From Zhongshania aliphaticivorans (GTDB lineage Bacteria; Pseudomonadota; Gammaproteobacteria; Pseudomonadales; Spongiibacteraceae): a stretch of 64,000 bases of DNA. The position numbers and the translations under genes are program-made. The stretch is from positions 4,062,501 to 4,126,500 of the forward strand of contig NZ_CP014544.1 in assembly GCF_001586255.1 (NCBI RefSeq). The letters run 5' to 3'. Under the pieces are notes generated by a model. It did no database searches. It was not told where the DNA came from and worked only from the letters and a program-made list of their open reading frames with translations. This document shows, piece after piece, positions 1-64,000 of this stretch (its first letter is position 1; every line of letters starts with the position of its first letter).

Positions 1-752
1 TCAACAACCGCACCTCGCAGCGTTTCGGGACAACGATCATCCTCGTCGGCAATCCCGTCGCCATCGCGATCCCTGATCGAGGGCTCTGTCGTGGGCGCAA
101 AGTGATAGCGCAGCCCCATCTGCCAGCGCCCACCGTCTTGCGGAATAGTAAACCTAGTTTCGGCAGTTTTAAGTTGCGCATCTTCGCCAATCGTATACTG
201 ATACGACATATCAAGCTGCCACTGTGGCGTCAAAGCTAGCCCAACACCCGCACCGGTAAATAGCGTCCACTGCTGGTGAGACGCCCCCGCAAGCCGACTC
301 TGTAAACCACCCAGCCCGGCACCCACATAGGGGCGAAACCGTGGGCTCATCAGCGAAAAGTCACGCCAGAGCGACACGCTCAATGCGTGTTGAGCAAGCT
401 CGACATTTATAGGCTCCGCCGCAGAGCCGCCGCGGAGACGGCCGCGCTCAGATAAATATCCGGTTTCTAGCCGCCAGTCATCGGCAAAGCTCAGCCCCGC
501 CGCAATGTGGTAGTTGTCCCCTCCAGATTGATCTAGCGGGTAGCTATTGGTATTGGGCGATGCTGGAAACAACACGGAAGACGAGTCACTAGCACTATTA
601 GCATAAGCCTCGGCCGTGCCGGACGGCCAAGATCCGCCCAGACCCGCTTTTAAATAATAATGGCCATTTGCCTCAGTCGCATCGCAGGCGAAGGGCAAAA
701 AGCTGGCGAAAAGCGCTAGGCCCTGCCAATAGCTATGTTTTTGCACGCTCAC
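1..752 (-). CDS. OmpA-like outer-membrane beta-barrel protein (3' end outside window)
   Basis: Reading the reverse strand from a GTG at 752 (an in-frame TGA lies three codons upstream) gives an open frame to the window edge, so the C-terminus is missing. The product begins with a signal-peptide-like hydrophobic stretch. About 190 residues with alternating aromatic/Gly patterns of an OmpA/OmpW-type eight-stranded barrel follow (for example RPYVGAGLGG and WQMGLRYHF). A calcium-binding thrombospondin type 3 motif, DRDGDGIADEDDRCPE, comes next. In this family that motif links the barrel to a peptidoglycan-binding OmpA C-terminal domain, which would lie beyond base 1. The likely role is structural or porin-like in the outer membrane. 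The gene is transcribed away from trhP; 753-891 would hold both promoters. A second GTG at 746 is an alternative start. Confidence 0.75.
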   Translation of the reverse strand, partial: MSVQKHSYWQGLALFASFLPFACDATEANGHYYLKAGLGGSWPSGTAEAYANSASDSSSVLFPASPNTNSYPLDQSGGDNYHIAAGLSFADDWRLETGYLSERGRLRGGSAAEPINVELAQHALSVSLWRDFSLMSPRFRPYVGAGLGGLQSRLAGASHQQWTLFTGAGVGLALTPQWQLDMSYQYTIGEDAQLKTAETRFTIPQDGGRWQMGLRYHFAPTTEPSIRDRDGDGIADEDDRCPETLRGAVV

Positions 753-891
753 ATCCCGTCACAACTCAATACCTCGCTGCTGAGCACCGAGTGTATCCCC
801 GGCGGCCACTTTCACCAATAGCGCAGAAAACAGTGCTTTGCGATACCATACACCTCTTGTATCCACTCTTTACCCCAAGGCAGCCTAGCCC

Positions 892-2229
892 ATGATCCCT
901 GAACTCCTGTCCCCCGCCGGCAGCCTCCGCAATATGCGCTACGCCTTTGCTTATGGCGCAGATGCTGTCTACGCGGGGCAACCCCGCTATAGCCTGCGGG
1001 TGCGCAACAATGAATTTAAAGATCTCGATACGCTGCGCACCGGTATGGAAGAGGCCCACGGCCAGGGCAAAAAATTCTACCTGGCCTCGAATATTTCCCC
1101 GCACAACGACAAAATACGCAGTTATTTGCGGGATTTAGAACCGGTAATTGAGATGGGGCCCGACGCCCTGATTATGGCCGACCCCGGCCTCATGATGTTG
1201 GTACGCGAAAAATGGCCCGAGCAAGTTATTCACCTGTCCGTGCAAGCCAACGCGGTGAACTGGGCGGCCGTTAAATTCTGGCATCAAAACGGCATTCAAC
1301 GTGTGATTTTGTCTCGCGAGCTGGCGCTGGACGAAATTGAAGAAATTCGCCAGCGCGTGCCCGAGATGGAAATAGAAGTCTTTGTGCACGGCGCATTGTG
1401 TATTGCCTACTCAGGCCGCTGCCTGCTGTCTGGCTATATGAACCACCGCGACCCCAATCAAGGCGCTTGCACCAATGCCTGCCGCTGGAAATATCAAGCT
1501 CACGAGGCCAAAGAAGATGAAACCGGCGACATTGTTGCGGTAAATAAACCCGCGCCAGTACAAACCTATGTGCCAGAACCACGGCCCACCATTGTCACTG
1601 AGCCAGTCTTACTACAGCAGGCTCAGCGCCCCGGCGAGTTCATGCCTGCCTACGAAGACGAACACGGCACCTATATAATGAACTCCAAAGATCTACGGGC
1701 GGTGCAGCACGTCGAGCGCCTAGCCGCGATGGGTGTGCACTCGTTAAAAATTGAAGGCCGCACCAAATCCCATTATTACGTAGCGCGCACCGCCCAAGTC
1801 TACCGCCGCGCCATAGATGATGCCGCCCACGGTAAGCCCTTTGACATGCAGTTAATGGATGAGCTCGATACCTTAGCCAATCGCGGGTACACCGAAGGCT
1901 TTTATCGCCGCCACCCGCCGAAGGAATACCAGAACTACGAAATGGGGCTCAACAACGCCCAACAGCAGCAGTTTGTTGGTGAAGTCGTCGATGCCCGCGA
2001 TTCGGTTATCACCGTCGATGTAAAAAACCGCTTTGTAACCGGGGATACCCTGGAGTTAATGCTGCCTGGTGGCAATACTCGCTTCCAGCTGAAAACCCTG
2101 AGCGACAAGCATGGCAAGGCGATTAATGCCGCGCCCGGTTCCGGTCACCGAGTGCAAATCCCGCTAGATCAGCCCCTGCCCGAAGCGGCACTAAAATACG
2201 GGCTCTTGGTCAAAGACATCAACGCTTAA
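892..2229 (+). CDS. trhP: U32-family tRNA hydroxylation protein TrhP (YegQ)
   Basis: The 445-residue protein matches peptidase family U32 from its first residues (IPELLSPAGSLRNMRYAFAYGADAVYAG). It carries the U32 signature around residues 165-205, with cysteines in CIAYSGRC and GACTNAC that are thought to bind an iron-sulfur cluster. A later HSLKIEGRTKS segment is also typical. Family knowledge: in E. coli YegQ/TrhP takes part in prephenate-dependent 5-hydroxylation of uridine at tRNA position 34, and despite the name is not known as a protease. The length fits the YegQ subgroup. A purine-rich AAGG lies upstream of the ATG. The gene is divergent from the outer-membrane protein gene and followed after 49 bp by a small membrane protein gene that may be co-transcribed. 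Confidence 0.88.
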   Translation: MIPELLSPAGSLRNMRYAFAYGADAVYAGQPRYSLRVRNNEFKDLDTLRTGMEEAHGQGKKFYLASNISPHNDKIRSYLRDLEPVIEMGPDALIMADPGLMMLVREKWPEQVIHLSVQANAVNWAAVKFWHQNGIQRVILSRELALDEIEEIRQRVPEMEIEVFVHGALCIAYSGRCLLSGYMNHRDPNQGACTNACRWKYQAHEAKEDETGDIVAVNKPAPVQTYVPEPRPTIVTEPVLLQQAQRPGEFMPAYEDEHGTYIMNSKDLRAVQHVERLAAMGVHSLKIEGRTKSHYYVARTAQVYRRAIDDAAHGKPFDMQLMDELDTLANRGYTEGFYRRHPPKEYQNYEMGLNNAQQQQFVGEVVDARDSVITVDVKNRFVTGDTLELMLPGGNTRFQLKTLSDKHGKAINAAPGSGHRVQIPLDQPLPEAALKYGLLVKDINA

Positions 2230-2278
2230 TTTGGCAAGCTACACTGTAGAAAACTGACGATAAATAACAGGACAAAAT

Positions 2279-2662
2279 ATGGAACGGCAAAAATTGCGCA
2301 ATTTGCGGGGACTGGTCAATATCAGTCTGCTAAGCATGGTATTTGGCGCTATTCTCAACTTACTGGGCGATCTGCTCGGCAATAACTACGTGCTCGTCAT
2401 TGGCTTTTTAGTGGTGCTAATAACCTTCTACTGTTACCGCCGTGCCGATAGTGAAGCGGCGTCCAGCATGGCCTACTATTTGTGGCGTTATCTTCCGACC
2501 TTAATTTTTGTTGCCATGCCGATTTTCATCTATTGGATCAGCAGCGATGCCCAGTGGTCGCTTTCAGAGATTGTTCTGCTCACCCAAATCGCCACCAGTT
2601 ATGTGCTACCGATACTGTGTTTGCTCTATGTTGAGCGGGTGCTAAAGAACGCCCAGCAATAA
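2279..2662 (+). CDS. Small integral membrane protein, function unknown
   Basis: A 127-residue protein with about four hydrophobic segments: residues 12-30, 38-50, 70-88 and 96-116. A short basic N-terminus (MERQKLRNLRG) and a polar linker with RRADSEAASS lie around them. It has an AGGA ribosome-binding site in AACAGGACAAAAT just before the ATG. I do not recognise the family. Co-directional placement 49 bp after trhP suggests the same transcript. It converges with the acyltransferase gene that ends 46 bp downstream. It is most likely a real inner-membrane protein because of the RBS, the coherent hydrophobic pattern and the absence of an overlapping gene. Confidence 0.7.
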   Translation: MERQKLRNLRGLVNISLLSMVFGAILNLLGDLLGNNYVLVIGFLVVLITFYCYRRADSEAASSMAYYLWRYLPTLIFVAMPIFIYWISSDAQWSLSEIVLLTQIATSYVLPILCLLYVERVLKNAQQ

Positions 2663-2707
2663 CGCCACCCCCGCCCCTGAACCGCTTGCAACATAGCATT
2701 CAGGGGC

Positions 2708-3853
2708 CTATTCGTCGCCCCGCCGAAACGGCAGCATGGCGCTGGCCTCGCGCAAATACTGGGCAATATGCTGTTTTTCCTCATTGAGAAAGCGCGCCAC
2801 CGCCTCAGAAAAATCCGCATCGGTTAAGAAGTGATTTGAGTAAGTCAGTATTGGCGTAAATCCCCGCTGAATTTTATGCTCGCCCTGCGCGCCAGGGTCA
2901 AAATGGCGTAAGCCTTCGCGCAGGCAATATTCAATACCTTGGTAATAACAGGTTTCAAAGTGCAGAAATTCATACTCTCGCACGCAGCCCCAATAACGAC
3001 CATAGAGGGTGTGCTGATCGCGGAAGTTCAGTGCCACCGCCACTGGCTCATTGCCGTGACTCGCCACCACCATCACTAAATTTTCAGACATGGTCGCGGC
3101 TAGCTGGGCAAAGAATGCCTCTGGTAAATAACCACCGTGACCGCTGCGCTTGGCGTACGTTAATTGGTAACAGTGGAAAAAGAAACGCCACTGCGCGGCG
3201 CTGATTTCATCGCCCACTAAAACCTGCAAATCTAAACCCTGCTCCGCCACGACCCGCCGCTCTTTGCGCAAGGTCTTGCGCTTACGGGAGCTAAAACTGG
3301 CTAAAAAGCCTTCAAAATCACCGTAATCTCGATCATACCAATGGTACTGAGGACCAACCCGCTGCATAAAACCCTGCTCTTGCCACGCCGTCGACACTTC
3401 AGACTTGGTAAACAAGATATGGGCCGACGACGCGCCAAGCGCCTTTACATGTGCAGGTAGCACAGTCGCTACGGCCGCCATCACGGCATCGCGATCGGCC
3501 TCGTCACTCACACACAAACGCGGGCCAGTTGCTGGCGTAAAGGGGATTGCCGCTAATAATTTAGGGTAGTAAGAGCGCCCATGGCGCTGATAGGCATCGG
3601 CCCAAGACCAGTCGAAAACGTATTCGCCGTAACTATGGGTTTTAATATACATCGGCATCACGCCAATAACGCGGCCCTCACGCCGCGCGACCATGTGATG
3701 GGGCTGCCAACCTTTTTCAGCCGTCACCGCGCCGCTGGTTTCCAGCGCAGATAGAAACTCATAGCGGGTAAAGGGATACTCAACGCCCGCTATCGCATTC
3801 CAGTTCTCTATGCCGAGATCCGCAATGGCGCTAATAAACTCCAAATCCACCAT
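2708..3853 (-). CDS. FemAB-like GNAT-fold acyltransferase (DUF482 family)
   Basis: A protein of about 381 residues of the DUF482/FemAB_like family, often annotated as a peptidoglycan biosynthesis or GNAT-family protein. Visible family features are an N-terminal WNAIAG...PFTRYEFLSALE block, a central FSSRKRKTLRKERR basic motif and the C-terminal HFDPGAQGEHKIQRGF motif. Biochemical function is not established for this family; acyl transfer is inferred from the fold. The longest frame starts at a TTG at 3901 inside ubiA. I prefer the ATG at 3853 (MVDLEF), which begins 11 bases after the ubiA stop and matches the family N-terminus. It is last in a ubiC-ubiA-acyltransferase operon, so it is probably co-expressed with ubiquinone synthesis. 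Confidence 0.75.
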   Translation of the reverse strand: MVDLEFISAIADLGIENWNAIAGVEYPFTRYEFLSALETSGAVTAEKGWQPHHMVARREGRVIGVMPMYIKTHSYGEYVFDWSWADAYQRHGRSYYPKLLAAIPFTPATGPRLCVSDEADRDAVMAAVATVLPAHVKALGASSAHILFTKSEVSTAWQEQGFMQRVGPQYHWYDRDYGDFEGFLASFSSRKRKTLRKERRVVAEQGLDLQVLVGDEISAAQWRFFFHCYQLTYAKRSGHGGYLPEAFFAQLAATMSENLVMVVASHGNEPVAVALNFRDQHTLYGRYWGCVREYEFLHFETCYYQGIEYCLREGLRHFDPGAQGEHKIQRGFTPILTYSNHFLTDADFSEAVARFLNEEKQHIAQYLREASAMLPFRRGDE

Positions 3854-3863
3854 CAATAAGATC

Positions 3864-4745
3864 TCAAGCGGCCAACATAAAGTGGAGCGCAATACCGGCA
3901 AAAATAACCGCGCCTACCCAGTTATTGTTTAAAAAGGCCTTAAAGCAGTCATCGCGCAGACGGTAGCGAATAAGGCGTTGCTGGTAAATAAACAGGCCAC
4001 TGGCGGCGATAAGACTGGCGTAATATATGAAGCTCATGCCAAAGCGTACGCCAACCATGAGCATGACAATAATCACACAAACCTGGAGCATGGCAGTGAT
4101 CGTAATATCGTCATCACCAAACAGTATTGCGGTGGATTTAACGCCAATTTTTAGATCATCCTCGCGGTCTACCATCGCGTAAAAGGTGTCGTAGCACACC
4201 GTCCAGATCAGCACCCCAATGTAAATCAACCACAGCGCAGGCGGCAGCGAAGCGGTCTGCGCAGCAAAGGCCATAGGAATACCCCAGGCAAAAGCAGCGC
4301 CCAAAGCCAACTGGGGTAAATGGGTATAACGCTTCATAAAGGGGTAGGTGGCCGCTAATAGCACCGCGCCAAAAGACAACAACACCGTCAATTGATTAGT
4401 AAACAACACCAGCACAAAAGCCAACAGACACAAGCTGGCAAAAAGGATCAACGCTTCTTTTTCACTGACTAGGCCTTGGGCAAATGGCCGCAGTTTGGTA
4501 CGGCTGACATGGGCATCTATTTTTCGGTCTGCGTAATCATTAATGACACAGCCCGCCGAGCGCATAAGAAAAGTACCCGAAATAAAAATAAGCAGTAAAT
4601 GCCAATCTGGCACGCCTTCCGCCGCCAACCACAAGGCCCACAATGTTGGCCAAAGCACCAGATAGGTGCCTATTGGCCGATCCACCCTCATCAAGGCGAG
4701 GTAGTGGGGATATTGTTTTTTAAGCTGGGCAATTAACTGCTGCAT
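3864..4745 (-). CDS. ubiA: 4-hydroxybenzoate polyprenyltransferase
   Basis: The 293-residue polytopic membrane protein has both UbiA aspartate motifs: [12 protein letters not shown] (the NDxxDxxxD allylic diphosphate/Mg2+ site) and the second motif around [13 protein letters not shown]. The start [19 protein letters not shown] is typical of proteobacterial UbiA. It attaches the polyprenyl tail to 4-hydroxybenzoate at the inner membrane, the first membrane step of ubiquinone synthesis. Length matches E. coli UbiA (290). It lies directly downstream of ubiC, which makes its substrate, with a 60-bp gap, and 10 bp upstream of the FemAB-like gene, so the three probably form one operon. Confidence 0.95.
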
Positions 4746-4805
4746 AATTCACTCGCTCGCACTTTGAATTGAGTATACCAGTACTCATTACCCCAATTTT
4801 AGCGA

Positions 4806-5366
4806 CTACCAAGGGCAAAACGCTGGCAGAAAAATCTCGCTGACCATAATAGGGTGTTGGCTCAGTAAAAACCGTGACCGCCGTCCCCACAGCAATTTCT
4901 CTGAATCAGGGCTTATACCTAGCGACAAATCCGCTACCGGCAACTGACAAATCTCGTAAGGGTCGCGGGACATCATGGGGTCGGTAAACAATAAATGGCC
5001 CAGTGGCCGATTATCGAGATGGCGCAAGCGCGCCAAACGCCCAACGAGGGAGGTCGCAGGCATAACACTGCGGGCGAACACCCACGGCTCATTACGGCAA
5101 CAGAGCAACACTTCGCGAACCAAGCCCCATTCCCGATCGCCCATATTCAATAGACGACGCTCAGATAGGCGGGGCAACTGCCAGCGCTGCGACAAAACCT
5201 CAACGTGGAAATGCCCCTCCGAAACGCGGCGCAAATGGGCAGTTAAAGAGCCGGTATCCAGCAGCCAGCGAGCATCTTTCGCCGGTAAATGAGAGACGGC
5301 ACGTCGCTTACAGCTCAGCCAGGATGGCTCAGCGGTCTGGATTCGACTTGCTTGAAAAGCGTACAA
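4806..5366 (-). CDS. ubiC: Chorismate lyase (chorismate--pyruvate lyase)
   Basis: UbiC splits chorismate into pyruvate and 4-hydroxybenzoate, the precursor used by UbiA next door. Family motifs are clear: RWLLDTGSLTAHL, REVLLC, PWVFARSVMPATSL, RPLGHLLFT, LWGRRSRFLLS and SEIFLPAF. The longest ATG frame starts at 5504 and would add about 46 residues unlike the family. Internal in-frame options are an ATG at 5465 and a TTG at 5366. I choose the TTG because GGAAGG sits six bases before it and the resulting 186-residue protein places RWLLDTGSLT near residue 30, as in E. coli UbiC (165 residues). The start is inferred. The gene is divergent from the rubredoxin fusion and first in the ubi operon. 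Confidence 0.87.
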   Translation of the reverse strand: MYAFQASRIQTAEPSWLSCKRRAVSHLPAKDARWLLDTGSLTAHLRRVSEGHFHVEVLSQRWQLPRLSERRLLNMGDREWGLVREVLLCCRNEPWVFARSVMPATSLVGRLARLRHLDNRPLGHLLFTDPMMSRDPYEICQLPVADLSLGISPDSEKLLWGRRSRFLLSQHPIMVSEIFLPAFCPW

Positions 5367-5570
5367 TAGCGGCCTTCCAGAATGATGGATAAGAAAATAG
5401 TTGGCTTCGGCCGCAGTAAATGCAGCACTAATTAACTGTATGTGGCGGCAGAATGCGTGATTCATCTGCGACTTGCAAGTTCCAATATCGGCCGAATGGA
5501 CCATGATATCTAGGGGCTTTTTAATTTAAGCTTGACCAATAGAAGCACTGTATTTAGGGGATGTAAGCAA

Positions 5571-6941
5571 ATGAGTAAATGGGAATGTATTGTCTGCGGT
5601 TGGGTCTACGACGAAGCCGTGGGTGACCCGGATTCCGGAATCGCCGCAGGCACACGCTGGGAGGACATTCCCGACGACTGGCTATGCCCGGACTGCGGCG
5701 TGGGTAAAGAAGACTTTGAAATGATTGAAAAGTCGGAAGAAAGCGATCTACCCCATCATGAAGAACCCGCCTCTGCCAGCGCCGAAGCAGCTATTGTGGT
5801 TATTGGCACCGGTTTGGCTGGCTACGGCCTGGTTCGCGAGATTCGCAAATACGATAAAGACAGCCCCATCATCATGATTAGCGCCGACGACGGCCGCGCC
5901 TATTCTAAGCCAATGCTATCGACCGGCTTCACCAAAAATATGGACGCCGACGCCCTCGCCCAGAAAGATGCTGGCGGCATGGGTGAAGACCTTAATGCCA
6001 GCGTGTGGACGCTGACCAAGGTCACCGCCATCAACACCGCCAGCCAAACCATTACCATTGGTGACCAAGCTACCCAAGTACATTACAAAAAGCTGGTCTT
6101 GGCACTGGGCGCCGATGTTATCCGGCCGCCCATCAAAGGCGATGCCTTAGAATACGTCTACTCGGTTAATGATTTGCTGGACTATCACGACTTCCGCACC
6201 GCGGTAGCAAAAAACAACGTGAAGAAAGTCTGCATTATTGGCGGCGGCCTTATCGGCTGCGAATTTACCAACGACTTGCTTAATGGCGGCATTGAAACGG
6301 AAACCGTTGACCCACTCGGTTACTGTATTCCTACCCTACTACCCGAAGCCGCCGGAAAAGCCGTGCAAGCAGGCCTCGAAGCCAAGGGCGCAAAATTCCA
6401 TTTTGGGCCGCTGGTAACTGAAGTAAATAAAGTCGGTAATGCACTGGCAGTGAGCCTCAACAATGGCGAAACCATTAGCTGTGACTTGGTCTTGTCCGCC
6501 GTTGGCGTGCGTCCGCAAATCAAGCTCGCCCAAGACGCTGGCATTACGGTAAACCGAGGTATCGCAACCAACCGCCTACTCGAAACCAGTGCGCCCAATG
6601 TCTACGCCATGGGTGACTGCGCAGAAGTCGCTGGCCACGTTCTGGTTTATGTTGCCCCACTCATGGCCCAGGCCCGCGCCTTGGCAAAAACCCTCACCGG
6701 CGATGCTACCGAGGTCAGCTACCCGGCCATGCCGGTCACCATTAAAACACCGGCTTGCCCCGTCACGGTTAGCCCTGCGCCTCGAGATGCAAAAGGCAGC
6801 TGGGAAATCGAACAAGATGGCGTCAATGTAGTAGCGCGCTTTGTCGGCACGAATGGCGAATTACTTGGCTTCGCCTTAACCGGCGAAGGCACTAAGCAGA
6901 AAATGGCCCTGCAAAAGCAGTTGCCGGCGATTATGCCCTAG
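5571..6941 (+). CDS. Rubredoxin / rubredoxin-NAD(+) reductase fusion
   Basis: A 456-residue fusion. Residues about 1-50 are a rubredoxin with two CxxC iron ligands ([10 protein letters not shown] and [13 protein letters not shown]). An acidic Ala/Glu-rich linker follows. From about residue 70 comes a pyridine-nucleotide-disulfide-type flavoprotein with a FAD motif ([12 protein letters not shown]), a second dinucleotide motif ([11 protein letters not shown]) and the [11 protein letters not shown] segment near the end. Rubredoxin reductases pass electrons from NAD(P)H through FAD to rubredoxin, commonly for alkane hydroxylases or for oxygen/peroxide detoxification. Here donor and carrier are one polypeptide. 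The start is the ATG at 5571 ([10 protein letters not shown]); the frame is open 13 codons further upstream. It is followed by a strong terminator, so it is monocistronic. Confidence 0.9.
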
Positions 6942-7001
6942 CGAAATGCCTTGTTGGTATGAATGCCATGGCTTAAAACGCCTTGGCATTTTTGATTGAA
7001 G

Positions 7002-7030
7002 CGGCTGCCACTAAGGCAGCCGTTTTTTTT
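7002..7030 (+). terminator. Rho-independent terminator of the rubredoxin fusion gene
   Basis: A perfect 8-bp stem, CGGCTGCC / GGCAGCCG, with a 5-base loop is followed directly by eight T residues. A weaker stem-loop (AATGCCA ... TGGCATTTTT) lies just upstream at about 6962-6993. Confidence 0.9.
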
Positions 7031-7072
7031 ATTTCCATACTGTGCTGTTAGAACCAGGCGGAAATAACGCCC

Positions 7073-8269
7073 TTAATCTGATCGATACGAAACCGAATTC
7101 ACACCGTAAGCGCTAAACTCACTATTCATTGCATAAAATACTTCTGGGAGTAATTGAATTAGGAACTGATCCAATTCCACAACTGCCCTTTTGTTGCTAT
7201 CGGCGAGTGACACTATTTCATCGTTAACCCGCTCATATTGGTCATATAAGGCCAATACTCGTGATTGCATACTTTTATAATCTAACTCAATGTCTTCTAA
7301 TTTATCTTTGGCCCAATCCCGCTCATCAATACACTCTTCAATTTGCTCATTGAGATCATCGGTAGCCCGTTGTTCTTGAAAATTGCATTTTTCTAAACAT
7401 CGCCGATCCGGTTCATTGCGATAAGTGCCAAAAATAGGGTCTCTCACCCGCCGTTGACATCGATTTCCACAATCAAAATCAACGCCCTCGGCCCGGCAAT
7501 TTGAGCTCGCATCATCAATATACGATTCGGCCTTGCTTTTATATTCATCCATTTTTTCAACGAGAGGGTTAATGCGCGGCATAAGACTTTGGCGCTCTTC
7601 CAGGAGCGCCTCTAATTTGGCATTCCTGGCATTAAAAGATTTAACTTTCTCGTGAATACGGCCTAACTCTGCGGTATCCAAGTCAGCTACTTGCCTATAA
7701 ATTTTCGTCAGGCTAGCAATGCCCTCTTCGTAAGCTTGGACTTTGTCAGCGTCGTTCTCGGCGTGGTAAATGGCATTGTCAAAGCGCTCTGTGTATTCTG
7801 AGCACGGACTGCTGTTGAATACTTCTTGGAACATTTTATCGCTATAAAACCGCTTACTACACCTCGATCCCACATCATCAAATTGCCCTCGTAGCGTTTC
7901 CAGGCCGCCATTACTGGCGCCTCCAGACTCATTACTTGCGCTTGGCAATATCTTCAAGAACATAATTTCTTTTTCTAGTGACGTGAGCTCACTTGCTACG
8001 TCATCAAGGGTTTTTGCCACTTGATCATCAGCAACATTAGCAACATAAGTGCGTAGATTTTTGATTTGCTCAGCACTTGGTGCATCGCCCGTTAACTCAC
8101 CATACTCAGTCCATGCCCGCACAACGCGTTCGCTAGCACGTTCTAACTCCGCTCTTGTGTCACTAATATCAGCATATGCATAGCTTGTGTACGCTGAAAC
8201 CATAGCAAGACACAGCACACACAAAACAGCGTGCGCCAACTGCTTGGTTGGTAGGAAAAAAATCAACAT
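7073..8269 (-). CDS. Exported coiled-coil protein of unknown function
   Basis: A 398-residue protein with an N-terminal signal peptide (hydrophobic core AVLCVLCLAMVSAYTSYAYA, likely cleavage after about residue 33). The rest is a charged, helix-rich body with long heptad-like stretches at about 35-105, 170-250 and 300-375. A central cysteine-rich patch (about residues 255-300, with CRAEGVDFDCGNRCQRR and CLEKCNFQEQ) suggests a disulfide-stabilised turn between two coiled-coil arms in the periplasm. I do not recognise a family. Codon use matches its neighbours but base composition is more A/T-rich. No Shine-Dalgarno is obvious before the ATG at 8269; an internal Met at residue 23 would destroy the signal peptide. 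It is a single gene between two terminators. Confidence 0.65.
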   Translation of the reverse strand: MLIFFLPTKQLAHAVLCVLCLAMVSAYTSYAYADISDTRAELERASERVVRAWTEYGELTGDAPSAEQIKNLRTYVANVADDQVAKTLDDVASELTSLEKEIMFLKILPSASNESGGASNGGLETLRGQFDDVGSRCSKRFYSDKMFQEVFNSSPCSEYTERFDNAIYHAENDADKVQAYEEGIASLTKIYRQVADLDTAELGRIHEKVKSFNARNAKLEALLEERQSLMPRINPLVEKMDEYKSKAESYIDDASSNCRAEGVDFDCGNRCQRRVRDPIFGTYRNEPDRRCLEKCNFQEQRATDDLNEQIEECIDERDWAKDKLEDIELDYKSMQSRVLALYDQYERVNDEIVSLADSNKRAVVELDQFLIQLLPEVFYAMNSEFSAYGVNSVSYRSD

Positions 8270-8373
8270 CGGAATGGGGGCTCTACGTAAAATATTTTGT
8301 CTAACGGCTCAGCTTTGACTTTACCCCGCGATGTAAACGAGGTCAATTTAGCACCGTTGGCTAAACTCACCGA

Positions 8374-8413
8374 CATAAAAATGGGGGAGCCACAAAGCTC
8401 CCCCATTTTTATG
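8374..8413. terminator. Bidirectional rho-independent terminator
   Basis: A perfect 17-bp inverted repeat (arms 8374-8390 and 8397-8413) with a GC-rich GGGGGAGC / GCTCCCCC core, a 6-base loop, and A/T-rich outer bases giving a T-run on either strand. It ends the PP2C-FHA transcript and insulates the gene beyond it. Confidence 0.92.
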
Positions 8414-8445
8414 TGTTCACAATTTTATTGAAAACTCACTCGGTA

Positions 8446-9090
8446 TTACGCCGGCCGCAATTCAAAACCCAAACGCGTATTGGCAATCTCCAAGATGTCG
8501 CCATGCGCTAATTTACGCGGCTGCAAACCAATCTGTACGCCGTTAATCGTCGGGGTGCGACCATCTTGGCCTTCGATATGCTCCAAGTAGTAATCTTGCT
8601 GGCGTCGACTAATTGCCGCCACTTGCAAGCCCGCTTTACCTAATTTGGTCTGGGCTTTGCTCAATACCATTTCCCGACCAGCGGCCCCACCATTCTGCAC
8701 CCGCAAATACCCTAGCAGGGCTACTGGCGCGGCTTCGGCGCTGCGCATTGCAGGGCGAATGGCAATGGTCTTTTCGACCTCGTCATCTGTTTCTGCAGTG
8801 CGCTGGAGGCCGTGATAGGTAAGTGAATGCTTACCAATAGTGATGTAATCGCCACTGCGCAGGGCATGGCGGGTCACCGGATTGCCATTAACCAAGGTGC
8901 CATTGGTACTGCCTAAATCAACTAGATAACTGTCATTCTGAAAGGTTTCGACCGCAGCATGACGACCACTCACGGCAAGGTTTTCTATGCAAATATCATT
9001 ATCGGCCGCCCGGCCAATAGTGACCCGCTCTTTGTCGAGGGGAAAATCCTCAAGCACTCTACCCTGAAAACTGAGAACCAGCTTTGCCAT
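8446..9090 (-). CDS. FHA-domain protein (two FHA modules)
   Basis: A 214-residue cytoplasmic protein. The N-terminal FHA domain (about residues 1-95) has the phosphothreonine-binding signature GR (VTIGRAADND), SGRH and LGSTNGTLVNG. A second, degenerate FHA-like module occupies about 125-214 (ISRRQQDYYL, PTINGVQI and HGDILEIANTRLGF) and lacks the canonical Arg/Ser pair. FHA domains bind phosphothreonine peptides. Here the gene follows a PP2C phosphatase gene by 28 bp in the same operon, implying a Ser/Thr phosphorylation circuit. No partner kinase gene and no type VI secretion genes are visible nearby, so the output is unknown. Confidence 0.88.
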   Translation of the reverse strand: MAKLVLSFQGRVLEDFPLDKERVTIGRAADNDICIENLAVSGRHAAVETFQNDSYLVDLGSTNGTLVNGNPVTRHALRSGDYITIGKHSLTYHGLQRTAETDDEVEKTIAIRPAMRSAEAAPVALLGYLRVQNGGAAGREMVLSKAQTKLGKAGLQVAAISRRQQDYYLEHIEGQDGRTPTINGVQIGLQPRKLAHGDILEIANTRLGFELRPA

Positions 9091-9118
9091 AATTCTAATC
9101 CGTTACTGAGCTATTTCC

Positions 9119-9934
9119 CTAGTCGAACCAGTCAAGCGTTTCGTCTGACGCATCGTCTTGTCCGGCGACCACCTCATCAACACACACAATAATAATAGAA
9201 ATATTATCTTTACCACCCGCCATATTTGCCAATTTCAGCAGTAACATTGCGGCGGTTTCAGGCTCCTGCCCGTGTTTGCTTAATACCTTACTGATTTCAG
9301 TATCATCGAGCATACCGCTCAAGCCATCGGAACACAGCAAATAGAGATCCTGACTGCGAACCAGTTCTTCTAATAAATCTACCTCAAGCTCCTCAAGCAA
9401 ACCAAGCGCGCGGGTGATGACATTTTTGTTTTTGGCATTACGGGCTTCTTCTTGGGTATACAGCTTGCGAGTCAGCCATTCCTGCACCAGGGTGTGATCG
9501 GTAGTGAGCTGATCCAAAAACCCCTCGCGAAACCGGTATAAGCGCGAGTCCCCAACATGGGCGATGGCGACGCGGTTAGCCGTAAATTGCATGGCCACCA
9601 CCGTGGTGCCCATGCCTTGACGGGCATAATCTTGTTTCGCAGCGTCGAGTATCGCCGCATTAGCAACAATAACCGCATCGCGAAGATGCAAGGTCTGCGG
9701 AGAATAAACTGCGTTGTCGGCGCTAGGCGCCGGACAATCACTAAAAGACAGGTGATGCGCAATTTCATCAATGGCAATAGCACTGGCGACCTCGCCCGCG
9801 TTGTGGCCGCCCATACCGTCGGCAACCACCATATAGCCTTGGTCTATGGCTAGGCCAATAGCATCTTCATTATGTTCGCGCACTTGACCTATATCAGTAA
9901 TGCCAAAAGCACGAAAACGTATATTCTCATCCAT
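9119..9934 (-). CDS. PP2C-family serine/threonine phosphatase
   Basis: A 271-residue PPM/PP2C phosphatase of the bacterial Stp1/PrpC type. All metal-binding motifs are present in order: RDHNED-type start (REHNEDAIG), ADGMGGHNAGEVAS, HVGDSRLYRFR, TTDHTLVQEW, LCSDGLSGMLDD and the C-terminal GGKDNISIIIV. It should dephosphorylate Ser/Thr-phosphorylated proteins in a Mn/Mg-dependent way in the cytoplasm. It is first in a two-gene operon with the FHA protein. The start at MDENIRFRAFG fits the family length. A cognate Hanks-type kinase is not in the window. Confidence 0.92.
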   Translation of the reverse strand: MDENIRFRAFGITDIGQVREHNEDAIGLAIDQGYMVVADGMGGHNAGEVASAIAIDEIAHHLSFSDCPAPSADNAVYSPQTLHLRDAVIVANAAILDAAKQDYARQGMGTTVVAMQFTANRVAIAHVGDSRLYRFREGFLDQLTTDHTLVQEWLTRKLYTQEEARNAKNKNVITRALGLLEELEVDLLEELVRSQDLYLLCSDGLSGMLDDTEISKVLSKHGQEPETAAMLLLKLANMAGGKDNISIIIVCVDEVVAGQDDASDETLDWFD

Positions 9935-10057
9935 GAATTTGCGCCAACGCTCTACATTATTAAGAACTGAGTATAGTCACTGCTTTTTAACGCGGTCAAT
10001 GTCGATTCTGAACACGCGCTGCCAAGGAGCGGTAGGCAGCGCTCTTTATCAACTAAA

Positions 10058-11215
10058 CTAGGGCTGAAGCTGATCTACCGGACAACTGTCAGACGGTATA
10101 TTTGGATCAACCACACATTCAAAATACGGCACGGTTTCATTGTAGGTGCCGTCGAGCATCTTACGCATATTTTCAAAGGCCACCCGCATTACTGGGTGAT
10201 AAGCCTGTGCTTCAGAGCCGTGCCCCGCCAAATTTAAATAGGGGTCCAAATCACCTAGACCTAAGGTGCCGGTACCCGTTGTACCCGGATCCTGGAAAGG
10301 CGGAATACCCACAATGGTGAAGAACTGCGTAGGAATACCCGCGGTGGTCAGACCCGAGGCCATTACTCGACCCTGATTATGTGGCACTAAGCCATCATTT
10401 ATCGCGTGCACCACAGTCGCGGCCCGCAAACCAGCCAATTTCATTTCCGCCGCTTGGTAGGCTGGCGAGCGCCGCTCATACGCTAAGGGGCAAATAAGAG
10501 GATTGCCGCCGGTCTCCCGCTCAATACCCGCCTGCGCTTGGGCTGCCGTTTCCGATATCGAGGCCGCCGCTGTCGCTTCGGCATACGTCTCAATCAGCTG
10601 ACTCACGCCCTCTACATCCAGCCAGTAATCGTAGAGTGAGCTGCCATCGGCAGTTACCGCCGTCGATTCCACTATCGCCGTCCCGGAGATTGAGCCACCC
10701 ATCGACACCCCGAAAATATAAACGGTTTCAATGCTGGGAAACTTCTTCATGGCGTGCAAGGTCGCCGCAATCGTATCGTGGGCACCACGCAGAGTAGGAA
10801 AACCCAGATTATCGCGGTAGTCAGTCGTCACAAAGGCAACATTGCCGGGATTATTTTCAAAGGTCCGTGCAAGGCGAATTTCCCTCAGCATATGCGGCAG
10901 CCAACTTTTGCGTACCGTGTGGCCGATTCCGTGGGCAAACACCACTAGGCGCGTTGGCGCCTCATCTTTCTTATAAACCAAGAGACCTTCAGGCAATGGC
11001 AGATTTGACGCTGTATCCGGCACGCACAGCGGGTTAATATCCATTGGCCCGGCAATATTAAACGCCGCTAAATCCGCCGCGGCGTTAGTTGTAAATGCTT
11101 CAGTAACGTAACTCGCCGACGACGAGGAACTCGAGGACGAGCTCGACGACGTTGAACCACCGCAGGCGCCAAGTGTTGCGATAAGACCTAGAATAATAAT
11201 ATGAGGATATTTCAT
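10058..11215 (-). CDS. Lipoprotein with alpha/beta-hydrolase fold
   Basis: A 385-residue protein with a lipoprotein signal peptide (MKYPHIIILGLIATLGAC, lipobox LGAC). A low-complexity linker with a run of eleven serines leads into an alpha/beta-hydrolase domain. Visible catalytic features are VVFAHGIGHT (oxyanion region) and a nucleophile elbow FGVSMGGS. Late His residues such as AGHGSEAQAYHPV are candidate catalytic bases. The serine run uses six-fold Ser codons mixed (TCG, TCC, AGC, AGT), so it is not a simple triplet slip. The serine linker probably tethers the enzyme to the outer membrane. Substrate is unknown; an ester or lipid is likely. The frame is open upstream to 11290, but the lipoprotein signal fixes the start at 11215 (or MGES at 11227). 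It is divergent from a methyltransferase gene. Confidence 0.78.
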   Translation of the reverse strand: MKYPHIIILGLIATLGACGGSTSSSSSSSSSSSASYVTEAFTTNAAADLAAFNIAGPMDINPLCVPDTASNLPLPEGLLVYKKDEAPTRLVVFAHGIGHTVRKSWLPHMLREIRLARTFENNPGNVAFVTTDYRDNLGFPTLRGAHDTIAATLHAMKKFPSIETVYIFGVSMGGSISGTAIVESTAVTADGSSLYDYWLDVEGVSQLIETYAEATAAASISETAAQAQAGIERETGGNPLICPLAYERRSPAYQAAEMKLAGLRAATVVHAINDGLVPHNQGRVMASGLTTAGIPTQFFTIVGIPPFQDPGTTGTGTLGLGDLDPYLNLAGHGSEAQAYHPVMRVAFENMRKMLDGTYNETVPYFECVVDPNIPSDSCPVDQLQP

Positions 11216-11408
11216 TGATTCACCCATGTGAGAAACCGGTCTGACTCCACAGCCAAGGATTTGTCGCCTAGAGTCAGCGTAACAACGCATTTATTGCTAT
11301 TTGTGCAGCATGTTTGCCTTGATAACAAAACTTGTCAATCTCGGGTATTGTGGAATACTCGCATATCGGCTGCGAGATACGTCAAAACCCCCTAATAGGA
11401 AGAACAAT

Positions 11409-12029
11409 ATGGGCTTTTACGAAAATAAAATACTTCCCTTTGTTATCGACAAAGCCTGCTCGATGGCGCCAATTATGGCGCTCCGCGAAAAAATCGTGCC
11501 GCTGGCAAGCGGGGTGGTACTGGAGGTCGGCATGGGCAGCGGTATTAACTTAGCGCTGTATCAAGCCGACAATATCGACTTTATTTGGGGACTTGAACCC
11601 TCCGAAGGCATGCGTAAAAAGGCCCGCGCAAACCTTAAAAACACCAATCTCAAAGTAAAGTGGCTCAATTTAAACGGCGAAGACATCTCCCTAGACGACA
11701 ATAGTGTCGACACCGTATTACTCACCTACACCCTGTGCACCATCCCCGACTGGCAGCAGGCCCTGCAGCAAATGCGGCGGGTACTAAAGCCTGGTGGCAA
11801 ATTACTGTTTTGTGAGCACGGCCTTGCGCCGGACCGCAATATTCAAAACTGGCAAAACCGCATCACTCCGGTATGGAAAAAGCTAGCGGGGGGATGCCAC
11901 CTCAACCGCCGCATTCCCGAACTCATCACCAGCTGCGGATTTAAAATTGACAGCCTTGAGCAATGCTATGTTGACGACGCGCCACGAATAGCTGGGTATA
12001 TGTATTACGGGACGGCGGTGAAAAATTAG
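11409..12029 (+). CDS. Class I SAM-dependent methyltransferase
   Basis: A 206-residue Rossmann methyltransferase. Motif I is VVLEVGMGSGINLALY, the acidic residue at the end of beta-2 is in WGLEPSEGM, motif IV is DNSVDTVLLTYTLCTI, and the post-motif is RRVLKPGGKLLFCEHG. It resembles the UbiE/phosphatidylethanolamine N-methyltransferase-like group, but the substrate cannot be assigned. The upstream frame reaches 11301. I start at the ATG at 11409 because AGGAAGA precedes it and the MGFYENKILPFVID start is typical of the group. It stands alone between the divergent lipoprotein gene and an inverted repeat. Confidence 0.85.
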   Translation: MGFYENKILPFVIDKACSMAPIMALREKIVPLASGVVLEVGMGSGINLALYQADNIDFIWGLEPSEGMRKKARANLKNTNLKVKWLNLNGEDISLDDNSVDTVLLTYTLCTIPDWQQALQQMRRVLKPGGKLLFCEHGLAPDRNIQNWQNRITPVWKKLAGGCHLNRRIPELITSCGFKIDSLEQCYVDDAPRIAGYMYYGTAVKN

Positions 12030-12030
12030 T

Positions 12031-12120
12031 TGGAAGTCGGGCGTCTGATGTCGGACAAAAACCAAAAGCAGCCATACGCTCAAATTGGGACGTACGGCCT
12101 CGTCAGACCTCCGACTTCCG
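12031..12120. repeat. Imperfect inverted repeat downstream of the methyltransferase
   Basis: Arms 12031-12050 and 12101-12120 pair over about 20 bases with a few mismatches (GGAAGTCGG ... CCGACTTCC, and GTCTGA ... TCAGAC). A fragment of the same GTCGGAGGTC-type sequence recurs at 12120-12130 and at 13467-13479. It may be a decayed mobile repeat acting as a stem-loop before the symporter gene. No T-run follows. Confidence 0.5.
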
Positions 12121-12191
12121 AGGTCAGACGAAGCCGTGCTAAAGTAAAGCGCTATGTCGCTCAGCCACTAAAATTAAAGAGTAAATAGCAC

Positions 12192-13466
12192 ATGCGCAAT
12201 ATTCCCCTGCACTGGCAAATTGGCATCGCAATTCTTCTTGCGGTATTGGCCGGAATACTCGGCGGCGCCGACGGCGGCATAGGCGGACTGTCTTTTATAT
12301 CGGTATATGAGTTTCTTGGCACCATTTTTCTTAACGCCTTAAAAATGCTCATTGTCCCGCTGGTAATGGCGTCCATTATTAGCGGCATGGCAGGCGTAGG
12401 CGGTGATAAATTAGAGAAGCTCGGCGGCAAAACCCTGCTCTTTTACGCTTCTAGCAGCCTCATTGCCATACTCATTGGTTTGGCCGTGGTGAATATTATC
12501 GCGCCGGGCAGCGGTGACAACCAAGCCCTTGCCGCCACCATCAGCAGCAGCGACCCAGAATTGAGCGACACCCTAGCCAAGGTCGAAGGACGTGGCATGG
12601 CCGATGTTGTGCAAGTGTTTGTGCGCATGGTGCCCACCAATGTCGTGGCGGCCGCCGCAAACGGCCAAATGCTAGGCTTAATCTTTTTTAGCCTGCTCTT
12701 TGGCTTTTTTCTGGCGCGCAGTAAATCCGAACACGCCGCCACCCTTATGCATTTCTGGCAAGGGGTGATGGACATCATGACCGAAATCACCATGTGGGTG
12801 ATGAAATTTGCCCCACTCGGGGTATTCGGTTTAGTGGCCAAGACCGTCGCCGCCACCGGATTTGCGGCGTTCAAACCCATGCTATTGTTTTTCTTTACGG
12901 CCTTGTTAGCCTTATTAATTCACGCCTTTGTGGCGTTACCGCTCTTGCTCCGTTACGTGGGCAGAGTTAACCCCAAAGCCCATTTTGCGGCCATGACCCC
13001 AGCAATGCTAACCGCCTTCTCTACCGCGTCTAGCTCCGCAACCCTGCCCTTGACTCTCGAGAGCATCCAAGAAAAATCCGGCGTATCGAAACGGGTAAGT
13101 GGTTTTGTATTACCCCTTGGCGCCACCGTTAACATGGACGGCACAGCCCTTTACGAGTGTGTTGCCGCCATGTTTATCGCCCAGGTTTACGGGCTTGACC
13201 TAAGCTGGGTGCAACAATTTACCGTGGTCATTATTGCCCTGCTCACCTCCATTGGCGTGGCCGGTATACCCGCCGCGAGCTTAGTTGCCATCTCGGTAAT
13301 TCTCGGAGCAATAGGGCTTCCTCTTGAAGGGATTGGCTTATTATTGGTTACCGACCGCGTTCTCGATATGGTGCGCACCGCGGTGAACGTGTTTAGCGAC
13401 TCCTGCGCGGCGGTCATTATTGCGCGCAGTGAAGGCGAGACCACTAAAGTAGCAGCACAGGTTTAA
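12192..13466 (+). CDS. Dicarboxylate/amino acid:cation symporter (DAACS family)
   Basis: A 424-residue polytopic membrane transporter of the GltP/DctA family. Diagnostic motifs are the serine-rich TAFSTASSSATLPLTLES re-entrant loop, the NMDGTALYE motif in TM7, and a C-terminal DRVLDMVRTAVNVFSD segment whose Asp/Arg/Asn residues shape the substrate site. Family members import C4-dicarboxylates, glutamate or related acidic substrates with Na+ or H+. The next two genes make HMG-CoA reductase and a CaiB-type CoA-transferase in the same direction (106-bp gap). A branched dicarboxylate such as 3-hydroxy-3-methylglutarate, or mevalonate, is therefore a possible substrate; this is inference from context only. 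Confidence 0.9.
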   Translation: MRNIPLHWQIGIAILLAVLAGILGGADGGIGGLSFISVYEFLGTIFLNALKMLIVPLVMASIISGMAGVGGDKLEKLGGKTLLFYASSSLIAILIGLAVVNIIAPGSGDNQALAATISSSDPELSDTLAKVEGRGMADVVQVFVRMVPTNVVAAAANGQMLGLIFFSLLFGFFLARSKSEHAATLMHFWQGVMDIMTEITMWVMKFAPLGVFGLVAKTVAATGFAAFKPMLLFFFTALLALLIHAFVALPLLLRYVGRVNPKAHFAAMTPAMLTAFSTASSSATLPLTLESIQEKSGVSKRVSGFVLPLGATVNMDGTALYECVAAMFIAQVYGLDLSWVQQFTVVIIALLTSIGVAGIPAASLVAISVILGAIGLPLEGIGLLLVTDRVLDMVRTAVNVFSDSCAAVIIARSEGETTKVAAQV

Positions 13467-13572
13467 GGTCGGAGGTCGGCAGCTTAGATTCCAGCCTCCG
13501 CTGTGCTTCAGGATATTTTACCTTTTCGTCCGACCGATCCCGTTCACATTCCCACAAAAATAAGAGATAACG

Positions 13573-14751
13573 ATGAGCTTACGTAAGCCAATTCCCCGCC
13601 TTAAAGAAGACAATTATTCCGAGGCCGCCGCCAAACAACGGCGGGAATTTATTGAGGCCGAAACCGGGGCCAGCCTAAAACACACCGGCCACTACTCCAT
13701 TGATCCAAAGGTAGTTGAGGGCAATGCCGAAAACTTTATTGGCGTGGTGCAAATGCCTCTTGGGGTTGCCGGGCCCTATTTAATTAATGGTGAGCACGCC
13801 CAAGGGGTTTTCTATGTGCCCATGGCAACCACCGAAGGCACCCTCATTGCGTCGTACAGTCGCGGCATGCGCGTTATTTCTGAATCTGGTGGCGCCACAG
13901 TTACGGTAACGGGCGAATCTATGCAGCGCGCGCCACTGTTTGAATTTGCCAGCGCCCGCGAAGCCCTGCATTTTTCCCAGTGGCTTGAGCAAGAACTTCC
14001 TGCCATTCGCGCCCAAGCTGAAAGCACCACCGCCATTGGCAAGCTGCAACATATTCAAAGCTGGGTCATTGCCAATAAATTATTCACCCGCTTTAACTAC
14101 AGCACCGGTGACGCCGCTGGCCAAAACATGACCGGCAAGGCCACCCACAAAGCCTGCCAATGGATACTCGGTAATTACCCCGGCGTGATTGAAAACTTCT
14201 CGCTCTCCTGCGGTATCGAAACTGACAAAAAGCACTCGCACATGAACCTTTTACACAGTCGCGGCAAAAAGGTCGTGGCCGAAGCCACCATCAGCAAAGA
14301 CGTACTTAAAGACCTCATGCGCGCAGATCCTGAGCGCATGGTACGCCTGCGCCAACGCACGATACTCGGTGCTATTTTGGCGGGTTCAGCCTACAACGGC
14401 CCACACTCGGCAAACGGCATTGCCTCCATGTTTATCGCCACCGGCCAAGATGAGGCCAATGTCGTGGAATCCCATACCGGCATCGCCTTTATGGACCTCA
14501 CTCCGGCGGGGGATTTGTATTACTCAGTGACACTGCCCTCCATCATTTGCGCCAGTTATGGCGGCGGCACCGGCCTACCCACCCAGCGCGAATGCTTAGA
14601 AATGATGGACTGCTACGGCCAAGGCAAGGCCCGCAAATTAGCCGAAATTATTGGCGCCACGGTACTCGCTGGCGATCTTTCGCTGGCCGCCGCCATCGTC
14701 TCTGACGAGTGGGTATCGAGCCACGATCAACTCGGCCGCAACCGCCCGTAA
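13573..14751 (+). CDS. Hydroxymethylglutaryl-CoA reductase, class I-like
   Basis: A 392-residue HMG-CoA reductase with all four catalytic elements: Glu88 in MATTEGTL, Lys in TDKK (217-220), Asp293 in ATGQDEANV and His384 in SSHDQLGRNRP. ENFIG and VPMATTEG match class I (eukaryote/archaeal-type) enzymes rather than the PMVVEEPS of class II enzymes. The reaction interconverts HMG-CoA and mevalonate with NAD(P)H. No other mevalonate-pathway gene is visible. Pairing with a CoA-transferase (3-bp gap) and a symporter suggests a catabolic or salvage role (mevalonate to HMG-CoA) rather than isoprenoid synthesis, which most gammaproteobacteria do through MEP. AAGAGATAACG precedes the ATG as a modest RBS. 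Confidence 0.9.
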   Translation: MSLRKPIPRLKEDNYSEAAAKQRREFIEAETGASLKHTGHYSIDPKVVEGNAENFIGVVQMPLGVAGPYLINGEHAQGVFYVPMATTEGTLIASYSRGMRVISESGGATVTVTGESMQRAPLFEFASAREALHFSQWLEQELPAIRAQAESTTAIGKLQHIQSWVIANKLFTRFNYSTGDAAGQNMTGKATHKACQWILGNYPGVIENFSLSCGIETDKKHSHMNLLHSRGKKVVAEATISKDVLKDLMRADPERMVRLRQRTILGAILAGSAYNGPHSANGIASMFIATGQDEANVVESHTGIAFMDLTPAGDLYYSVTLPSIICASYGGGTGLPTQRECLEMMDCYGQGKARKLAEIIGATVLAGDLSLAAAIVSDEWVSSHDQLGRNRP

Positions 14752-14754
14752 GCA

Positions 14755-15975
14755 ATGAGCAACACCATGACCACAAGCACAGCCAACACCGGCCCTTTAC
14801 AGGGTATTCGCATATTAGAATTGGGGCAGCTCATCGCGGGGCCGTTCACTACCGCCATGCTCGCCTATTTTGGTGCCGAGGTAATCAAAATCGAAGCCCC
14901 CGGTATTGGCGACCCCATTCGCCGCTGGCGCAGCATGAAGGGCGACACGTCGCTGTGGTGGTATAGCATTGGCCGCAATAAAAAGTCGGTAACCCTTGAT
15001 TTGCGCCACCCCGAGGGCCAAGCCATTGTTCGCGACCTCGCTAAACAGTGCGATGTACTGGTGGAGAATTTTCGCCCCGGTGTGATGGAAGCCTGGCAGC
15101 TCGGCCCCGACGACTTAAAAACCGATAACCCCAATTTGGTTTACACCCGTATTTCCGGTTACGGCCAAACCGGCCCCTATGCCGACAAGCCTGGCTTTGC
15201 CTCGGTATGCGAAGGCATCAGTGGCTTTCGTCATTTAAATGGTTTCCCCGGTGAAGCCCCGGTCAGACCCAACCTTAGTCTCGGCGACAGCATCGCCTCG
15301 CTGCACGCCATCATCGGCATTTTAATGGCCCTTAACGCGCGCGAGCGCGGCCTCCACAAAGGGCAGGTCGTCGACGTAGCGCTCTATGAAACCATGTTCA
15401 ATATGCTGGAGTCCGTCGTACCCGAATACGCAGAAGAGGGAATTATTCGGCAAGCCTCTGGCACTACCCTCACCGGCATTGTGCCCACCAATACCTATCG
15501 CTGTAGCGACGGCAAATACGTGATTATTGGCGGCAATGGCGACTCTATTTTCAAGCGCCTAATGAATGCCATTGGTCGCGATGATTTTGCCAAGGACCCG
15601 GCCATGAGTGACAACGCTGGACGCGTTATTCACCAAGAAAAAATCGACACCGCAATTGCCGATTGGTGTGCCACCCAAACCATCCAATCCACTATCGAGC
15701 AATTAGAAGCGGTGCGGGTGCCCGCCGGGCCAATTTACAATGCCCAAGACATGGCCGAAGACCCACACTTCCAAGCCCGAGATTTATTTGAAAAAGTTGA
15801 GGTAAACGGCGATACCCTAACTATTCCCGGCATGGTGCCAAAATTAGTCGGTACGCCCGGCAGCACACAATGGCCTGGCCCAAGCTTGGGACAGCATACC
15901 GACGAGGTTTTAAGCCAATTATTGGCGTTTAACGAAGAGCGCATAACAGCGCTTAAAGAAGACGCGGTAATTTAA
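14755..15975 (+). CDS. CaiB/BaiF family (class III) CoA-transferase
   Basis: A 406-residue CoA-transferase. N-terminal motifs include IRILELGQLIAGPFTTAMLA, VIKIEAPG and NKKSVTLDLRHPEG. The catalytic Asp is Asp178 in LSLGDSIASLHAIIGIL. The overall pattern recalls the SUGCT-like branch, which moves CoA from succinyl-CoA to glutarate or 3-hydroxy-3-methylglutarate. That assignment is by resemblance only, but it fits the upstream HMG-CoA reductase well: together they would connect free hydroxymethylglutarate, HMG-CoA and mevalonate. The start overlaps the end of the HMGR gene region closely (stop, GCA, ATG), implying translational coupling; MTTS at 14767 is an alternative start. A strong hairpin at the stop codon ends the operon. 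Confidence 0.88.
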   Translation: MSNTMTTSTANTGPLQGIRILELGQLIAGPFTTAMLAYFGAEVIKIEAPGIGDPIRRWRSMKGDTSLWWYSIGRNKKSVTLDLRHPEGQAIVRDLAKQCDVLVENFRPGVMEAWQLGPDDLKTDNPNLVYTRISGYGQTGPYADKPGFASVCEGISGFRHLNGFPGEAPVRPNLSLGDSIASLHAIIGILMALNARERGLHKGQVVDVALYETMFNMLESVVPEYAEEGIIRQASGTTLTGIVPTNTYRCSDGKYVIIGGNGDSIFKRLMNAIGRDDFAKDPAMSDNAGRVIHQEKIDTAIADWCATQTIQSTIEQLEAVRVPAGPIYNAQDMAEDPHFQARDLFEKVEVNGDTLTIPGMVPKLVGTPGSTQWPGPSLGQHTDEVLSQLLAFNEERITALKEDAVI

Positions 15976-15999
15976 GCGCCGTGCTAACACGGCGCTTAA
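15972..15999. terminator. Bidirectional terminator hairpin between CoA-transferase and katG
   Basis: A perfect 12-bp stem TTAAGCGCCGTG / CACGGCGCTTAA with a CTAA loop. It includes the stop codon of the CoA-transferase and lies between two convergent genes. T-runs are short, so function is likely but not certain. Confidence 0.75.
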
Positions 16000-16015
16000 C
16001 AACAATCGCGTATGT

Positions 16016-18595
<2,580 letters not shown>

Positions 18596-18754
18596 ATGGA
18601 GTTAGGAAAAAGCCTTCGGACCACCCGCAAGCTGCGCAGACACAAACTGCTGTGGACTAATCTTACGCAAGTGCGCGACATTCAAATTGACTCTTTTTCA
18701 CCGGCCCGCCACCCGAGTATGTGCGACGTCCAATGGCAGCAAGGAGAGGCGTAA
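18596..18754 (+). CDS. Putative 52-residue small protein, translationally coupled to a methyltransferase
   Basis: An ATG at 18596, preceded by AAGGA eight bases upstream, opens a 52-codon frame ending with TAA at 18752-18754. The basic N-terminal half (GKSLRTTRKLRRHKLLW) is followed by a neutral tail. The stop lies two bases before the ATG of the methyltransferase gene at 18757, and this frame contains that gene's ribosome-binding site (AAGGAGAGG). Such an arrangement often reflects translational coupling or a leader peptide. I do not recognise the product, and it could be a chance ORF. The longest frame of the methyltransferase overlaps it out of phase from 18721. Confidence 0.4.
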   Translation: MELGKSLRTTRKLRRHKLLWTNLTQVRDIQIDSFSPARHPSMCDVQWQQGEA

Positions 18755-18756
18755 AG

Positions 18757-19350
18757 ATGGACCCAATACTACTTGGTGAAAAATACGACAACATCGCTCA
18801 GTGGTGGCATAAGCAACATAGCGATTCACGCTACGGCCTAGCGCAATTTGAAAAAGCGATTGGCCTTCGCGCTGCTGGCGGCAAGGCGCTGGATGTTGGC
18901 TGCGGCGCCGGAGGACGGTTTATTCGTATTCTTCACCAGAAGAATTATTCAGTGACCGGTTTAGATATATCTGCGGAAATGATCGCGCTCGCACAAGCAA
19001 ATCATCCTCAGCATAATTTTATACACAGTGATATTTGCAACTGGGAAAGCGATGAGAATTTTGATTTTATCCTTGCTTGGGACAGCCTATTTCACCTGCC
19101 TTTTAATATGCAAAAGCCAGTGCTCAAAAAGCTTTGTCAAAAGCTAAACCACAACGGTGTACTCATTTATAGCTTTGGCGACGACTACGGTGAGCATAGC
19201 GACCAATGGCATAACGACACTTTTTATTACAGCTCTATTGGCCTGCGTGAAAACTGCCAATTACTGCTCAATATGGGACTGTCGATTTTGCATCTCGAAT
19301 TGGATCAGCTTCCAGAAAAGCACGCTTATATCATCGCTCAAAAACGTTAA
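18757..19350 (+). CDS. Class I SAM-dependent methyltransferase
   Basis: A 197-residue methyltransferase. Motif I is KALDVGCGAGGRFIRIL, the beta-2 acidic end is VTGLDISAEMIALA, followed by HSDICNW and FDFILAWDSLFHLP. The fold resembles the small Tellurite-resistance TehB / UbiE-like group. The His/Trp-rich start (KYDNIAQWWHKQHSDSRYG) is characteristic of a group of uncharacterised methyltransferases; the substrate is unknown. The start is chosen at 18757 because AAGGAGAGG lies nine bases upstream; the frame stays open to 18721. It lies downstream of the putative 52-residue ORF and converges with the SpoIIAA-like gene. Confidence 0.85.
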   Translation: MDPILLGEKYDNIAQWWHKQHSDSRYGLAQFEKAIGLRAAGGKALDVGCGAGGRFIRILHQKNYSVTGLDISAEMIALAQANHPQHNFIHSDICNWESDENFDFILAWDSLFHLPFNMQKPVLKKLCQKLNHNGVLIYSFGDDYGEHSDQWHNDTFYYSSIGLRENCQLLLNMGLSILHLELDQLPEKHAYIIAQKR

Positions 19351-19370
19351 GCGCATTTCTCAAGCTAGTT

Positions 19371-19736
19371 TTAAGATTGCAGCCAGTTTTCAGCAAGTTC
19401 AATATCTTTAAAATCAAAAGCCTTTATTTCTAAATTTCGAAAAAACTTACCTTCTAATTCACTGATCTTTTTCAACCACTTTTTATCGCTCAGTACGGCA
19501 ATGCGCTTAAATTTTTTCATCAATTTTAGCAGCGTTGGCATACGCGATAGCTCATGTGCCATTGCCGCCAGTGACGGAAACTGAAAATCTTCGATACGGT
19601 ATAGCATGACACCGTCTTCAATGTTTTCTGACTCTTTCAGCAAATCGTCTAACGCCTTTTTCATGACGTTAGCATCTATTTTGCCATTGAGAACGATATC
19701 GATACGGTTGCCAGCACTATGAATAACTTCAAGCAT
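19371..19736 (-). CDS. SpoIIAA-like (STAS-related) protein
   Basis: A 121-residue cytoplasmic protein with the alpha/beta layout of the SpoIIAA-like family: RIDIVLNGKIDANVMKKALDDL, then DGVMLYRIEDFQFPS, a helix, and IAVLSDKKWLKKISELEGKF. Family members are STAS-like domains of unclear function, often linked to membrane or stress roles. TTGGAGCC lies upstream of the ATG. Two further small reverse-strand genes lie upstream (19758-19964 and 19995-20429), and the four reverse genes from the sigma-54 activator onward could be one transcript. Confidence 0.75.
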   Translation of the reverse strand: MLEVIHSAGNRIDIVLNGKIDANVMKKALDDLLKESENIEDGVMLYRIEDFQFPSLAAMAHELSRMPTLLKLMKKFKRIAVLSDKKWLKKISELEGKFFRNLEIKAFDFKDIELAENWLQS

Positions 19737-19757
19737 ATTGGCTCCAAAGAAATTGTC

Positions 19758-19964
19758 TTATAAAGCTAAAACCCGTGGCACGCACATTAGCATTACACCA
19801 ACCACAACCACAGTAATAGCACTACTAAACACATAAGGATAGAGCATTAAAGCAATGCCGGTATACAACACCACTTTATTGCCCTGTTTGCGACCATAGA
19901 CAAAGTAACCCAAACCGATAGAGCTAAATAATAAGCTCCATAACAGCATTGCCTCGCTGCTCAT
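19758..19964 (-). CDS. Small membrane protein with two to three TM segments
   Basis: A 68-residue protein with hydrophobic segments at about 7-21, 29-43 and 45-66, and the loop VYGRKQGNK between the first two. This pattern is shared by short conserved hypothetical proteins of gammaproteobacteria, whose function is unknown. A GAGGTG lies before the ATG. It lies 21 bp upstream of the SpoIIAA-like gene and 30 bp downstream of the next reverse gene. Confidence 0.65.
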   Translation of the reverse strand: MSSEAMLLWSLLFSSIGLGYFVYGRKQGNKVVLYTGIALMLYPYVFSSAITVVVVGVMLMCVPRVLAL

Positions 19965-19994
19965 GAATACACACCTCTGTGTCTTTTCTTAACT

Positions 19995-20429
19995 TTAGGG
20001 CAAAAATGCGGGTTTGTCATAGTTATACCAGGTCAGCGCGGTATGGCGAATTTCTTTGCACACATGCAGCTCCAGGCGATTAAAATTAACCCCCGCCACC
20101 ATTCCGCTCGATGCGCTTAATCGCAATAATTTTTTGCCGTCTATGGCCCTGCCCTCAACCTTGTCTAAATACACCGACACCCCAAACTTAGAGTGCAACA
20201 TAGCGCTGACACAGGCCTCTGGGAACACCAATGGAAACACCCGTGCCGCCTCTTCGTCGTTGTCAGCGCGAATATACTGGCTCACATCAATCTCAAGTGC
20301 TGCGCCCTCAGTTATCGCGCTTATTGGCTCAACTAACTGAATGAGTGTGGTGGTATCCAGCAAATCGATTGCATTGGGCGTTAATAGACTCGCTCCGCCA
20401 AAGAACAGTATTTTTAATAAAGTCATCAT
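19995..20429 (-). CDS. Exported or periplasmic protein of unknown function
   Basis: A 144-residue protein. A short hydrophobic N-terminus (MMTLLKILFFGGASLLTPNAI) could be a signal peptide or anchor. The rest is a compact mixed domain with two cysteines (PEACVSAM and LHVCKEIRH) that could pair. No family recognised. It is transcribed with the small membrane protein gene and lies 39 bp after the sigma-54 activator gene, so it may belong to that regulator's transcript. Confidence 0.6.
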   Translation of the reverse strand: MMTLLKILFFGGASLLTPNAIDLLDTTTLIQLVEPISAITEGAALEIDVSQYIRADNDEEAARVFPLVFPEACVSAMLHSKFGVSVYLDKVEGRAIDGKKLLRLSASSGMVAGVNFNRLELHVCKEIRHTALTWYNYDKPAFLP

Positions 20430-20468
20430 TGCCCTGTCATCCCTGTGAAATACTTACAACACTGAACG

Positions 20469-21785
20469 TCATTCCTTTTGCAGCAAACCCAGCTTGCGGT
20501 AAAGTGATCGCAAACTAATGCCCGCTATTTTTGCCGCCTGATTTTTATCGCCGTGACAATACTCAAGTAAATCATTGAGATACTGCGCTTGTTGGGTTTT
20601 CAAATCGGGCCACTGCTCAGTCTGAGCAACAGTCTGCAATGGCGCTGCATCCAGCAGACACTGCGCCAGAATTTTCACATCAATAATATTCGAGTGCGCA
20701 AAAATTGTCGCCCGCTCTAACACATTGCGTAATTCCCGCACATTACCCGCAAAATGGCAGCCACTGAGTAGTTTAATGCCAGAGTCGGTTAAGCGATAAT
20801 TTTCGTCTGGACTGAGTTTACCGAGAATGGATTTAGCAATAATACCCACGTCTTCGCGGCGCTCGCGCAGTGGCGGCAACACAATGGGAAAGGCGTTAAT
20901 CCGATAATAGAGATCTTCTCGGAACGCCCCTCGGGCAAGCTGTTCTTTTAAATTTTTGTGGGTGGCACAAATCAAACGGAACTGGGCGCGCTTAAGCTGG
21001 GTACTGCCCACCGCGCGATAGCTGCCCGTTTCAATCAAGCGCAGTAATTTAACCTGCATACCCAGTGGCACATCGCCGATTTCGTCCAAAAAGAGGGTGC
21101 CGCCTTCAGCATTCTCCAACAAGCCTGGTTTATTACTGACCGCGCCGGTAAATGCGCCTTTAACGTGACCAAATAACTCGCTCTCGAATAAGGTTTCGGT
21201 GAGGCCGGCGCATTCCACCGTCACCATAAGATGCTTATGACGAGGGCTGGCCTCGTGAATCGCCTTAGCGGCCAACTCCTTGCCCGTGCCCGACTCACCC
21301 ATAAGAAGCACCGAGGTATCGCGTCTGGCAACGAGGTTAATCATATCAACCAAGCTATTAAACGCCGGGCTGCGCCCCACCATTTGCTGGGTGCTAAATT
21401 CGGCACTGGCAATCGTAACGGGTCTTAAAATTTCGACAAAATACCGTAACTCACCGTCGTCGCCGCGAATCGGCAACATTTCAACATCAACATGCTCCTT
21501 GCCCCGCGGTGTACTATGAATATGCAGCACGCGCTCTTTGGCACCAGAGCTTTTACATGCAAGCAACGGACAGCTTTCACCGGCTTGGTCACAAGGCACC
21601 CGGTAGCCGTGGGAAACTTCATAGCAATGGGCGCCACGATCAACTTCAATCTCGCCAAAGGTTTCGCGGTAGCGCTCATTTGTCGCCAAAATTTCATAAT
21701 TTGCCGACACTAAAATCGCGGGATCACTGTAGCCGTCCAGCATCCGCGCCAAGCCTTTATCAGTATCACTTGCAATCAACTGCAT
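20469..21785 (-). CDS. fisR: FisR-type sigma-54-dependent activator (sulfane-sulfur sensor)
   Basis: A 438-residue bacterial enhancer-binding protein. Residues 1-120 form a PAS-like sensory domain. Residues about 130-360 are the AAA+ domain with Walker A ([18 protein letters not shown]), the sigma-54 contact motif GAFTGA, Walker B ([11 protein letters not shown]) and the arginine finger region. The end is a Fis-type helix-turn-helix ([21 protein letters not shown]). In the sensory domain Cys54, Cys65 and Cys72 have the same 11/7 spacing as the Cys53/64/71 that I recall as the persulfide-sensing cysteines of FisR. The divergent operon contains a persulfide dioxygenase, supporting this. The start is ATG 21785; the frame is open to 21830. 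Confidence 0.85.
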
Positions 21786-21797
21786 GATCTTGCCAAA

Positions 21798-21862
21798 TTT
21801 GTCAAAAAAGTTTGCCAATAATGACAACAAAGCGCGTGCTTATCGAGCCTAATTTTGACAAA
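21798..21862. promoter_or_regulatory. Candidate upstream activator sites for the FisR-type regulator
   Basis: Between the divergent fisR and cydA genes, TTGTCA at 21799-21804 and TGACAA at 21822-21827 and 21857-21862 recur. The outer pair is extended as TTTGTCAAAA (21798-21807) and TTTTGACAAA (21853-21862), which are perfect reverse complements. They lie about 75-140 bp upstream of the sigma-54 promoter, the usual position for enhancer-binding proteins. Assignment to FisR is inferred. Confidence 0.5.
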
Positions 21863-21933
21863 CCACTCAAAGAAAATTAGATACTACTTATAAAACAGCA
21901 ACTTAAGTACAGCTAAGTGCGGCATGCTCGCCG

Positions 21934-21949
21934 TGGCACAGCTATTGCT
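21934..21949 (+). promoter_or_regulatory. Sigma-54 (-24/-12) promoter of the cydAB-pdo-sulP operon
   Basis: TGGCAC-N5-TTGCT matches the consensus TGGCAC-N5-TTGCW at every defined base, with GG (21935-21936) and GC (21947-21948) correctly 10 bp apart. Transcription should start near 21960, giving a leader of about 60 bases before the cydA ATG at 22024. The divergent gene encodes a sigma-54 activator. Confidence 0.88.
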
Positions 21950-22023
21950 GTTTAGGCACACAGGGCCATAATCGTAATCCACTCGCCAATCTTGGTAATA
22001 GCATCTCTTTTGGGAGCGCAGGC

Positions 22024-23394
22024 ATGAATTTCGACCCCTTTGTACTGGCACGCATTCAATTTGCCACCAATATGAGTTTTCATATTCTCTTTCCCGCCAT
22101 ATCTATTGGTCTTGCGTGGATCCTGCTATTTTTCCGCCTGCGCTACACGCTAACCGGCGACAAGGCTTGGGAATATGCCTATTTATTTTGGGTAAAGGTC
22201 TTCGCACTCACCTTTGCGATGGGCGTGGTGTCTGGTATTACCATGAGCTTTCAGTTTGGCACCAATTGGCCCGGGTTTATGGAAAAGGCCGGGAACGTCG
22301 CAGGCCCGCTGCTCGGTTACGAAGTGCTGACGGCCTTCTTTTTAGAAGCCTCCTTCCTCGGCATTATGCTGTTTGGCAAAGATCGTGTATCCAACCGCCT
22401 ACATTTAATTAGCACCTTTTTAGTCGCCTTCGGCACTACCTTGTCGGCATTCTGGATCCTCAGCCTAAATTCTTGGATGCAAACCCCAAGCGGTTATCAT
22501 TTAGAAGAGGGCGTGGTGATGGTCGACAGCTGGATAGCAGTGATTTTCAACCCCTCCTTCCCTTATCGCTTCTTCCACATGCTAGTTGCCTCGGTACTCA
22601 CCAGCGCCTTTTTAGTGGCGGGGGTCAGTGCCTGGCGGGCACTGAAAAACGTTGATGGCCCAGCTACGTGGAAAGTAATGAAAACCGGTGTCATCATTGC
22701 CGCCGTATTAACGCCTTTGCAAATTTTTATCGGCGATCTTCACGGCCTTAATACCTTAGAACATCAGCCCGCAAAAATCGCCGCAATGGAGGCTATTTGG
22801 GACACCGACCAAGCAGTGCCTTTTACGGTATTCGCCCTGCCGGACGAAGCCAGTCGCAGCAACCGGTTTGCCGTAGAGGTACCCTACGCTGGCAGCCTAA
22901 TTTTAACCCATGATCCCCATGGCAAAGTGCAGGGTTTGAACGACTTTAAAGGCGAGCATCCGCCAGTTGCCATGGTATTTTGGTCCTTTCGCGTAATGCT
23001 CGCTATGGGTGGTCTAATGCTACTCACCGCGTGGATCAGTGCTTGGCAATTTCGCGGCCATCATCAGCCCAACAAGCCGATGCTCCATGTTTTATCGGCT
23101 ATGGCATTCTCTGGCTGGATCGCAGTTCTCGCCGGCTGGTATGTAACTGAAATTGGCCGCCAGCCGTGGATTGTCACCGGCGTTTTAACAGTGAACGACG
23201 TCGCGGCCGATCACAGCAGCGCCACCCTCACCGGTACATTATTTGGCTATGTCGCGCTTTATGTGTTTCTGTTGGGCTCTTATATTGCCGCCCTGCGCCA
23301 CATGTCGAACAAGCCCGCGGCCTCCTTAGGAATGATGAATTTACCGAGCCGCAACAGCGCTGGCGATACATCGCCACAGAACCGGGGGCACTGA
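22024..23394 (+). CDS. cydA: Cytochrome bd-type quinol oxidase subunit I (CIO type)
   Basis: A 456-residue polytopic inner-membrane subunit. The haem ligand His in RIQFATNMSFHILFP (near residue 20), the second in RFFHMLVAS, the GRQPW motif near residue 378 and the preceding quinol-loop region are recognisable. The protein is shorter than E. coli CydA (522) because the C-terminal Q-loop insertion is absent, as in the CioA / cyanide-insensitive group. It oxidises quinol and reduces oxygen without pumping protons; bd oxidases are known to resist sulfide and cyanide. GGGAG precedes the ATG. It is first of an operon with cydB (3-bp gap), under a sigma-54 promoter. Confidence 0.93.
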   Translation: MNFDPFVLARIQFATNMSFHILFPAISIGLAWILLFFRLRYTLTGDKAWEYAYLFWVKVFALTFAMGVVSGITMSFQFGTNWPGFMEKAGNVAGPLLGYEVLTAFFLEASFLGIMLFGKDRVSNRLHLISTFLVAFGTTLSAFWILSLNSWMQTPSGYHLEEGVVMVDSWIAVIFNPSFPYRFFHMLVASVLTSAFLVAGVSAWRALKNVDGPATWKVMKTGVIIAAVLTPLQIFIGDLHGLNTLEHQPAKIAAMEAIWDTDQAVPFTVFALPDEASRSNRFAVEVPYAGSLILTHDPHGKVQGLNDFKGEHPPVAMVFWSFRVMLAMGGLMLLTAWISAWQFRGHHQPNKPMLHVLSAMAFSGWIAVLAGWYVTEIGRQPWIVTGVLTVNDVAADHSSATLTGTLFGYVALYVFLLGSYIAALRHMSNKPAASLGMMNLPSRNSAGDTSPQNRGH

Positions 23395-23397
23395 ACA

Positions 23398-24390
23398 ATG
23401 GAATATTGGCTACCAATTATTTATATGGGCATTATGGGCTTGGCGCTGCTCATTTACGTGATGCTAGACGGCTACGATCTCGGCGTGGGCTTATTGCTGC
23501 CACTGGCGGAAGAAGACGAAAAAGACATGATGATCGCCTCCATTGGCCCCTTCTGGGACGCCAATGAAACTTGGATTGTACTGGGTGTTGGCATTTTATT
23601 AATCGCATTCCCGCTTGCCCACGGCATTATTCTTAGCGGCTTGTATTTGCCCGTCACCATCATGCTCATGGGTTTAATGCTGCGCGGGGTGGCCTTTGAC
23701 CTGCGGGTAAAAGCGGGCGACCACCATCGCGGCCGTTGGAATAAGGCTTTTTTTGCTGGGTCCTTAATTGCCTCAACAGCCCAAGGCTGGATGCTCGGCG
23801 CCTACATCACCGGCTTGCAAGACAACATAACCAGCCTGTTATTTTCGGCGCTCATTGCCATGACCTTACCCGCCCTGTATTTAATATTAGGCTGCGGCTG
23901 GCTGCTAATGAAAACCGAAGGCGCATTATTAGATAAGGCCATCAGCTGGGGCCGCATGGCAATCTGGCCCATGGGGCTTGGCCTATTTATGGTCTCGGTG
24001 GCCACGCCCATGGTCAGCCCAGCTATTGCCGCGAAATGGTTTACCCTACCCTACACCATCTTACTGCTACCCATTCCGCTAAGCTGTATCATCTGTTATG
24101 TGGCAATTTTTATTCTGTTGGGCAAACCCAATATTCTTCGCCACGGCTACGGCTGGCTAATTTACGCCGCCACCGCGGTAATTTGCCTTATGGCGAGCCT
24201 GGGCTTGGCTTACAGTATTTTTCCCTACATTATTATTGGTCAAATGACGATTTGGGACGCCGCCGCCTCGGTTAAGTCGCTGCAATTTACCTTAGTCGGT
24301 GTTGTTATCACCCTGCCCGCGATTTTGTTCTATACCTTTTTTATGTACCGCATTTTTCATGGCAAAGCCACGGCGCTTTCCTATGAATAG
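23398..24390 (+). CDS. cydB: Cytochrome bd-type quinol oxidase subunit II
   Basis: A 330-residue membrane protein with the CydB start (MEYWLPIIYMGIMGLALLIYVMLDGYDLGVGLLLP) and the conserved GPFWDANETWIVLGVG segment. About eight hydrophobic helices follow; the length is normal for the CioB/CydB family. It pairs with CydA in the inner membrane. No CydX-like small ORF is recognisable in the 60 bp to the next gene; only a 15-codon ORF (24404-24451) whose stop overlaps the next ATG is seen, and I do not call it a gene. Confidence 0.93.
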   Translation: MEYWLPIIYMGIMGLALLIYVMLDGYDLGVGLLLPLAEEDEKDMMIASIGPFWDANETWIVLGVGILLIAFPLAHGIILSGLYLPVTIMLMGLMLRGVAFDLRVKAGDHHRGRWNKAFFAGSLIASTAQGWMLGAYITGLQDNITSLLFSALIAMTLPALYLILGCGWLLMKTEGALLDKAISWGRMAIWPMGLGLFMVSVATPMVSPAIAAKWFTLPYTILLLPIPLSCIICYVAIFILLGKPNILRHGYGWLIYAATAVICLMASLGLAYSIFPYIIIGQMTIWDAAASVKSLQFTLVGVVITLPAILFYTFFMYRIFHGKATALSYE

Positions 24391-24450
24391 TGTATTTAAA
24401 ATAATGATGACCATAAAAAATCCGCAACGCGTTACAACCGGAGATGCCTA

Positions 24451-25344
24451 ATGAACACCATTGCGTTTACACCCAATCTAAAACAAATACCGGTGGTCAT
24501 TCCCTTCTTTGACGAACCCACCAATACCTTTTCCTATGTTGTGCAAGACCCGACATCCAAGGCCTGCGCAATTATCGATTCGGTTATGGAAATAGACTAC
24601 GCCGCAGGACATTTAGGCTTACAAGGCGCAGATAAAATTATTCAGTATATTCGCGAACAACAACTCGATTTACAGTGGATTATTGAAACCCACGTGCACG
24701 CCGATCATTTGTCGGCAGCGCCCTATATCCAAGGCCAGATTGGCGGCAAAATCGGTATTGGCGAACACATTATTACGGTACAAGAAACCTTCGGTAAAAT
24801 TTTTAACGAAGGCAGTCAGTTCCAGCGCGACGGCTCTCAGTTTGATCAACTCTTTAAAGACGGCGACCAATACACCGTGGGCAATTTGCAGTGCCACGCA
24901 TTGCACACCCCTGGCCACACACCGGCGTGCATGACCCATATTATGGGTAATGCAGCCTTTGTGGGCGACACCTTGTTTATGCCCGACGGCGGCAGCGCCC
25001 GCGCCGACTTCCCCGGCGGCGACGCTAGGGTCCTCTACCAATCAATTCAGCGCTTACTGTCACTACCCGATGAACTGCGTTTGTTTATGTGCCACGACTA
25101 TATGCCCAATGGTCGCGACGTGGAATTTGAGACCACCGTTAAACAACAGCGCGACAATAATATTCACGTGCACCGAGGCATAAGCGAAGACGAATTTGTC
25201 GCCATGCGAGAACAACGCGACGCCACCTTAGGCATGCCCAAGCTCATCATTCCAGCGCTACAAATCAATATGCGCGCCGGACATTTGCCCGAAGCCGACA
25301 GCAATGGCACTGTGTATCTCAAAGTGCCCTTAGATACGCTATAA
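24451..25344 (+). CDS. Persulfide dioxygenase (MBL-fold, Blh/PDO type)
   Basis: A 297-residue metallo-beta-lactamase-fold protein with the metal motif HVHADH at 81-86, HTPGHTPACM and VGDTLFMPDGGSARADFPGG. The ARADFPGGD segment and the CHDYMPNGRDVEF end are typical of the Blh / type II persulfide dioxygenases, which oxidise glutathione persulfide to sulfite using one Fe(II). Location is cytoplasmic. It is third in the operon after cydAB and before a SulP transporter, facing a FisR-type regulator, which supports a role in sulfide/persulfide detoxification. CCGGAG lies before the ATG. Glyoxalase II activity is the main alternative but fits the motifs less well. Confidence 0.88.
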   Translation: MNTIAFTPNLKQIPVVIPFFDEPTNTFSYVVQDPTSKACAIIDSVMEIDYAAGHLGLQGADKIIQYIREQQLDLQWIIETHVHADHLSAAPYIQGQIGGKIGIGEHIITVQETFGKIFNEGSQFQRDGSQFDQLFKDGDQYTVGNLQCHALHTPGHTPACMTHIMGNAAFVGDTLFMPDGGSARADFPGGDARVLYQSIQRLLSLPDELRLFMCHDYMPNGRDVEFETTVKQQRDNNIHVHRGISEDEFVAMREQRDATLGMPKLIIPALQINMRAGHLPEADSNGTVYLKVPLDTL

Positions 25345-25387
25345 ATTAGCTATGCTAAACACGGCGACATAAGGCTAAGGAATCCCA

Positions 25388-27148
25388 GTGCAAAAAACGA
25401 CGCTTAAATCTTACTTTCCCATTCTGAGCTGGGCAGGCGAATACAACCGCGATGTGCTATTTAGCGATCTGCTGGCGGCATTAATCGTTACCATCATGCT
25501 AATTCCCCAGTCCCTCGCCTATGCTCTGCTGGCCGGGCTGCCACCGCAAATGGGGTTGTACGCCAGTATGTTGCCACTGGTCGCCTACGGTATTTTTGGC
25601 ACTAGCCGCACGCTGTCGGTGGGGCCGGTGGCCGTGGTCTCGCTAATGACCGCATCGGCCATCGGCCATATTGCCAGTGCCGGCAGTGTGAGCTATATCG
25701 AAGCCGCCTTATTGCTGGCCTTTTTGTCGGGTGTATTCCTGCTCGGCATGGGCTTGCTACGCATGGGCTTTTTAGCGAACTTTTTATCCCACCCCGTCAT
25801 TGCCGGATTCATCACGGCCTCGGGCATTATTATTGCGTTTAGCCAGCTTAAATATATATTGGGCATCAATGCCCATGGCGAAAACCTGTTTGCTCTGCTG
25901 CACTCGCTCTATGCCTCGGTGGCCAATACCAACTTTTATACCGTGGCGGTGGGCTTACCCACGCTGATCTTTTTATTCTGGGTACGCAGCGGCCTTAAAC
26001 CGCTGCTAGTACGCACCGGGCTCAGTGACAAAGCCGCGGCCATGCTAGCGAAGACCGGCCCCGTGCTCGGCATTATTGCCACCAGTTATGCCGCCTACTA
26101 TTTTGAACTTGGCAGCAAAGGTGTCGTCTTGGTCGGTGAGGTCCCCACCGGCTTGCCCAGTTTTCAAATGCCCAAACTCGGCCACGACGCCTGGCGTGAA
26201 CTCATGTTGTCAGCAGTGTTTATATCCATTATCGGTTTTGTTGAGTCAGTATCGGTGGGCCACACCCTGGCCGCCAAGCGCCGCCAGCGCATTGTGCCAA
26301 ACCAAGAACTGATCGGTCTTGGCGCCGCCAATATTGCCGCGTCATTCTCTGGCGGCTATCCGGTTACTGGTGGCTTCGCGCGCTCGGTGGTTAATTTTGA
26401 TGCCGGTGCCGTCACCCCAGCGGCCGGTATGTTTACCGCCGTGGGCATTGCCGCCGCCGCCATGTATTTCACCCCTTACTTGGCCTACTTACCCAAGGCC
26501 ACTTTAGCGGCGACCATTATCGTCGCGGTTTTATCGCTAGTGGATTTTTCCATACTCAAAAAATCCTGGGCTTATGCCCGCAGCGACTTTATCGCCGTGG
26601 TCACCACACTTGTCGTGACCTTAATTATGGGTGTAGAAACTGGCGTCGCCTGTGGCGTTTTCGCCTCGCTCGCCCTGCACCTATACAAAACCTCGGTGCC
26701 CCACATGGCCGTGGTTGGCGAGGTTCCGGGCACCGAACACTACCGTAATATAAATCGCCACAAAGTCATTACCCACAACCATATCCTGTCGCTGCGCATT
26801 GACGAAAGCCTGTACTTTGCCAATGCCGGTTTTATTGAAGACAAGGTTTATGAATTGGTCGACGCCTGCTCTGATATTCAGCACGTTATTTTAATGTGTA
26901 CCGCCGTAAACGAAATTGATTTAAGCGCTTTAGAAGTACTTGAATCGATTAATCTTCGCCTAAAAGACAGTGGCATAAAACTGCATTTGTCGGAAGTGAA
27001 GGGGCCGGTGATGGATGTACTCGCCCATACCGAGTTTATAAAGCACCTGAGCGGCCAGGTATTTTTGTCTCACCACTTGGGAATACAAAAAATTCTAGCT
27101 AAGCAGAAAAGCGCTGACACCCAAAAGGTTCAAGACTGGAATATTTAA
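25388..27148 (+). CDS. SulP-family anion transporter with STAS domain
   Basis: A 586-residue SulP/SLC26 transporter starting at a GTG preceded by AAGGA. The membrane domain begins SDLLAALIVTIMLIPQSLAYALLAGLPPQMGLYASMLP and includes the GTSRTLSVGPVAVVSLM motif (the SLC26 anion site) and GGYPVTGGFARSVVNFDAGAVTP. From about residue 440 a cytoplasmic STAS domain follows (HNHILSLRIDESLYFANAGF, NEIDLSALEVLESI). Members move sulfate, sulfite, bicarbonate or other anions. As last gene after a persulfide dioxygenase it may export the sulfite/sulfate produced; direction and substrate are inferred. A 43-bp gap separates it from the dioxygenase gene. Confidence 0.9.
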   Translation: MQKTTLKSYFPILSWAGEYNRDVLFSDLLAALIVTIMLIPQSLAYALLAGLPPQMGLYASMLPLVAYGIFGTSRTLSVGPVAVVSLMTASAIGHIASAGSVSYIEAALLLAFLSGVFLLGMGLLRMGFLANFLSHPVIAGFITASGIIIAFSQLKYILGINAHGENLFALLHSLYASVANTNFYTVAVGLPTLIFLFWVRSGLKPLLVRTGLSDKAAAMLAKTGPVLGIIATSYAAYYFELGSKGVVLVGEVPTGLPSFQMPKLGHDAWRELMLSAVFISIIGFVESVSVGHTLAAKRRQRIVPNQELIGLGAANIAASFSGGYPVTGGFARSVVNFDAGAVTPAAGMFTAVGIAAAAMYFTPYLAYLPKATLAATIIVAVLSLVDFSILKKSWAYARSDFIAVVTTLVVTLIMGVETGVACGVFASLALHLYKTSVPHMAVVGEVPGTEHYRNINRHKVITHNHILSLRIDESLYFANAGFIEDKVYELVDACSDIQHVILMCTAVNEIDLSALEVLESINLRLKDSGIKLHLSEVKGPVMDVLAHTEFIKHLSGQVFLSHHLGIQKILAKQKSADTQKVQDWNI

Positions 27149-27183
27149 GTATGACTATGTGTGTAACACGATGAGGAAATACA

Positions 27184-27208
27184 CTGGATACGGCGCAGCC
27201 GAATCCAG
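27184..27208. terminator. Hairpin between sulP and the convergent TonB receptor gene
   Basis: CTGGAT and ATCCAG arms with an inner CGGC/GCCG pair form a strong stem-loop between two convergent genes. There is an A7 run after it on the forward strand (a T-run leading into it on the other), so termination is plausible but not classical in either direction. Confidence 0.5.
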
Positions 27209-27218
27209 AGCAAAAAAA

Positions 27219-29468
27219 TTAGAATTCAAAAGACAGACGGGCGTTAAGCGTTCTTGGCGAATTCAACGTAAAAATTGCTTGTTCTTCCTGGGTTGCCAAG
27301 GTTCTCGAGCCACCGCCAATGGCATTGGTGGTATCGCGAATATTACTTATATTAATCGACAACTGAGGACGGAATCGCAATTCATTTAAGGCAAGTGACA
27401 GACCGCCATTAAGCGTAGAGAAATCATTCACGGCTTCAGTCTGAGCAAGATCGCCAAAGTTTTTACCAATATAATCATAGCTAAGATAGACATTGTAATC
27501 CACGCCGAACAGCGTATTAAAATACGATGCCGATACGGCGTATTGCGAGTCTGCGGCGCCCGGCATTTGGGTTCCCGGCGGAATCAAATTTCGATTAGAG
27601 TCTTCGAACTCTTCCGTCGTATGGGCGTCAACTTCGCCGCCACTGGCCGCCAAGGTCAATCCATCTATTGGCGTTAACCAACGTAAACTAATTTCATAAC
27701 CCGAGCTTTTTGCCGCACCAACATTGTCGCGAAAGTTAAGCTGCGTGGTCTGCGTTTTTTGCTGAATCTGCGGGTCGGTATACTCAATTTCAAAAATAGC
27801 AGCGTCAATCTGCAGGGTGTTTTCCAGCCACGACGATCGCAGACCAAGTTCATAATTCCAAATTTTATCCGACTTATACGTAGACGGAACCCGCTCTACT
27901 TCACTAGACGGTATGGTTTGTATGCCACCAAAACGGAATCCCCGCGCGGCTTGTACATAGACTGAATGTTCCTCGGTAATATCGTATTTTACTGAATAGC
28001 GCGGACTCACACCGTCTTCGATAATCTCCTCGTGAATATCCACAGCTTGGCCGTTGTTTGCGGCCCTAGCCAACACACCAACACCGTTATAGCCGCCTTC
28101 TACAACCGTCTCGTAATAGCGCGCGCCCACGGCAAAATGCAAACTATCCCACAGGGTTTTCGTCAAATCGAAAAACACGGCATGCTCAGTTGCGGTAGCA
28201 TCGTTAAAGGCGTACAGCACCGACGTTTCTTTATCAAAGCCAGGAACGAGACCAACAATCGGTGCTAGAGTACTGTTCAGGCTTTGCTGGGCAACCGTAT
28301 TGATAAAAATATCGAAATACATTTCATAATCGTAGCTGTATAAACCCACTATCCAGTCTACCCACCAATCCCCGCTAGACTGGAAACGAAACTCTTGGGA
28401 GAGCGCATTAGAATTGTGGTTCACGACTGAAATAATACCCTCATCTGGACCTGCGCCAGATGGGGGTGAATTAAAGGTGGCGGATATATCTGAAACGTTA
28501 TACAAGTCTTTGGTGATTTTTGAGGTCAATGACAAAACCCTAAAATGCTCAAAATCGTAGCGTAGCTCCATGCTCTTCAGTGAAAAGTCGTGGTTGCTGG
28601 GTTGAGCAAATAGCACATCGTCCAAACTTCTCTCTTCGCGATTATCGGCAATATACACTGCGTCATCAACGGCAAAGTCCTGATGTAAGTAGGTGAGATT
28701 AACGCTCAGCTTATCTGTCGGCAGCCAGCGCAACAAAGCGCGGCGTTGCTCGCCGCCACCATCGTTCACGTCTTCTTCGCCCGTGCGACGGTTGTCGAAT
28801 ACACCAGGATACTCACGTTTCACAAAGCCCAATCGGGCCGCGAGCTTGTCTTCATAAAGCGGTACATTAGCAGACACCCCGGAGGTATAGGCCTCACCAC
28901 CGTGAGATACATCCGACAGTTGACTAAACGCTTTCGCTTCAAAGCCCTCCATATGCGGCGGTTCAAGCACGTAGCGCACGGCGCCAGACAGCGCCGCACC
29001 ACCAAAGACCGTACCCTGGGGACCTTTTAGTACCTCGACACTGGCAAGATCAAAAGCACTCAAGTCTGGAGTGATACTGGCAACATAGGGGTCGCTGAAG
29101 GACGTGTCACCAATCAGTATCCCCACCGGCGAGGAAACCGTGGAATTCGGGCTATTGTCGATACCAATGCCCCGAATCGAGATACGCATAAAGCCCGGAG
29201 TTGCATTATTTAAAACAACGCCCGGTGTTTCCTGCAAATAGTCAGATAAATTGAGCTTACCCTGCTCTTCAAGAGCTGATCCGTCAAAATGGGCAATTGA
29301 AGCAGGGATGTCACGTAAATTTTCTGAACGCTTTGTGGCCGTAACAATAACTTCTTCGATTTGCCTTTTCCCTGCGTCCGCCAATGACAGTTGGCTGACA
29401 GACGCAAGGGGAAGTGTAAGCAGGTATAGGCGATTTGCTAAAGAGAGTCTATTGAACGCGGTAATCAT
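27219..29468 (-). CDS. TonB-dependent outer-membrane receptor
   Basis: A 749-residue receptor. The signal peptide (FNRLSLANRLYLLTLPLASVSQLSLA) is followed by the plug start QIEEVIVTATKRSENLRDIP, plug motifs ISIRGIGID and VEVLKGPQGTVFGGAALSGAV, and a 22-strand-type barrel ending in Phe (LNARLSFEF). The group is that of receptors with unknown, often hydrophobic or aromatic substrates. I start at ATG 29468 with GAGA upstream; a GTG at 29480 is possible. The next reverse gene upstream encodes a Crp-type regulator and a divergent carboxylesterase follows, suggesting uptake of an ester-containing substrate. Confidence 0.9.
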   Translation of the reverse strand: MITAFNRLSLANRLYLLTLPLASVSQLSLADAGKRQIEEVIVTATKRSENLRDIPASIAHFDGSALEEQGKLNLSDYLQETPGVVLNNATPGFMRISIRGIGIDNSPNSTVSSPVGILIGDTSFSDPYVASITPDLSAFDLASVEVLKGPQGTVFGGAALSGAVRYVLEPPHMEGFEAKAFSQLSDVSHGGEAYTSGVSANVPLYEDKLAARLGFVKREYPGVFDNRRTGEEDVNDGGGEQRRALLRWLPTDKLSVNLTYLHQDFAVDDAVYIADNREERSLDDVLFAQPSNHDFSLKSMELRYDFEHFRVLSLTSKITKDLYNVSDISATFNSPPSGAGPDEGIISVVNHNSNALSQEFRFQSSGDWWVDWIVGLYSYDYEMYFDIFINTVAQQSLNSTLAPIVGLVPGFDKETSVLYAFNDATATEHAVFFDLTKTLWDSLHFAVGARYYETVVEGGYNGVGVLARAANNGQAVDIHEEIIEDGVSPRYSVKYDITEEHSVYVQAARGFRFGGIQTIPSSEVERVPSTYKSDKIWNYELGLRSSWLENTLQIDAAIFEIEYTDPQIQQKTQTTQLNFRDNVGAAKSSGYEISLRWLTPIDGLTLAASGGEVDAHTTEEFEDSNRNLIPPGTQMPGAADSQYAVSASYFNTLFGVDYNVYLSYDYIGKNFGDLAQTEAVNDFSTLNGGLSLALNELRFRPQLSINISNIRDTTNAIGGGSRTLATQEEQAIFTLNSPRTLNARLSFEF

Positions 29469-29654
29469 TATATTTCTCACGGTTGCGGCTTATAACAATG
29501 ACAATTATTACGTCGTTGGCCATCAGTGGCAGTCACTTTTGGGACAGCACCGCGTAATTTCCCCAATCGCTGATATAAGCCATTCAATATGCCTCGGTCA
29601 CCCAGATAGATATACAAAGGCGCATTCGTCACTAGACGATAGCGAAAGACGATG

Positions 29655-30437
29655 TTATTCGGATGCTGAGAAGCCTGAATCAATCTGGAACGGGCTCTTC
29701 CAGCCCCCCTGCCAGGCGCCAAGATACGTCTCGACATCGAAACCACTATCTCGCGCCAGTCCCAAAAGGTGTTCCGGTTTCTGTATCAATAAACCGTGTT
29801 TCTCAATGCAAATAACGCCTCTACGCTCCCACTCTTTCAGAATACCGTTTACTCGCTGCCGCGCCCCACCCACGCGATTAGCAATTTCACCTTGATTGTC
29901 ACTTGATTCGATAAAATAGCTGCTACTCGGCGCTGCGCTACCACGGATAACCAGCAGTCTAAGTAGATACACGGCCAAGCGGACATTAAGACTGTGGAAT
30001 GTTAATAATTCCAGGCGACCGATAGTCACCGCGCCACGGGCAACGAATTCATTGTACAGACCACGATACAACTGGGGCCACACCTCGCCAAACGCGAGAA
30101 AGTCTTTTGCAGAAATGCTTACCACGGTACTCGACTTAGTCGACACGCAATTACCAAAATAGACTGGCGTCTCCTGAGGCAAAAAATGGGGAAACCAAGC
30201 CCCTGCCGCAACGTCTTCAAGAGTCATCTCTTCGCCTTCAGGCGACGCGACATAAATCCGAAAGCCACCACTGACAACACCATATATATAACTTGTCTCG
30301 TCATTATGACGATACAGCGCCGTGCCTTTATCAATCGTCATTAATCGGCACACTTCCGCTAAGCTTGATTTAGCCTCATCCGGTAAAAATTTAAACCACG
30401 TCCAGCAGTGAATCAATTCCAACGCTTGGGATTTCAT
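29655..30437 (-). CDS. Crp/Fnr-family transcriptional regulator
   Basis: A 260-residue regulator. The N-terminal cyclic-nucleotide-binding-like beta-roll covers about 20-140 (SYIYGVVSGGFRIYVASPEGEEMTLEDVAAG). A dimer helix and a C-terminal winged helix-turn-helix follow (NQGEIANRVGGARQRVNGILKEWERRGVI). The canonical cAMP-binding Arg/Glu residues are not obvious, so the ligand is unknown, and there is no Fnr-type cysteine cluster. The start is the ATG at 30437, preceded by AGGACGGAGT. It lies 186 bp upstream of the TonB receptor gene in the same direction and is divergent from the carboxylesterase; it may control both. Confidence 0.87.
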   Translation of the reverse strand: MKSQALELIHCWTWFKFLPDEAKSSLAEVCRLMTIDKGTALYRHNDETSYIYGVVSGGFRIYVASPEGEEMTLEDVAAGAWFPHFLPQETPVYFGNCVSTKSSTVVSISAKDFLAFGEVWPQLYRGLYNEFVARGAVTIGRLELLTFHSLNVRLAVYLLRLLVIRGSAAPSSSYFIESSDNQGEIANRVGGARQRVNGILKEWERRGVICIEKHGLLIQKPEHLLGLARDSGFDVETYLGAWQGGWKSPFQIDSGFSASE

Positions 30438-30902
30438 ACTCCGTCCTCGTGAATTGCACTGTAACTGTCCCGAAAATGACAGCCTTTCGCGTCGTGTGCA
30501 GGTAAATTGCATAACATCGCCAGCGCCGGACAATGCATTCTGTTGCTCAATGAAATCAAAATTGGCGACACTGCTAAGGTCTATTTTTATAGCCGTTTGT
30601 TATTACCGCAGTTTTAGCAATATTAGAACAAGGACCTTATCTAAATGGCTAGCCAATGAGAACAAGCAAACAATGAATCAGCTACAAGCTAATAATAGCA
30701 GTATACCTAAAAACGCGAAAAAGACCGCTAAGCCAATATATTATTTACAGACCGGCTATGTCTTCGCCGCCTTTTATATACCCATCATTCACTGAGCCGC
30801 ATCGCGCGGATTTAACGATGTATCCCTAGCGCGGCTGCATATACATGATCCACCGTCGACCATTTTATTGCTAGCCATCGTCATTATTTTACAGAGGACA
30901 TT
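30438..30902. promoter_or_regulatory. Intergenic region between Crp-type regulator and carboxylesterase
   Basis: No gene is supported in these 465 bp. A 113-codon forward frame at 30454-30795 lacks a ribosome-binding site and protein-like composition. CTGTC at 30465-30469 and GACAG at 30478-30482 form a spaced dyad just upstream of the regulator start, a candidate autoregulatory operator. The esterase RBS (AGAGGA) is at the right end. Confidence 0.35.
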
Positions 30903-32474
30903 ATGACTTTTTTAAACTGTATCCAGGTCGCCAAACGAACGATAATGACACTGCTAAGCCTTTCTATAATGACGGCAGTTGCTGATGAAAAAAATGGCGC
31001 AAGTACTCAAGCAAATAATACGGTCAGAATTGAACAGGGTCAGGCGAGCGGTATCAGCTATGACGAGGTAACCGCATTTTTGGGCATTCCCTATGCCAAG
31101 CCCCCTGTGGGGGAGCTGCGTTGGCGCGCCCCCCAGGACCCAGAACCATGGGACAGCTTACACCACGCCAATGCTTTTGGTGACGCCTGCGCCCAGTTCG
31201 GCAACTTTTACACAAGCAATGACGCCGCTAGTTTTGATCGTCCCTACGGTAGCGAAGATTGCCTACACCTAAACGTGTGGGCTCCAAAGCGATCCGCAAT
31301 GCCCCGTCCGGTTATTGTATTTATTCACGGCGGCAGTGGAGTACACGGCGCGACTCTGCTGCCGCTATACAACGGCCAACGATTGGCCAAAGAATTAAAC
31401 GCAGTCTTTGTCAGTATAAATTATCGTCTCGGCTTCTTCGGAAACCTTAGCCTTGCCGCGCTGCAAACTGGTGATCCCGCTCACGATTCAGGAAATTTTG
31501 CCTTACTAGACCAAATCAAAGCACTCGAGTGGGTTCAGAAAAACATACCCAGCTTTGGTGGTGACGCGAGTAATGTAACCGTTATGGGTCACTCGGCAGG
31601 CTGCACGAGTATTTGGTCATTGATGCGTTCACCACTGGCAAGCGGTAAATTCCACAAATCCATTTGCCTATCTGGTCTACCACAGGAAAGTAGCAAAGAA
31701 GAATTAGCGGAAACGAACAATAAATTGCTGGCTAACTTACTGGTAGCCGATGGCATCATTGCATCGAAGGACGAACTGAAGAATTACCTTAATACCACGA
31801 ACCCAACACAACTCAAAAACTACCTTTACAGTAAATCAGCGATTGATATTAGCAGTGCGTCCCAAGGTACTGGCGGCATTGCCATTGCAGTAGATGGCCA
31901 CGTGATTACCGTGGGCAAATCTGGGCCGCTGGTAAATGCCGTGCCGACCCTTATAGGCACAACTCAAAATGAAGCACCACTGCTGCTACTAAAGAAGTTT
32001 AGCCAAAAAAATTACAGCGCTATTTGGGAGATGATTCATACCGACAAGCCCTTGAAACAAAGTGATTTCTTTGGCGGCCTAAGTGACCTTTGGAAATTTA
32101 AGGTAAGCGCGTGGGTCACAAATAAAATGCTGTTAAGTATGGTCCAAGATGCTGTCCCGCTCCTTACTCAGCAATCGGTTCCAGTTTACCAGTACAAATT
32201 TAATTGGCAAAAAACACCAGAACCCTGGCGCGCACTTTTTGGAGCCTACCACGGCATTGATGTACCCTTTATCTTTGGCAACTTTGGTCTCGGCACAAAA
32301 AACTTTACGCACTTTACTTGGCGTGTCAGCGAAGAGGCAGAAAGAGAAAATATTCATACCGAGCTGCGCAAAGCTATTCAGGGGTTTATTGAAACGACGG
32401 ATCCCAATAAATACACTGCCAATGCTGAGTGGCCGCTGTGGAATGAGACCAAGCAGGTAAAAATAATTCAGTAG
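30903..32474 (+). CDS. Secreted type-B carboxylesterase
   Basis: A 523-residue carboxylesterase/lipase of the COesterase family with an N-terminal signal peptide (TIMTLLSLSIMTAVADE). Catalytic elements: oxyanion HGGSGVHG, nucleophile GHSAGCTS, acidic residue in GTTQNEAP and His in GAYHGIDVPFIFG. Other family marks are FLGIPYAKPPVGELRWRAPQ, SEDCLHLNVW and NYRLGFFG. The product should hydrolyse carboxylic esters in the periplasm or outside. The start ATG has AGAGGA eight bases upstream. It is divergent from the Crp-type regulator and TonB receptor genes, a likely substrate-utilisation cluster. The tail after the catalytic His is shorter than in eukaryotic relatives, normal for bacteria. Confidence 0.93.
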   Translation: MTFLNCIQVAKRTIMTLLSLSIMTAVADEKNGASTQANNTVRIEQGQASGISYDEVTAFLGIPYAKPPVGELRWRAPQDPEPWDSLHHANAFGDACAQFGNFYTSNDAASFDRPYGSEDCLHLNVWAPKRSAMPRPVIVFIHGGSGVHGATLLPLYNGQRLAKELNAVFVSINYRLGFFGNLSLAALQTGDPAHDSGNFALLDQIKALEWVQKNIPSFGGDASNVTVMGHSAGCTSIWSLMRSPLASGKFHKSICLSGLPQESSKEELAETNNKLLANLLVADGIIASKDELKNYLNTTNPTQLKNYLYSKSAIDISSASQGTGGIAIAVDGHVITVGKSGPLVNAVPTLIGTTQNEAPLLLLKKFSQKNYSAIWEMIHTDKPLKQSDFFGGLSDLWKFKVSAWVTNKMLLSMVQDAVPLLTQQSVPVYQYKFNWQKTPEPWRALFGAYHGIDVPFIFGNFGLGTKNFTHFTWRVSEEAERENIHTELRKAIQGFIETTDPNKYTANAEWPLWNETKQVKIIQ

Positions 32475-32483
32475 CGTTTAACA

Positions 32484-32524
32484 TTCAGGTGGCAATTACC
32501 AAGCTTAGCGTTTTGCCACCTGAA
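32484..32524. terminator. Perfect 12-bp hairpin after the carboxylesterase gene
   Basis: TTCAGGTGGCAA (32484-32495) and TTGCCACCTGAA (32513-32524) are perfect reverse complements separated by 17 bases, ten bases after the stop codon. No T-run follows, so it could be a 3'-end-stabilising hairpin or a bidirectional terminator with the MAPEG gene. The remaining bases to 32632 hold a GGGAGA ... TCTCCC pair and no gene. Confidence 0.55.
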
Positions 32525-32632
32525 GCACTGCTATGGCTTAACCGGCAAACGGGAGATGCCAAAGAGCAGCAATACTCAAATCCCGATGCGCCTTCTATTT
32601 TGCCTTTCCCGTCTCCCATCAAGCGTTACGCT

Positions 32633-33028
32633 TTACCCCGCCGCCAGCTGTAATACCGCAACACAAAGCGCCAGACCAAAAATATACGTGCCCCCTGCGC
32701 CAATCTGGCGAATAGGATTCGGCCGCGACATGGTTCGGGGGAAGATTAAGCCAGCTACCAAAATAAAACGGCATAGCGTCGCCAAAATAATCGACCACAA
32801 CACCCAGCCCGCCATTTGCGACTGACTCAAAATATACATCAGCACCATAAGCACCGGCGCAAATTCGATAGTATTGGCATGGGCTCGAATATACTTATGC
32901 AGCGTATCTTTGGGATCCGTTGGGCAGCCGAAGCCCTGCTTTTGTTTTATTCGGTTCACTGTCACCGCAATGCCCATCCCAATACACAGGGCGCCCAGCA
33001 GGCCAATACACATAAGTGCAATATTCAT
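32633..33028 (-). CDS. MAPEG-family membrane protein
   Basis: A 131-residue, four-helix membrane protein. RAHANTIEFAPVLMVLMYIL is the classic MAPEG helix-2 motif (E-x-x-P with the preceding RA-x-N). IRQIGAGGTYIFGLAL ends the domain. MAPEG proteins include glutathione transferases and small membrane proteins of unknown role. A GGAG lies eight bases before the ATG. It is followed (45 bp away on the reverse strand's upstream side) by a DASS transporter gene in the same direction, so they may be co-transcribed. Confidence 0.87.
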   Translation of the reverse strand: MNIALMCIGLLGALCIGMGIAVTVNRIKQKQGFGCPTDPKDTLHKYIRAHANTIEFAPVLMVLMYILSQSQMAGWVLWSIILATLCRFILVAGLIFPRTMSRPNPIRQIGAGGTYIFGLALCVAVLQLAAG

Positions 33029-33072
33029 CGTAGCGTCTCCAAATAAATAATTACCATAAACACTGCACTAGC

Positions 33073-34521
33073 TTAGCTGGCGATGAACACCGCTAGCACA
33101 ATGTAATAACCCAAAATACTTACCAATCCTATACCAAATAGATTCACTAAAAGGCCTGCGTGCATCATATCTTTAATGCGCAGCTCACCACTACCGAACA
33201 CCACAGCATTTGGCGGCGTAGCCACCGGCATCATAAACGCACAAGACGCGGCAATCGCGGCGGGAATCACAAACAACATAGGCGACACCGACTGCGCCAC
33301 GGCCAAGGCCCCTAACAACGGTAAGAAGGTGGCCGTGGTTGCGGTATTACTGGTGATCTCCGTTAAGAAGATAATTACCGTGACAATCACCAGCACCACC
33401 GCAAACAACGGCCAAGCGTTGAGCAAGGCAAAGTTCTGCGCCAGCCACTCGGCCAAACCGGAATCTTTAATCATTACCGCCAAGGCCAAGCCGCCGCCAA
33501 ACAACAGTAATACCCCCCAAGGCAATTTTTCGGCGCTGTCCCAGTCGAGCAAGGCCTGCGAGTCGGGGCCGCCGGAACGCACCGCAAACAGCAACACACC
33601 CGCCGCCATTGCGATCACTGTGTCGCTAATGCCTGGCACATAATCGTTTAATAGGGGTCGAAAAATCCACGCCGCCGCAGTGCCCACAAAAATCAACAAG
33701 ACCCGCGCCTCAGCCCCACTCAATGGTCCCAGCTGATGCAACTCTGCGCGCAACAAATCTTGACTGCCTGCGTTCTCTAAGCCCGCAAAGCCCTTGCGAC
33801 ACAACCACCACCAAGTAAACAACAGCATAGCCACAGCCACCGGCAGGCCAATCATCATCCACTGGGCAAAGCCGATGCTAATATCGTGGTTGTCTTTTAA
33901 ATACGCCGCCAACATCGCATTGGGCGGTGTACCGATTAAGGTCGCAATACCGCCAATGCTTGCACTGTAGGCAATGGCCAGTAACAAGGCCACCGCAAAG
34001 CGGCGCCGCTCGCCATCATTGCCCGCAGGCAAAAAGCTAATTACCGACAAACCAATCGGCAGCATCATGATACTGGTCGCGGTATTACTCACCCACATAC
34101 TCAAAAACGAAGTAGCAATCATAAAGCCCGCGATCTGCCGCGTAGCCTGCTGTCCGACCGCCAGTAGAATATTCAACGCAATACGGCGGTGCAGATTCCA
34201 ACGCTGCATCGCCAAACCCAAAAGAAAACCACCCAAAAACAAAAAGATAATGCCGTTGGCATAGGCATCTGCCAAATCTCCGACCTTAGCAATTCCTAAG
34301 ACCGGCACCAAAATTAAGGGCAATAGCGCCGTCGCCGGAATTGGCACCGCCTCTGTCGCCCACCATGTCGCCATCCATAGAGCAGAACCAAGAGCTAACC
34401 ATGCTTCGGAGTTCATTCCGGCGGGTGCTGGGATCAATAGCGTGAAGACCAGCATGACTGGGCCGATAATTAAGGCGAGTAGCCCGGGCTTGGCAGTTTT
34501 GTGAGATTGCTTAGTGATCAT
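33073..34521 (-). CDS. DASS (SLC13)-family sodium:dicarboxylate/sulfate transporter
   Basis: A 482-residue inner-membrane transporter. The two SNT signature motifs that build the substrate/sodium sites are present (WVSNTATSIMMLP and ITSNTATTATFLP), each after a re-entrant hairpin. ALWMATWWATEAVPIPATALLPL is the family start. DASS members import succinate-like dicarboxylates, citrate or sulfate with sodium. The substrate here cannot be fixed. It lies upstream of the MAPEG gene on the reverse strand. Confidence 0.9.
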   Translation of the reverse strand: MITKQSHKTAKPGLLALIIGPVMLVFTLLIPAPAGMNSEAWLALGSALWMATWWATEAVPIPATALLPLILVPVLGIAKVGDLADAYANGIIFLFLGGFLLGLAMQRWNLHRRIALNILLAVGQQATRQIAGFMIATSFLSMWVSNTATSIMMLPIGLSVISFLPAGNDGERRRFAVALLLAIAYSASIGGIATLIGTPPNAMLAAYLKDNHDISIGFAQWMMIGLPVAVAMLLFTWWWLCRKGFAGLENAGSQDLLRAELHQLGPLSGAEARVLLIFVGTAAAWIFRPLLNDYVPGISDTVIAMAAGVLLFAVRSGGPDSQALLDWDSAEKLPWGVLLLFGGGLALAVMIKDSGLAEWLAQNFALLNAWPLFAVVLVIVTVIIFLTEITSNTATTATFLPLLGALAVAQSVSPMLFVIPAAIAASCAFMMPVATPPNAVVFGSGELRIKDMMHAGLLVNLFGIGLVSILGYYIVLAVFIAS

Positions 34522-34768
34522 GAAGAATTCTGGTCTTTAGGATAAATGGCAAGGGCAGATTCGCAGTATAGACCAGATGCCGGTAGGGGGAATTTTTTGC
34601 TTATGGCATGTCTGCCCAATGAGTCGCTAACCTGCGCCCTTCAGACTGACCATGGCAAATTACTGCTAGCCTTTTTCCGCCGTCGATAGCAACAAGCCTC
34701 ATCGAGACCTTGCGCGCTTCGCCAGCGGATTTAATCTCAGCTGCTAGCTAATGCTTCGTCGTAGCGAT

Positions 34769-34788
34769 GGGCCCCTGCCTTCGCAGGG
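34769..34788. repeat. GC-rich palindrome at the left border of the 267-bp repeat region
   Basis: GCCCCTGCC / GGCAGGGGC arms around TTCGCA-type centre form a near-perfect hairpin typical of short extragenic palindromes. It lies 250 bp upstream of the DASS gene start, with no gene from 34522 to 35585. Confidence 0.6.
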
Positions 34789-34801
34789 GCGACGATGTAG
34801 C

Positions 34802-35460
34802 TGTACTGAGGCAATCCTTTTAGCTGCGAAGATGTAGGCGTTTTTCATCACGGCTAAAAAATTCGTCTTAGCTGCGTAGGCAGGTAACCATGTGAGCGCA
34901 GCGAATGCCTCTAATTCCCGTTGTAAACCCACGGAACAGCGCAATATTATTACAGCAGCCATCGCCGAAACGACCACTATTACACCTGCGACGAAGGTTA
35001 CCTTAACAACAAGACGCGACACTATCAGTCTTAATTTAGTCTTTAGCTACGGAGGGCGACGACGTCGTTGTATTGAGACAATCCTTTTAGCTGTGAAGAT
35101 GTAGGCGTTTTTCATCACCGCTAAAAATTCGTCTTACCTGCGTAGGCAGGTAACCATGTGAGCGCAGCGAATGCCTCTAATTCTCGTTGTAAACCCACGG
35201 AACAACGCAATATTTTTACAACAGCCATCCCCGAAACGACCACCATTACACCTGCGACGAAGGTTACCTTAACAACAAGACGCGACACTATCAGCCTTAA
35301 TTTAGTGTTTAGCTACGGAGGGCGACGATGTCGTTGTACTGAGACTATCCTTTTAGCTGCGAAGATGTAGGCGTTTTTCATCACGGCTAAAAAATTCGTC
35401 TTACCTGCGTAAGCAGGTAACCATGTGAGCGCAGCGAATGCCTCTGATTCCGGTCTTAAT
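34802..35460. repeat. Tandem repeat of a 267-bp non-coding unit (2.5 copies)
   Basis: Units start at 34802, 35069 and 35335 (periods 267 and 266). They are about 95% alike over the first two copies; the third is truncated near 35455. Each unit carries AGATGTAGGCGTTTTTCATCAC, then ACCTGCGTAGGCAGGT, a self-complementary hairpin, then GTGAGCGCAGCGAATG. Short frames inside (34744-35022, 34892-35104, 35158-35370) merely reflect the duplication and have no RBS. The IS4 element lies just to the right. Function unknown. Confidence 0.85.
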
Positions 35461-35585
35461 CCCACGGATTAGATTTCGACAATCTCCAAATCATATTAAA
35501 ATCCGAGACCTTAATGCCAAATAGAATTTCAAGCAATAAATCATGCTACCAACAGCATCACATTTCTATTTAAATTACATTAAAT

Positions 35586-36858
35586 CATTGCTGTCCCATA
35601 AATATTCACATCAAGCATAGTTGCGGATGAATGTTGTTGTCGATTGGCTCCGGTGGATCACCTCTTAGCAAAGGCAGCAACTCTCTGCGCTCAAATAAAT
35701 TGAGCTGCAAAAGGCGAATCATTTGCTGCAGGCTGCGATCAATTTGGCTACTGAACTTAATCCAAGCCAGCAGTAGATAGGCGCACATAGCAATCCAAAT
35801 CTGGGTCATGACCGCGTTCTTGGACGTGCCGACAAAGGATTTGATTTTCAGGTTTTGCTTGATGCATTTGAAGAACAATTCAATTTTCCAGCGGGATTTG
35901 TAGATATCAGCAATGGTCTTGGCGGCAAGATGGAAGTTGTTGGTCAGAAACACATAGTGCTTGCCGGTTTCAGCATCACGGAAGCCGATCCGGCGCAAAG
36001 GAATTGGGCAAGTCTTTGCCTTTGCCCCGGTGATCAGTATGGTCTGATCACATGTCAGGCCTTTGGATTTAATGACCTCGCGGCGTTCGATAATACGGTA
36101 CGTGGCATTACGTTTTTGTCGAGTAACGAAAAATATTCCTTTGTCATTCAGGGCCTTAAACCATGTGTAATCGGTATAGGCACGATCCATTACCACAATG
36201 CTATCAGCAGGGAATTCAAGGACGCGACCGACAGTGACATCGTGCTTTTTGCCATCGCTAATGCTGACAAAGCTGGGAAGTAGTCCGTCATGATCTAGGC
36301 CAATATGCACTTTTACTGCTCCTTTGGCACGACGGAATTTTGCCCAAGGGAACACGGAAAGACACAGGTCAATAGTTGTGGAATCGAGAGAATACAGTTT
36401 GTTCCCAAAGCGAAATCCATGTTTGGGCGCGACGCCTTGGCAGCGAGAAAGCAGTTTATGAAACAGCGCTTCGTAAAGCGTATAGGGCTGACTTTCATTC
36501 ACGCGGGAAAGAGTGCTTCTCGACACATTACCGGTACCGAGGTGGTAAAGCCTGGCCGCTTGGGCAGACAGATTGCTGACGATATCGCGTAAGCTGGATC
36601 GGCCAGAAAATTGCGCCAAACTCAGCGCGACGAACTGAGACCAGCGCGACATTTTGCGCAGTTTTTGACCCTCGTGATGCTGTTTGGCGAGATTCTCAAA
36701 TTCATGTCTCGATACGAGTTTTAACAATTGAGAAAATACCGTGTTATGATGTGCCAAGGCTTGAATCTCCCTGTTTTTACAGTGTTTGGTCGCACATCCA
36801 TTGTAACAACTTGTTGGGATTCAAGCCCTTTTTATGTCAGATTTATGGGACAGCAATG
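35586..36858 (-). mobile_element. Intact IS4-family insertion sequence (1273 bp)
   Basis: Terminal inverted repeats of 18 bp, CATTGCTGTCCCATAAAT at the left and its exact reverse complement at the right, bound the element. They are flanked by the direct repeat ACATTAAAT (35577-35585 and 36859-36867), a 9-bp target-site duplication in the IS4 range. The only gene inside is the reverse-strand transposase. Perfect ends and duplication show a recent insertion; it sits in an AT-rich, gene-free stretch. Confidence 0.93.
35606..36757 (-). CDS. IS4-family transposase
   Basis: A 383-residue DDE transposase. The N-terminal DUF4372-type segment (FSQLLKLVSRHEFENLAKQHH) is followed by catalytic Asp in LYSLDSTTIDLCLSVFPWA, the second Asp in IVVMDRAYTDYTWF and the YREK-type motif YKSRWKIELFFKCIKQNLKIKSF carrying the Glu. 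It starts at a TTG with GGGAG upstream, inside the right inverted repeat. The frame is intact, so the element may be active. Confidence 0.95.
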   Translation of the reverse strand: MAHHNTVFSQLLKLVSRHEFENLAKQHHEGQKLRKMSRWSQFVALSLAQFSGRSSLRDIVSNLSAQAARLYHLGTGNVSRSTLSRVNESQPYTLYEALFHKLLSRCQGVAPKHGFRFGNKLYSLDSTTIDLCLSVFPWAKFRRAKGAVKVHIGLDHDGLLPSFVSISDGKKHDVTVGRVLEFPADSIVVMDRAYTDYTWFKALNDKGIFFVTRQKRNATYRIIERREVIKSKGLTCDQTILITGAKAKTCPIPLRRIGFRDAETGKHYVFLTNNFHLAAKTIADIYKSRWKIELFFKCIKQNLKIKSFVGTSKNAVMTQIWIAMCAYLLLAWIKFSSQIDRSLQQMIRLLQLNLFERRELLPLLRGDPPEPIDNNIHPQLCLM

Positions 36859-36867
36859 ACATTAAAT

Positions 36868-37213
36868 AAAACGTCGCTAATTCTCATAACTCTGTTTTTA
36901 TCAAAAATCGTGAACTAGTTTTTATGGAAAAATCTAAGTGTATATACGCATTGCTAGTGCACACTGCATTTCCTTTAGGCACTTTAATAACAACACAAAG
37001 AACTTTCCTAAAAAAATAATGAATTATTTTTCAAAATACTAACATATTGATTATGTTGCATTAGATATTCTAAATACCAAATAAAACCGCCGTACAAACC
37101 TCCTTCCTCCACCTTCGCTAATACCGAATCATTCAGACTCTGCTAGTGTTTTTAATAGCCCAAGCTGGGGCCGAAGTTCAATTGGCACCGTTACAATATT
37201 AGGGGTATATAAA
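36868..37213. other. AT-rich gene-free stretch right of the IS4 element
   Basis: 346 bp without a supportable ORF. Base composition is clearly more A/T-rich than the surroundings, suggesting acquired DNA. The promoter of the two-gene operon at 37214 should lie here; GGGGTATATAAA precedes the ATG and holds its ribosome-binding site. Confidence 0.4.
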
Positions 37214-37489
37214 ATGAAAATTAAAAAGAGCCCGCGTTACGTCGCGGTTTTGGTGCTTGCCTCCACTGTCTCGTGGTATGCCGCGGCTGATGCCGACTGC
37301 GACGCCGAGGTGGTGACGCTCAATAACGAAATCGCCGCACTGAACGGCAGTAGCAGTAACGAGCTAGAGCAGGCAAAGCAAATGTTGGATGTGCTAAGTG
37401 TTGATTGCGCTAGTGGGTCGAGCTTAGCGTCCGTGGCCTCACTCGCGGATTCTATTCGTGAGTTACTTGGCATGAGGGCAAGATCATGA
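37214..37489 (+). CDS. Small exported protein, function unknown
   Basis: A 91-residue protein with a signal peptide (PRYVAVLVLASTVSWYAAADA). The mature part of about 60 residues has two cysteines (DCDAEV and SVDCASGSS) and a short helical stretch (LNNEIAALNGSSSNELEQAKQMLDVL). I do not recognise a family. The last four bases overlap the start of the 673-residue PKD protein gene (ATGA), so the two are translationally coupled; it may be a partner or chaperone of that secreted protein. Confidence 0.65.
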   Translation: MKIKKSPRYVAVLVLASTVSWYAAADADCDAEVVTLNNEIAALNGSSSNELEQAKQMLDVLSVDCASGSSLASVASLADSIRELLGMRARS

Positions 37490-39507
37490 ACTATTCCCTA
37501 ATGAAGCAAATGCGTACGCTAGTATGCGCGACAGGCTTTTTAGTCATTGCTCTGTTTAGCGTTGCAGCAAGCGCCCATACCGTTCAAATTTGCTGGCGCG
37601 ACAACGGCGGCGTAACCACATTTTACGCTGGCACCTATCACAGCGCGAATGAAGCGCCCTCGCCGGTCGGCAGTATTATCATTGATGGCTTCGACTACCC
37701 CTTCACAGGCTTTATCTTGCCGGGCGCGCTGCCAGCTGACGCCCATTGCTGGGCTACGCCGAGCTACGGTGGTGGTGTACCAGGCAACCCAGATGGCGTT
37801 GTTAAGTCAGGTGTTCGGCACTTTCAGACCTTTACCGGTTCCTTTGCCAGTGCTTTACATACCTTTTCCTTCACCACTAGCACAGCGGTGGAATATCCCT
37901 ATCCTGGCGAAAGCTTCCCTCCGCAAGTCTTTGGTGGCGGCGCATGTTCCGACGCTGACTTTGACGGCATCTGTAATGATGAGGACGCCTGCCCCCTAGA
38001 TTCGGCAAACGACGGTGATGGCGACGGCCTCTGCGCTAATAATGATAATTGCCCGCTAAATTACAATCCTGGACAAGAGGACGTTAACTTTAATGGTCAG
38101 GGTGATGTCTGCGAGGGCGTGGTCTGCGGTAATGGTCTATTGCAGGGTTCTGAACAGTGTGACGATGGCAATATTCAAGGCGGCGATGGGTGCTCTGGCA
38201 TCTGTACCCTTGAAGTGTCTGACAACCCACCAATTGCCAATGCTGGCAGCGATTTTTCGGTAAACGAAGAGGATTTGGTGCAACTCAATGGCAGCGCCAG
38301 CAGTGACGCCGACGGCGATACCTTGAGCTTCTCCTGGTCACAAGTGTCTGGTACTACAGTCACCTTATCTGATCCAAGTGCAGTGCAGCCGAGCTTTACC
38401 GCCCCAACGGTAGCGCTAGGCGGCGAAACACTAACCTTTAATTTGCTGGTGACCGCCAACGGCCTTTCCAGCAATGCTCAGGTAGGTATAACCGTGGTAA
38501 ATATCAACCACGTGCCGGTAGCCGAAGCTGGCGACGCACAGCTTGTTGGTGAAGGCTCACCGGTAAACTTGGATGGTAGCGCGAGCTTTGATAGTGACAG
38601 CGATCCAATCACCTATAGCTGGACGCAGCTTTCTGGCCCAACTGTAGCGTTGACTGGCGCAAACACTGCAACGCCATCTTTTACCGCGCCCTTTGTGAGT
38701 GCCGGCGGCAACCCTGGTGTAGTGGCAACGTTGGTGTTTAGTTTAACAGTCGACGACGGCTTCTCACCCGATGCGGCGGCACCTGGATACAGTATTACCG
38801 ACAATCAGGCGACAGTTGCTATTGATATTAGCAATATTAATAACGACCCCATTGCTGATGCAGGTAGCGATATCACCATTAACGAAGCTAATCCTTTGCA
38901 GCTTAATGCAAATGGTAGCTCCGACCCCGATGGGGATGCCTTAAGCTTCGCTTGGGTGCAAGTTGGCGGTAGCACCGTTGTTCTTAGCGACGCGAATACG
39001 CCAACACCTTCGTTCACTGCGCCATTTGTAAGTCCAGGCGGCGAGACCTTGATCTTAGAAGTTACCGTTCAAGACGGCTTTGGCGGTAGCGCAACAGATC
39101 AGGTTTTGGTGAATGTTCAGAATGCGAATGATCCACCACTAGTGAGTGCTGCGCAGCCTTCTGTGAATTGCATGTGGCCACCAAACCATAAGATGACCGA
39201 GGTCAGCATTCTTGGTGTGAGCGACCCTGAAGACAACGCAAGTATTGTGATTGACAGCGTAACGTCCGACGAGTCTACCAATGGCACTGGCGACGGTGAC
39301 ACCGCAGTGGACGCGATAATCAATGCCAATGGCACGGTGTTGCTACGCGCTGAGCGTTCAGGTAATGGTGACGGCCGCATTTATCGGGTCAACTTCACCG
39401 CTACCGATTATGAAGGCAGCGCCTCTGGATCAGTCGATGTATGTGTTCGTCACAACAAGAAACAGACCGCTATTGATAGCGGACAAAACTATGACGCAAG
39501 CGAGTAA
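37486..39507 (+). CDS. Secreted multidomain PKD / thrombospondin-3 / DUF4215 protein
   Basis: A 673-residue protein with a signal peptide (LVCATGFLVIALFSVAASAHT). An N-terminal domain of about 130 residues is followed by thrombospondin type 3 repeats (DADFDGICNDEDACPLDSANDGDGDGLC ...), a cysteine-rich DUF4215 repeat (CGNGLLQGSEQCDDGNIQGGDGC), and three PKD/cadherin-like immunoglobulin repeats of about 100 residues (each with NAGSDF-, SDADGDTLSFSWSQVSG-type cores). A C-terminal domain includes CMWPPNHKM. The calcium-binding, Ig-like design suggests a surface or extracellular adhesin or polymer-binding protein. No LPxTG, PEP-CTERM or T9SS tail is seen. Confidence 0.8.
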   Translation: MNYSLMKQMRTLVCATGFLVIALFSVAASAHTVQICWRDNGGVTTFYAGTYHSANEAPSPVGSIIIDGFDYPFTGFILPGALPADAHCWATPSYGGGVPGNPDGVVKSGVRHFQTFTGSFASALHTFSFTTSTAVEYPYPGESFPPQVFGGGACSDADFDGICNDEDACPLDSANDGDGDGLCANNDNCPLNYNPGQEDVNFNGQGDVCEGVVCGNGLLQGSEQCDDGNIQGGDGCSGICTLEVSDNPPIANAGSDFSVNEEDLVQLNGSASSDADGDTLSFSWSQVSGTTVTLSDPSAVQPSFTAPTVALGGETLTFNLLVTANGLSSNAQVGITVVNINHVPVAEAGDAQLVGEGSPVNLDGSASFDSDSDPITYSWTQLSGPTVALTGANTATPSFTAPFVSAGGNPGVVATLVFSLTVDDGFSPDAAAPGYSITDNQATVAIDISNINNDPIADAGSDITINEANPLQLNANGSSDPDGDALSFAWVQVGGSTVVLSDANTPTPSFTAPFVSPGGETLILEVTVQDGFGGSATDQVLVNVQNANDPPLVSAAQPSVNCMWPPNHKMTEVSILGVSDPEDNASIVIDSVTSDESTNGTGDGDTAVDAIINANGTVLLRAERSGNGDGRIYRVNFTATDYEGSASGSVDVCVRHNKKQTAIDSGQNYDASE

Positions 39508-39519
39508 CACTTGACTGCT

Positions 39520-39591
39520 GCCCGCTAGCACTTTAGCGGGCTAATAATTAAATTTATTCCCAATTAACGGCCGGTGATCCCGGCCTTTTTT
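39520..39591 (+). terminator. Double terminator after the PKD protein gene
   Basis: A first hairpin GCCCGCTA / TAGCGGGC (39520-39541) is followed by A/T-rich sequence. The second, GGCCGG / CCGGCC (39569-39585), is followed by six T residues and is a classical rho-independent terminator. Confidence 0.88.
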
Positions 39592-40018
39592 GTGGGTGAT
39601 ATATTTAAGTTATAGCGCTCAATTTCTTTAATTATTCGCTCGTACTCGTAACACCCACTAGGAGTATCGTCTCTGCTGAAATACTCTATTCAGCTACATG
39701 ATAGCTTTTCAATTGTTAAAACATAATTCTATCGCCAGCGGAGCAGTCTTGACATCCGCGAAAAATTTTAAAAAATAGCGTGAAAAAAGCGAGTGCTGCC
39801 TATTAACGTCTCATAAATTTTTGTGTTCGCGATTGAGTCGCCCACCACCGTAATATTGAAATTTCTTGCCAAACGGCCTTAATTAAGCACCACCTTAAAC
39901 CAATGTAAAAACCAAACTCGACCAACTATTTTCTATAACAGTCGTGTGCCATTTGAGCTATAGTTCCCTGGTGGAGTACCGCACATCAACCAGCTCAGCG
40001 AACTAGCTTGTAAACATT
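39592..40018. other. Intergenic stretch without recognisable content
   Basis: 427 bp, A/T-rich, with no ORF, repeat or RNA gene I can support. It must contain the promoter of the RNA methyltransferase operon; GGTGGAGTACC at about 39970 is too far from the ATG to be its ribosome-binding site. Confidence 0.4.
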
Positions 40019-40528
40019 ATGAAAAACAACTACGCCTGCATTGGCTTATTCAATCCAAAATCTGTAGAGAATGTCGGTTCGGTGATGCGCGCTGCAGGCT
40101 GTTATGGCGTTAACTCGGTGTTTTATACCGGTGTGCGCTACGATCGCGCCAAGCCCTTTTACACCGACACCAAAAAGGTTTATGAAAAGATTCCGCTGAT
40201 TGGTGTCAAAGACCTAATGGACATTATTCCGCTAGGCTGCGTACCCGTCGCCGTTGAGCTTGTCAAAGGCGCTAAGCCACTGACCAGCTATAAACACCCC
40301 GCTCAGGCCTTTTACATTTTTGGCCCGGAAGACGGCAGCCTTAAAAAAGAAATCACAGACCTTTGCCAAGACATTGTTTATATTCCCACAGAGGGCTGTA
40401 TGAATTTGGCCGCCACAGTCAATGTGGTGCTGTATGACCGCCTCGCCAAAGGGGACAATTTCTCGCATCATCAGTATGTATTAAGTCATAAGCGCAAACA
40501 GATCACGAGCGGCATCAACAATGAGTAA
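40019..40528 (+). CDS. TrmH/SpoU-family RNA methyltransferase
   Basis: A 169-residue SPOUT-fold methyltransferase. Motif 1 is NPKSVENVGSVMRAAGCYG, motif 2 is FYIFGPEDGSLKKE and motif 3 is YIPTEGCMNLAATVNVVLYDR, whose Asn and the upstream Arg/Glu are the catalytic set for 2'-O-ribose methylation. The size without an N-terminal extension fits small TrmL/TrmH-like enzymes; the target RNA is not known. The last eight bases overlap the next gene (ATGAGTAA), implying coupling. Confidence 0.88.
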   Translation: MKNNYACIGLFNPKSVENVGSVMRAAGCYGVNSVFYTGVRYDRAKPFYTDTKKVYEKIPLIGVKDLMDIIPLGCVPVAVELVKGAKPLTSYKHPAQAFYIFGPEDGSLKKEITDLCQDIVYIPTEGCMNLAATVNVVLYDRLAKGDNFSHHQYVLSHKRKQITSGINNE

Positions 40529-40886
40529 ATTTGCAAAGCGTATTGCTCCCTATGTTAAGTCTGAGTTGGAAAAAGCAGATCAACTACAAAAGTCGGGCGA
40601 TTATGCGCTGGCATTTACGCATCTTGAGAACGCCCATGTACTTGGCCAAGCCTCTACTTATTGGCATGTGAAGGTGCATATTTTAATGCTGCGCTGGGGA
40701 ATAAAACAAAATGACCGCCACGAAATATTTGGGCAGCTGATTAGAATCATTGGCGCAGCAGCGTTAACGGCAATTAAAGGAGTGCCAACGGGCAATACCG
40801 GCGGCAGCAATGTTAGCCCCATTGCGGTAATGCCAATTAAACCCGAACACGAAGCCATTATCACTATGCTTGAAGACAAACCCTAA
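40521..40886 (+). CDS. DUF3703-family protein
   Basis: A 121-residue protein of the DUF3703 family. Typical elements are the helical start (YVKSELEKADQLQKSGDYALAFTHLENAHVLGQAST), HVKVHILMLRWGIKQND and the tail GVPTGNTGGSNVSPIAVMPI. Function is unknown. The DNA overlaps the methyltransferase gene by eight bases, so the two are co-translated. Confidence 0.85.
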   Translation: MSKFAKRIAPYVKSELEKADQLQKSGDYALAFTHLENAHVLGQASTYWHVKVHILMLRWGIKQNDRHEIFGQLIRIIGAAALTAIKGVPTGNTGGSNVSPIAVMPIKPEHEAIITMLEDKP

Positions 40887-41349
40887 CAAACTTATTTAGC
40901 GGCATTATTGTTTTTGCGCTATGCAGTTCAACGATACAGTAAATTTTCAGTCCATACCCCACCACACTCAACCAAATTCCGCCATCTGTACCAAGCTACT
41001 TGGTGATTAAAAGGCCTAGCTACTCCCGAATATGCTAATATCTTTGACACTTGCGGGTTTGCAGACAGTATTAAGCGCCAGTTAGGCCTTCATCAAGATC
41101 TAGATCCTGCGGTGATTCCTTATTATCTACCGGCTGCAGACAGCCTATAATGAGTCAGGAATTAATCTTGGGCCGCGCTCGCTATTTACCCCAGTGGGGC
41201 CACTGCATATCGGCCGCGTCGACATAAAGCGCGGCATTCAGAACTCCATATCAGAATATCACATCTCGAATTGTCGTAAGGAACTACTTTATAAGGATAT
41301 TCAACGACTTCAATGGAGACACCTATGGGTGACGAAACGGAGAAGGATT
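40887..41349. other. Intergenic region with a possible gene remnant
   Basis: No intact gene is seen. A start-less open frame at 41007-41151 encodes a protein-like stretch (LATPEYANIFDTCGFADSIK, then a tail ending in AADSL and a stop) that could be the decayed end of a lost gene; the family is not recognised. A short ORF (41311-41355) overlaps the following start out of frame and looks like a leader. Confidence 0.3.
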
Positions 41350-43395
41350 GTGAATAACAAGCATAGCAGGCTGAGCTCAGCAAAGCTGGCTACTGCCAAT
41401 ACGGCGCTGGCTAATGCCAACGCCGAGCTAGCCTTTCAAAACCAAGAAAAGGACAAGCGCGCCTCCGAATTAGCCATCGCGAATACAGAGCTAGCTTTTC
41501 AAAACACCGAAAAAGGCAAACGTGCTGACGAACTTAACTTTCAAAGTAAAGAAAAAGATAAGCGGGCCGCTGAGCTGGTCATCGCCAATATCGAACTGGC
41601 CTTTCAAAATAAAGAAAAAGGTAAACGCGCCGCTGAACTGGCCATCGCCAATGCCGAGCTGGCTTTTCAGAACAAAGAAAAAGATAAGCGCGCCGCTGAA
41701 CTGGCCACTGCTAATACCGAGTTGGCCTTTCAAAATGCCGAAAAGGGTAAGCGCGCCGCTGAGCTTGCCATTGCCAATGTTGAGCTAGCCTTTCAAAACG
41801 CCGAAAAAGGCAAGCGCGCAGCCGAACTGGCTGCAGCGAATTCTGAGCTGGCCTTTCAAAATGCGGAGAAGGGCAAACGCGCGGCGGAACTGATTATAGC
41901 CAACACCGAGCTGGCCTTTCAAAATGAAGAAAAGGGTAAGCGAGCGGCTGAGCTCGCCATTGCCAATACCGAACTCGCCTTTCAAAACGAAGAGAAAGAT
42001 AAACGCGCAGCTGAGCTGGCCCTTGCCAACACTGAGCTGGCGTTTCAAAATGAAGAAAAAGATAAGCGCGCCGTAGAGTTCCACACCCTCGCCTTTTACG
42101 ACCCCCTTACCGGCCTACCTAACCGACGTCTATTGATTGATCGGCTTGAGCACGCCATAGCGTCTAGCATGCGTAAATACGCACAAAATGCCGTGCTTTT
42201 TATCAACCTAGATAATTTCAAAGATATTAACGACACCCTCGGCTACGGCCACGGGGATTTATTACTGGAACAAACTACGCAACGCCTCAATGCCTGCATA
42301 AGCAAAGGCGATACCTTGGCACGCGTCAGAGATGACGAGTTTGTGTTAATTCTGCAAGATCTAGACATACACCCCATAGAAGCGGCCGCAATGACCAAGG
42401 CCATGAGTGTGAAGATTTTCAATGCACTCAATCAACCTTATCAGTTATACCAGCACAAATACCGTGGCACCGCGTGTATGGGCGCGGTGTTTTTCGGGCA
42501 TGATAGCCCGTGTGCAGAAGAACTGCTGAAGCAAGCTGGTATCGCCCTGCATCAAGCCAAAAAAGAGGGTCGAAATATTTTGCGATTCTTTAACCAGGAA
42601 ATGCAGGACATCATTCACATCCGCACCAGCCTGGAACATGAATTGCGCATTGCCGAGGAAACTTCGCAATTTTGCTTGTATTACCAAATTCAGGTCGACA
42701 ACTTCAACCGTGTATTAGGAGCAGAAGCCTTGATCCGCTGGCCGCATAAAAAACGCGGCTTAATACCCCCTGCGACATTTATTCCCTTGGCAGAAGTCAC
42801 CGGATTAATTATACCCATTGGCAAATGGGTTGTAGAATCAGCTTGCGCACAGCTAGGTGAATGGCAGAAAAGCCCGGAAACCTGCAGCTTTACATTGGCA
42901 GTAAACGTCAGCGCTCTGCAATTTCGGCAGGCCGATTTTGTTACTCACGTAAAAGCGGCCGTTAAACAATATGCCATCCCCGCCAACTTACTCAAACTCG
43001 AATTAACAGAAAGCCTGTTGCAGGAATACATCGACATTACCATTGATACCATGAAAGCATTAAAAGAAATTGGCGTTCAATTCTCTTTGGACGACTTTGG
43101 CACCGGATTTTCATCGCTACAGTACCTCAAACAATTACCCCTCGATCAATTCAAGATCGATCAGTCCTTCGTGCGCGATATCACCACAAATAAGAGCGAC
43201 AAAGCGATAGTAAAGACGATCATTTCCATGGCACGTGGCCTTAACATAGAAGTCATTGCCGAAGGCGTGGAAACGGAAGAACAACGCCAATTACTTATCG
43301 CTGACGGATGTACCGCCTTCCAAGGGTATTTATTCAGCAAACCCGTAGCAATTGAGGAATTTGAGGCCTTAATACAAAGAGGTGTCTGCAAATAG
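41350..43395 (+). CDS. Coiled-coil GGDEF-EAL protein, probable c-di-GMP phosphodiesterase
   Basis: I start at GTG 41350 because GGAGAAGGA lies just upstream; the frame is open to another GTG at 41194 without an RBS. The 681-residue protein has a coiled coil of 21-residue repeats (about 23-243), a GGDEF domain (about 244-410) and an EAL domain (about 420-675). The GGDEF motif is degenerate (RDDEF at 327-331), so cyclase activity is unlikely. EAL is intact (E459 in GAEALIRW, then LELTES, DDFGTGFSSL, KIDQSFV and EGVET), predicting c-di-GMP hydrolysis. No membrane or PAS sensor is seen; the rod probably drives oligomerisation. It is monocistronic. Confidence 0.88.
   Translation: MNNKHSRLSSAKLATANTALANANAELAFQNQEKDKRASELAIANTELAFQNTEKGKRADELNFQSKEKDKRAAELVIANIELAFQNKEKGKRAAELAIANAELAFQNKEKDKRAAELATANTELAFQNAEKGKRAAELAIANVELAFQNAEKGKRAAELAAANSELAFQNAEKGKRAAELIIANTELAFQNEEKGKRAAELAIANTELAFQNEEKDKRAAELALANTELAFQNEEKDKRAVEFHTLAFYDPLTGLPNRRLLIDRLEHAIASSMRKYAQNAVLFINLDNFKDINDTLGYGHGDLLLEQTTQRLNACISKGDTLARVRDDEFVLILQDLDIHPIEAAAMTKAMSVKIFNALNQPYQLYQHKYRGTACMGAVFFGHDSPCAEELLKQAGIALHQAKKEGRNILRFFNQEMQDIIHIRTSLEHELRIAEETSQFCLYYQIQVDNFNRVLGAEALIRWPHKKRGLIPPATFIPLAEVTGLIIPIGKWVVESACAQLGEWQKSPETCSFTLAVNVSALQFRQADFVTHVKAAVKQYAIPANLLKLELTESLLQEYIDITIDTMKALKEIGVQFSLDDFGTGFSSLQYLKQLPLDQFKIDQSFVRDITTNKSDKAIVKTIISMARGLNIEVIAEGVETEEQRQLLIADGCTAFQGYLFSKPVAIEEFEALIQRGVCK
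41416..42078 (+). repeat. Coding 63-bp tandem repeat (11 units) in the GGDEF-EAL gene
   Basis: Each unit encodes ANTELAFQNEEKGKRAAELAI with small variations, i.e. 21 residues or three heptads. Eleven units occur. The third lacks seven residues (one heptad), so coiled-coil register is kept. Synonymous differences between units show that the array is not freshly amplified. Confidence 0.9.
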
Positions 43396-43564
43396 CTCGA
43401 TTTAATACTCGGCGAATTTTCTCATTTTTTATTTTCCTGTTTATCCCTGTACAAACACCGAGCTCTTTGCGATTTTGAGATGACGAGGCAGGCCTCATTT
43501 TGCGCATTTTGCTGCCCTTGTCCGCGCCTTTATGTTTCACTGGCCGCCAATAAGAGGCTTAAGC

Positions 43565-44110
43565 ATGGAACTATTAGTTCAATATCCATTTTTGTTAGTA
43601 CCGTTGATCTTTTTTGCTCGGGTTGCTGACGTATCCCTTGGTACATTTCGCACTATTGTTGTTTTTCGTGGTAACAAGCTTTTAGCGTCTATTATCGGTT
43701 TTTTCGAAATAATGATTTGGCTTGTTGCGGCCGGACAAGTTTTAACAAACCTTGATCACTGGTATTTAGCGGTCGCCTACGCCGGTGGTTTTGCAGTAGG
43801 TAATTATGTTGGCATTAGCATTGAAAGTCACTTTGCCATTGGCAATGAGCTTATTCGCTGTATTTCCTTTAACCGAGATGTGTTGGCCGATAAATTACGC
43901 GACGCGGGCTTTAAGCTTGTTTCAGTCGACGGCGATATGGGCGATGCCAAGCCCGTTGAAGTGCTGTTTATTATAGAAAAACGACGCAACATCCCTCCCC
44001 TTATTCAACTAATTAAAACCCTAGACCCCAGTGCCGTTTATTCCGTATCGGATATTAAAAGCGTGTATGACGGGCCTGGTCTTTTGCCTCGTCGTCGGAT
44101 TTTGTCCTAG
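43565..44110 (+). CDS. UPF0316/DUF5698 membrane protein
   Basis: A 181-residue protein with three N-terminal transmembrane segments (LLVQYPFLLVPLIFFARVADV, ASIIGFFEIMIWLVAAGQVL, YLAVAYAGGFAVGNYVGI) and a C-terminal cytoplasmic DUF2179-like domain (LADKLRDAGFKLVSVDG, PVEVLFIIEKRRNIPPLIQLIKTLDPSAVYSVSDIKSVY). VSLGTFRTIVVFRG is the family hallmark. Function unknown. The start is the ATG at 43565 (MELLVQYP), preceded by AAGAGGCTTAAGC; the longer frame begins at 43532 in a poor context. Confidence 0.87.
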   Translation: MELLVQYPFLLVPLIFFARVADVSLGTFRTIVVFRGNKLLASIIGFFEIMIWLVAAGQVLTNLDHWYLAVAYAGGFAVGNYVGISIESHFAIGNELIRCISFNRDVLADKLRDAGFKLVSVDGDMGDAKPVEVLFIIEKRRNIPPLIQLIKTLDPSAVYSVSDIKSVYDGPGLLPRRRILS

Positions 44111-44210
44111 TATTTTTATAAATTAGGCAAGACGTATATTTGAATTATGTTAGTTTGGTGAATTACAGACAGAAGTGCTAAGCCGAAAATATCATTAGGA
44201 ACAGAGCAGC

Positions 44211-44936
44211 ATGCCTTTATTATTTGAAGAAATTGATAGCCAAGCCTCACCCCTCGGTGAAATCTCCTTACGAAAACGGCGTATTCCGGTGTTTGGCGAC
44301 AGAGACATTTACGAGGTTAAGCTTGGCGATGAGTTTCTTATGTCGAGCATGTTTGTCGACGCTGAAGAGGCTTTATCTCACCTTGGCTTAGCCGCTGTTC
44401 AAGGCGATAATTTAAACGTGGTTGTAGGCGGGCTAGGGCTAGGCTACACCGCAGTTGAGGCACTCAAAGACCAGCGTATTAGCGAACTACTGGTGGTCGA
44501 CGCACTAGCAACCGTTATAGGCTGGCATAAAGACGAGCTGGTGCCGCTGGGTAAAATACTCAATGCCGACATACGAAATCGCTATGTACTCGGCAGCTTC
44601 TTCGACCTCGCCACAAATCCTAGCGCAGGCTTTGATCCCCAGCATGCCGGAAAGAAGTTCGACGCCATTCTCCTAGACATCGACCACTCCCCCACTGAAT
44701 TCCTGAACGCCGCCAACGCCAGCTTTTATTCCACCGAAAATCTCTCGCTCATGGCTAATCAACTCAAGCCCAATGGCGTATTTGCGATGTGGTCGCAAAA
44801 CCTCCCGGAAGAAAGCTTTGAGGCCTTATTGAAAACAGTATTTGCTACCGTCACTTCCCACGTGGTTTCCTTTTATAATCCGTTTCAGAATAACGAATCG
44901 ACAAACTCCGTGTATGTTTGTGTGAAGGGCGAATAA
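44211..44936 (+). CDS. Spermidine-synthase-like methyltransferase-fold protein
   Basis: A 241-residue Rossmann-fold protein related to SpeE: VVVGGLGLGYTAVEAL (motif I), ISELLVVDALATVIGWH with an acidic end, FDAILLDIDHSP (the D-x-D-H segment) and LKPNGVFAMWSQN. The putrescine/decarboxylated-SAM residues of true spermidine synthases are not evident, so the substrate is open. Similar stand-alone proteins are common in proteobacteria without assigned roles. Single gene, followed by the 97-bp repeat array. Confidence 0.75.
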   Translation: MPLLFEEIDSQASPLGEISLRKRRIPVFGDRDIYEVKLGDEFLMSSMFVDAEEALSHLGLAAVQGDNLNVVVGGLGLGYTAVEALKDQRISELLVVDALATVIGWHKDELVPLGKILNADIRNRYVLGSFFDLATNPSAGFDPQHAGKKFDAILLDIDHSPTEFLNAANASFYSTENLSLMANQLKPNGVFAMWSQNLPEESFEALLKTVFATVTSHVVSFYNPFQNNESTNSVYVCVKGE

Positions 44937-44980
44937 CGTTTTCTTGCCCGGCCGGACGTAATACCGCAGCCATTCGCCAT

Positions 44981-45374
44981 TGAACCACACCACTGCCACA
45001 ACCATGGATACCGGCTCGGGGGCGGGTATGACCCCACACTACGTCATGCCGGACTTGATCCGGCATCCATAGACCACGTAACCACGCCACTGCCACAACC
45101 ATGGATACCGGCTCGGAGGCCGGTATGACTTCACACCCCGTCATGCCGGACTTGATCCGGCATCCATAAACCACGGAACCACGCCACTGCCACACCCATG
45201 GATACCGGCTCGGGGGCCGGTATGACCCCACACTCTGTCATGCCGGACTTGATCCGGCATCCATATACCACTGAACCATGCCACTGCCACCATCATGGAT
45301 ACCGGCTCGGGGGCCGGTATGACGGGAGGGGCGCAGCGGATACCGGCTCGAGGGCCGGTATGACGAGACAGCTC
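44981..45374. repeat. 97-bp tandem hairpin array, copy 1 (four units)
   Basis: The anchor ATGGATACCGG recurs at 45004, 45101, 45198 and 45295, an exact 97-bp period without indels; a truncated fifth unit ends near 45365. Each unit has two palindromes: ATACCGGC-N6-GCCGGTAT and TGCCGGA-CTTGA-TCCGGCA. ORFs across it shift one frame per unit (97 = 1 mod 3) and are not genes. It is the same unit as the array at 50227. Confidence 0.93.
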
Positions 45375-45549
45375 GCGGCAGCTGCCTCAAGCATCGGTAT
45401 GGCCAAGTTGACGTTCGAAAGCCCACTTAACACTGAAAGGAAACGGACGGTGAAACCAATACCCAAAACATTCGTCTGAGCATTCGCTAGATTATCCCCG
45501 ATCTTTCACTGTATAAATGGGGCAAGCAGAATTCTTTATGGAATAAGTA

Positions 45550-46245
45550 ATGGCAAAAAAGAGCGGATTTGCGCGACTGCTTTGGCGCAGCTTGCTGATA
45601 TTGGTGGTGTTCAGTGTTGCCTTAGTATTACCCTTTCGGTGGATTGACCCGCCAATCAGCATGGTGATGCTGGAGCGCAGCTGGCAGCAGCGCGGTAACA
45701 ACTACCAACTCGACAAGCGGTGGCTCAGCTGGAATGAAATACCCCGCCATGCCGCGCTAGCCGCTGTTGTGTCTGAGGACCAGAATTTTCCCAATCATTA
45801 TGGTTTTGATATAAAGGCGATTCAAAAGGCTTTTGCCGAGCGGGAGCGGCGTGGCAGTTTGCGCGGCGCCAGTACCATCAGCCAGCAGGTCGCCCGCAAT
45901 ATGTACCTGTGGACGGGTCGCAGCTGGCTGCGCAAAGGCTTGGAGGTTTGGTTCACAGGACTCGTCGAATTATGCTGGCCCAAGCAACGCATTTTAGAAA
46001 TTTATTTAAATATCGCCGAATGGGGCGACGGGGTGTTTGGTATTGGCGCCGCCAGTCGGCATCACTTTGGCATTAACGCTTCACAGCTAACCCACTGGCA
46101 ATCGGCACTACTAGCCTCCAGCTTGCCCAGCCCGCTCAAGTACAACCCTGCGGCGCCAGCGCCACATTTGATTGCGCGCGCAAATTGGAATCTTGGTCAG
46201 CAACGCAAACTGGGGGGCCGATCTTGGCTCGCCTCTTTGGAATAG
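45550..46245 (+). CDS. mtgA: Monofunctional biosynthetic peptidoglycan transglycosylase
   Basis: A 231-residue GT51 enzyme with one N-terminal membrane anchor (LLWRSLLILVVFSVALVLPF). Glycosyltransferase motifs in order: VVSEDQNFPNHYGFD with the catalytic Glu, GASTISQQVARNMYLW, RKGLEVWFT and KQRILEIYLNIAEWGDGVFGIGAAS. It polymerises lipid II into glycan strands on the periplasmic face. Length and lack of a transpeptidase domain fit MtgA. It starts about 180 bp right of the first 97-bp array. Convergent with the peroxiredoxin-like gene. Confidence 0.95.
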   Translation: MAKKSGFARLLWRSLLILVVFSVALVLPFRWIDPPISMVMLERSWQQRGNNYQLDKRWLSWNEIPRHAALAAVVSEDQNFPNHYGFDIKAIQKAFAERERRGSLRGASTISQQVARNMYLWTGRSWLRKGLEVWFTGLVELCWPKQRILEIYLNIAEWGDGVFGIGAASRHHFGINASQLTHWQSALLASSLPSPLKYNPAAPAPHLIARANWNLGQQRKLGGRSWLASLE

Positions 46246-46270
46246 TCTTTAGCCATGTAATTCTGCATTC

Positions 46271-47107
46271 TCAGATTCCCGCCTGAGAGAACACCTTAAG
46301 AAATGTTTCCGGCTCAGGTCTTAGCCGATAATTATCGGTAAGATCGGCAAACAAAATTTTACCCGTGGCGTCAGTCATGATGACGGTGGGCATCACGGTG
46401 TCACTATCATAGCCCAGCACCTCCATGCCCATGGGTAAGCCATTGGGGGCGGCAATACCAAGGCGTTTCGCCATCGCGTTATCGGTATCTACCAAAAAGC
46501 GCATTGGCGCGTCAAAACGCTGGGCTAGGTCCGCGGTATGGCCCTGAGACTGAGGGCTAATGAGCAGAATCTCCACGCCTTTTTCCGCCAGAGCGCGGTA
46601 CTGCCCGGCAATTTCTTTTATTTGCGCCATACACAGCGGACACCAATTGCCGCGATAAAAAATCATGAGCAAGGGCTTATTCAAGTCATGGGGTTTAAGC
46701 TGCGTGCCAGCGTCATTAATAAATTCTAAGTTTGGCAGTGTTTGGCCAACACTCAGTATGTCACTGTGCCTGCCGCCAAAGCTGGAGTACCACCACTCGT
46801 ACAAAGCGGTTCCGATCACCCCAGCACCGAGTATCCACGCAAGGGCCTCAAGAATCACTGGCGACAATACCGCGCCGAGCAAAGTAAGCAGGGTCACTCC
46901 TAAAACCGCTTTGCTAGCGGTTTGCGTGCGAGCGACATTAGCGATAAATACCCATGCAAAAAAGGATAAGGGCGTTAGCATGCATAGCAAAGCCCAATAC
47001 CACGCTACTGTATTAGGGTCTTGGTAAATTGCCCAAGCACTGCGCGCTGCGCCTACCATGAGCAAGCTCATCCACGCTGAAATAAATAGCGATTTTAAAC
47101 GGTCCAT
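46271..47107 (-). CDS. Membrane-anchored peroxiredoxin/thioredoxin-like protein
   Basis: A 278-residue protein. The N-terminal third has three hydrophobic segments (about 9-30, 36-60, 65-105). From about 120 an AhpC/TSA-type thioredoxin fold follows (VGQTLPNLEFINDAGTQLKPHDL, then FYRGNWCPLCMAQIKEIAGQY). The active site NWCPLC has CxxC, as in redoxin reductants, rather than the single peroxidatic Cys of many peroxiredoxins. It probably acts at the membrane on peroxides or disulfides. The start is the ATG at 47107 with AAGGACG before it; a GTG at 47113 is alternative. Confidence 0.8.
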   Translation of the reverse strand: MDRLKSLFISAWMSLLMVGAARSAWAIYQDPNTVAWYWALLCMLTPLSFFAWVFIANVARTQTASKAVLGVTLLTLLGAVLSPVILEALAWILGAGVIGTALYEWWYSSFGGRHSDILSVGQTLPNLEFINDAGTQLKPHDLNKPLLMIFYRGNWCPLCMAQIKEIAGQYRALAEKGVEILLISPQSQGHTADLAQRFDAPMRFLVDTDNAMAKRLGIAAPNGLPMGMEVLGYDSDTVMPTVIMTDATGKILFADLTDNYRLRPEPETFLKVFSQAGI

Positions 47108-47360
47108 ACGCACGTCCTTGAGATTATTATTGATTGGCGCCGTCGGTCGGCATAGAAGCGATTAAGCACTGGGTGAATACTGTAACGCAAATCACGTCAG
47201 TATTACGTAATCACCACCTATAACGCCGCTTTATTTTGCAACTGTTCAGCGTGCCCATCTCAAATTAAGCTAAAAGTTTAAGTATCTCCCGCGACTAATT
47301 CAGTAAACTGTTGGTCTGGCGCGAACGACGCCGTTTACTCTCATGCAATGGAATACAATA

Positions 47361-48203
47361 ATGTCGCGCCTGCGTTTAGCGTTCCTTACTCTAATTACCA
47401 TGCTGGCGTTTGCGGCTAATTCACTGCTGTGCCGCGAGGCATTGGCTGCAGGCCATATAGACGCGTCTAGTTTTACCTTAGTGCGCATTGTTTCAGGTGC
47501 ACTGGTACTCAGCATGCTGTTGCTCATCCAATTTCGCCGCTACACCCTTGGCGGCAGTTGGTTAGCGGCAGCTGCATTGTTTGGCTATGCCGCGGCATTT
47601 TCTTTTGCCTATGTGAGCTTAAGCGCAGGAACCGGTGCACTGTTATTGTTTGGCGCGGTGCAAACAACGATGATCGGCTATGGCTTGTGGCGCGGTGAAC
47701 GCCTTAGTCACCTGCAAATTAGTGGCGCTATTGCCGCCAGCACTGGGCTTATTTGGCTAATGCTGCCGGGTGTCGAAGCGCCACCCGTGCTCGGCGCGCT
47801 TATTATGATCACCGCCGGGGTTTGCTGGGGGGTGTATTCCCTGCTCGGACGCAATGCTCGTGAGCCAAGCGTCGCGACTGCCGGTAATTTCTTGCGCGCT
47901 ACTCCCTTTGCCGTCATTCTTTTTTTACTTATGCGTGATTCACAGCCGGTGACTAACCTTGGCTTAGCCTATGCCGCCGCATCTGGCGCCTTGGCCTCTG
48001 GGCTGGGTTACGCCTTATGGTATGCGGTACTACCCGCTCTGCCCGCCAGTCGCGCCGCGACAATTCAACTAAGCGTACCAATACTTGCCGCACTGGGCGG
48101 GGTGCTATTCTTGGGCGAGGCGATAACGCTACGTTTTAGCTTGGCCTCAATTGCGGTACTGGGTGGCATAGCGCTTTTTATTATGAGCAAACCGCGCGCC
48201 TGA
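47361..48203 (+). CDS. EamA/DMT-family transporter
   Basis: A 280-residue inner-membrane protein with about ten helices in two EamA repeats: AFAANSLLCREALAAGHIDASSFTLVRIVSGA in the first, CWGVYSLLGRNA and SVPILAALGGVLFLGEAI in the second. Members export metabolites, amino acids or nucleobases; substrate unknown. I place the start at the Met of MSRLRLAFLTLITM (47361) because it matches relatives; an ATG at 47343 in the same frame is possible. Gap of about 250 bp from the divergent peroxiredoxin-like gene. Confidence 0.85.
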   Translation: MSRLRLAFLTLITMLAFAANSLLCREALAAGHIDASSFTLVRIVSGALVLSMLLLIQFRRYTLGGSWLAAAALFGYAAAFSFAYVSLSAGTGALLLFGAVQTTMIGYGLWRGERLSHLQISGAIAASTGLIWLMLPGVEAPPVLGALIMITAGVCWGVYSLLGRNAREPSVATAGNFLRATPFAVILFLLMRDSQPVTNLGLAYAAASGALASGLGYALWYAVLPALPASRAATIQLSVPILAALGGVLFLGEAITLRFSLASIAVLGGIALFIMSKPRA

Positions 48204-48355
48204 GACGCTCAAATAGCGTTACTAAATCCATGAGTAGCACTGCCTCAAATGACTTCCTCTAGACCTGTAAGGCTTAATGTTGGCCCTAGCACTAAGCCTT
48301 GACTTTGCTCGCCAGCAATGCGGCAATCAAGTTCTTTCAGCACTCTGGTATTAGC

Positions 48356-49435
48356 ATGATTTTATTACTGGTTTATATTGGTATTGCCTTGAGCGTATCT
48401 TTTTTATGCTCGGTATTAGAGGCGGTATTACTAAGTGTCACCCCCTCGTATATCGCCGCCGAAGAACGTCGTGGACATAAAAATGGGGTTTTGTGGCGTG
48501 AATACAAAACCGATATCGACCGTCCCCTTGCCGCGATTCTGAGTTTGAACACCATCGCCCATACCGTCGGCGCAGCTGGCGCTGGCGCCCAGGCAACAGC
48601 CTTATTTGGTGAGGTTTATTTTGGTGTTATTTCTGCAGTGTTAACCCTGCTTATTTTAATTGTTTCTGAAATTATTCCTAAAACATTAGGCGCCTTGTAT
48701 TGGCGTAAACTCGCGCCGTTGTGCGCGATTATTCTGCGCGGTGTGATGTGGTCTATGTACCCCTTGGTGCTTATGGCACAGGGAATCACCAAATTGTTAT
48801 CCCATGGTGATAGCGCCCATTCCATTAGCCGTGAAGAGTTCGTTGCGCTCGCCGAGGTCGCCGTTAGCGAAGGCATTTTAGATCAAGAAGAAGCAGATGC
48901 AGTCACTAGTTTAATTCGCTTTCGCTCGCTTCAGGCCCGAGACGTGATGACCCCGCGACTGGTCATTTTTAGTTTGGCGGAAGACGCCAACGTGAAATCG
49001 GTAGTTGAGAATAATAAGGCCATATTGTTTTCCCGAATCCCGATCTATGCCGGCGACGCTGACAACATCACTGGCTATATCCGTAAAGATGAACTAATGC
49101 TCGCTCTCAGCCGCGAGCCAGACGCGCTGTTAAGTACCTTAAAGCGCGAGTTATTTGTAGTACCCGACTCCTTGCCCACCTCGGAGCTGCTACAAAATAT
49201 GATCGAAATGCGCGCGCAAATGGCGCTAGTAGTCAACGAATACGGCAGCGTAATGGGCCTAGTGACCGTAGAGGATTTAATTGAAACCATGCTGGGTATG
49301 CAAATTGTCGATGAGACCGATACCAACGAAAATATGCAAACCTTAGCCCGGGAACTATGGGCCAAGCGCGCACGACGTTTGGGATTCCTCGATGACGAAA
49401 AAATCAGTGCCGCGGCGGGATCATCGCCACCATGA
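48356..49435 (+). CDS. CNNM/CorB-type (DUF21-CBS) membrane protein
   Basis: A 359-residue protein with a DUF21 (CNNM) transmembrane domain of about 175 residues (CSVLEAVLLSVTPSYIAAEERRG, HTVGAAGAGAQATALFG, LIVSEIIPKTLGALYWR) and a CBS pair (LQARDVMTPRLVIFSL ... MALVVNEYGSVMGLVTVEDLIETMLG). The CorC/HlyC C-terminal domain is absent. Relatives are implicated in Mg2+ or other cation efflux. The frame is open back to a TTG at 48299; the ATG at 48356 fits the family start. The DUF2959 lipoprotein gene follows after about 80 bp. Confidence 0.9.
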   Translation: MILLLVYIGIALSVSFLCSVLEAVLLSVTPSYIAAEERRGHKNGVLWREYKTDIDRPLAAILSLNTIAHTVGAAGAGAQATALFGEVYFGVISAVLTLLILIVSEIIPKTLGALYWRKLAPLCAIILRGVMWSMYPLVLMAQGITKLLSHGDSAHSISREEFVALAEVAVSEGILDQEEADAVTSLIRFRSLQARDVMTPRLVIFSLAEDANVKSVVENNKAILFSRIPIYAGDADNITGYIRKDELMLALSREPDALLSTLKRELFVVPDSLPTSELLQNMIEMRAQMALVVNEYGSVMGLVTVEDLIETMLGMQIVDETDTNENMQTLARELWAKRARRLGFLDDEKISAAAGSSPP

Positions 49436-49517
49436 AAATTATCGCTGCCTGAATTTGCCGCACCTAAGCATGCAGGCTACCATTAAGCCCTATACCAATA
49501 ATGCTTTAGGACACACC

Positions 49518-50159
49518 ATGCGCTTTTTAATTCTGCTACTCATGACCACTGCCATGATCTCAATCAGCGGCTGTGAATCTACTTATTACAATGCCATGGA
49601 GAAAGTGGGCGTTCACAAACGCGATATTTTGGTTGATCGCGTTGGCGAAGCCAAAGAGGCCCAAGAAGAAGCCCAAGACCAATTCAAAGATGCACTAACG
49701 GAATTTAGGTCGGTAGTGAGTTTTGACGGTGGCAATTTAGAAACCCACTACAACCGTCTGAACAACGAGTTTGAAGATAGCGAGGCCGCCGGCAAAGAAG
49801 TGACGGATCGAATTAACAAGGTAGAGTCCGTTGCCGAGGCCCTATTCGATGAATGGCAAGATGAGCTCAAACTTTACACAAACGCCCGCCTCCGCAGCGA
49901 CAGCGCCAATAAACTGCAAGCCACCAAGCGCCAATACACCGCGCTAATTAAATCCATGCGCCGCGCCGAAAAGAGCATAGACCCTGTACTCAATGCCCTG
50001 CGCGATAATGTGCTGTACCTCAAACACAATTTAAACGCCTCGGCGATTGGCGCACTTAAAGGTGAACTGGCGGGAATCGACCGCGATGTTCAGCAGTTGA
50101 TTGGCGCGATGGAAAAAGCCATTCGGGAATCGGATGCCTTCATTAAGCAGCTTAAGTAA
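49518..50159 (+). CDS. DUF2959-family lipoprotein
   Basis: A 213-residue protein with a lipoprotein signal (MRFLILLLMTTAMISISGC, lipobox near SISGC). A coiled-coil-rich body typical of DUF2959 follows (YYNAMEKVGVHKRDILVDRVGEAKEAQEEAQDQFKDALTEF, CESTYYN start, VESVAEALFDEW). Function unknown. It starts at ATG 49518 with TTTAGGA upstream; the longer frame from 49392 overlaps the previous gene. It lies immediately left of the second 97-bp array. Confidence 0.85.
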   Translation: MRFLILLLMTTAMISISGCESTYYNAMEKVGVHKRDILVDRVGEAKEAQEEAQDQFKDALTEFRSVVSFDGGNLETHYNRLNNEFEDSEAAGKEVTDRINKVESVAEALFDEWQDELKLYTNARLRSDSANKLQATKRQYTALIKSMRRAEKSIDPVLNALRDNVLYLKHNLNASAIGALKGELAGIDRDVQQLIGAMEKAIRESDAFIKQLK

Positions 50160-50226
50160 GCCGGGAGATGCTGGACGGGAGACGGTAAACGCTTAAACAC
50201 GCGAGTGACAGATAAGCCCACACCAT

Positions 50227-50803
50227 GTCATGCCGGACAGATCCGGCATCCATAGGCCACTGAACTACGCCACTGCCACCACCATGGATACCGGCTCGGA
50301 GGCTGGTATGACATCACACCCCGTCATGCCGGACTTGATCCGGCATCCATATACCACGGAACTACGTCACTGCCACAACCATGGATACCGGCTCGGAGGC
50401 CGGTATGACCCCACACCTCGTCATGCCGGACTTGATCCGGCATCCATAAACCACTGAACCACGTCACGGCCACAACCATGGATACCGGCTCGGAGGCTGG
50501 TATGACCCCACACCCCGTCATGCCGGACTTGATCCGGCATCCACATACCACTGAACCACGTCACGACCACAACCATGGATACCGGCTCGGAGGCTGGTAC
50601 GACCCCACACTCCGTCATGCCGGACTTGATCCGGCATCCATAGACCACTGAGCCACGTCACTGCGACAGCTATGGATACCGGCTCGGGGGCCGGTATGAC
50701 GAGTGAGGTAGTGGCTACCAGCACGAAGTCCGGTATGACCCCGCACCCCGTCATGCTGGACTTGATCCGGCATCCATATACCACTGAACTAGGTCATCGC
50801 CAC
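50227..50803. repeat. 97-bp tandem hairpin array, copy 2 (five units plus partial ends)
   Basis: The anchor ATGGATACCGG recurs at 50284, 50381, 50478, 50575 and 50672, again exactly 97 bp apart. A partial left unit (TGCCGGA palindrome at 50230) and a degenerate right unit (to about 50800) flank it. Hairpins as in the first array. ORFs running through it in all frames are artefacts of the period. Confidence 0.93.
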
Positions 50804-50936
50804 AGCATAGATGACGCAACCCACTATGTCCGAAATTCTACAGTTATGTCCGTTAGGCGCATGGCGGTTTTCCTACTCAGCTTTAGGATAGAGGCTGCAA
50901 ATTCACCCTTTACCAAAACAATAACAGGCCGCCGAT

Positions 50937-52442
50937 ATGAGCCAACGACCACAACATAATGCCAACAACGTTACTGACACTCATCTTGTGATTGTCGGCA
51001 CTGGTTTTGCCGGTCTGGGCATGGCTATTCGTTTAAAAGAAATGGGCATTGATGATTTTATTATTATTGAGCGCGCCAGCGATGTTGGCGGCACGTGGCG
51101 GGACAACCGCTATCCCGGCGCCGCCTGCGACGTGCCCTCGCATCTTTACTCCTTCTCCTTTGAACCAAACACGGAGTGGTCGCGGGTTTACCCAACACAG
51201 CCGGAGTTAGAAGCTTATTTACAGAACGTGACCGACAAGTGGGACCTGCGACCCCACATCCGCTTTTCTCATACCCTCACGGCGGCGCATTATCAGCAAG
51301 ACAGTGGCCACTGGTTGGTCAAAACCAGCGGCGGCGATTTTCGTGCCCGATTTGTGGTTTGCGGCAATGGCGGTTTAGCGGAGCCCAAGTTGCCAGATAT
51401 TCCTGGCGTAGAAAACTTTGGCGGTCATCATTTTCATTCCGCCACTTGGGATCACAATTATTCCCTCGAAGGTAAACGGGTCGCCGTTATAGGCACGGGC
51501 GCCTCTGCCATTCAATTTGTGCCGCAAATAGCCGATAAACCCGCAAAACTTTCGGTTTTCCAGCGCACCCCAAACTGGATTCTTCCGCGCCATGATCGCG
51601 CCTACCACCGCTTTGAGAAATGGCTTTTCAAGCGCCTGCCGATCACCCGTAAATTGCTGCGCGCCAAAATTTATTGCCAGAACGAAATGCGGGTGCTCGG
51701 CATGGTTTTGCACCCCGCGCTAATGAAACTATTCCGCATCACCGCCACGTGGAATATTCGCCGCCAAGTTGCCGACCCAGATTTACGCAACAAGCTGACA
51801 CCGACATTTCCGATCGGCTGCAAGCGAATCTTGATTTCAAATGATTGGTATCCCGCGCTACAAAAGCCCAATGTTGAAGTGGAAACCAGCGGCATTCAAG
51901 AAATTACGAGTACTAGTATTATTAGTAAAGATGGTAGTGAGCGCGAGGTCGATTGCATTATTTTTGGCACCGGTTTTTACGCCACCGAGAATCCCATTGC
52001 CACCATGATCCATGGCCGAGACGGGCGCGTATTAGCCGATGTGTGGGCCGATGGCGAAGAGGCTTATTTGGGCTCAAGTGTGCACGGCTTTCCGAATTTC
52101 TTCTTTATTGTTGGCCCCAATGTCACCTTAGGGCACAGCTCTATGGTATACATGATCGAAACCCAGATCGCGGCCATCAGCCGGGTACTTGAGGCCGCAA
52201 ACGAGCTATCATCAACTACCGTGGAAGTGCGCGAAGAAGTTCAAGATACCTATAATCGCGAACTACAAACCCGGCTTGGCGGTTCAGTGTGGGCCAACGG
52301 TTGCGACAGCTGGTATAAGCACCGCTCAGGTAAAATCACCCAGCTTTGGCCAGGATTTACCTTTAGTTTCAGACGCCGCAATCGCGACTTTAAGCAGTCA
52401 GATTATGTTTTCGCTACGCCAAGCACAGAGGTCACACCATGA
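50937..52442 (+). CDS. Flavin-binding monooxygenase (Baeyer-Villiger type)
   Basis: A 501-residue FAD/NADPH enzyme. FAD motif VIVGTGFAGLGMA (about 18-30), DVGGTWRDNRYPGAACDVPSHLYSFSF, the type I BVMO fingerprint FGGHHFHSATWD, NADPH motif VAVIGTGASAIQFVPQIA and VDCIIFGTGFYATENP. It should insert oxygen into ketones or oxidise soft heteroatoms in the cytosol. The last four bases overlap the start of the GMC oxidoreductase gene (ATGA), so both act in one pathway. Substrate not deducible; steroid or alicyclic ketones are reasonable. Confidence 0.9.
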   Translation: MSQRPQHNANNVTDTHLVIVGTGFAGLGMAIRLKEMGIDDFIIIERASDVGGTWRDNRYPGAACDVPSHLYSFSFEPNTEWSRVYPTQPELEAYLQNVTDKWDLRPHIRFSHTLTAAHYQQDSGHWLVKTSGGDFRARFVVCGNGGLAEPKLPDIPGVENFGGHHFHSATWDHNYSLEGKRVAVIGTGASAIQFVPQIADKPAKLSVFQRTPNWILPRHDRAYHRFEKWLFKRLPITRKLLRAKIYCQNEMRVLGMVLHPALMKLFRITATWNIRRQVADPDLRNKLTPTFPIGCKRILISNDWYPALQKPNVEVETSGIQEITSTSIISKDGSEREVDCIIFGTGFYATENPIATMIHGRDGRVLADVWADGEEAYLGSSVHGFPNFFFIVGPNVTLGHSSMVYMIETQIAAISRVLEAANELSSTTVEVREEVQDTYNRELQTRLGGSVWANGCDSWYKHRSGKITQLWPGFTFSFRRRNRDFKQSDYVFATPSTEVTP

Positions 52443-54082
52443 GTCAGCACTACGATTACGATGTGATTATTATCGGCTCGGGATTTGGTGGCAGCGTCTC
52501 TGCCCTGCGCTTAACGGAAAAAGGCTATCGCGTTGGGGTAATGGAAATGGGCCGACGCTGGCGCCCAGAAAATATGCCGTCGACCAATTGGAAGATATGG
52601 AATTTTCTGTGGCGACCAATGCTGGGCTTAAAAGGCTTTTTTAGCCTACGCTTTTTCCGCCATGTTATGGTCTTGCACGGCAATGCCGTGGGCGGTGGCT
52701 CGGTAACCTATGCCAACACCCTGCTCGTGCCACCAGAATCAGTGTGGACCGACGGCAGCTGGCGCGGCCTAGACGACTGGCAGGCGGTGATGCCCGCGCA
52801 CTACGCCACCGCGAAAAAAATGCTTGGCGTAAACAAAAATAAACGCCTCGCGGCGGCCGATCACGCGCTTAAAAAAATGGCCGAACATCAGGGCCGTGGC
52901 GATACGTTTTACACCACCGATGTTGGCGTATTCTTTGGCGATGCCGACGATACCAGCGGCGGCAAACGCTACCCCGACCCCTACTTTAACGGCGAAGGTC
53001 CAGAGCGCCACAGCTGCATTGGCTGTGGCAGCTGCATGACGGGCTGCGTGCACAATGCTAAAAACTCCCTGGATAAAAATTATCTTTACCTTGCCGAAGC
53101 CAAAGGCGCCAAAGTTCATGAAGAAACTCGCGTAAGCGATGTACGGCCTTTAAACAATAGCGATGGCAAAGACGGCTATGAGGTTTTCACTCAGCACGGT
53201 ACCGCCTTATTTTCTAAAAATCGGAAGCGCTTCACCGCCAAAAAAATTATTTTCGCGGCAAGCTCGCTAGGCACTCAAGAACTCTTATTTAAACTCAAAC
53301 AATCTGGCGCCATGCCGAAGATCTCCGATGAACTGGGCAATCGGGTGCGCACCAACGCTGAATCCTTACTGGCGCTGCGCTTTCCCGGCGGCGAAGACAT
53401 GTCGAAAGGCGTGGCCATCGGCTCTGGGTTTTATCTCGATGAATACACCCATATAGAAGCCACTCGCTACGGCAAAGGTCACGATTTGCTCAGCTTATTG
53501 TTTACCCCGCTGACCGGCGGCACGCCGGGTATAGGCCGGACTTTTTTGTGGTTTTTCACCCTACTTGCTTCATTGCTGCGCCATCCGATAAAAACCCTGC
53601 GCGGCTGCAACCCCTTTGGCTTTGCCAAGCAAACCATAATCTTTTTGTGCATGCAGACCATCGACGGCCATTTGAATATGCGCTACCGGCGGCCGTGGTA
53701 TTGGCCGTTTACGAAGGTGTTACAAACCGAGGGTCAGCCCATTCCCTCGTTTATTCCCGCCGCCAATAAATTTGTTGCCGACAGCGCCAAGCAGCTCGAT
53801 GGTATCGGAGCGAGCATGGTGTCTGAATTGTTTTTTAATATTCCCACCACCGCGCATTGCATGGGCGGTTGCGGCATGGGCAGTTCTGCGCAGACCGGCG
53901 TGATCGACAGCCAAAACCGTTTGTTTGGCTATGACAATGCCTACGTCTGTGACGGGTCAATGTTAGGGGCTAATCTTGGAGTAAACCCAAGCCTGACGAT
54001 TACCGCCTTAACCGAAAGAGCGATGAGTTTTATTCCTGCGAAAGACGCGATTCCAACTGCTAGCGACGCTGAGGCAAAGTAG
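52439..54082 (+). CDS. GMC-family oxidoreductase, cholesterol-oxidase-like
   Basis: A 547-residue flavoprotein. FAD motif VIIIGSGFGGSVSALRL, LHGNAVGGGSVTYANTLL, a cysteine-rich HSCIGCGSCMTGCVHNAKNS (CxxCxxCxxxC, as in ChoD-like sterol oxidases and possibly an iron-sulfur site), and the C-terminal GVNPSLTITALTERAM. It oxidises an alcohol, likely a sterol-like or hydrophobic substrate. Coupled to the BVMO by a four-base overlap: alcohol to ketone to ester is a logical pair. Convergent with the AraC gene (8-bp gap). Confidence 0.88.
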   Translation: MSQHYDYDVIIIGSGFGGSVSALRLTEKGYRVGVMEMGRRWRPENMPSTNWKIWNFLWRPMLGLKGFFSLRFFRHVMVLHGNAVGGGSVTYANTLLVPPESVWTDGSWRGLDDWQAVMPAHYATAKKMLGVNKNKRLAAADHALKKMAEHQGRGDTFYTTDVGVFFGDADDTSGGKRYPDPYFNGEGPERHSCIGCGSCMTGCVHNAKNSLDKNYLYLAEAKGAKVHEETRVSDVRPLNNSDGKDGYEVFTQHGTALFSKNRKRFTAKKIIFAASSLGTQELLFKLKQSGAMPKISDELGNRVRTNAESLLALRFPGGEDMSKGVAIGSGFYLDEYTHIEATRYGKGHDLLSLLFTPLTGGTPGIGRTFLWFFTLLASLLRHPIKTLRGCNPFGFAKQTIIFLCMQTIDGHLNMRYRRPWYWPFTKVLQTEGQPIPSFIPAANKFVADSAKQLDGIGASMVSELFFNIPTTAHCMGGCGMGSSAQTGVIDSQNRLFGYDNAYVCDGSMLGANLGVNPSLTITALTERAMSFIPAKDAIPTASDAEAK

Positions 54083-54090
54083 GGAAAGCT

Positions 54091-55125
54091 TCATGCCACT
54101 CGCGAATCTTGCTTGCGCAACATACCCGGTGTTAGGCCACTCATGCGCTTAAAAGCCTGGGAGAAACTCGAGGCGTCGGCGTAATTTAAGCGCTCGGCAA
54201 TTTGTTCAACACTGAGTCGGGTGCCGGTCAGCATTTCTTCTGCAAGACTCAGGCGAATTTCATCGACTAACTGGCGGAATGAGGTGTTTTCGGCGGCCAA
54301 TTTACGGCGCATGGTACGCGAGGTCATGCACAAGGCGTCGGCCACTAACTCCATGTCCATCGACATAGGCCGCTGACACAGCAGAATATCTCGCACCTTG
54401 CCCGACAAGCCGCGCCGCGCGCTGCGCTTGGCGATCAGCTCTGAGCACTGTTTGTCTAACAAGCTCGCGGTGGCGAGATTGCCCACCGCGCGGGGTTTAT
54501 CTAATGCACTGCGCGGAAATAGCAGTTCATTGCGCTCGGCAGCAAAATCTACTCGGCCTCGAAAACACTGTTCATACAGCTCGGCATTCTCTGGGCGCGG
54601 GTGCTGGAACCGCACCCACTCCTCGCCCATATTATTGCCGATCATTTCGCGGATAATAATCATGGCGGCGTGAATTTCGCGTTCAATAGAGAACAGTCGC
54701 ACATCATCGGGAACATCCGTGTTATCAAACACTAGAATCGCATAGTCATCGTGCTCTTCTACCGTAAAGCCCGAGAACACAAAGGTCAGCTCTTGGTAGG
54801 TTTGCGATAATTCCACAGCTTTACGCGCCGTGGGGCTGCTCGCCAGCGCAAAACCCCAAATACCATAGGCAGAGAGATGGTAGCGCTCCCCCGCCAGAAG
54901 CCCCAAGTTAGCCACATGGGGCAGCTCGCGGAGTAAATTGCGCACCACCGCCATTTCGGCACTGGCCTCTACCACCGTCTCGGGGTTATCTAAACTCGCC
55001 TGATCCAGCGCGGTATTTAGCAATAGTCGATCTAGCGCCGCGCCGTGTTCTAGGCCCAGCGACACCAGAATTTGAACACTGGTGATACTCCGACAAAAAT
55101 CCCAACTTTTCATAGTGATGCTCAT
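54091..55125 (-). CDS. AraC-family transcriptional regulator (ArgR/OruR type)
   Basis: A 344-residue regulator. N-terminal ligand-binding domain of the arabinose-binding-like type (LGLEHGAALDRLLLNTALD ... YGIWGFALASSPTARKAVELSQTY). The C-terminal double helix-turn-helix covers about 240-340 (MELVADALCMTSRTMRRKLAAENTSFRQL and SVEQIAERLNYADASSFSQAFKRMSGLTP). It probably activates the convergent monooxygenase-GMC operon or the TonB receptor gene on its right. The ATG at 55125 and a Met four codons downstream are both possible starts. Confidence 0.9.
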   Translation of the reverse strand: MSITMKSWDFCRSITSVQILVSLGLEHGAALDRLLLNTALDQASLDNPETVVEASAEMAVVRNLLRELPHVANLGLLAGERYHLSAYGIWGFALASSPTARKAVELSQTYQELTFVFSGFTVEEHDDYAILVFDNTDVPDDVRLFSIEREIHAAMIIIREMIGNNMGEEWVRFQHPRPENAELYEQCFRGRVDFAAERNELLFPRSALDKPRAVGNLATASLLDKQCSELIAKRSARRGLSGKVRDILLCQRPMSMDMELVADALCMTSRTMRRKLAAENTSFRQLVDEIRLSLAEEMLTGTRLSVEQIAERLNYADASSFSQAFKRMSGLTPGMLRKQDSRVA

Positions 55126-55405
55126 CCAGAGGATCCATACACCCTAAATTGGCGTAGGATCTGCTGATAAGGGAATTAACACAGACAGGGCCAATGCCAA
55201 ACCGTGACAATGTCCGCAAGGCGCTAATAATGTCCGAAATTCAACATAGCTTATCAATTAGACTGTGCTTCGCATACAAAAAAGCGGCGCGCTAAGGCTT
55301 GCGCCGTAAGTTAAATAAATAATAAATAAAATTCCTTGTACCGCGCCGTTCTAAACCATTGTTTTGTACTTGCGCAATGTACATCGTTATTCCGAGGAGA
55401 AATCT

Positions 55406-57862
55406 GTGGTCCGATCCAATCCCGCCCGTCCTTTCTATACCCGACTCTTGATCAGCACCGGAATTAGCAGTATTGCCCTGCTCGCCGCCAGCCAAACCGT
55501 CGCCGCACCGGCGCTCGAAGAGGTATTGGTCACGGCCCAAAAACGCAGTGAAAGCGCCCAAGACATTCCCATTGCGGTCACCGGTGTGACTGCCGACATG
55601 CTCGACAAACTCGGTTTTGAAAATGCCAACGACGTGTCTGCGCAGGTTCCCAATATGCAGGTCAGCGGCCCCTATGGCGATGTGCAGCCGATATTTTCGA
55701 TTCGCGGCGTCAGCATGTCGGACTACAGCTCCAACCAAGCCAGCCCCATAGGCGTTTACGTAGACGAAGCCTATTTGGCGCCGGTTTACAGCCACGGCGC
55801 CAGCTTCTTCGATATTGAGCGGCTCGAGGTTTTGCGCGGCCCCCAGGGCACCCTCTACGGTAAAAACACCACGGGTGGCGCCATTAATATTATTACCCGC
55901 ACCCCCGATTTTGGCGGCGAAGCCAATAGCTTCATTAAAGCGGGCGCGGGCAGCTACGGCGCCACGTCTATCGAGGGCGGCACCGAGCGCGAGCTGATTC
56001 CCGATGTACTGGCGGCGCGTATCGCCGGTAGCATGAAGCGCGACGACGGCTATGTGAACGTTGTCGGCCAAGACACCAATGCCGCGCAAACCGACTTTAA
56101 AGGCCTGCGGCTAGGAATAAATTGGCTTATTAGCGATAAAATCGACGCCGTACTAAAAATTACTCAATCTAAGAACGACGCACTGAGCACCCCACCCCGC
56201 AATGAAGCCCGCACTGATTTACGCGGCAGCGGTTTGGAGGGCGACTCGAATGGTTTTATCGACTATATCGGCTACTCCCGTGGCAGTCGCAATCTGGATT
56301 TTCACGAGACGGAATCTAACGCGATAGGCGCACTCGTCACCACGAGCGACCTCGCCGTGCTGACCATGAATTACAGTAACGACAGCTATACCATTACCTC
56401 GGTCAGCTCCTATCTCGACGCCGACTACTATCAAATGGCTGACACCGACGGCAGCCCCAACGGCTTGCTAGAAATAAAGTGGTCATCCGACTCCTTAAGC
56501 TTTAGCCAAGACCTGCGCTTCACCTCAAACTTCGACGGTATGTTCAACATCATTGCTGGCGTGTATTACGGCAGTGAAGATTTATACATGCAGAATATTT
56601 ACGATATTTTTGACCAAGCGCCCGATTTGCGCGTTGGCTACGCCAAGCCCGACACCATTCCGATTTTTCCTTACTTAATCGACTTTGGCATGATCGATCA
56701 ACGCCTTGCCACCGAAAAAACCAGCGCGGCCGCGTACACCCAAATGCGCTTTGATTTTAGCGCCAATTTCGGCATGGACATTGGCCTGCGCTACACCCGC
56801 GACGAAAGTAAATTGAGCTATTTGAATATTTCTCGACTGGCCAATGATGGCACCCCCCGCGGCAGCTACACTCCTGGCAATACCACCGGCGTCGACAACG
56901 CGTGGATCACCCTGCCCATCACGGTATCTGATATTCAAAACCTGCTGGCCAACCCCGGTGATTTAGCCACCTATCAAAACACCGGCTACACCCACGGCGC
57001 TTACACCCTCGATTCTGCCCCAGAATTGAACGCCCCAGAAAAAGAGTTTACCGGCAAAATTGGTTTAGATTACCGCTTCAACGACGACTTCATGGTTTAC
57101 GGTAGCGCCAGTCGCGGTTATCGCGCCGGCAGTTACAATGGCGGCGTTTACTACCAACCGCGACCATTAGAAACCGCCTACGCCTCGCCAGAATATATCG
57201 ACGCATATGAAGTCGGCTTTAAAGCCGATATGGCCGAAGGCAGTATGCGCTTGAACGCGGCCGCCTTCTTGTACGACTACACCAATCAGCAGTTCATTAA
57301 CGTGGTGGGTATTTCCAACTTTTTGGAAAACGCCGGTGGCTCGCAGATTATGGGGCTAGAGGCGGAATTGTGGGCGCGCATTACTGAACGCCTCACCGTG
57401 CAATCGGCCATTGGTTTGCTCGACACCGAGTACACCGAGCTTACCCTCGCCAATACCGAAACCATTGCCGACCAAGAAGACCGGGTGGATCTGTCTGGCA
57501 ATGAATTAATCTCGGCGCCAAAACTTAACTTCAGCGTTTCCATTGATTACGACTTGCTGATTACGGAATACGGCTATTTAAGCGTGAATGGCAATGCCAA
57601 TTTTCAAGACGATCAATGGTATAGCGCCTATAACGATCAGTACGGCTACGACAATATTCGCCAAGACGCCTACTGGCTGTATAACGGCCGCCTGAGCTGG
57701 TATGCCAACGATGGCAGCTACAGCGTGTCGGTGTGGGGTAAAAACCTGCTAGAAGAAGAGTACGACAGCTACGCAATAAACCTGCAAGCGGGCTTTGGTT
57801 TCGACCAGTACCTCGCAGGCCAACCGCGAACCTACGGCATGGAAGTGCAAGTTAAATTCTAG
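55406..57862 (+). CDS. TonB-dependent outer-membrane receptor
   Basis: An 818-residue receptor. GTG at 55406 is chosen because GAGGAGAAATCT precedes it; the frame opens at 55364. Signal peptide (LLISTGISSIALLAASQTVAAPA), plug start LEEVLVTAQKRSESAQDIPIAVTG, IFSIRGVSMS, VEVLRGPQGTLYGKNTTGGAINI, and a barrel ending MEVQVKF. Receptors with this plug are common in marine degraders of sterols, hydrocarbons and aromatics. It is divergent from AraC and adjacent to the BVMO-GMC pair. A 14-bp perfect hairpin follows. Confidence 0.9.
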   Translation: MVRSNPARPFYTRLLISTGISSIALLAASQTVAAPALEEVLVTAQKRSESAQDIPIAVTGVTADMLDKLGFENANDVSAQVPNMQVSGPYGDVQPIFSIRGVSMSDYSSNQASPIGVYVDEAYLAPVYSHGASFFDIERLEVLRGPQGTLYGKNTTGGAINIITRTPDFGGEANSFIKAGAGSYGATSIEGGTERELIPDVLAARIAGSMKRDDGYVNVVGQDTNAAQTDFKGLRLGINWLISDKIDAVLKITQSKNDALSTPPRNEARTDLRGSGLEGDSNGFIDYIGYSRGSRNLDFHETESNAIGALVTTSDLAVLTMNYSNDSYTITSVSSYLDADYYQMADTDGSPNGLLEIKWSSDSLSFSQDLRFTSNFDGMFNIIAGVYYGSEDLYMQNIYDIFDQAPDLRVGYAKPDTIPIFPYLIDFGMIDQRLATEKTSAAAYTQMRFDFSANFGMDIGLRYTRDESKLSYLNISRLANDGTPRGSYTPGNTTGVDNAWITLPITVSDIQNLLANPGDLATYQNTGYTHGAYTLDSAPELNAPEKEFTGKIGLDYRFNDDFMVYGSASRGYRAGSYNGGVYYQPRPLETAYASPEYIDAYEVGFKADMAEGSMRLNAAAFLYDYTNQQFINVVGISNFLENAGGSQIMGLEAELWARITERLTVQSAIGLLDTEYTELTLANTETIADQEDRVDLSGNELISAPKLNFSVSIDYDLLITEYGYLSVNGNANFQDDQWYSAYNDQYGYDNIRQDAYWLYNGRLSWYANDGSYSVSVWGKNLLEEEYDSYAINLQAGFGFDQYLAGQPRTYGMEVQVKF

Positions 57863-57871
57863 CCCTGCCAA

Positions 57872-57911
57872 GCGCCCGCTAATAAGGCCCCACGGCTTTA
57901 TTAGCGGGCGC
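57872..57911 (+). terminator. Strong hairpin after the TonB receptor gene
   Basis: A perfect 14-bp stem GCGCCCGCTAATAA / TTATTAGCGGGCGC (57872-57885 and 57898-57911) lies ten bases after the stop. No T-run follows, so it may be a terminator or an mRNA 3'-end stabiliser. Confidence 0.65.
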
Positions 57912-58093
57912 GAGATTCCCCAGCCAAAAATACGCTTCACCCCCATCCCAATATCAAACAATTCCCTCATGTAGTATTTCCTTATTACCCCCGCAATTGG
58001 CCGCTGTGATCCAATGAATTTTCAAAATGCTTTACTGATTGAGCCAGCCTCATTCAGCAATGAGGCTAATTCCAACACTAAGAGGGTTTACAC

Positions 58094-58651
58094 ATGGCTA
58101 AAGTTTTAATCATTACCGGTGATTTTGTTGAAGACTACGAGAACATGGTTCCCTTTCAGGCGCTAATAGCCATGGGCCACGAAGTGGATGCGGTTTGCCC
58201 TGATAAAAAAGTGGGCGACAGTATTGCAACGTCTATTCATGACTTTGAAGGCGATCAAACCTATACCGAAAAACGCGGCCATAACTTTGTGCTTAACGCG
58301 TCTTTTGACGACATCAACCCCGAAGATTACCAGGGCTTGTATCTGCCTGGTGGCCGCGCGCCAGAATACTTGCGCCTAAATGCAAAAGTGATTGAGATCA
58401 TTCGTCACTTTGCTGCAAACAATAAGCCGATTGCCTCTGTTTGCCATGGCCCACAGTTACTCAGCGCCGCAGGTGTAATTGAAGGTAAAAAAATATCAGC
58501 CTACCCAGCCTGCCAACCCGAAATGCTCATGGCGGGTGCGCTGTGGGTGGAACTACCCATGGATGGCGCCATCACCGACGGCAACCTAGTCACTGCGCCA
58601 GCTTGGCCTGCGCATCCTGCCATGTTGAAACAATTTGTGGCATTGTTATAA
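58094..58651 (+). CDS. DJ-1/PfpI-family protein
   Basis: A 185-residue protein of the class I glutamine-amidotransferase-like fold. [34 protein letters not shown], the [12 protein letters not shown] oxyanion region and the nucleophile elbow [14 protein letters not shown] with a conserved Cys-His. Members act as chaperones, deglycases or proteases. AGAGGG lies before the ATG. It precedes the ribbon-helix-helix and lactate dehydrogenase genes in the same direction. Confidence 0.88.
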
Positions 58652-58678
58652 AACTTAATTAGCATCGAGGGCCTATTT

Positions 58679-59077
58679 ATGTGTCAGCTATTTATCAATG
58701 CCGATAGCAAACTATGGAGCTATCGCACCAAGTCGCTGCGTATTGATGGTGTGGTTACCTCTATTCGCTTAGAAGAGTTCTTTTGGGACACCCTAGAAGA
58801 AATATCATTTCGCGACCAAATGACGGTTAACCAAATGATCACCAAGCTCTACCTAGAGTCCCTCGATGCTGATCACGATATTAGTAACTTCACCTCGTTT
58901 TTACGAGTGTGCTGTTCGCGCTACTTATCACTGATCGCCGATGGCAAGCTCACCAGAGAAGACGAGCTGCCCCTCGGCGAGGTGAATGCGCAAAATATAT
59001 TAGAGCAAGAGCAATTGCGCAGCCGTCAGCGTAAAGCGCTGTTCAGTTCACCTAATTATAAGCCTTCCATTAATTAG
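58679..59077 (+). CDS. Ribbon-helix-helix domain protein
   Basis: A 132-residue protein with an RHH_4-like domain: YRTKSLRIDGVVTSIRLEEFFWDTLEEISFRDQMTVNQMITKLYLE, followed by SFLRVCCSRYLSL. A basic, Gln-rich tail follows. Such proteins bind DNA as dimers or serve as partner regulators. It lies 27 bp after the DJ-1 gene and 22 bp before dld, suggesting one operon; a role in control of lactate or stress genes is inferred. Confidence 0.75.
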   Translation: MCQLFINADSKLWSYRTKSLRIDGVVTSIRLEEFFWDTLEEISFRDQMTVNQMITKLYLESLDADHDISNFTSFLRVCCSRYLSLIADGKLTREDELPLGEVNAQNILEQEQLRSRQRKALFSSPNYKPSIN

Positions 59078-59099
59078 TCAAAATTAGGTTTGATAAATA

Positions 59100-60791
59100 A
59101 TGTCACGTTCGCCGCTCATTACGTGCTTTAAAAAAATTGTTGGCTCACGCCATGTACTGACCAGCGAACGTGCCACCGCCCCTTTTCGCACTGGCTTTCG
59201 TGAGGGGCAAGGCCCCGCCCTTGCCGTTGTCAAACCGGCGACGCTGTGGCAGCAATGGCAGATACTCGACGCCTGCGTAAAAGCCAATGTCATTGTTATC
59301 ATGCAAGCCGCCAATACCGGCTTAACCGGCGGCTCAACGCCAAGCCAAGGTTGCGACCGCGACACGGTAATCATCAACACCTCGCGCATTAATGACATAC
59401 ATGTTTTAGATCAACAGCAGCAGATTCTGGCCTTTCCTGGCGCCAGTTTATTTTCATTAGAAAAGACCCTAGCACCCTATGGTCGCGTACCCCATTCCGT
59501 AATTGGCTCCTCGTGTATTGGCGCGTCAATCGTTGGCGGCATTTGCAATAACTCTGGCGGCGCACTGGTCGAACGCGGCCCCGCTTACACCGAGCTCGCG
59601 CTCTATGCGCAGGTCAACGACGATGGCACCCTCAGCTTAATTAATGAACTCGATATTGAACTGGGCAATACACCCGAAGAAATCCTGACAAACTTACAGA
59701 ACAAAAATTATTCATTAGAGGATATCAAAACCACCAATAAGCTGGCCTCTGACCGTGATTATGCGAATTGGGTGCGTGAGACAACACGCGACACCCCCGC
59801 GCGGTTTAATGCCGACCCCAGACGCTTACACAAAGCCAGTGGCTGCGCTGGCAAGCTGGCTGTTTTCGCGGTGCGGGTAGATACCTTTGTAAAAAATGAA
59901 AAAGAACACACCTTTTATTTAGGCAGCAACTCCACCCAAGCCCTGCAGCTCCTACGAAAAGACTTGCTTGAAAAAACCGCCAGCCTACCGATTTATGCGG
60001 AGTACTTGCACCGAGATATCTTTACCCTCGCCGATGACTACGGCCGAGACACTGTGCTATTAATTAAATACCTAGGCACAAACTGGCTGCCTAAATTCTT
60101 AAATATTAAGCGCCAGCTAGATTCCGTTTGCAGAAGCATACCTTTTTTAAGCCCGGGTTTTATCGACAAAATGGTTTACCGGCTGGCCAAGCTATTCCCG
60201 AGCCAAACACCTAAAGTATTGCACCAGTGGAATAATAGGTACGAACATCAATTAATTCTTAGCGTAAAAGATGCCGAAAAAGCAGAGACAGAATTATTAT
60301 TAGAAAATATGAAACAACAACACGATGTGGATTATTTTCTTTGCAGTGAGGCCGAGGCAAAATCGGCTTACTTATTGCGCTTTGCCGCCGCAGGGGCTGC
60401 TGTGCAATATGCCGCCATACACCATAACCGCGTAGAACCCATCGTCGCCCTAGATATTGCCTTAAAGCGCAACGACACAGACTGGTTCGAAACCCTACCC
60501 GACGAGCTTAACCGCAAGCTGCTGAATAAATTTTATTACGGCCACTTTCTATGCCACGTCTTTCATCAAGACTATTTGGTGCGCAAAGGTGAAGACGTAC
60601 AAGCTGTAAAAGAAGCCTTGCTAGCGCTGCTGGAGAAACGCGGGGCCGAATACCCCGCCGAGCACAATGTTGGGCATCACTATCACGCCAAGCCTGCATT
60701 GGCGAATAACTATAAAACCTTAGACCCAACAAACACCCTGAACGCCGGGATTGGCGGCATGTCTAAAAAATTAAACTATGACGAGTCTTAG
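59100..60791 (+). CDS. dld: Quinone-dependent D-lactate dehydrogenase
   Basis: A 563-residue peripheral-membrane FAD enzyme of the Dld type. The FAD-binding PCMH domain starts ALAVVKPATLWQQWQILDACVKANVIVIMQAANTGLTGGSTP. IGSSCIGASIVGGICNNSGGALVERGPAYTE follows, then the membrane-binding domain (about 290-500) and AEYPAEHNVGHHYHAKPAL with catalytic His residues. It oxidises D-lactate to pyruvate and reduces quinone. AGG lies before the ATG. It ends the DJ-1-RHH-dld run. Confidence 0.95.
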   Translation: MSRSPLITCFKKIVGSRHVLTSERATAPFRTGFREGQGPALAVVKPATLWQQWQILDACVKANVIVIMQAANTGLTGGSTPSQGCDRDTVIINTSRINDIHVLDQQQQILAFPGASLFSLEKTLAPYGRVPHSVIGSSCIGASIVGGICNNSGGALVERGPAYTELALYAQVNDDGTLSLINELDIELGNTPEEILTNLQNKNYSLEDIKTTNKLASDRDYANWVRETTRDTPARFNADPRRLHKASGCAGKLAVFAVRVDTFVKNEKEHTFYLGSNSTQALQLLRKDLLEKTASLPIYAEYLHRDIFTLADDYGRDTVLLIKYLGTNWLPKFLNIKRQLDSVCRSIPFLSPGFIDKMVYRLAKLFPSQTPKVLHQWNNRYEHQLILSVKDAEKAETELLLENMKQQHDVDYFLCSEAEAKSAYLLRFAAAGAAVQYAAIHHNRVEPIVALDIALKRNDTDWFETLPDELNRKLLNKFYYGHFLCHVFHQDYLVRKGEDVQAVKEALLALLEKRGAEYPAEHNVGHHYHAKPALANNYKTLDPTNTLNAGIGGMSKKLNYDES

Positions 60792-60846
60792 ATCTTAGAT
60801 GACGAAAGCCTTTGATGACGAACACTCACAAAACCACACTGTGGTC

Positions 60847-61131
60847 CTATTGCTTCATACTCGCTTTATTACCCGCCAAAAATCCAGAATCAGACATAGC
60901 GGGCATTGCACAATGAATTGCGTTTTCTAGCAAACTTGCACGCTGAAAATCGGCGGTTAAATACACCATCACACTACAATGCAATTCACTCGATTCATGA
61001 CGATAAACCGCCAACATAGTGGACGGCCTACCTTCTTCCTCATAAACCCGGGCAAGACGAGACTCAAGATCAGCGAGCATGCCCGTTGCGAGCATGGCAT
61101 CACCTAAGTTTACTTTTAGCCATGTATTCAT
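60847..61131 (-). CDS. Hypothetical protein next to the GST gene
   Basis: A 94-residue protein without recognisable domain. It has an N-terminal helix (GDAMLATGMLADLESRLARVYEEEGRPSTM), one strand (HCSVMVYLTADFQRA) and cysteines at HCSV and HCAM. It lies 23 bp downstream of the GST-family gene on the same strand, so it is probably in the same transcript. Composition is protein-like, and the reading frame spans the whole gap, which supports a real gene. Confidence 0.55.
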   Translation of the reverse strand: MNTWLKVNLGDAMLATGMLADLESRLARVYEEEGRPSTMLAVYRHESSELHCSVMVYLTADFQRASLLENAIHCAMPAMSDSGFLAGNKASMKQ

Positions 61132-61154
61132 TGCTTGTTATGAGCCGCTGTTAA

Positions 61155-62078
61155 TCATCCCGCCGCGAGGGAATAACCGGCGCGGGGAAAGTGAACATGC
61201 AGTGTTCCAAATTGCTTACTCTCCCGAGCGACAATAATTCGATTCTCAGTTACCGCCGCTAGCGTTCCGCTGACGGGCACCACGCCGTAGTCCAGTGGCG
61301 CAACCTGAACCACTTGGCCAATTTGCAGCGAACCATGCTCAGTACTGGTCGGCAGTGCCCGAGGTTCCGCTGATCTCGCCGCCTCAAAGGCCTCCGCCTG
61401 TGTTATCTCCTTGCGTTGGCCGTGCCCAAACTCTTCGATCGCCTTATACCAGCGCAGAACGTTTGCACCCGCTGCCAAGGGCTTGCGATTACAACTCACA
61501 TGAAGCCAAAGCGGGTGAAAGCATGCAAAATCGGCGACCGATGGCGCATCACCGCCGACCCAGGGATATTCCGCTAGCCTAGCCTCCAAGGCATCGAGAA
61601 AAGACTGCAGAACACCCGCCGCCTTGGCCGCCGCTGGCGGCCGGCTTGTGCCACCGCGTAACAAGCTAGACCGGTCCTTGGCAAAACGGTAGGTGCCGAT
61701 GGGGCCGAAGCTTCTGAGCATAGTGCCCAGCAGGCGCAGCTGCGGCACCGCAGCGACCGCCGCAAAAAAAGCCTTCTCTTCCGCCTGTTTCATCAAGGCC
61801 AAGGCATCGCCTTCGACTGTTGCGGGATCAAGCGCTGCGCAGCCCGTTACAGTCGCCACTTCCTGAGCAATCAGTGCGGTGTCACAGAAAATGTCGGCGC
61901 CAATCTGGGCTACCGGAATTCGGCGGTAGCCACCCGTTAAAGGATCGACATTCGGCCGGGGCGGATAAACCGGTGACAGCAGGGAATGCCAGCGCGTATT
62001 AGTAAAACCGAACATCAGCCGAATTTTTTCCGCGTAAGGCGAGTTCTCATAGTGATGCAGAATAATTGAATCGTTCAT
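61155..62078 (-). CDS. Glutathione S-transferase-family protein
   Basis: A 307-residue protein. Thioredoxin-like N-domain (HHYENSPYAEKIRLMFGFTNTRWHSLLSP, then RRIPVAQIGADIFCDTALIAQE with the SNAIL/TRAIL-like Asp-Thr) and an all-helical C-domain (EYPWVGGDAPSVADFACFHPLW). A 70-residue C-terminal extension (SLQIGQVVQVAPLDYGVVPVSG) is unusual for the family. It is expected to bind glutathione in the cytosol; substrate unknown. The longer frame starts at a TTG at 62090; the ATG at 62078 is preferred. Confidence 0.82.
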   Translation of the reverse strand: MNDSIILHHYENSPYAEKIRLMFGFTNTRWHSLLSPVYPPRPNVDPLTGGYRRIPVAQIGADIFCDTALIAQEVATVTGCAALDPATVEGDALALMKQAEEKAFFAAVAAVPQLRLLGTMLRSFGPIGTYRFAKDRSSLLRGGTSRPPAAAKAAGVLQSFLDALEARLAEYPWVGGDAPSVADFACFHPLWLHVSCNRKPLAAGANVLRWYKAIEEFGHGQRKEITQAEAFEAARSAEPRALPTSTEHGSLQIGQVVQVAPLDYGVVPVSGTLAAVTENRIIVARESKQFGTLHVHFPRAGYSLAAG

Positions 62079-62123
62079 TGTTTCGCTCAATTGCTTAATG
62101 AAAAAACAGCTACTCGCGAGTTA

Positions 62124-63212
62124 TTAACCCGGCGGATTTTGGTATCTGTTATGCGGCATAACGAATTTTCTCGTGCTTAAAATATTTGCGGACACGATGT
62201 GGCTTCCGTTGCAGCATACGCATGTGCTTCGATACCTTCTGTTTGAGTTGCTCTTTATTGCGTGCGGGCTGCCCACTATGCACACCACCCTTGAGGTCAC
62301 AATTCAAATACTCGTCAGGATTTAGTTCTGGCGAATAAGCTGGCAGATAAAATACCTGAATCATTTTTTTGTGCGCCTCTAACCATTCTTTTACCGGCTT
62401 GGCATGATGCACCCGCAGATTATCCAGAATCAAAAACACTTTGCGCTTCGCATCTTTGAGCAATCGCATCATGAAATCAATCAGTCTATCCGCATTCATG
62501 TTGCCTTCAAATATCTGGTATCTTACTTTGCCCTGATTGGTCACTGCTGAAATCATGTTGCACGATTCACGCTTGGCATTTAGACGAATCACTGGGGTCT
62601 TTCCTTTGGGCGCATAGCCCCGCTCATGCTGGCAGTCGTTACGCAGACCAGTCTCATCGCCCCAGTAAATCTCGGCATTTTGCTGCTTCGCTTGCACTTT
62701 TATCGCCGGATATTCTTCCTCTAGCCATGCTTTCACTTCCGGCGCGCGTTGTTCATACGCACGCTTTTGTGGCTTCTGCGGTGTCATGCCCCAGCGCTTT
62801 AGGTAATCGCCAACGGTGCGTACGGGTAGCGCCAGCCCATAGCAATTAAGGATCAGTTCGCGAACCGATTCCCGCGTCCACAACGCATAGGGCATTTTTA
62901 ATTGATCCGGCGTTTTGTCGATCAGCACCGATTCAATATGCTGTTCCTGTTCAGCCGTTAACCGCCGCCCACTACCGGCTTTTCGCCCCGGCTTATCGTA
63001 TCCTAGTTGATTCTTGTCGCGCTTTAACCAACGACCAATCGTATCCGCGTGAATGCCCACTATTTCGCCAATCTCGGCTCTCGTCATTCCGCGTTTCCGA
63101 AGTCGATGCGCCTGTCGACGTTTTTCTTCAAGAACTTCTAAGGATAATTTTCTTGCATCAATTTTTTCGTCCATTCGCGCATTATATCAGATACTTTTGA
63201 TCGCCGGGTTAA
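62124..63212 (-). mobile_element. IS630-family insertion sequence (about 1089 bp)
   Basis: Terminal inverted repeats TTAACCCGGCG (left, 62124) and CGCCGGGTTAA (right, ending 63212) extend with interruptions to the shared GTATCTG / CAGATAC. TA dinucleotides at 62122-62123 and 63213-63214 are the TA target duplication characteristic of IS630/Tc1-type elements. The transposase reads on the reverse strand. The right end falls in the stop codon of the small gene at 63209-63433. Confidence 0.9.
62149..63174 (-). CDS. IS630-family transposase
   Basis: A 341-residue protein. N-terminal helix-turn-helix (LRKRGMTRAEIGEIVGIHADTIGRWLKRDK), a winged-helix segment (YALWTRESVRELILNCYGL) and the DDE_3 catalytic domain: Asp in IYWGDETGLRN, Asp in LILDNLRVHHAKPV and Glu in PAYSPELNPDEYL. 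The frame is complete, so it is probably functional. Confidence 0.95.
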   Translation of the reverse strand: MDEKIDARKLSLEVLEEKRRQAHRLRKRGMTRAEIGEIVGIHADTIGRWLKRDKNQLGYDKPGRKAGSGRRLTAEQEQHIESVLIDKTPDQLKMPYALWTRESVRELILNCYGLALPVRTVGDYLKRWGMTPQKPQKRAYEQRAPEVKAWLEEEYPAIKVQAKQQNAEIYWGDETGLRNDCQHERGYAPKGKTPVIRLNAKRESCNMISAVTNQGKVRYQIFEGNMNADRLIDFMMRLLKDAKRKVFLILDNLRVHHAKPVKEWLEAHKKMIQVFYLPAYSPELNPDEYLNCDLKGGVHSGQPARNKEQLKQKVSKHMRMLQRKPHRVRKYFKHEKIRYAA

Positions 63213-63433
63213 TAGTAAGTAGAGTTAGGCGTATTCTCAGGGTTTATTTCGCCATAAACCTCATCAGGGTCTACATCATTAATCAGTAAAATTTCTCTCA
63301 CTGTTTCAACATGATCTAATACCTTTTGGAAGCCATCACTATACTCATATTTAGTGACTTCAATGGCTTTTGGCATATAGGTAAACGCGATTTTTAATGC
63401 GTTTAAAGCAGAGGGGCTTAGTTTTTCAGTCAT
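63209..63433 (-). CDS. Small hypothetical protein, 3' end altered by IS630 insertion
   Basis: A 74-residue protein (from ATG 63433; an ATG at 63448 is possible). It is a helical acidic protein (ALNALKIAFTYMPKAIEVTKYEYSDGFQKVLDHVETVREILL, then DVDPDEVYGEI) without known family. Before the insertion the frame would have ended TAC-TAA. The IS enters at the TA of that stop, so the gene now ends TAC-TAT-TAA, one Tyr longer, still with a stop. It lies directly after an attC-like site, as a cassette ORF would. Confidence 0.6.
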   Translation of the reverse strand: MTEKLSPSALNALKIAFTYMPKAIEVTKYEYSDGFQKVLDHVETVREILLINDVDPDEVYGEINPENTPNSTYY

Positions 63434-63439
63434 TATAAT

Positions 63440-63538
63440 GCTCAACATCTAATTTTTGGTATTCATAGCGTCTTGCTCTGCGGAAAATTGGGGGGCGTAG
63501 CGCAAAAATTTGTCCCGCAGCAGCGCTTTGTTATGAGC
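63440..63538 (-). other. Integron attC-like recombination site
   Basis: On the reverse strand, between the DUF2326 gene and the small gene, a 99-base imperfect palindrome runs from GCTCATAACA to TGTTGAGC. The terminal GTTGAGC fits the R' consensus GTTRRRY. Inner segments AGCG...CTGCGG and CCGCAG...CGCT pair, leaving a central loop. An ORF starts seven bases after R', as in cassettes. No integrase gene or second attC is in the window, so the call is tentative. Confidence 0.45.
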
Positions 63539-63551
63539 TTTCCCATGGCGG

Positions 63552-64000
63552 CTAGGGAGCCAATTCTTGGTATTGCATCTTCAAAAATCTATTCTCTTTT
63601 GTAAATGCCGCTCGGGAGTATTCATTAAGGTTTATGTTTAGTAATTCTAAATCTGAACCACTAAATTTATCGCTATTAATAGTAAGTATATATTGCCTGC
63701 CACTGAGCAAATCAATATTTTCGCCAATGTAATTAATACTTTGAATTAAAGTATCTTGGTCAACATCAAAAATATTGTCATGCACTAAGAAGCCGGGGTG
63801 ATGCTTCGATGTTTCTGGGTTTATCAGCAAAGCAAAGTCATATAGAAATACTTTTTCTCTGTTGATACTGTGACTTCCATCTGAGTCAGTGCGAAGTTCA
63901 AATTTCAAAACTTCCTTTCGTTTTGAAACTTCAATTCCAAATGAGCTTCTTCTGTTTCCAAAAACATAATCGTGCATATCAAGAATTGTTCTTTCAAAAG
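63552..64000 (-). CDS. DUF2326-family ABC-type ATPase, C-terminal part (5' end outside window)
   Basis: The frame is open from beyond base 64000 (residues before the Met at 63977 read ERTILD), so only the last 149 residues are visible. FGNRRSSFGIEV (signature region), KVFLYDFALLINPET and the Walker-B-like GFLVHDNIFDVDQ match the C-terminus of DUF2326 proteins, RecN/SMC-like coiled-coil ATPases. They are known as ATPases of ABC-three-component defence systems. The N-terminus and any partner genes lie outside the window. Confidence 0.7.
   Translation of the reverse strand, partial: FERTILDMHDYVFGNRRSSFGIEVSKRKEVLKFELRTDSDGSHSINREKVFLYDFALLINPETSKHHPGFLVHDNIFDVDQDTLIQSINYIGENIDLLSGRQYILTINSDKFSGSDLELLNINLNEYSRAAFTKENRFLKMQYQELAP

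Follow-up and report, generated by a model that had tools for sequence, protein, structure and literature searches.

What does a FisR-type sulfur sensor control when its operon has a persulfide dioxygenase gene (pdo) but no sulfide:quinone reductase gene (sqr), and cytochrome bd genes stand in front? The question is raised by a locus of the marine bacterium Zhongshania aliphaticivorans, lying within a 64-kb stretch of DNA that we analysed as a whole (the window). Five open reading frames were confirmed there, i.e., fisR (20469-21785, minus strand) and, divergent from it, cydA-cydB-pdo-sulP (22024-27148, plus strand). A first-pass annotation had seen in them a purpose-built module in which the bd oxidase and the SulP transporter functionally replace SQR. 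The answer that we prefer, and consider probable, is that these genes form a reactive-sulfur response operon under the control of FisR and sigma-54, in which persulfide, acting through FisR, would call up a sulfide-tolerant oxidase together with persulfide oxidation.

Products of the five genes

The fisR product (438 aa; Pfam domains Sigma54_activat, PAS_4 and HTH_8) has the architecture of the FisR sensor family: a PAS-like regulatory domain with Cys54, Cys65 and Cys72 in 11/7 spacing, an AAA+ domain with GAFTGA, and a Fis-type HTH. Numbering is from the ATG at 21785, most likely the start rather than the TTG at 21830 given in the list of open reading frames, because conserved palindromes sit between the two. 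In an alignment of 99 rows, which includes near-duplicates and two rows without the regulatory domain, the three cysteines were kept in all 97 homologues having that domain; one of the six patterns used to fetch homologues itself contained two of the three. The AAA+ loop read GAFTGA in 86 rows, GSFTGA in 11 and GAYTGA in two. Over 440 aligned positions the regulator was 49% identical to the homologue facing pdo-sqr in Cupriavidus metallidurans CH34, with matching 11/7 spacing. The first-pass annotation had called the regulator FisR-type from its cysteines and GAFTGA, and had staked this on cysteine conservation and on alignment with FisR; domains, conservation and alignment all agree with it. 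The Cupriavidus FisR is described, in the available part of a review, as sensing reactive sulfur via three cysteines (PMC9774590). According to the available part of PMC7315123, the FisR of A. baumannii functions without these regulatory cysteines, so they need not be the sole sensor.

The next two genes, cydA (22024-23394, plus strand; 456 aa) and cydB (23398-24390, plus strand; 330 aa), encode subunits I and II of a bd quinol oxidase, a family assignment made earlier and now confirmed by the Pfam domains Cyt_bd_oxida_I and Cyt_bd_oxida_II (E 1.6e-76 for the latter). CydA contained H20, H185 and M325, at the positions of the haem ligands of the E. coli enzyme, as well as GRQPW at 378, and its short Q-loop was shorter than that of E. 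coli bd-II. Searching the genome with this CydA gave no other match; three COX1-family oxidases are also encoded. In the available parts of PMC4815019 and PMC10968556, the E. coli bd oxidases and the cyanide-insensitive oxidase (CIO) of P. aeruginosa are insensitive to sulfide. That tolerance is a property of those enzymes, and CydAB, likened to them by sequence (a shared superfamily with conserved ligand positions), may have it too. The same parts of these two papers describe no FisR-cydAB operon.

The pdo product (24451-25344, plus strand; 297 aa; Lactamase_B) is, by sequence, a persulfide dioxygenase of the PDO2/Blh-dioxygenase type. Over its dioxygenase portion the Blh model matched with E 5.4e-117; the 391 bits stay under the cut-off of 625 set for the full protein. 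The product also matched 4ysk with E 2.5e-109 and aligned with 4efz. The metallo-β-lactamase fold carries HVHADH at 81 (the HxHxDH motif), HTPGHT at 152 and GDTLFM at 172, whose His and Asp residues presumably bind the metal; model, alignment and motifs uphold the family given in the first-pass annotation. The last gene, sulP (25388-27148, plus strand; 586 aa), encodes a SulP/SLC26 anion transporter with Sulfate_transp and STAS domains, which scored 434 bits against TIGR00815 sulP (cut-off 380) and whose best solved relative is sulfate transporter 4.1 (7lhv). Such a protein could export sulfite.

Predicted promoter and operators

The best sigma-54 site, and the only one of score 11 (maximum 12) in the 64-kb window, lay at 21934-21949 on the plus strand (TGGCAC-N5-TTGCT), a predicted -24/-12 promoter from which the cydA-cydB-pdo-sulP transcript would start. 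In relatives the site stands upstream of the first operon gene, whether pdo or cydA. Scores of at least 9, 10 and 11 were reached at 64, 56 and 36 of 67 loci, against 8.0, 1.9 and 0.7 expected for random places at the same loci, and three of the 67 had no site of score at least 9. At three loci (L012, L019 and L030) the site was about 770-800 bp ahead of cydA; at L012 a peroxiredoxin gene precedes cydA.

Two copies of the palindrome TTGNCA-N4-TGNCAA, predicted to be FisR sites, lay at 21790-21805 (the fisR-proximal copy, whose position is kept in relatives) and, 22 bp from it, at 21812-21827. Scanning the genome for the palindrome gave 10 sites, with these two as the only pair 22 bp apart. A site with at most one mismatch was present at 67 of 79 loci (0.023 sites expected per stretch) and missing at 12, and 16 of 19 neighbouring pairs were spaced 21 or 22 bp apart. 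No exact match to the IHF consensus was found between operator and promoter. Promoter and operator pair, both absent from the first-pass annotation, support FisR control of the operon at the level of sequence, and the sigma-54 control that it had proposed is strengthened by their conservation.

The FisR system described by Li et al. in 2017 for Cupriavidus pinatubonensis JMP134 reportedly has pdo and sqr in its operon. Its counterpart in C. metallidurans CH34, the closest locus examined to this characterised system, has a FisR with three cysteines at 11/7 divergent from pdo, as in the window; however, it contains sqr, which the window operon lacks, and no CydA, CydB or SulP match was found in its 14-kb stretch. 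The scanned stretch gave no sigma-54 match of score at least 9, so the scan misses some sites; operator-like sites were present, one with one mismatch and one with two.

Loss of sqr and gene order in relatives

The absence of sqr, claimed earlier for the operon, extended to the complete genome (one contig, completeness 100), in which a search with the DUF442-SQR of a congener found no match. Across the genus, with 18 genomes searched (the window's own counted among the 18), the same query was positive in 16 and full length in 15. On this result we rejected an sqr at some other place in the genome; ten loci among the 39 Pyr_redox_2 places were not SQR-like when their N-termini were read by eye, which falls short of a family test, and an SQR diverged beyond the reach of the query could lie among the remaining 29. 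An assembly gap was likewise rejected, the contig being single and the same junction being present in the sister species Z. antarctica (L001), which has the same cydAB-pdo-sulP set without sqr. The pdo-sulP junction (25345-25387, plus strand) measures 43 bp, equally short in Z. antarctica, and is the position at which six relatives (L002-L007) carry DUF442-SQR. Because these two species nest among sqr carriers in the FisR tree, sqr was lost secondarily in both, and DUF442-SQR was part of the ancestral operon, placed between pdo and sulP. The tree was built in quick mode without a mixture model and drew a long-branch warning (L063/L051, L076/L080), which makes the number of cydAB changes read from it approximate; it left out 15 of 99 rows, i.e., L163-L172, mostly named Zhongshania repeats (not checked singly), L182 and L183, which repeat L176 and L001, and the truncated L031, L057 and L078. 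The FisR-family context, divergent from a persulfide oxidation operon with a predicted sigma-54 promoter, is retained. The missing sqr lowers the standing of the locus as a canonical FisR operon and leaves the family membership of its regulator intact.

Could the operon be a decaying remnant of sulfide oxidation, drifting after sqr loss with no persulfide function? Losses of sqr have occurred in parallel elsewhere, and one genome (G016) has lost fisR too, keeping a cydAB-pdo-DUF442-sulP cluster, so these genes can live under other control. Against this, dN/dS between the two sqr-less species was 0.035-0.085 for all five genes, which are under purifying selection after the loss, and catalytic, promoter and operator motifs are intact. 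We regard decay as very improbable.

We surveyed 80 of 453 FisR-domain loci. The commonest arrangement, fisR<>pdo-sqr-sulP, occurred at 27 of the 80, with no cydAB in the stretch examined, and sqr was present at 23 of 25 loci with cydAB, between pdo and sulP in 20 of those 23. The idea that the bd oxidase and SulP stand in for SQR fits the exact cydAB-pdo-sulP set of the window and Z. antarctica and the lack of an sqr match in the genome, but SulP accompanies sqr in the commonest arrangement and most cydAB loci retain sqr. Moreover, five loci (L009, L018, L077, L078 and L079) have pdo and sulP with neither SQR nor cydAB, so cydAB is neither cause nor substitute of sqr loss. This replacement, already disfavoured, is highly improbable. 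The gene order recurred exactly in Z. antarctica, whereas relatives with cydAB have mostly kept sqr.

The position of cydAB varies among FisR operons, at the front or the far end of the pdo operon. At the level of the order, linkage of CydA and PDO is limited: CydA (E<=1e-120) was found in 45 of 115 genomes, PDO (E<=1e-60) in 57, and CydA within 10 kb of PDO, read by eye, in seven, the genome of the window and two congeners among them. Pseudoalteromonas has a FisR of identical cysteine spacing, but the cydAB opposite it is another one, of the E. coli type, and pdo is missing. No sigma-54 match of score at least 9 was found there at the P. xiamenensis or P. piscicida locus, and operator-like sites numbered two with two mismatches in the former and none in the latter, so FisR control of this cydAB is suggested by the arrangement alone.

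The Pseudoalteromonas arrangement, and the peroxiredoxin genes that adjoin FisR in some relatives, would suit a FisR that mainly runs a low-oxygen or oxidative-stress bd switch on another signal (disulfide stress or NO), with PDO and SulP as passengers. However, of the partner genes pdo recurs most constantly (at 68 of 80 loci), the cysteine spacing matches the CH34 homologue facing pdo-sqr, and reactive sulfur is the signal described for the Cupriavidus FisR; we think such a switch unlikely.

A proposed persulfide response

For the preferred reactive-sulfur response we infer the biochemical steps, FisR binding included, as follows. Persulfide or polysulfide would modify Cys54, Cys65 and Cys72 of FisR, which, at the tandem palindromes, would activate RNA polymerase-sigma-54 at the predicted promoter for transcription of cydA-cydB-pdo-sulP. 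PDO would convert glutathione persulfide and O2 to sulfite, the bd oxidase would sustain quinol oxidation while sulfide or sulfane sulfur blocks haem-copper oxidases, and SulP would transport the product anion (sulfite, sulfate or thiosulfate).

YgaV of E. coli presumably belongs to another regulator family and is not a sigma-54 activator. Like the role proposed for the window FisR, it responds to sulfide and acts on cytochrome bd genes, according to the available part of PMC11858517. In A. baumannii, the FisR operon (A1S_1708-1711) resembles the window locus in that pdo1 and the gene of a putative anion exporter adjoin that of a sigma-54 activator; unlike the window locus, it has sqr and TauE, a FisR without the regulatory cysteines, and cydAB (A1S_1433-1434) at a separate place (PMC7315123, available part). 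The same part of that paper reports that sulfide induces cydAB in several bacteria, A. baumannii included, and names no regulator for the latter.

A sigma-54 persulfide sensor directly before cydAB, in more than one arrangement, offers a testable answer for sulfide induction of cydAB in marine bacteria. We tentatively suggest, as a possibility somewhat short of even, that cytochrome bd genes have repeatedly come under FisR-type sensors (at the front or far end of pdo operons, and in Pseudoalteromonas), and that the switch of the two Zhongshania species without sqr reads intracellular persulfide and re-routes respiration directly, independent of sulfide oxidation. Recurrent loss of sqr with pdo and sulP kept, here together with cydAB, suggests that cell-made persulfide, rather than sulfide, can be the main load. 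With sqr lost, PDO here probably acts on persulfide that the cell makes itself, e.g., by 3-mercaptopyruvate sulfurtransferase (3-MST), or imports, rather than on persulfide derived from SQR acting on sulfide. A 3-MST-like double rhodanese is encoded in the genome.

Components of the operon

The five genes listed in the first-pass annotation, a FisR-type regulator on the minus strand (20469-21785) facing cydA, cydB, pdo and sulP on the plus strand (22024-27148), were all found with their domains, and all are intact. The host genome is a single contig of 4,204,359 bases (completeness 100); among named relatives, Zhongshania antarctica DSM 25701 is the nearest, with 97% identity across the FisR regulatory domain.

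When CydA (456 aa) was aligned with E. coli bd-II, the haem-ligand positions and the GRQPW motif were kept, and the Q-loop was about 60 residues shorter. The genome contains only one match to this CydA, besides three COX1-family oxidases. For PDO, Blh is matched over its dioxygenase part (E 5.4e-117; at 391 bits, short of the 625 required for the full protein), and 9g8t, 4ysk and 4efz are solved relatives. SulP scores above the cut-off of TIGR00815, and among solved structures a plant sulfate transporter is closest to it. A second MBL plus rhodanese protein, resembling 3tp9 and encoded on the same contig at ~1934.7-1936.1 kb (L211:6691-8058), may also oxidise persulfide, as a possible second persulfide dioxygenase.

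FisR, its promoter and its predicted operators

The regulator contains Sigma54_activat, PAS-like and Fis-type HTH domains (Pfam). The sensor cysteines and GAFTGA motif recognised in the first-pass annotation held up: Cys54, Cys65 and Cys72 are kept in 97/97 homologues having the regulatory domain (two of 99 rows lack it), in an alignment that contains near-duplicates and for which one of the six peptide patterns fetching the relatives' loci (L001-L080) included two of these cysteines. Across the 99 rows the activator loop reads GAFTGA (86), GSFTGA (11) or GAYTGA (2). The homologue of Cupriavidus metallidurans CH34 is 49% identical over 440 aligned positions and has the same C-11-C-7-C spacing; that regulator faces pdo and a stand-alone sqr, the latter being absent from the operon studied here. 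According to a review, C. pinatubonensis FisR senses reactive sulfur via three conserved cysteines (PMC9774590). A. baumannii FisR is reported to lack the three (PMC7315123), unlike the regulator studied here.

Scored against the sigma-54 consensus, TGGCACAGCTATTGCT (21934-21949) reached 11 of 12; with both strands of the 64 kb scanned, no other site was as high. In the 67 loci where a FisR match is preceded by one to CydA or PDO, sites upstream of the first operon gene scored at least 9 in 64, at least 10 in 56 and at least 11 in 36, against 8.0, 1.9 and 0.7 expected from random places in the same loci; promoter-to-gene distances are approximate because gene starts were assigned mechanically. 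The scan of these loci found no site in three (L008, L034 and L043), and none was found at the C. metallidurans locus.

Two copies of the palindrome TTGNCA-N4-TGNCAA, at 21790-21805 and 21812-21827, are read as predicted FisR operators. They are the sole close pair among its 10 sites genome-wide (backward control, 1). With up to one mismatch, at least one copy occurs in 67/79 loci within a 290-bp stretch around the fisR start, where 0.023 sites per stretch are expected, and neighbouring copies are spaced 21 or 22 bp in 16/19 cases. Because the palindromes adjoin the fisR start, their position suggests that fisR is autoregulated.

Peroxiredoxin-type genes (AhpC-TSA plus 1-cysPrx_C) adjoin FisR in Pseudohongiella-like and Marinomonas relatives (L012:1142-1780 and L060:10485-11138 by Pfam; L025 and L045 by eye) and are a possible further FisR target.

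Loss of sqr from the operon

The first-pass annotation had noted the absence of sqr, correctly: a DUF442-SQR fusion (closest solved structure human SQOR, E 1.1e-94), used as query, matched in 16/18 genus genomes (the window's own counted in the 18), full length in 15, with no match in the window genome or G003. Its proposal that the bd oxidase and SulP take SQR's place proved wrong. We surveyed the best 80 of 453 FisR loci, all named. SQR matches at 60 of these 80, with the SQR part alone detected in frame at five (L016, L055, L057, L076 and L080). It lies between pdo and sulP in 49 of the 60; at the other 11 the stretch examined contained no sulP. Of the 25 loci among these best 80 with cydAB or cydA, 23 have SQR, which in 20 sits between pdo and sulP. 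The two without it are Z. antarctica (L001) and L012, where the contig stops inside cydA. The commonest arrangement was fisR<>pdo-sqr-sulP (27); fisR<>cydAB-pdo-sqr-sulP was seen at 13 loci and fisR<>pdo-sqr-sulP-cydAB at 6. We conclude that sqr is lost from the operon, not replaced.

The FisR tree pairs the window with L001 (SH-aLRT 99), and the sqr-bearing L002 joins next (99); sqr presence requires at least three changes, with G016 and L078 outside the tree. Pdo and sulP without SQR at the locus also occur in L009 (DUF442 kept), L018, L077, L078 and L079. The genus genome G016 matches the fusion query in its DUF442 part only, and is counted as lacking FisR since its sole FisR-domain match is weak (28% identity, 25.8 bits) and lies elsewhere, in a 1389-aa frame; its locus (L181, G016:C8:287000-302000) keeps cydAB-pdo-DUF442-sulP without FisR or the SQR domain. 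Compared with L001, the genes of the window give dN/dS values of 0.061 for fisR, 0.085 for cydA, 0.035 for cydB, 0.069 for pdo and 0.074 for sulP; the shortened operon is therefore under purifying selection.

Linkage of FisR to the bd oxidase

We regard the operon as a novel form of the FisR-controlled persulfide response, in which the connection between FisR and the bd oxidase merits testing. Within the genus, 17/18 genomes have cydA less than 6 kb from pdo; the remaining one, G017, lacks this cydA and has a distant CydA elsewhere. At its locus (L182) a TonB receptor gene and one more lie between fisR and pdo, the place of cydAB in congeners. In the order as a whole, CydA and PDO are seldom neighbours (7/115 genomes, three of this genus, read by eye). 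In the best 80 of 453 loci cydAB opens some FisR operons and closes others, and its presence changes nine times on the FisR tree, gains and losses pooled, a tree that carries long-branch warnings.

FisR homologues of Pseudoalteromonas xiamenensis and P. piscicida (49% and 45% identity, same cysteine spacing) face a cydAB operon of the E. coli type; pdo had no match within the 14-kb stretch. The sigma-54 scan found no promoter at either locus, so the FisR-cydAB link there is one of gene arrangement. The P. xiamenensis record has cydA and cydB as a single 2.7-kb frame annotated cydB, with cydX and YbgE-family genes annotated in the operon.

As far as the accessible text of mostly open-access papers from 2018-2026 on FisR with cytochrome bd goes, no FisR-cydAB operon is described. 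In A. baumannii a sulfide-induced cydAB is reported at a locus separate from the FisR operon (PMC7315123). Sulfide insensitivity is reported for the bd oxidases of E. coli and for CIO of P. aeruginosa (PMC4815019, PMC10968556). Most likely, persulfide would activate FisR, and FisR would then switch on one transcript that covers an oxidase able to tolerate sulfide as well as persulfide oxidation and anion transport. With SQR missing, persulfide would probably be supplied by cysteine metabolism or from outside; the genome encodes a 3-MST-like double rhodanese at ~814.4-815.2 kb. The A. baumannii FisR operon includes TauE, described as a putative thiosulfate/sulfite effluxer (PMC7315123), which makes it plausible by analogy that SulP may efflux a product anion.

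Near the operon, 16016-18238 encodes a 740-aa, catalase-peroxidase-like member of the peroxidase family with two peroxidase stretches. An HMG-CoA reductase gene followed by one for a family III CoA-transferase occupies 13573-15975; an HMG-CoA-reductase-like gene, judged from N-terminal likeness, adjoins fisR in Spongiibacter marinus (L037:10340-11515). A DDE transposase carrying DUF4372 lies at 35606-36757. Finally, a contig titled as a Klebsiella pneumoniae MAG (L039) carries a FisR-pdo-SQR-sulP locus like the marine gammaproteobacterial ones, and is possibly mis-binned.
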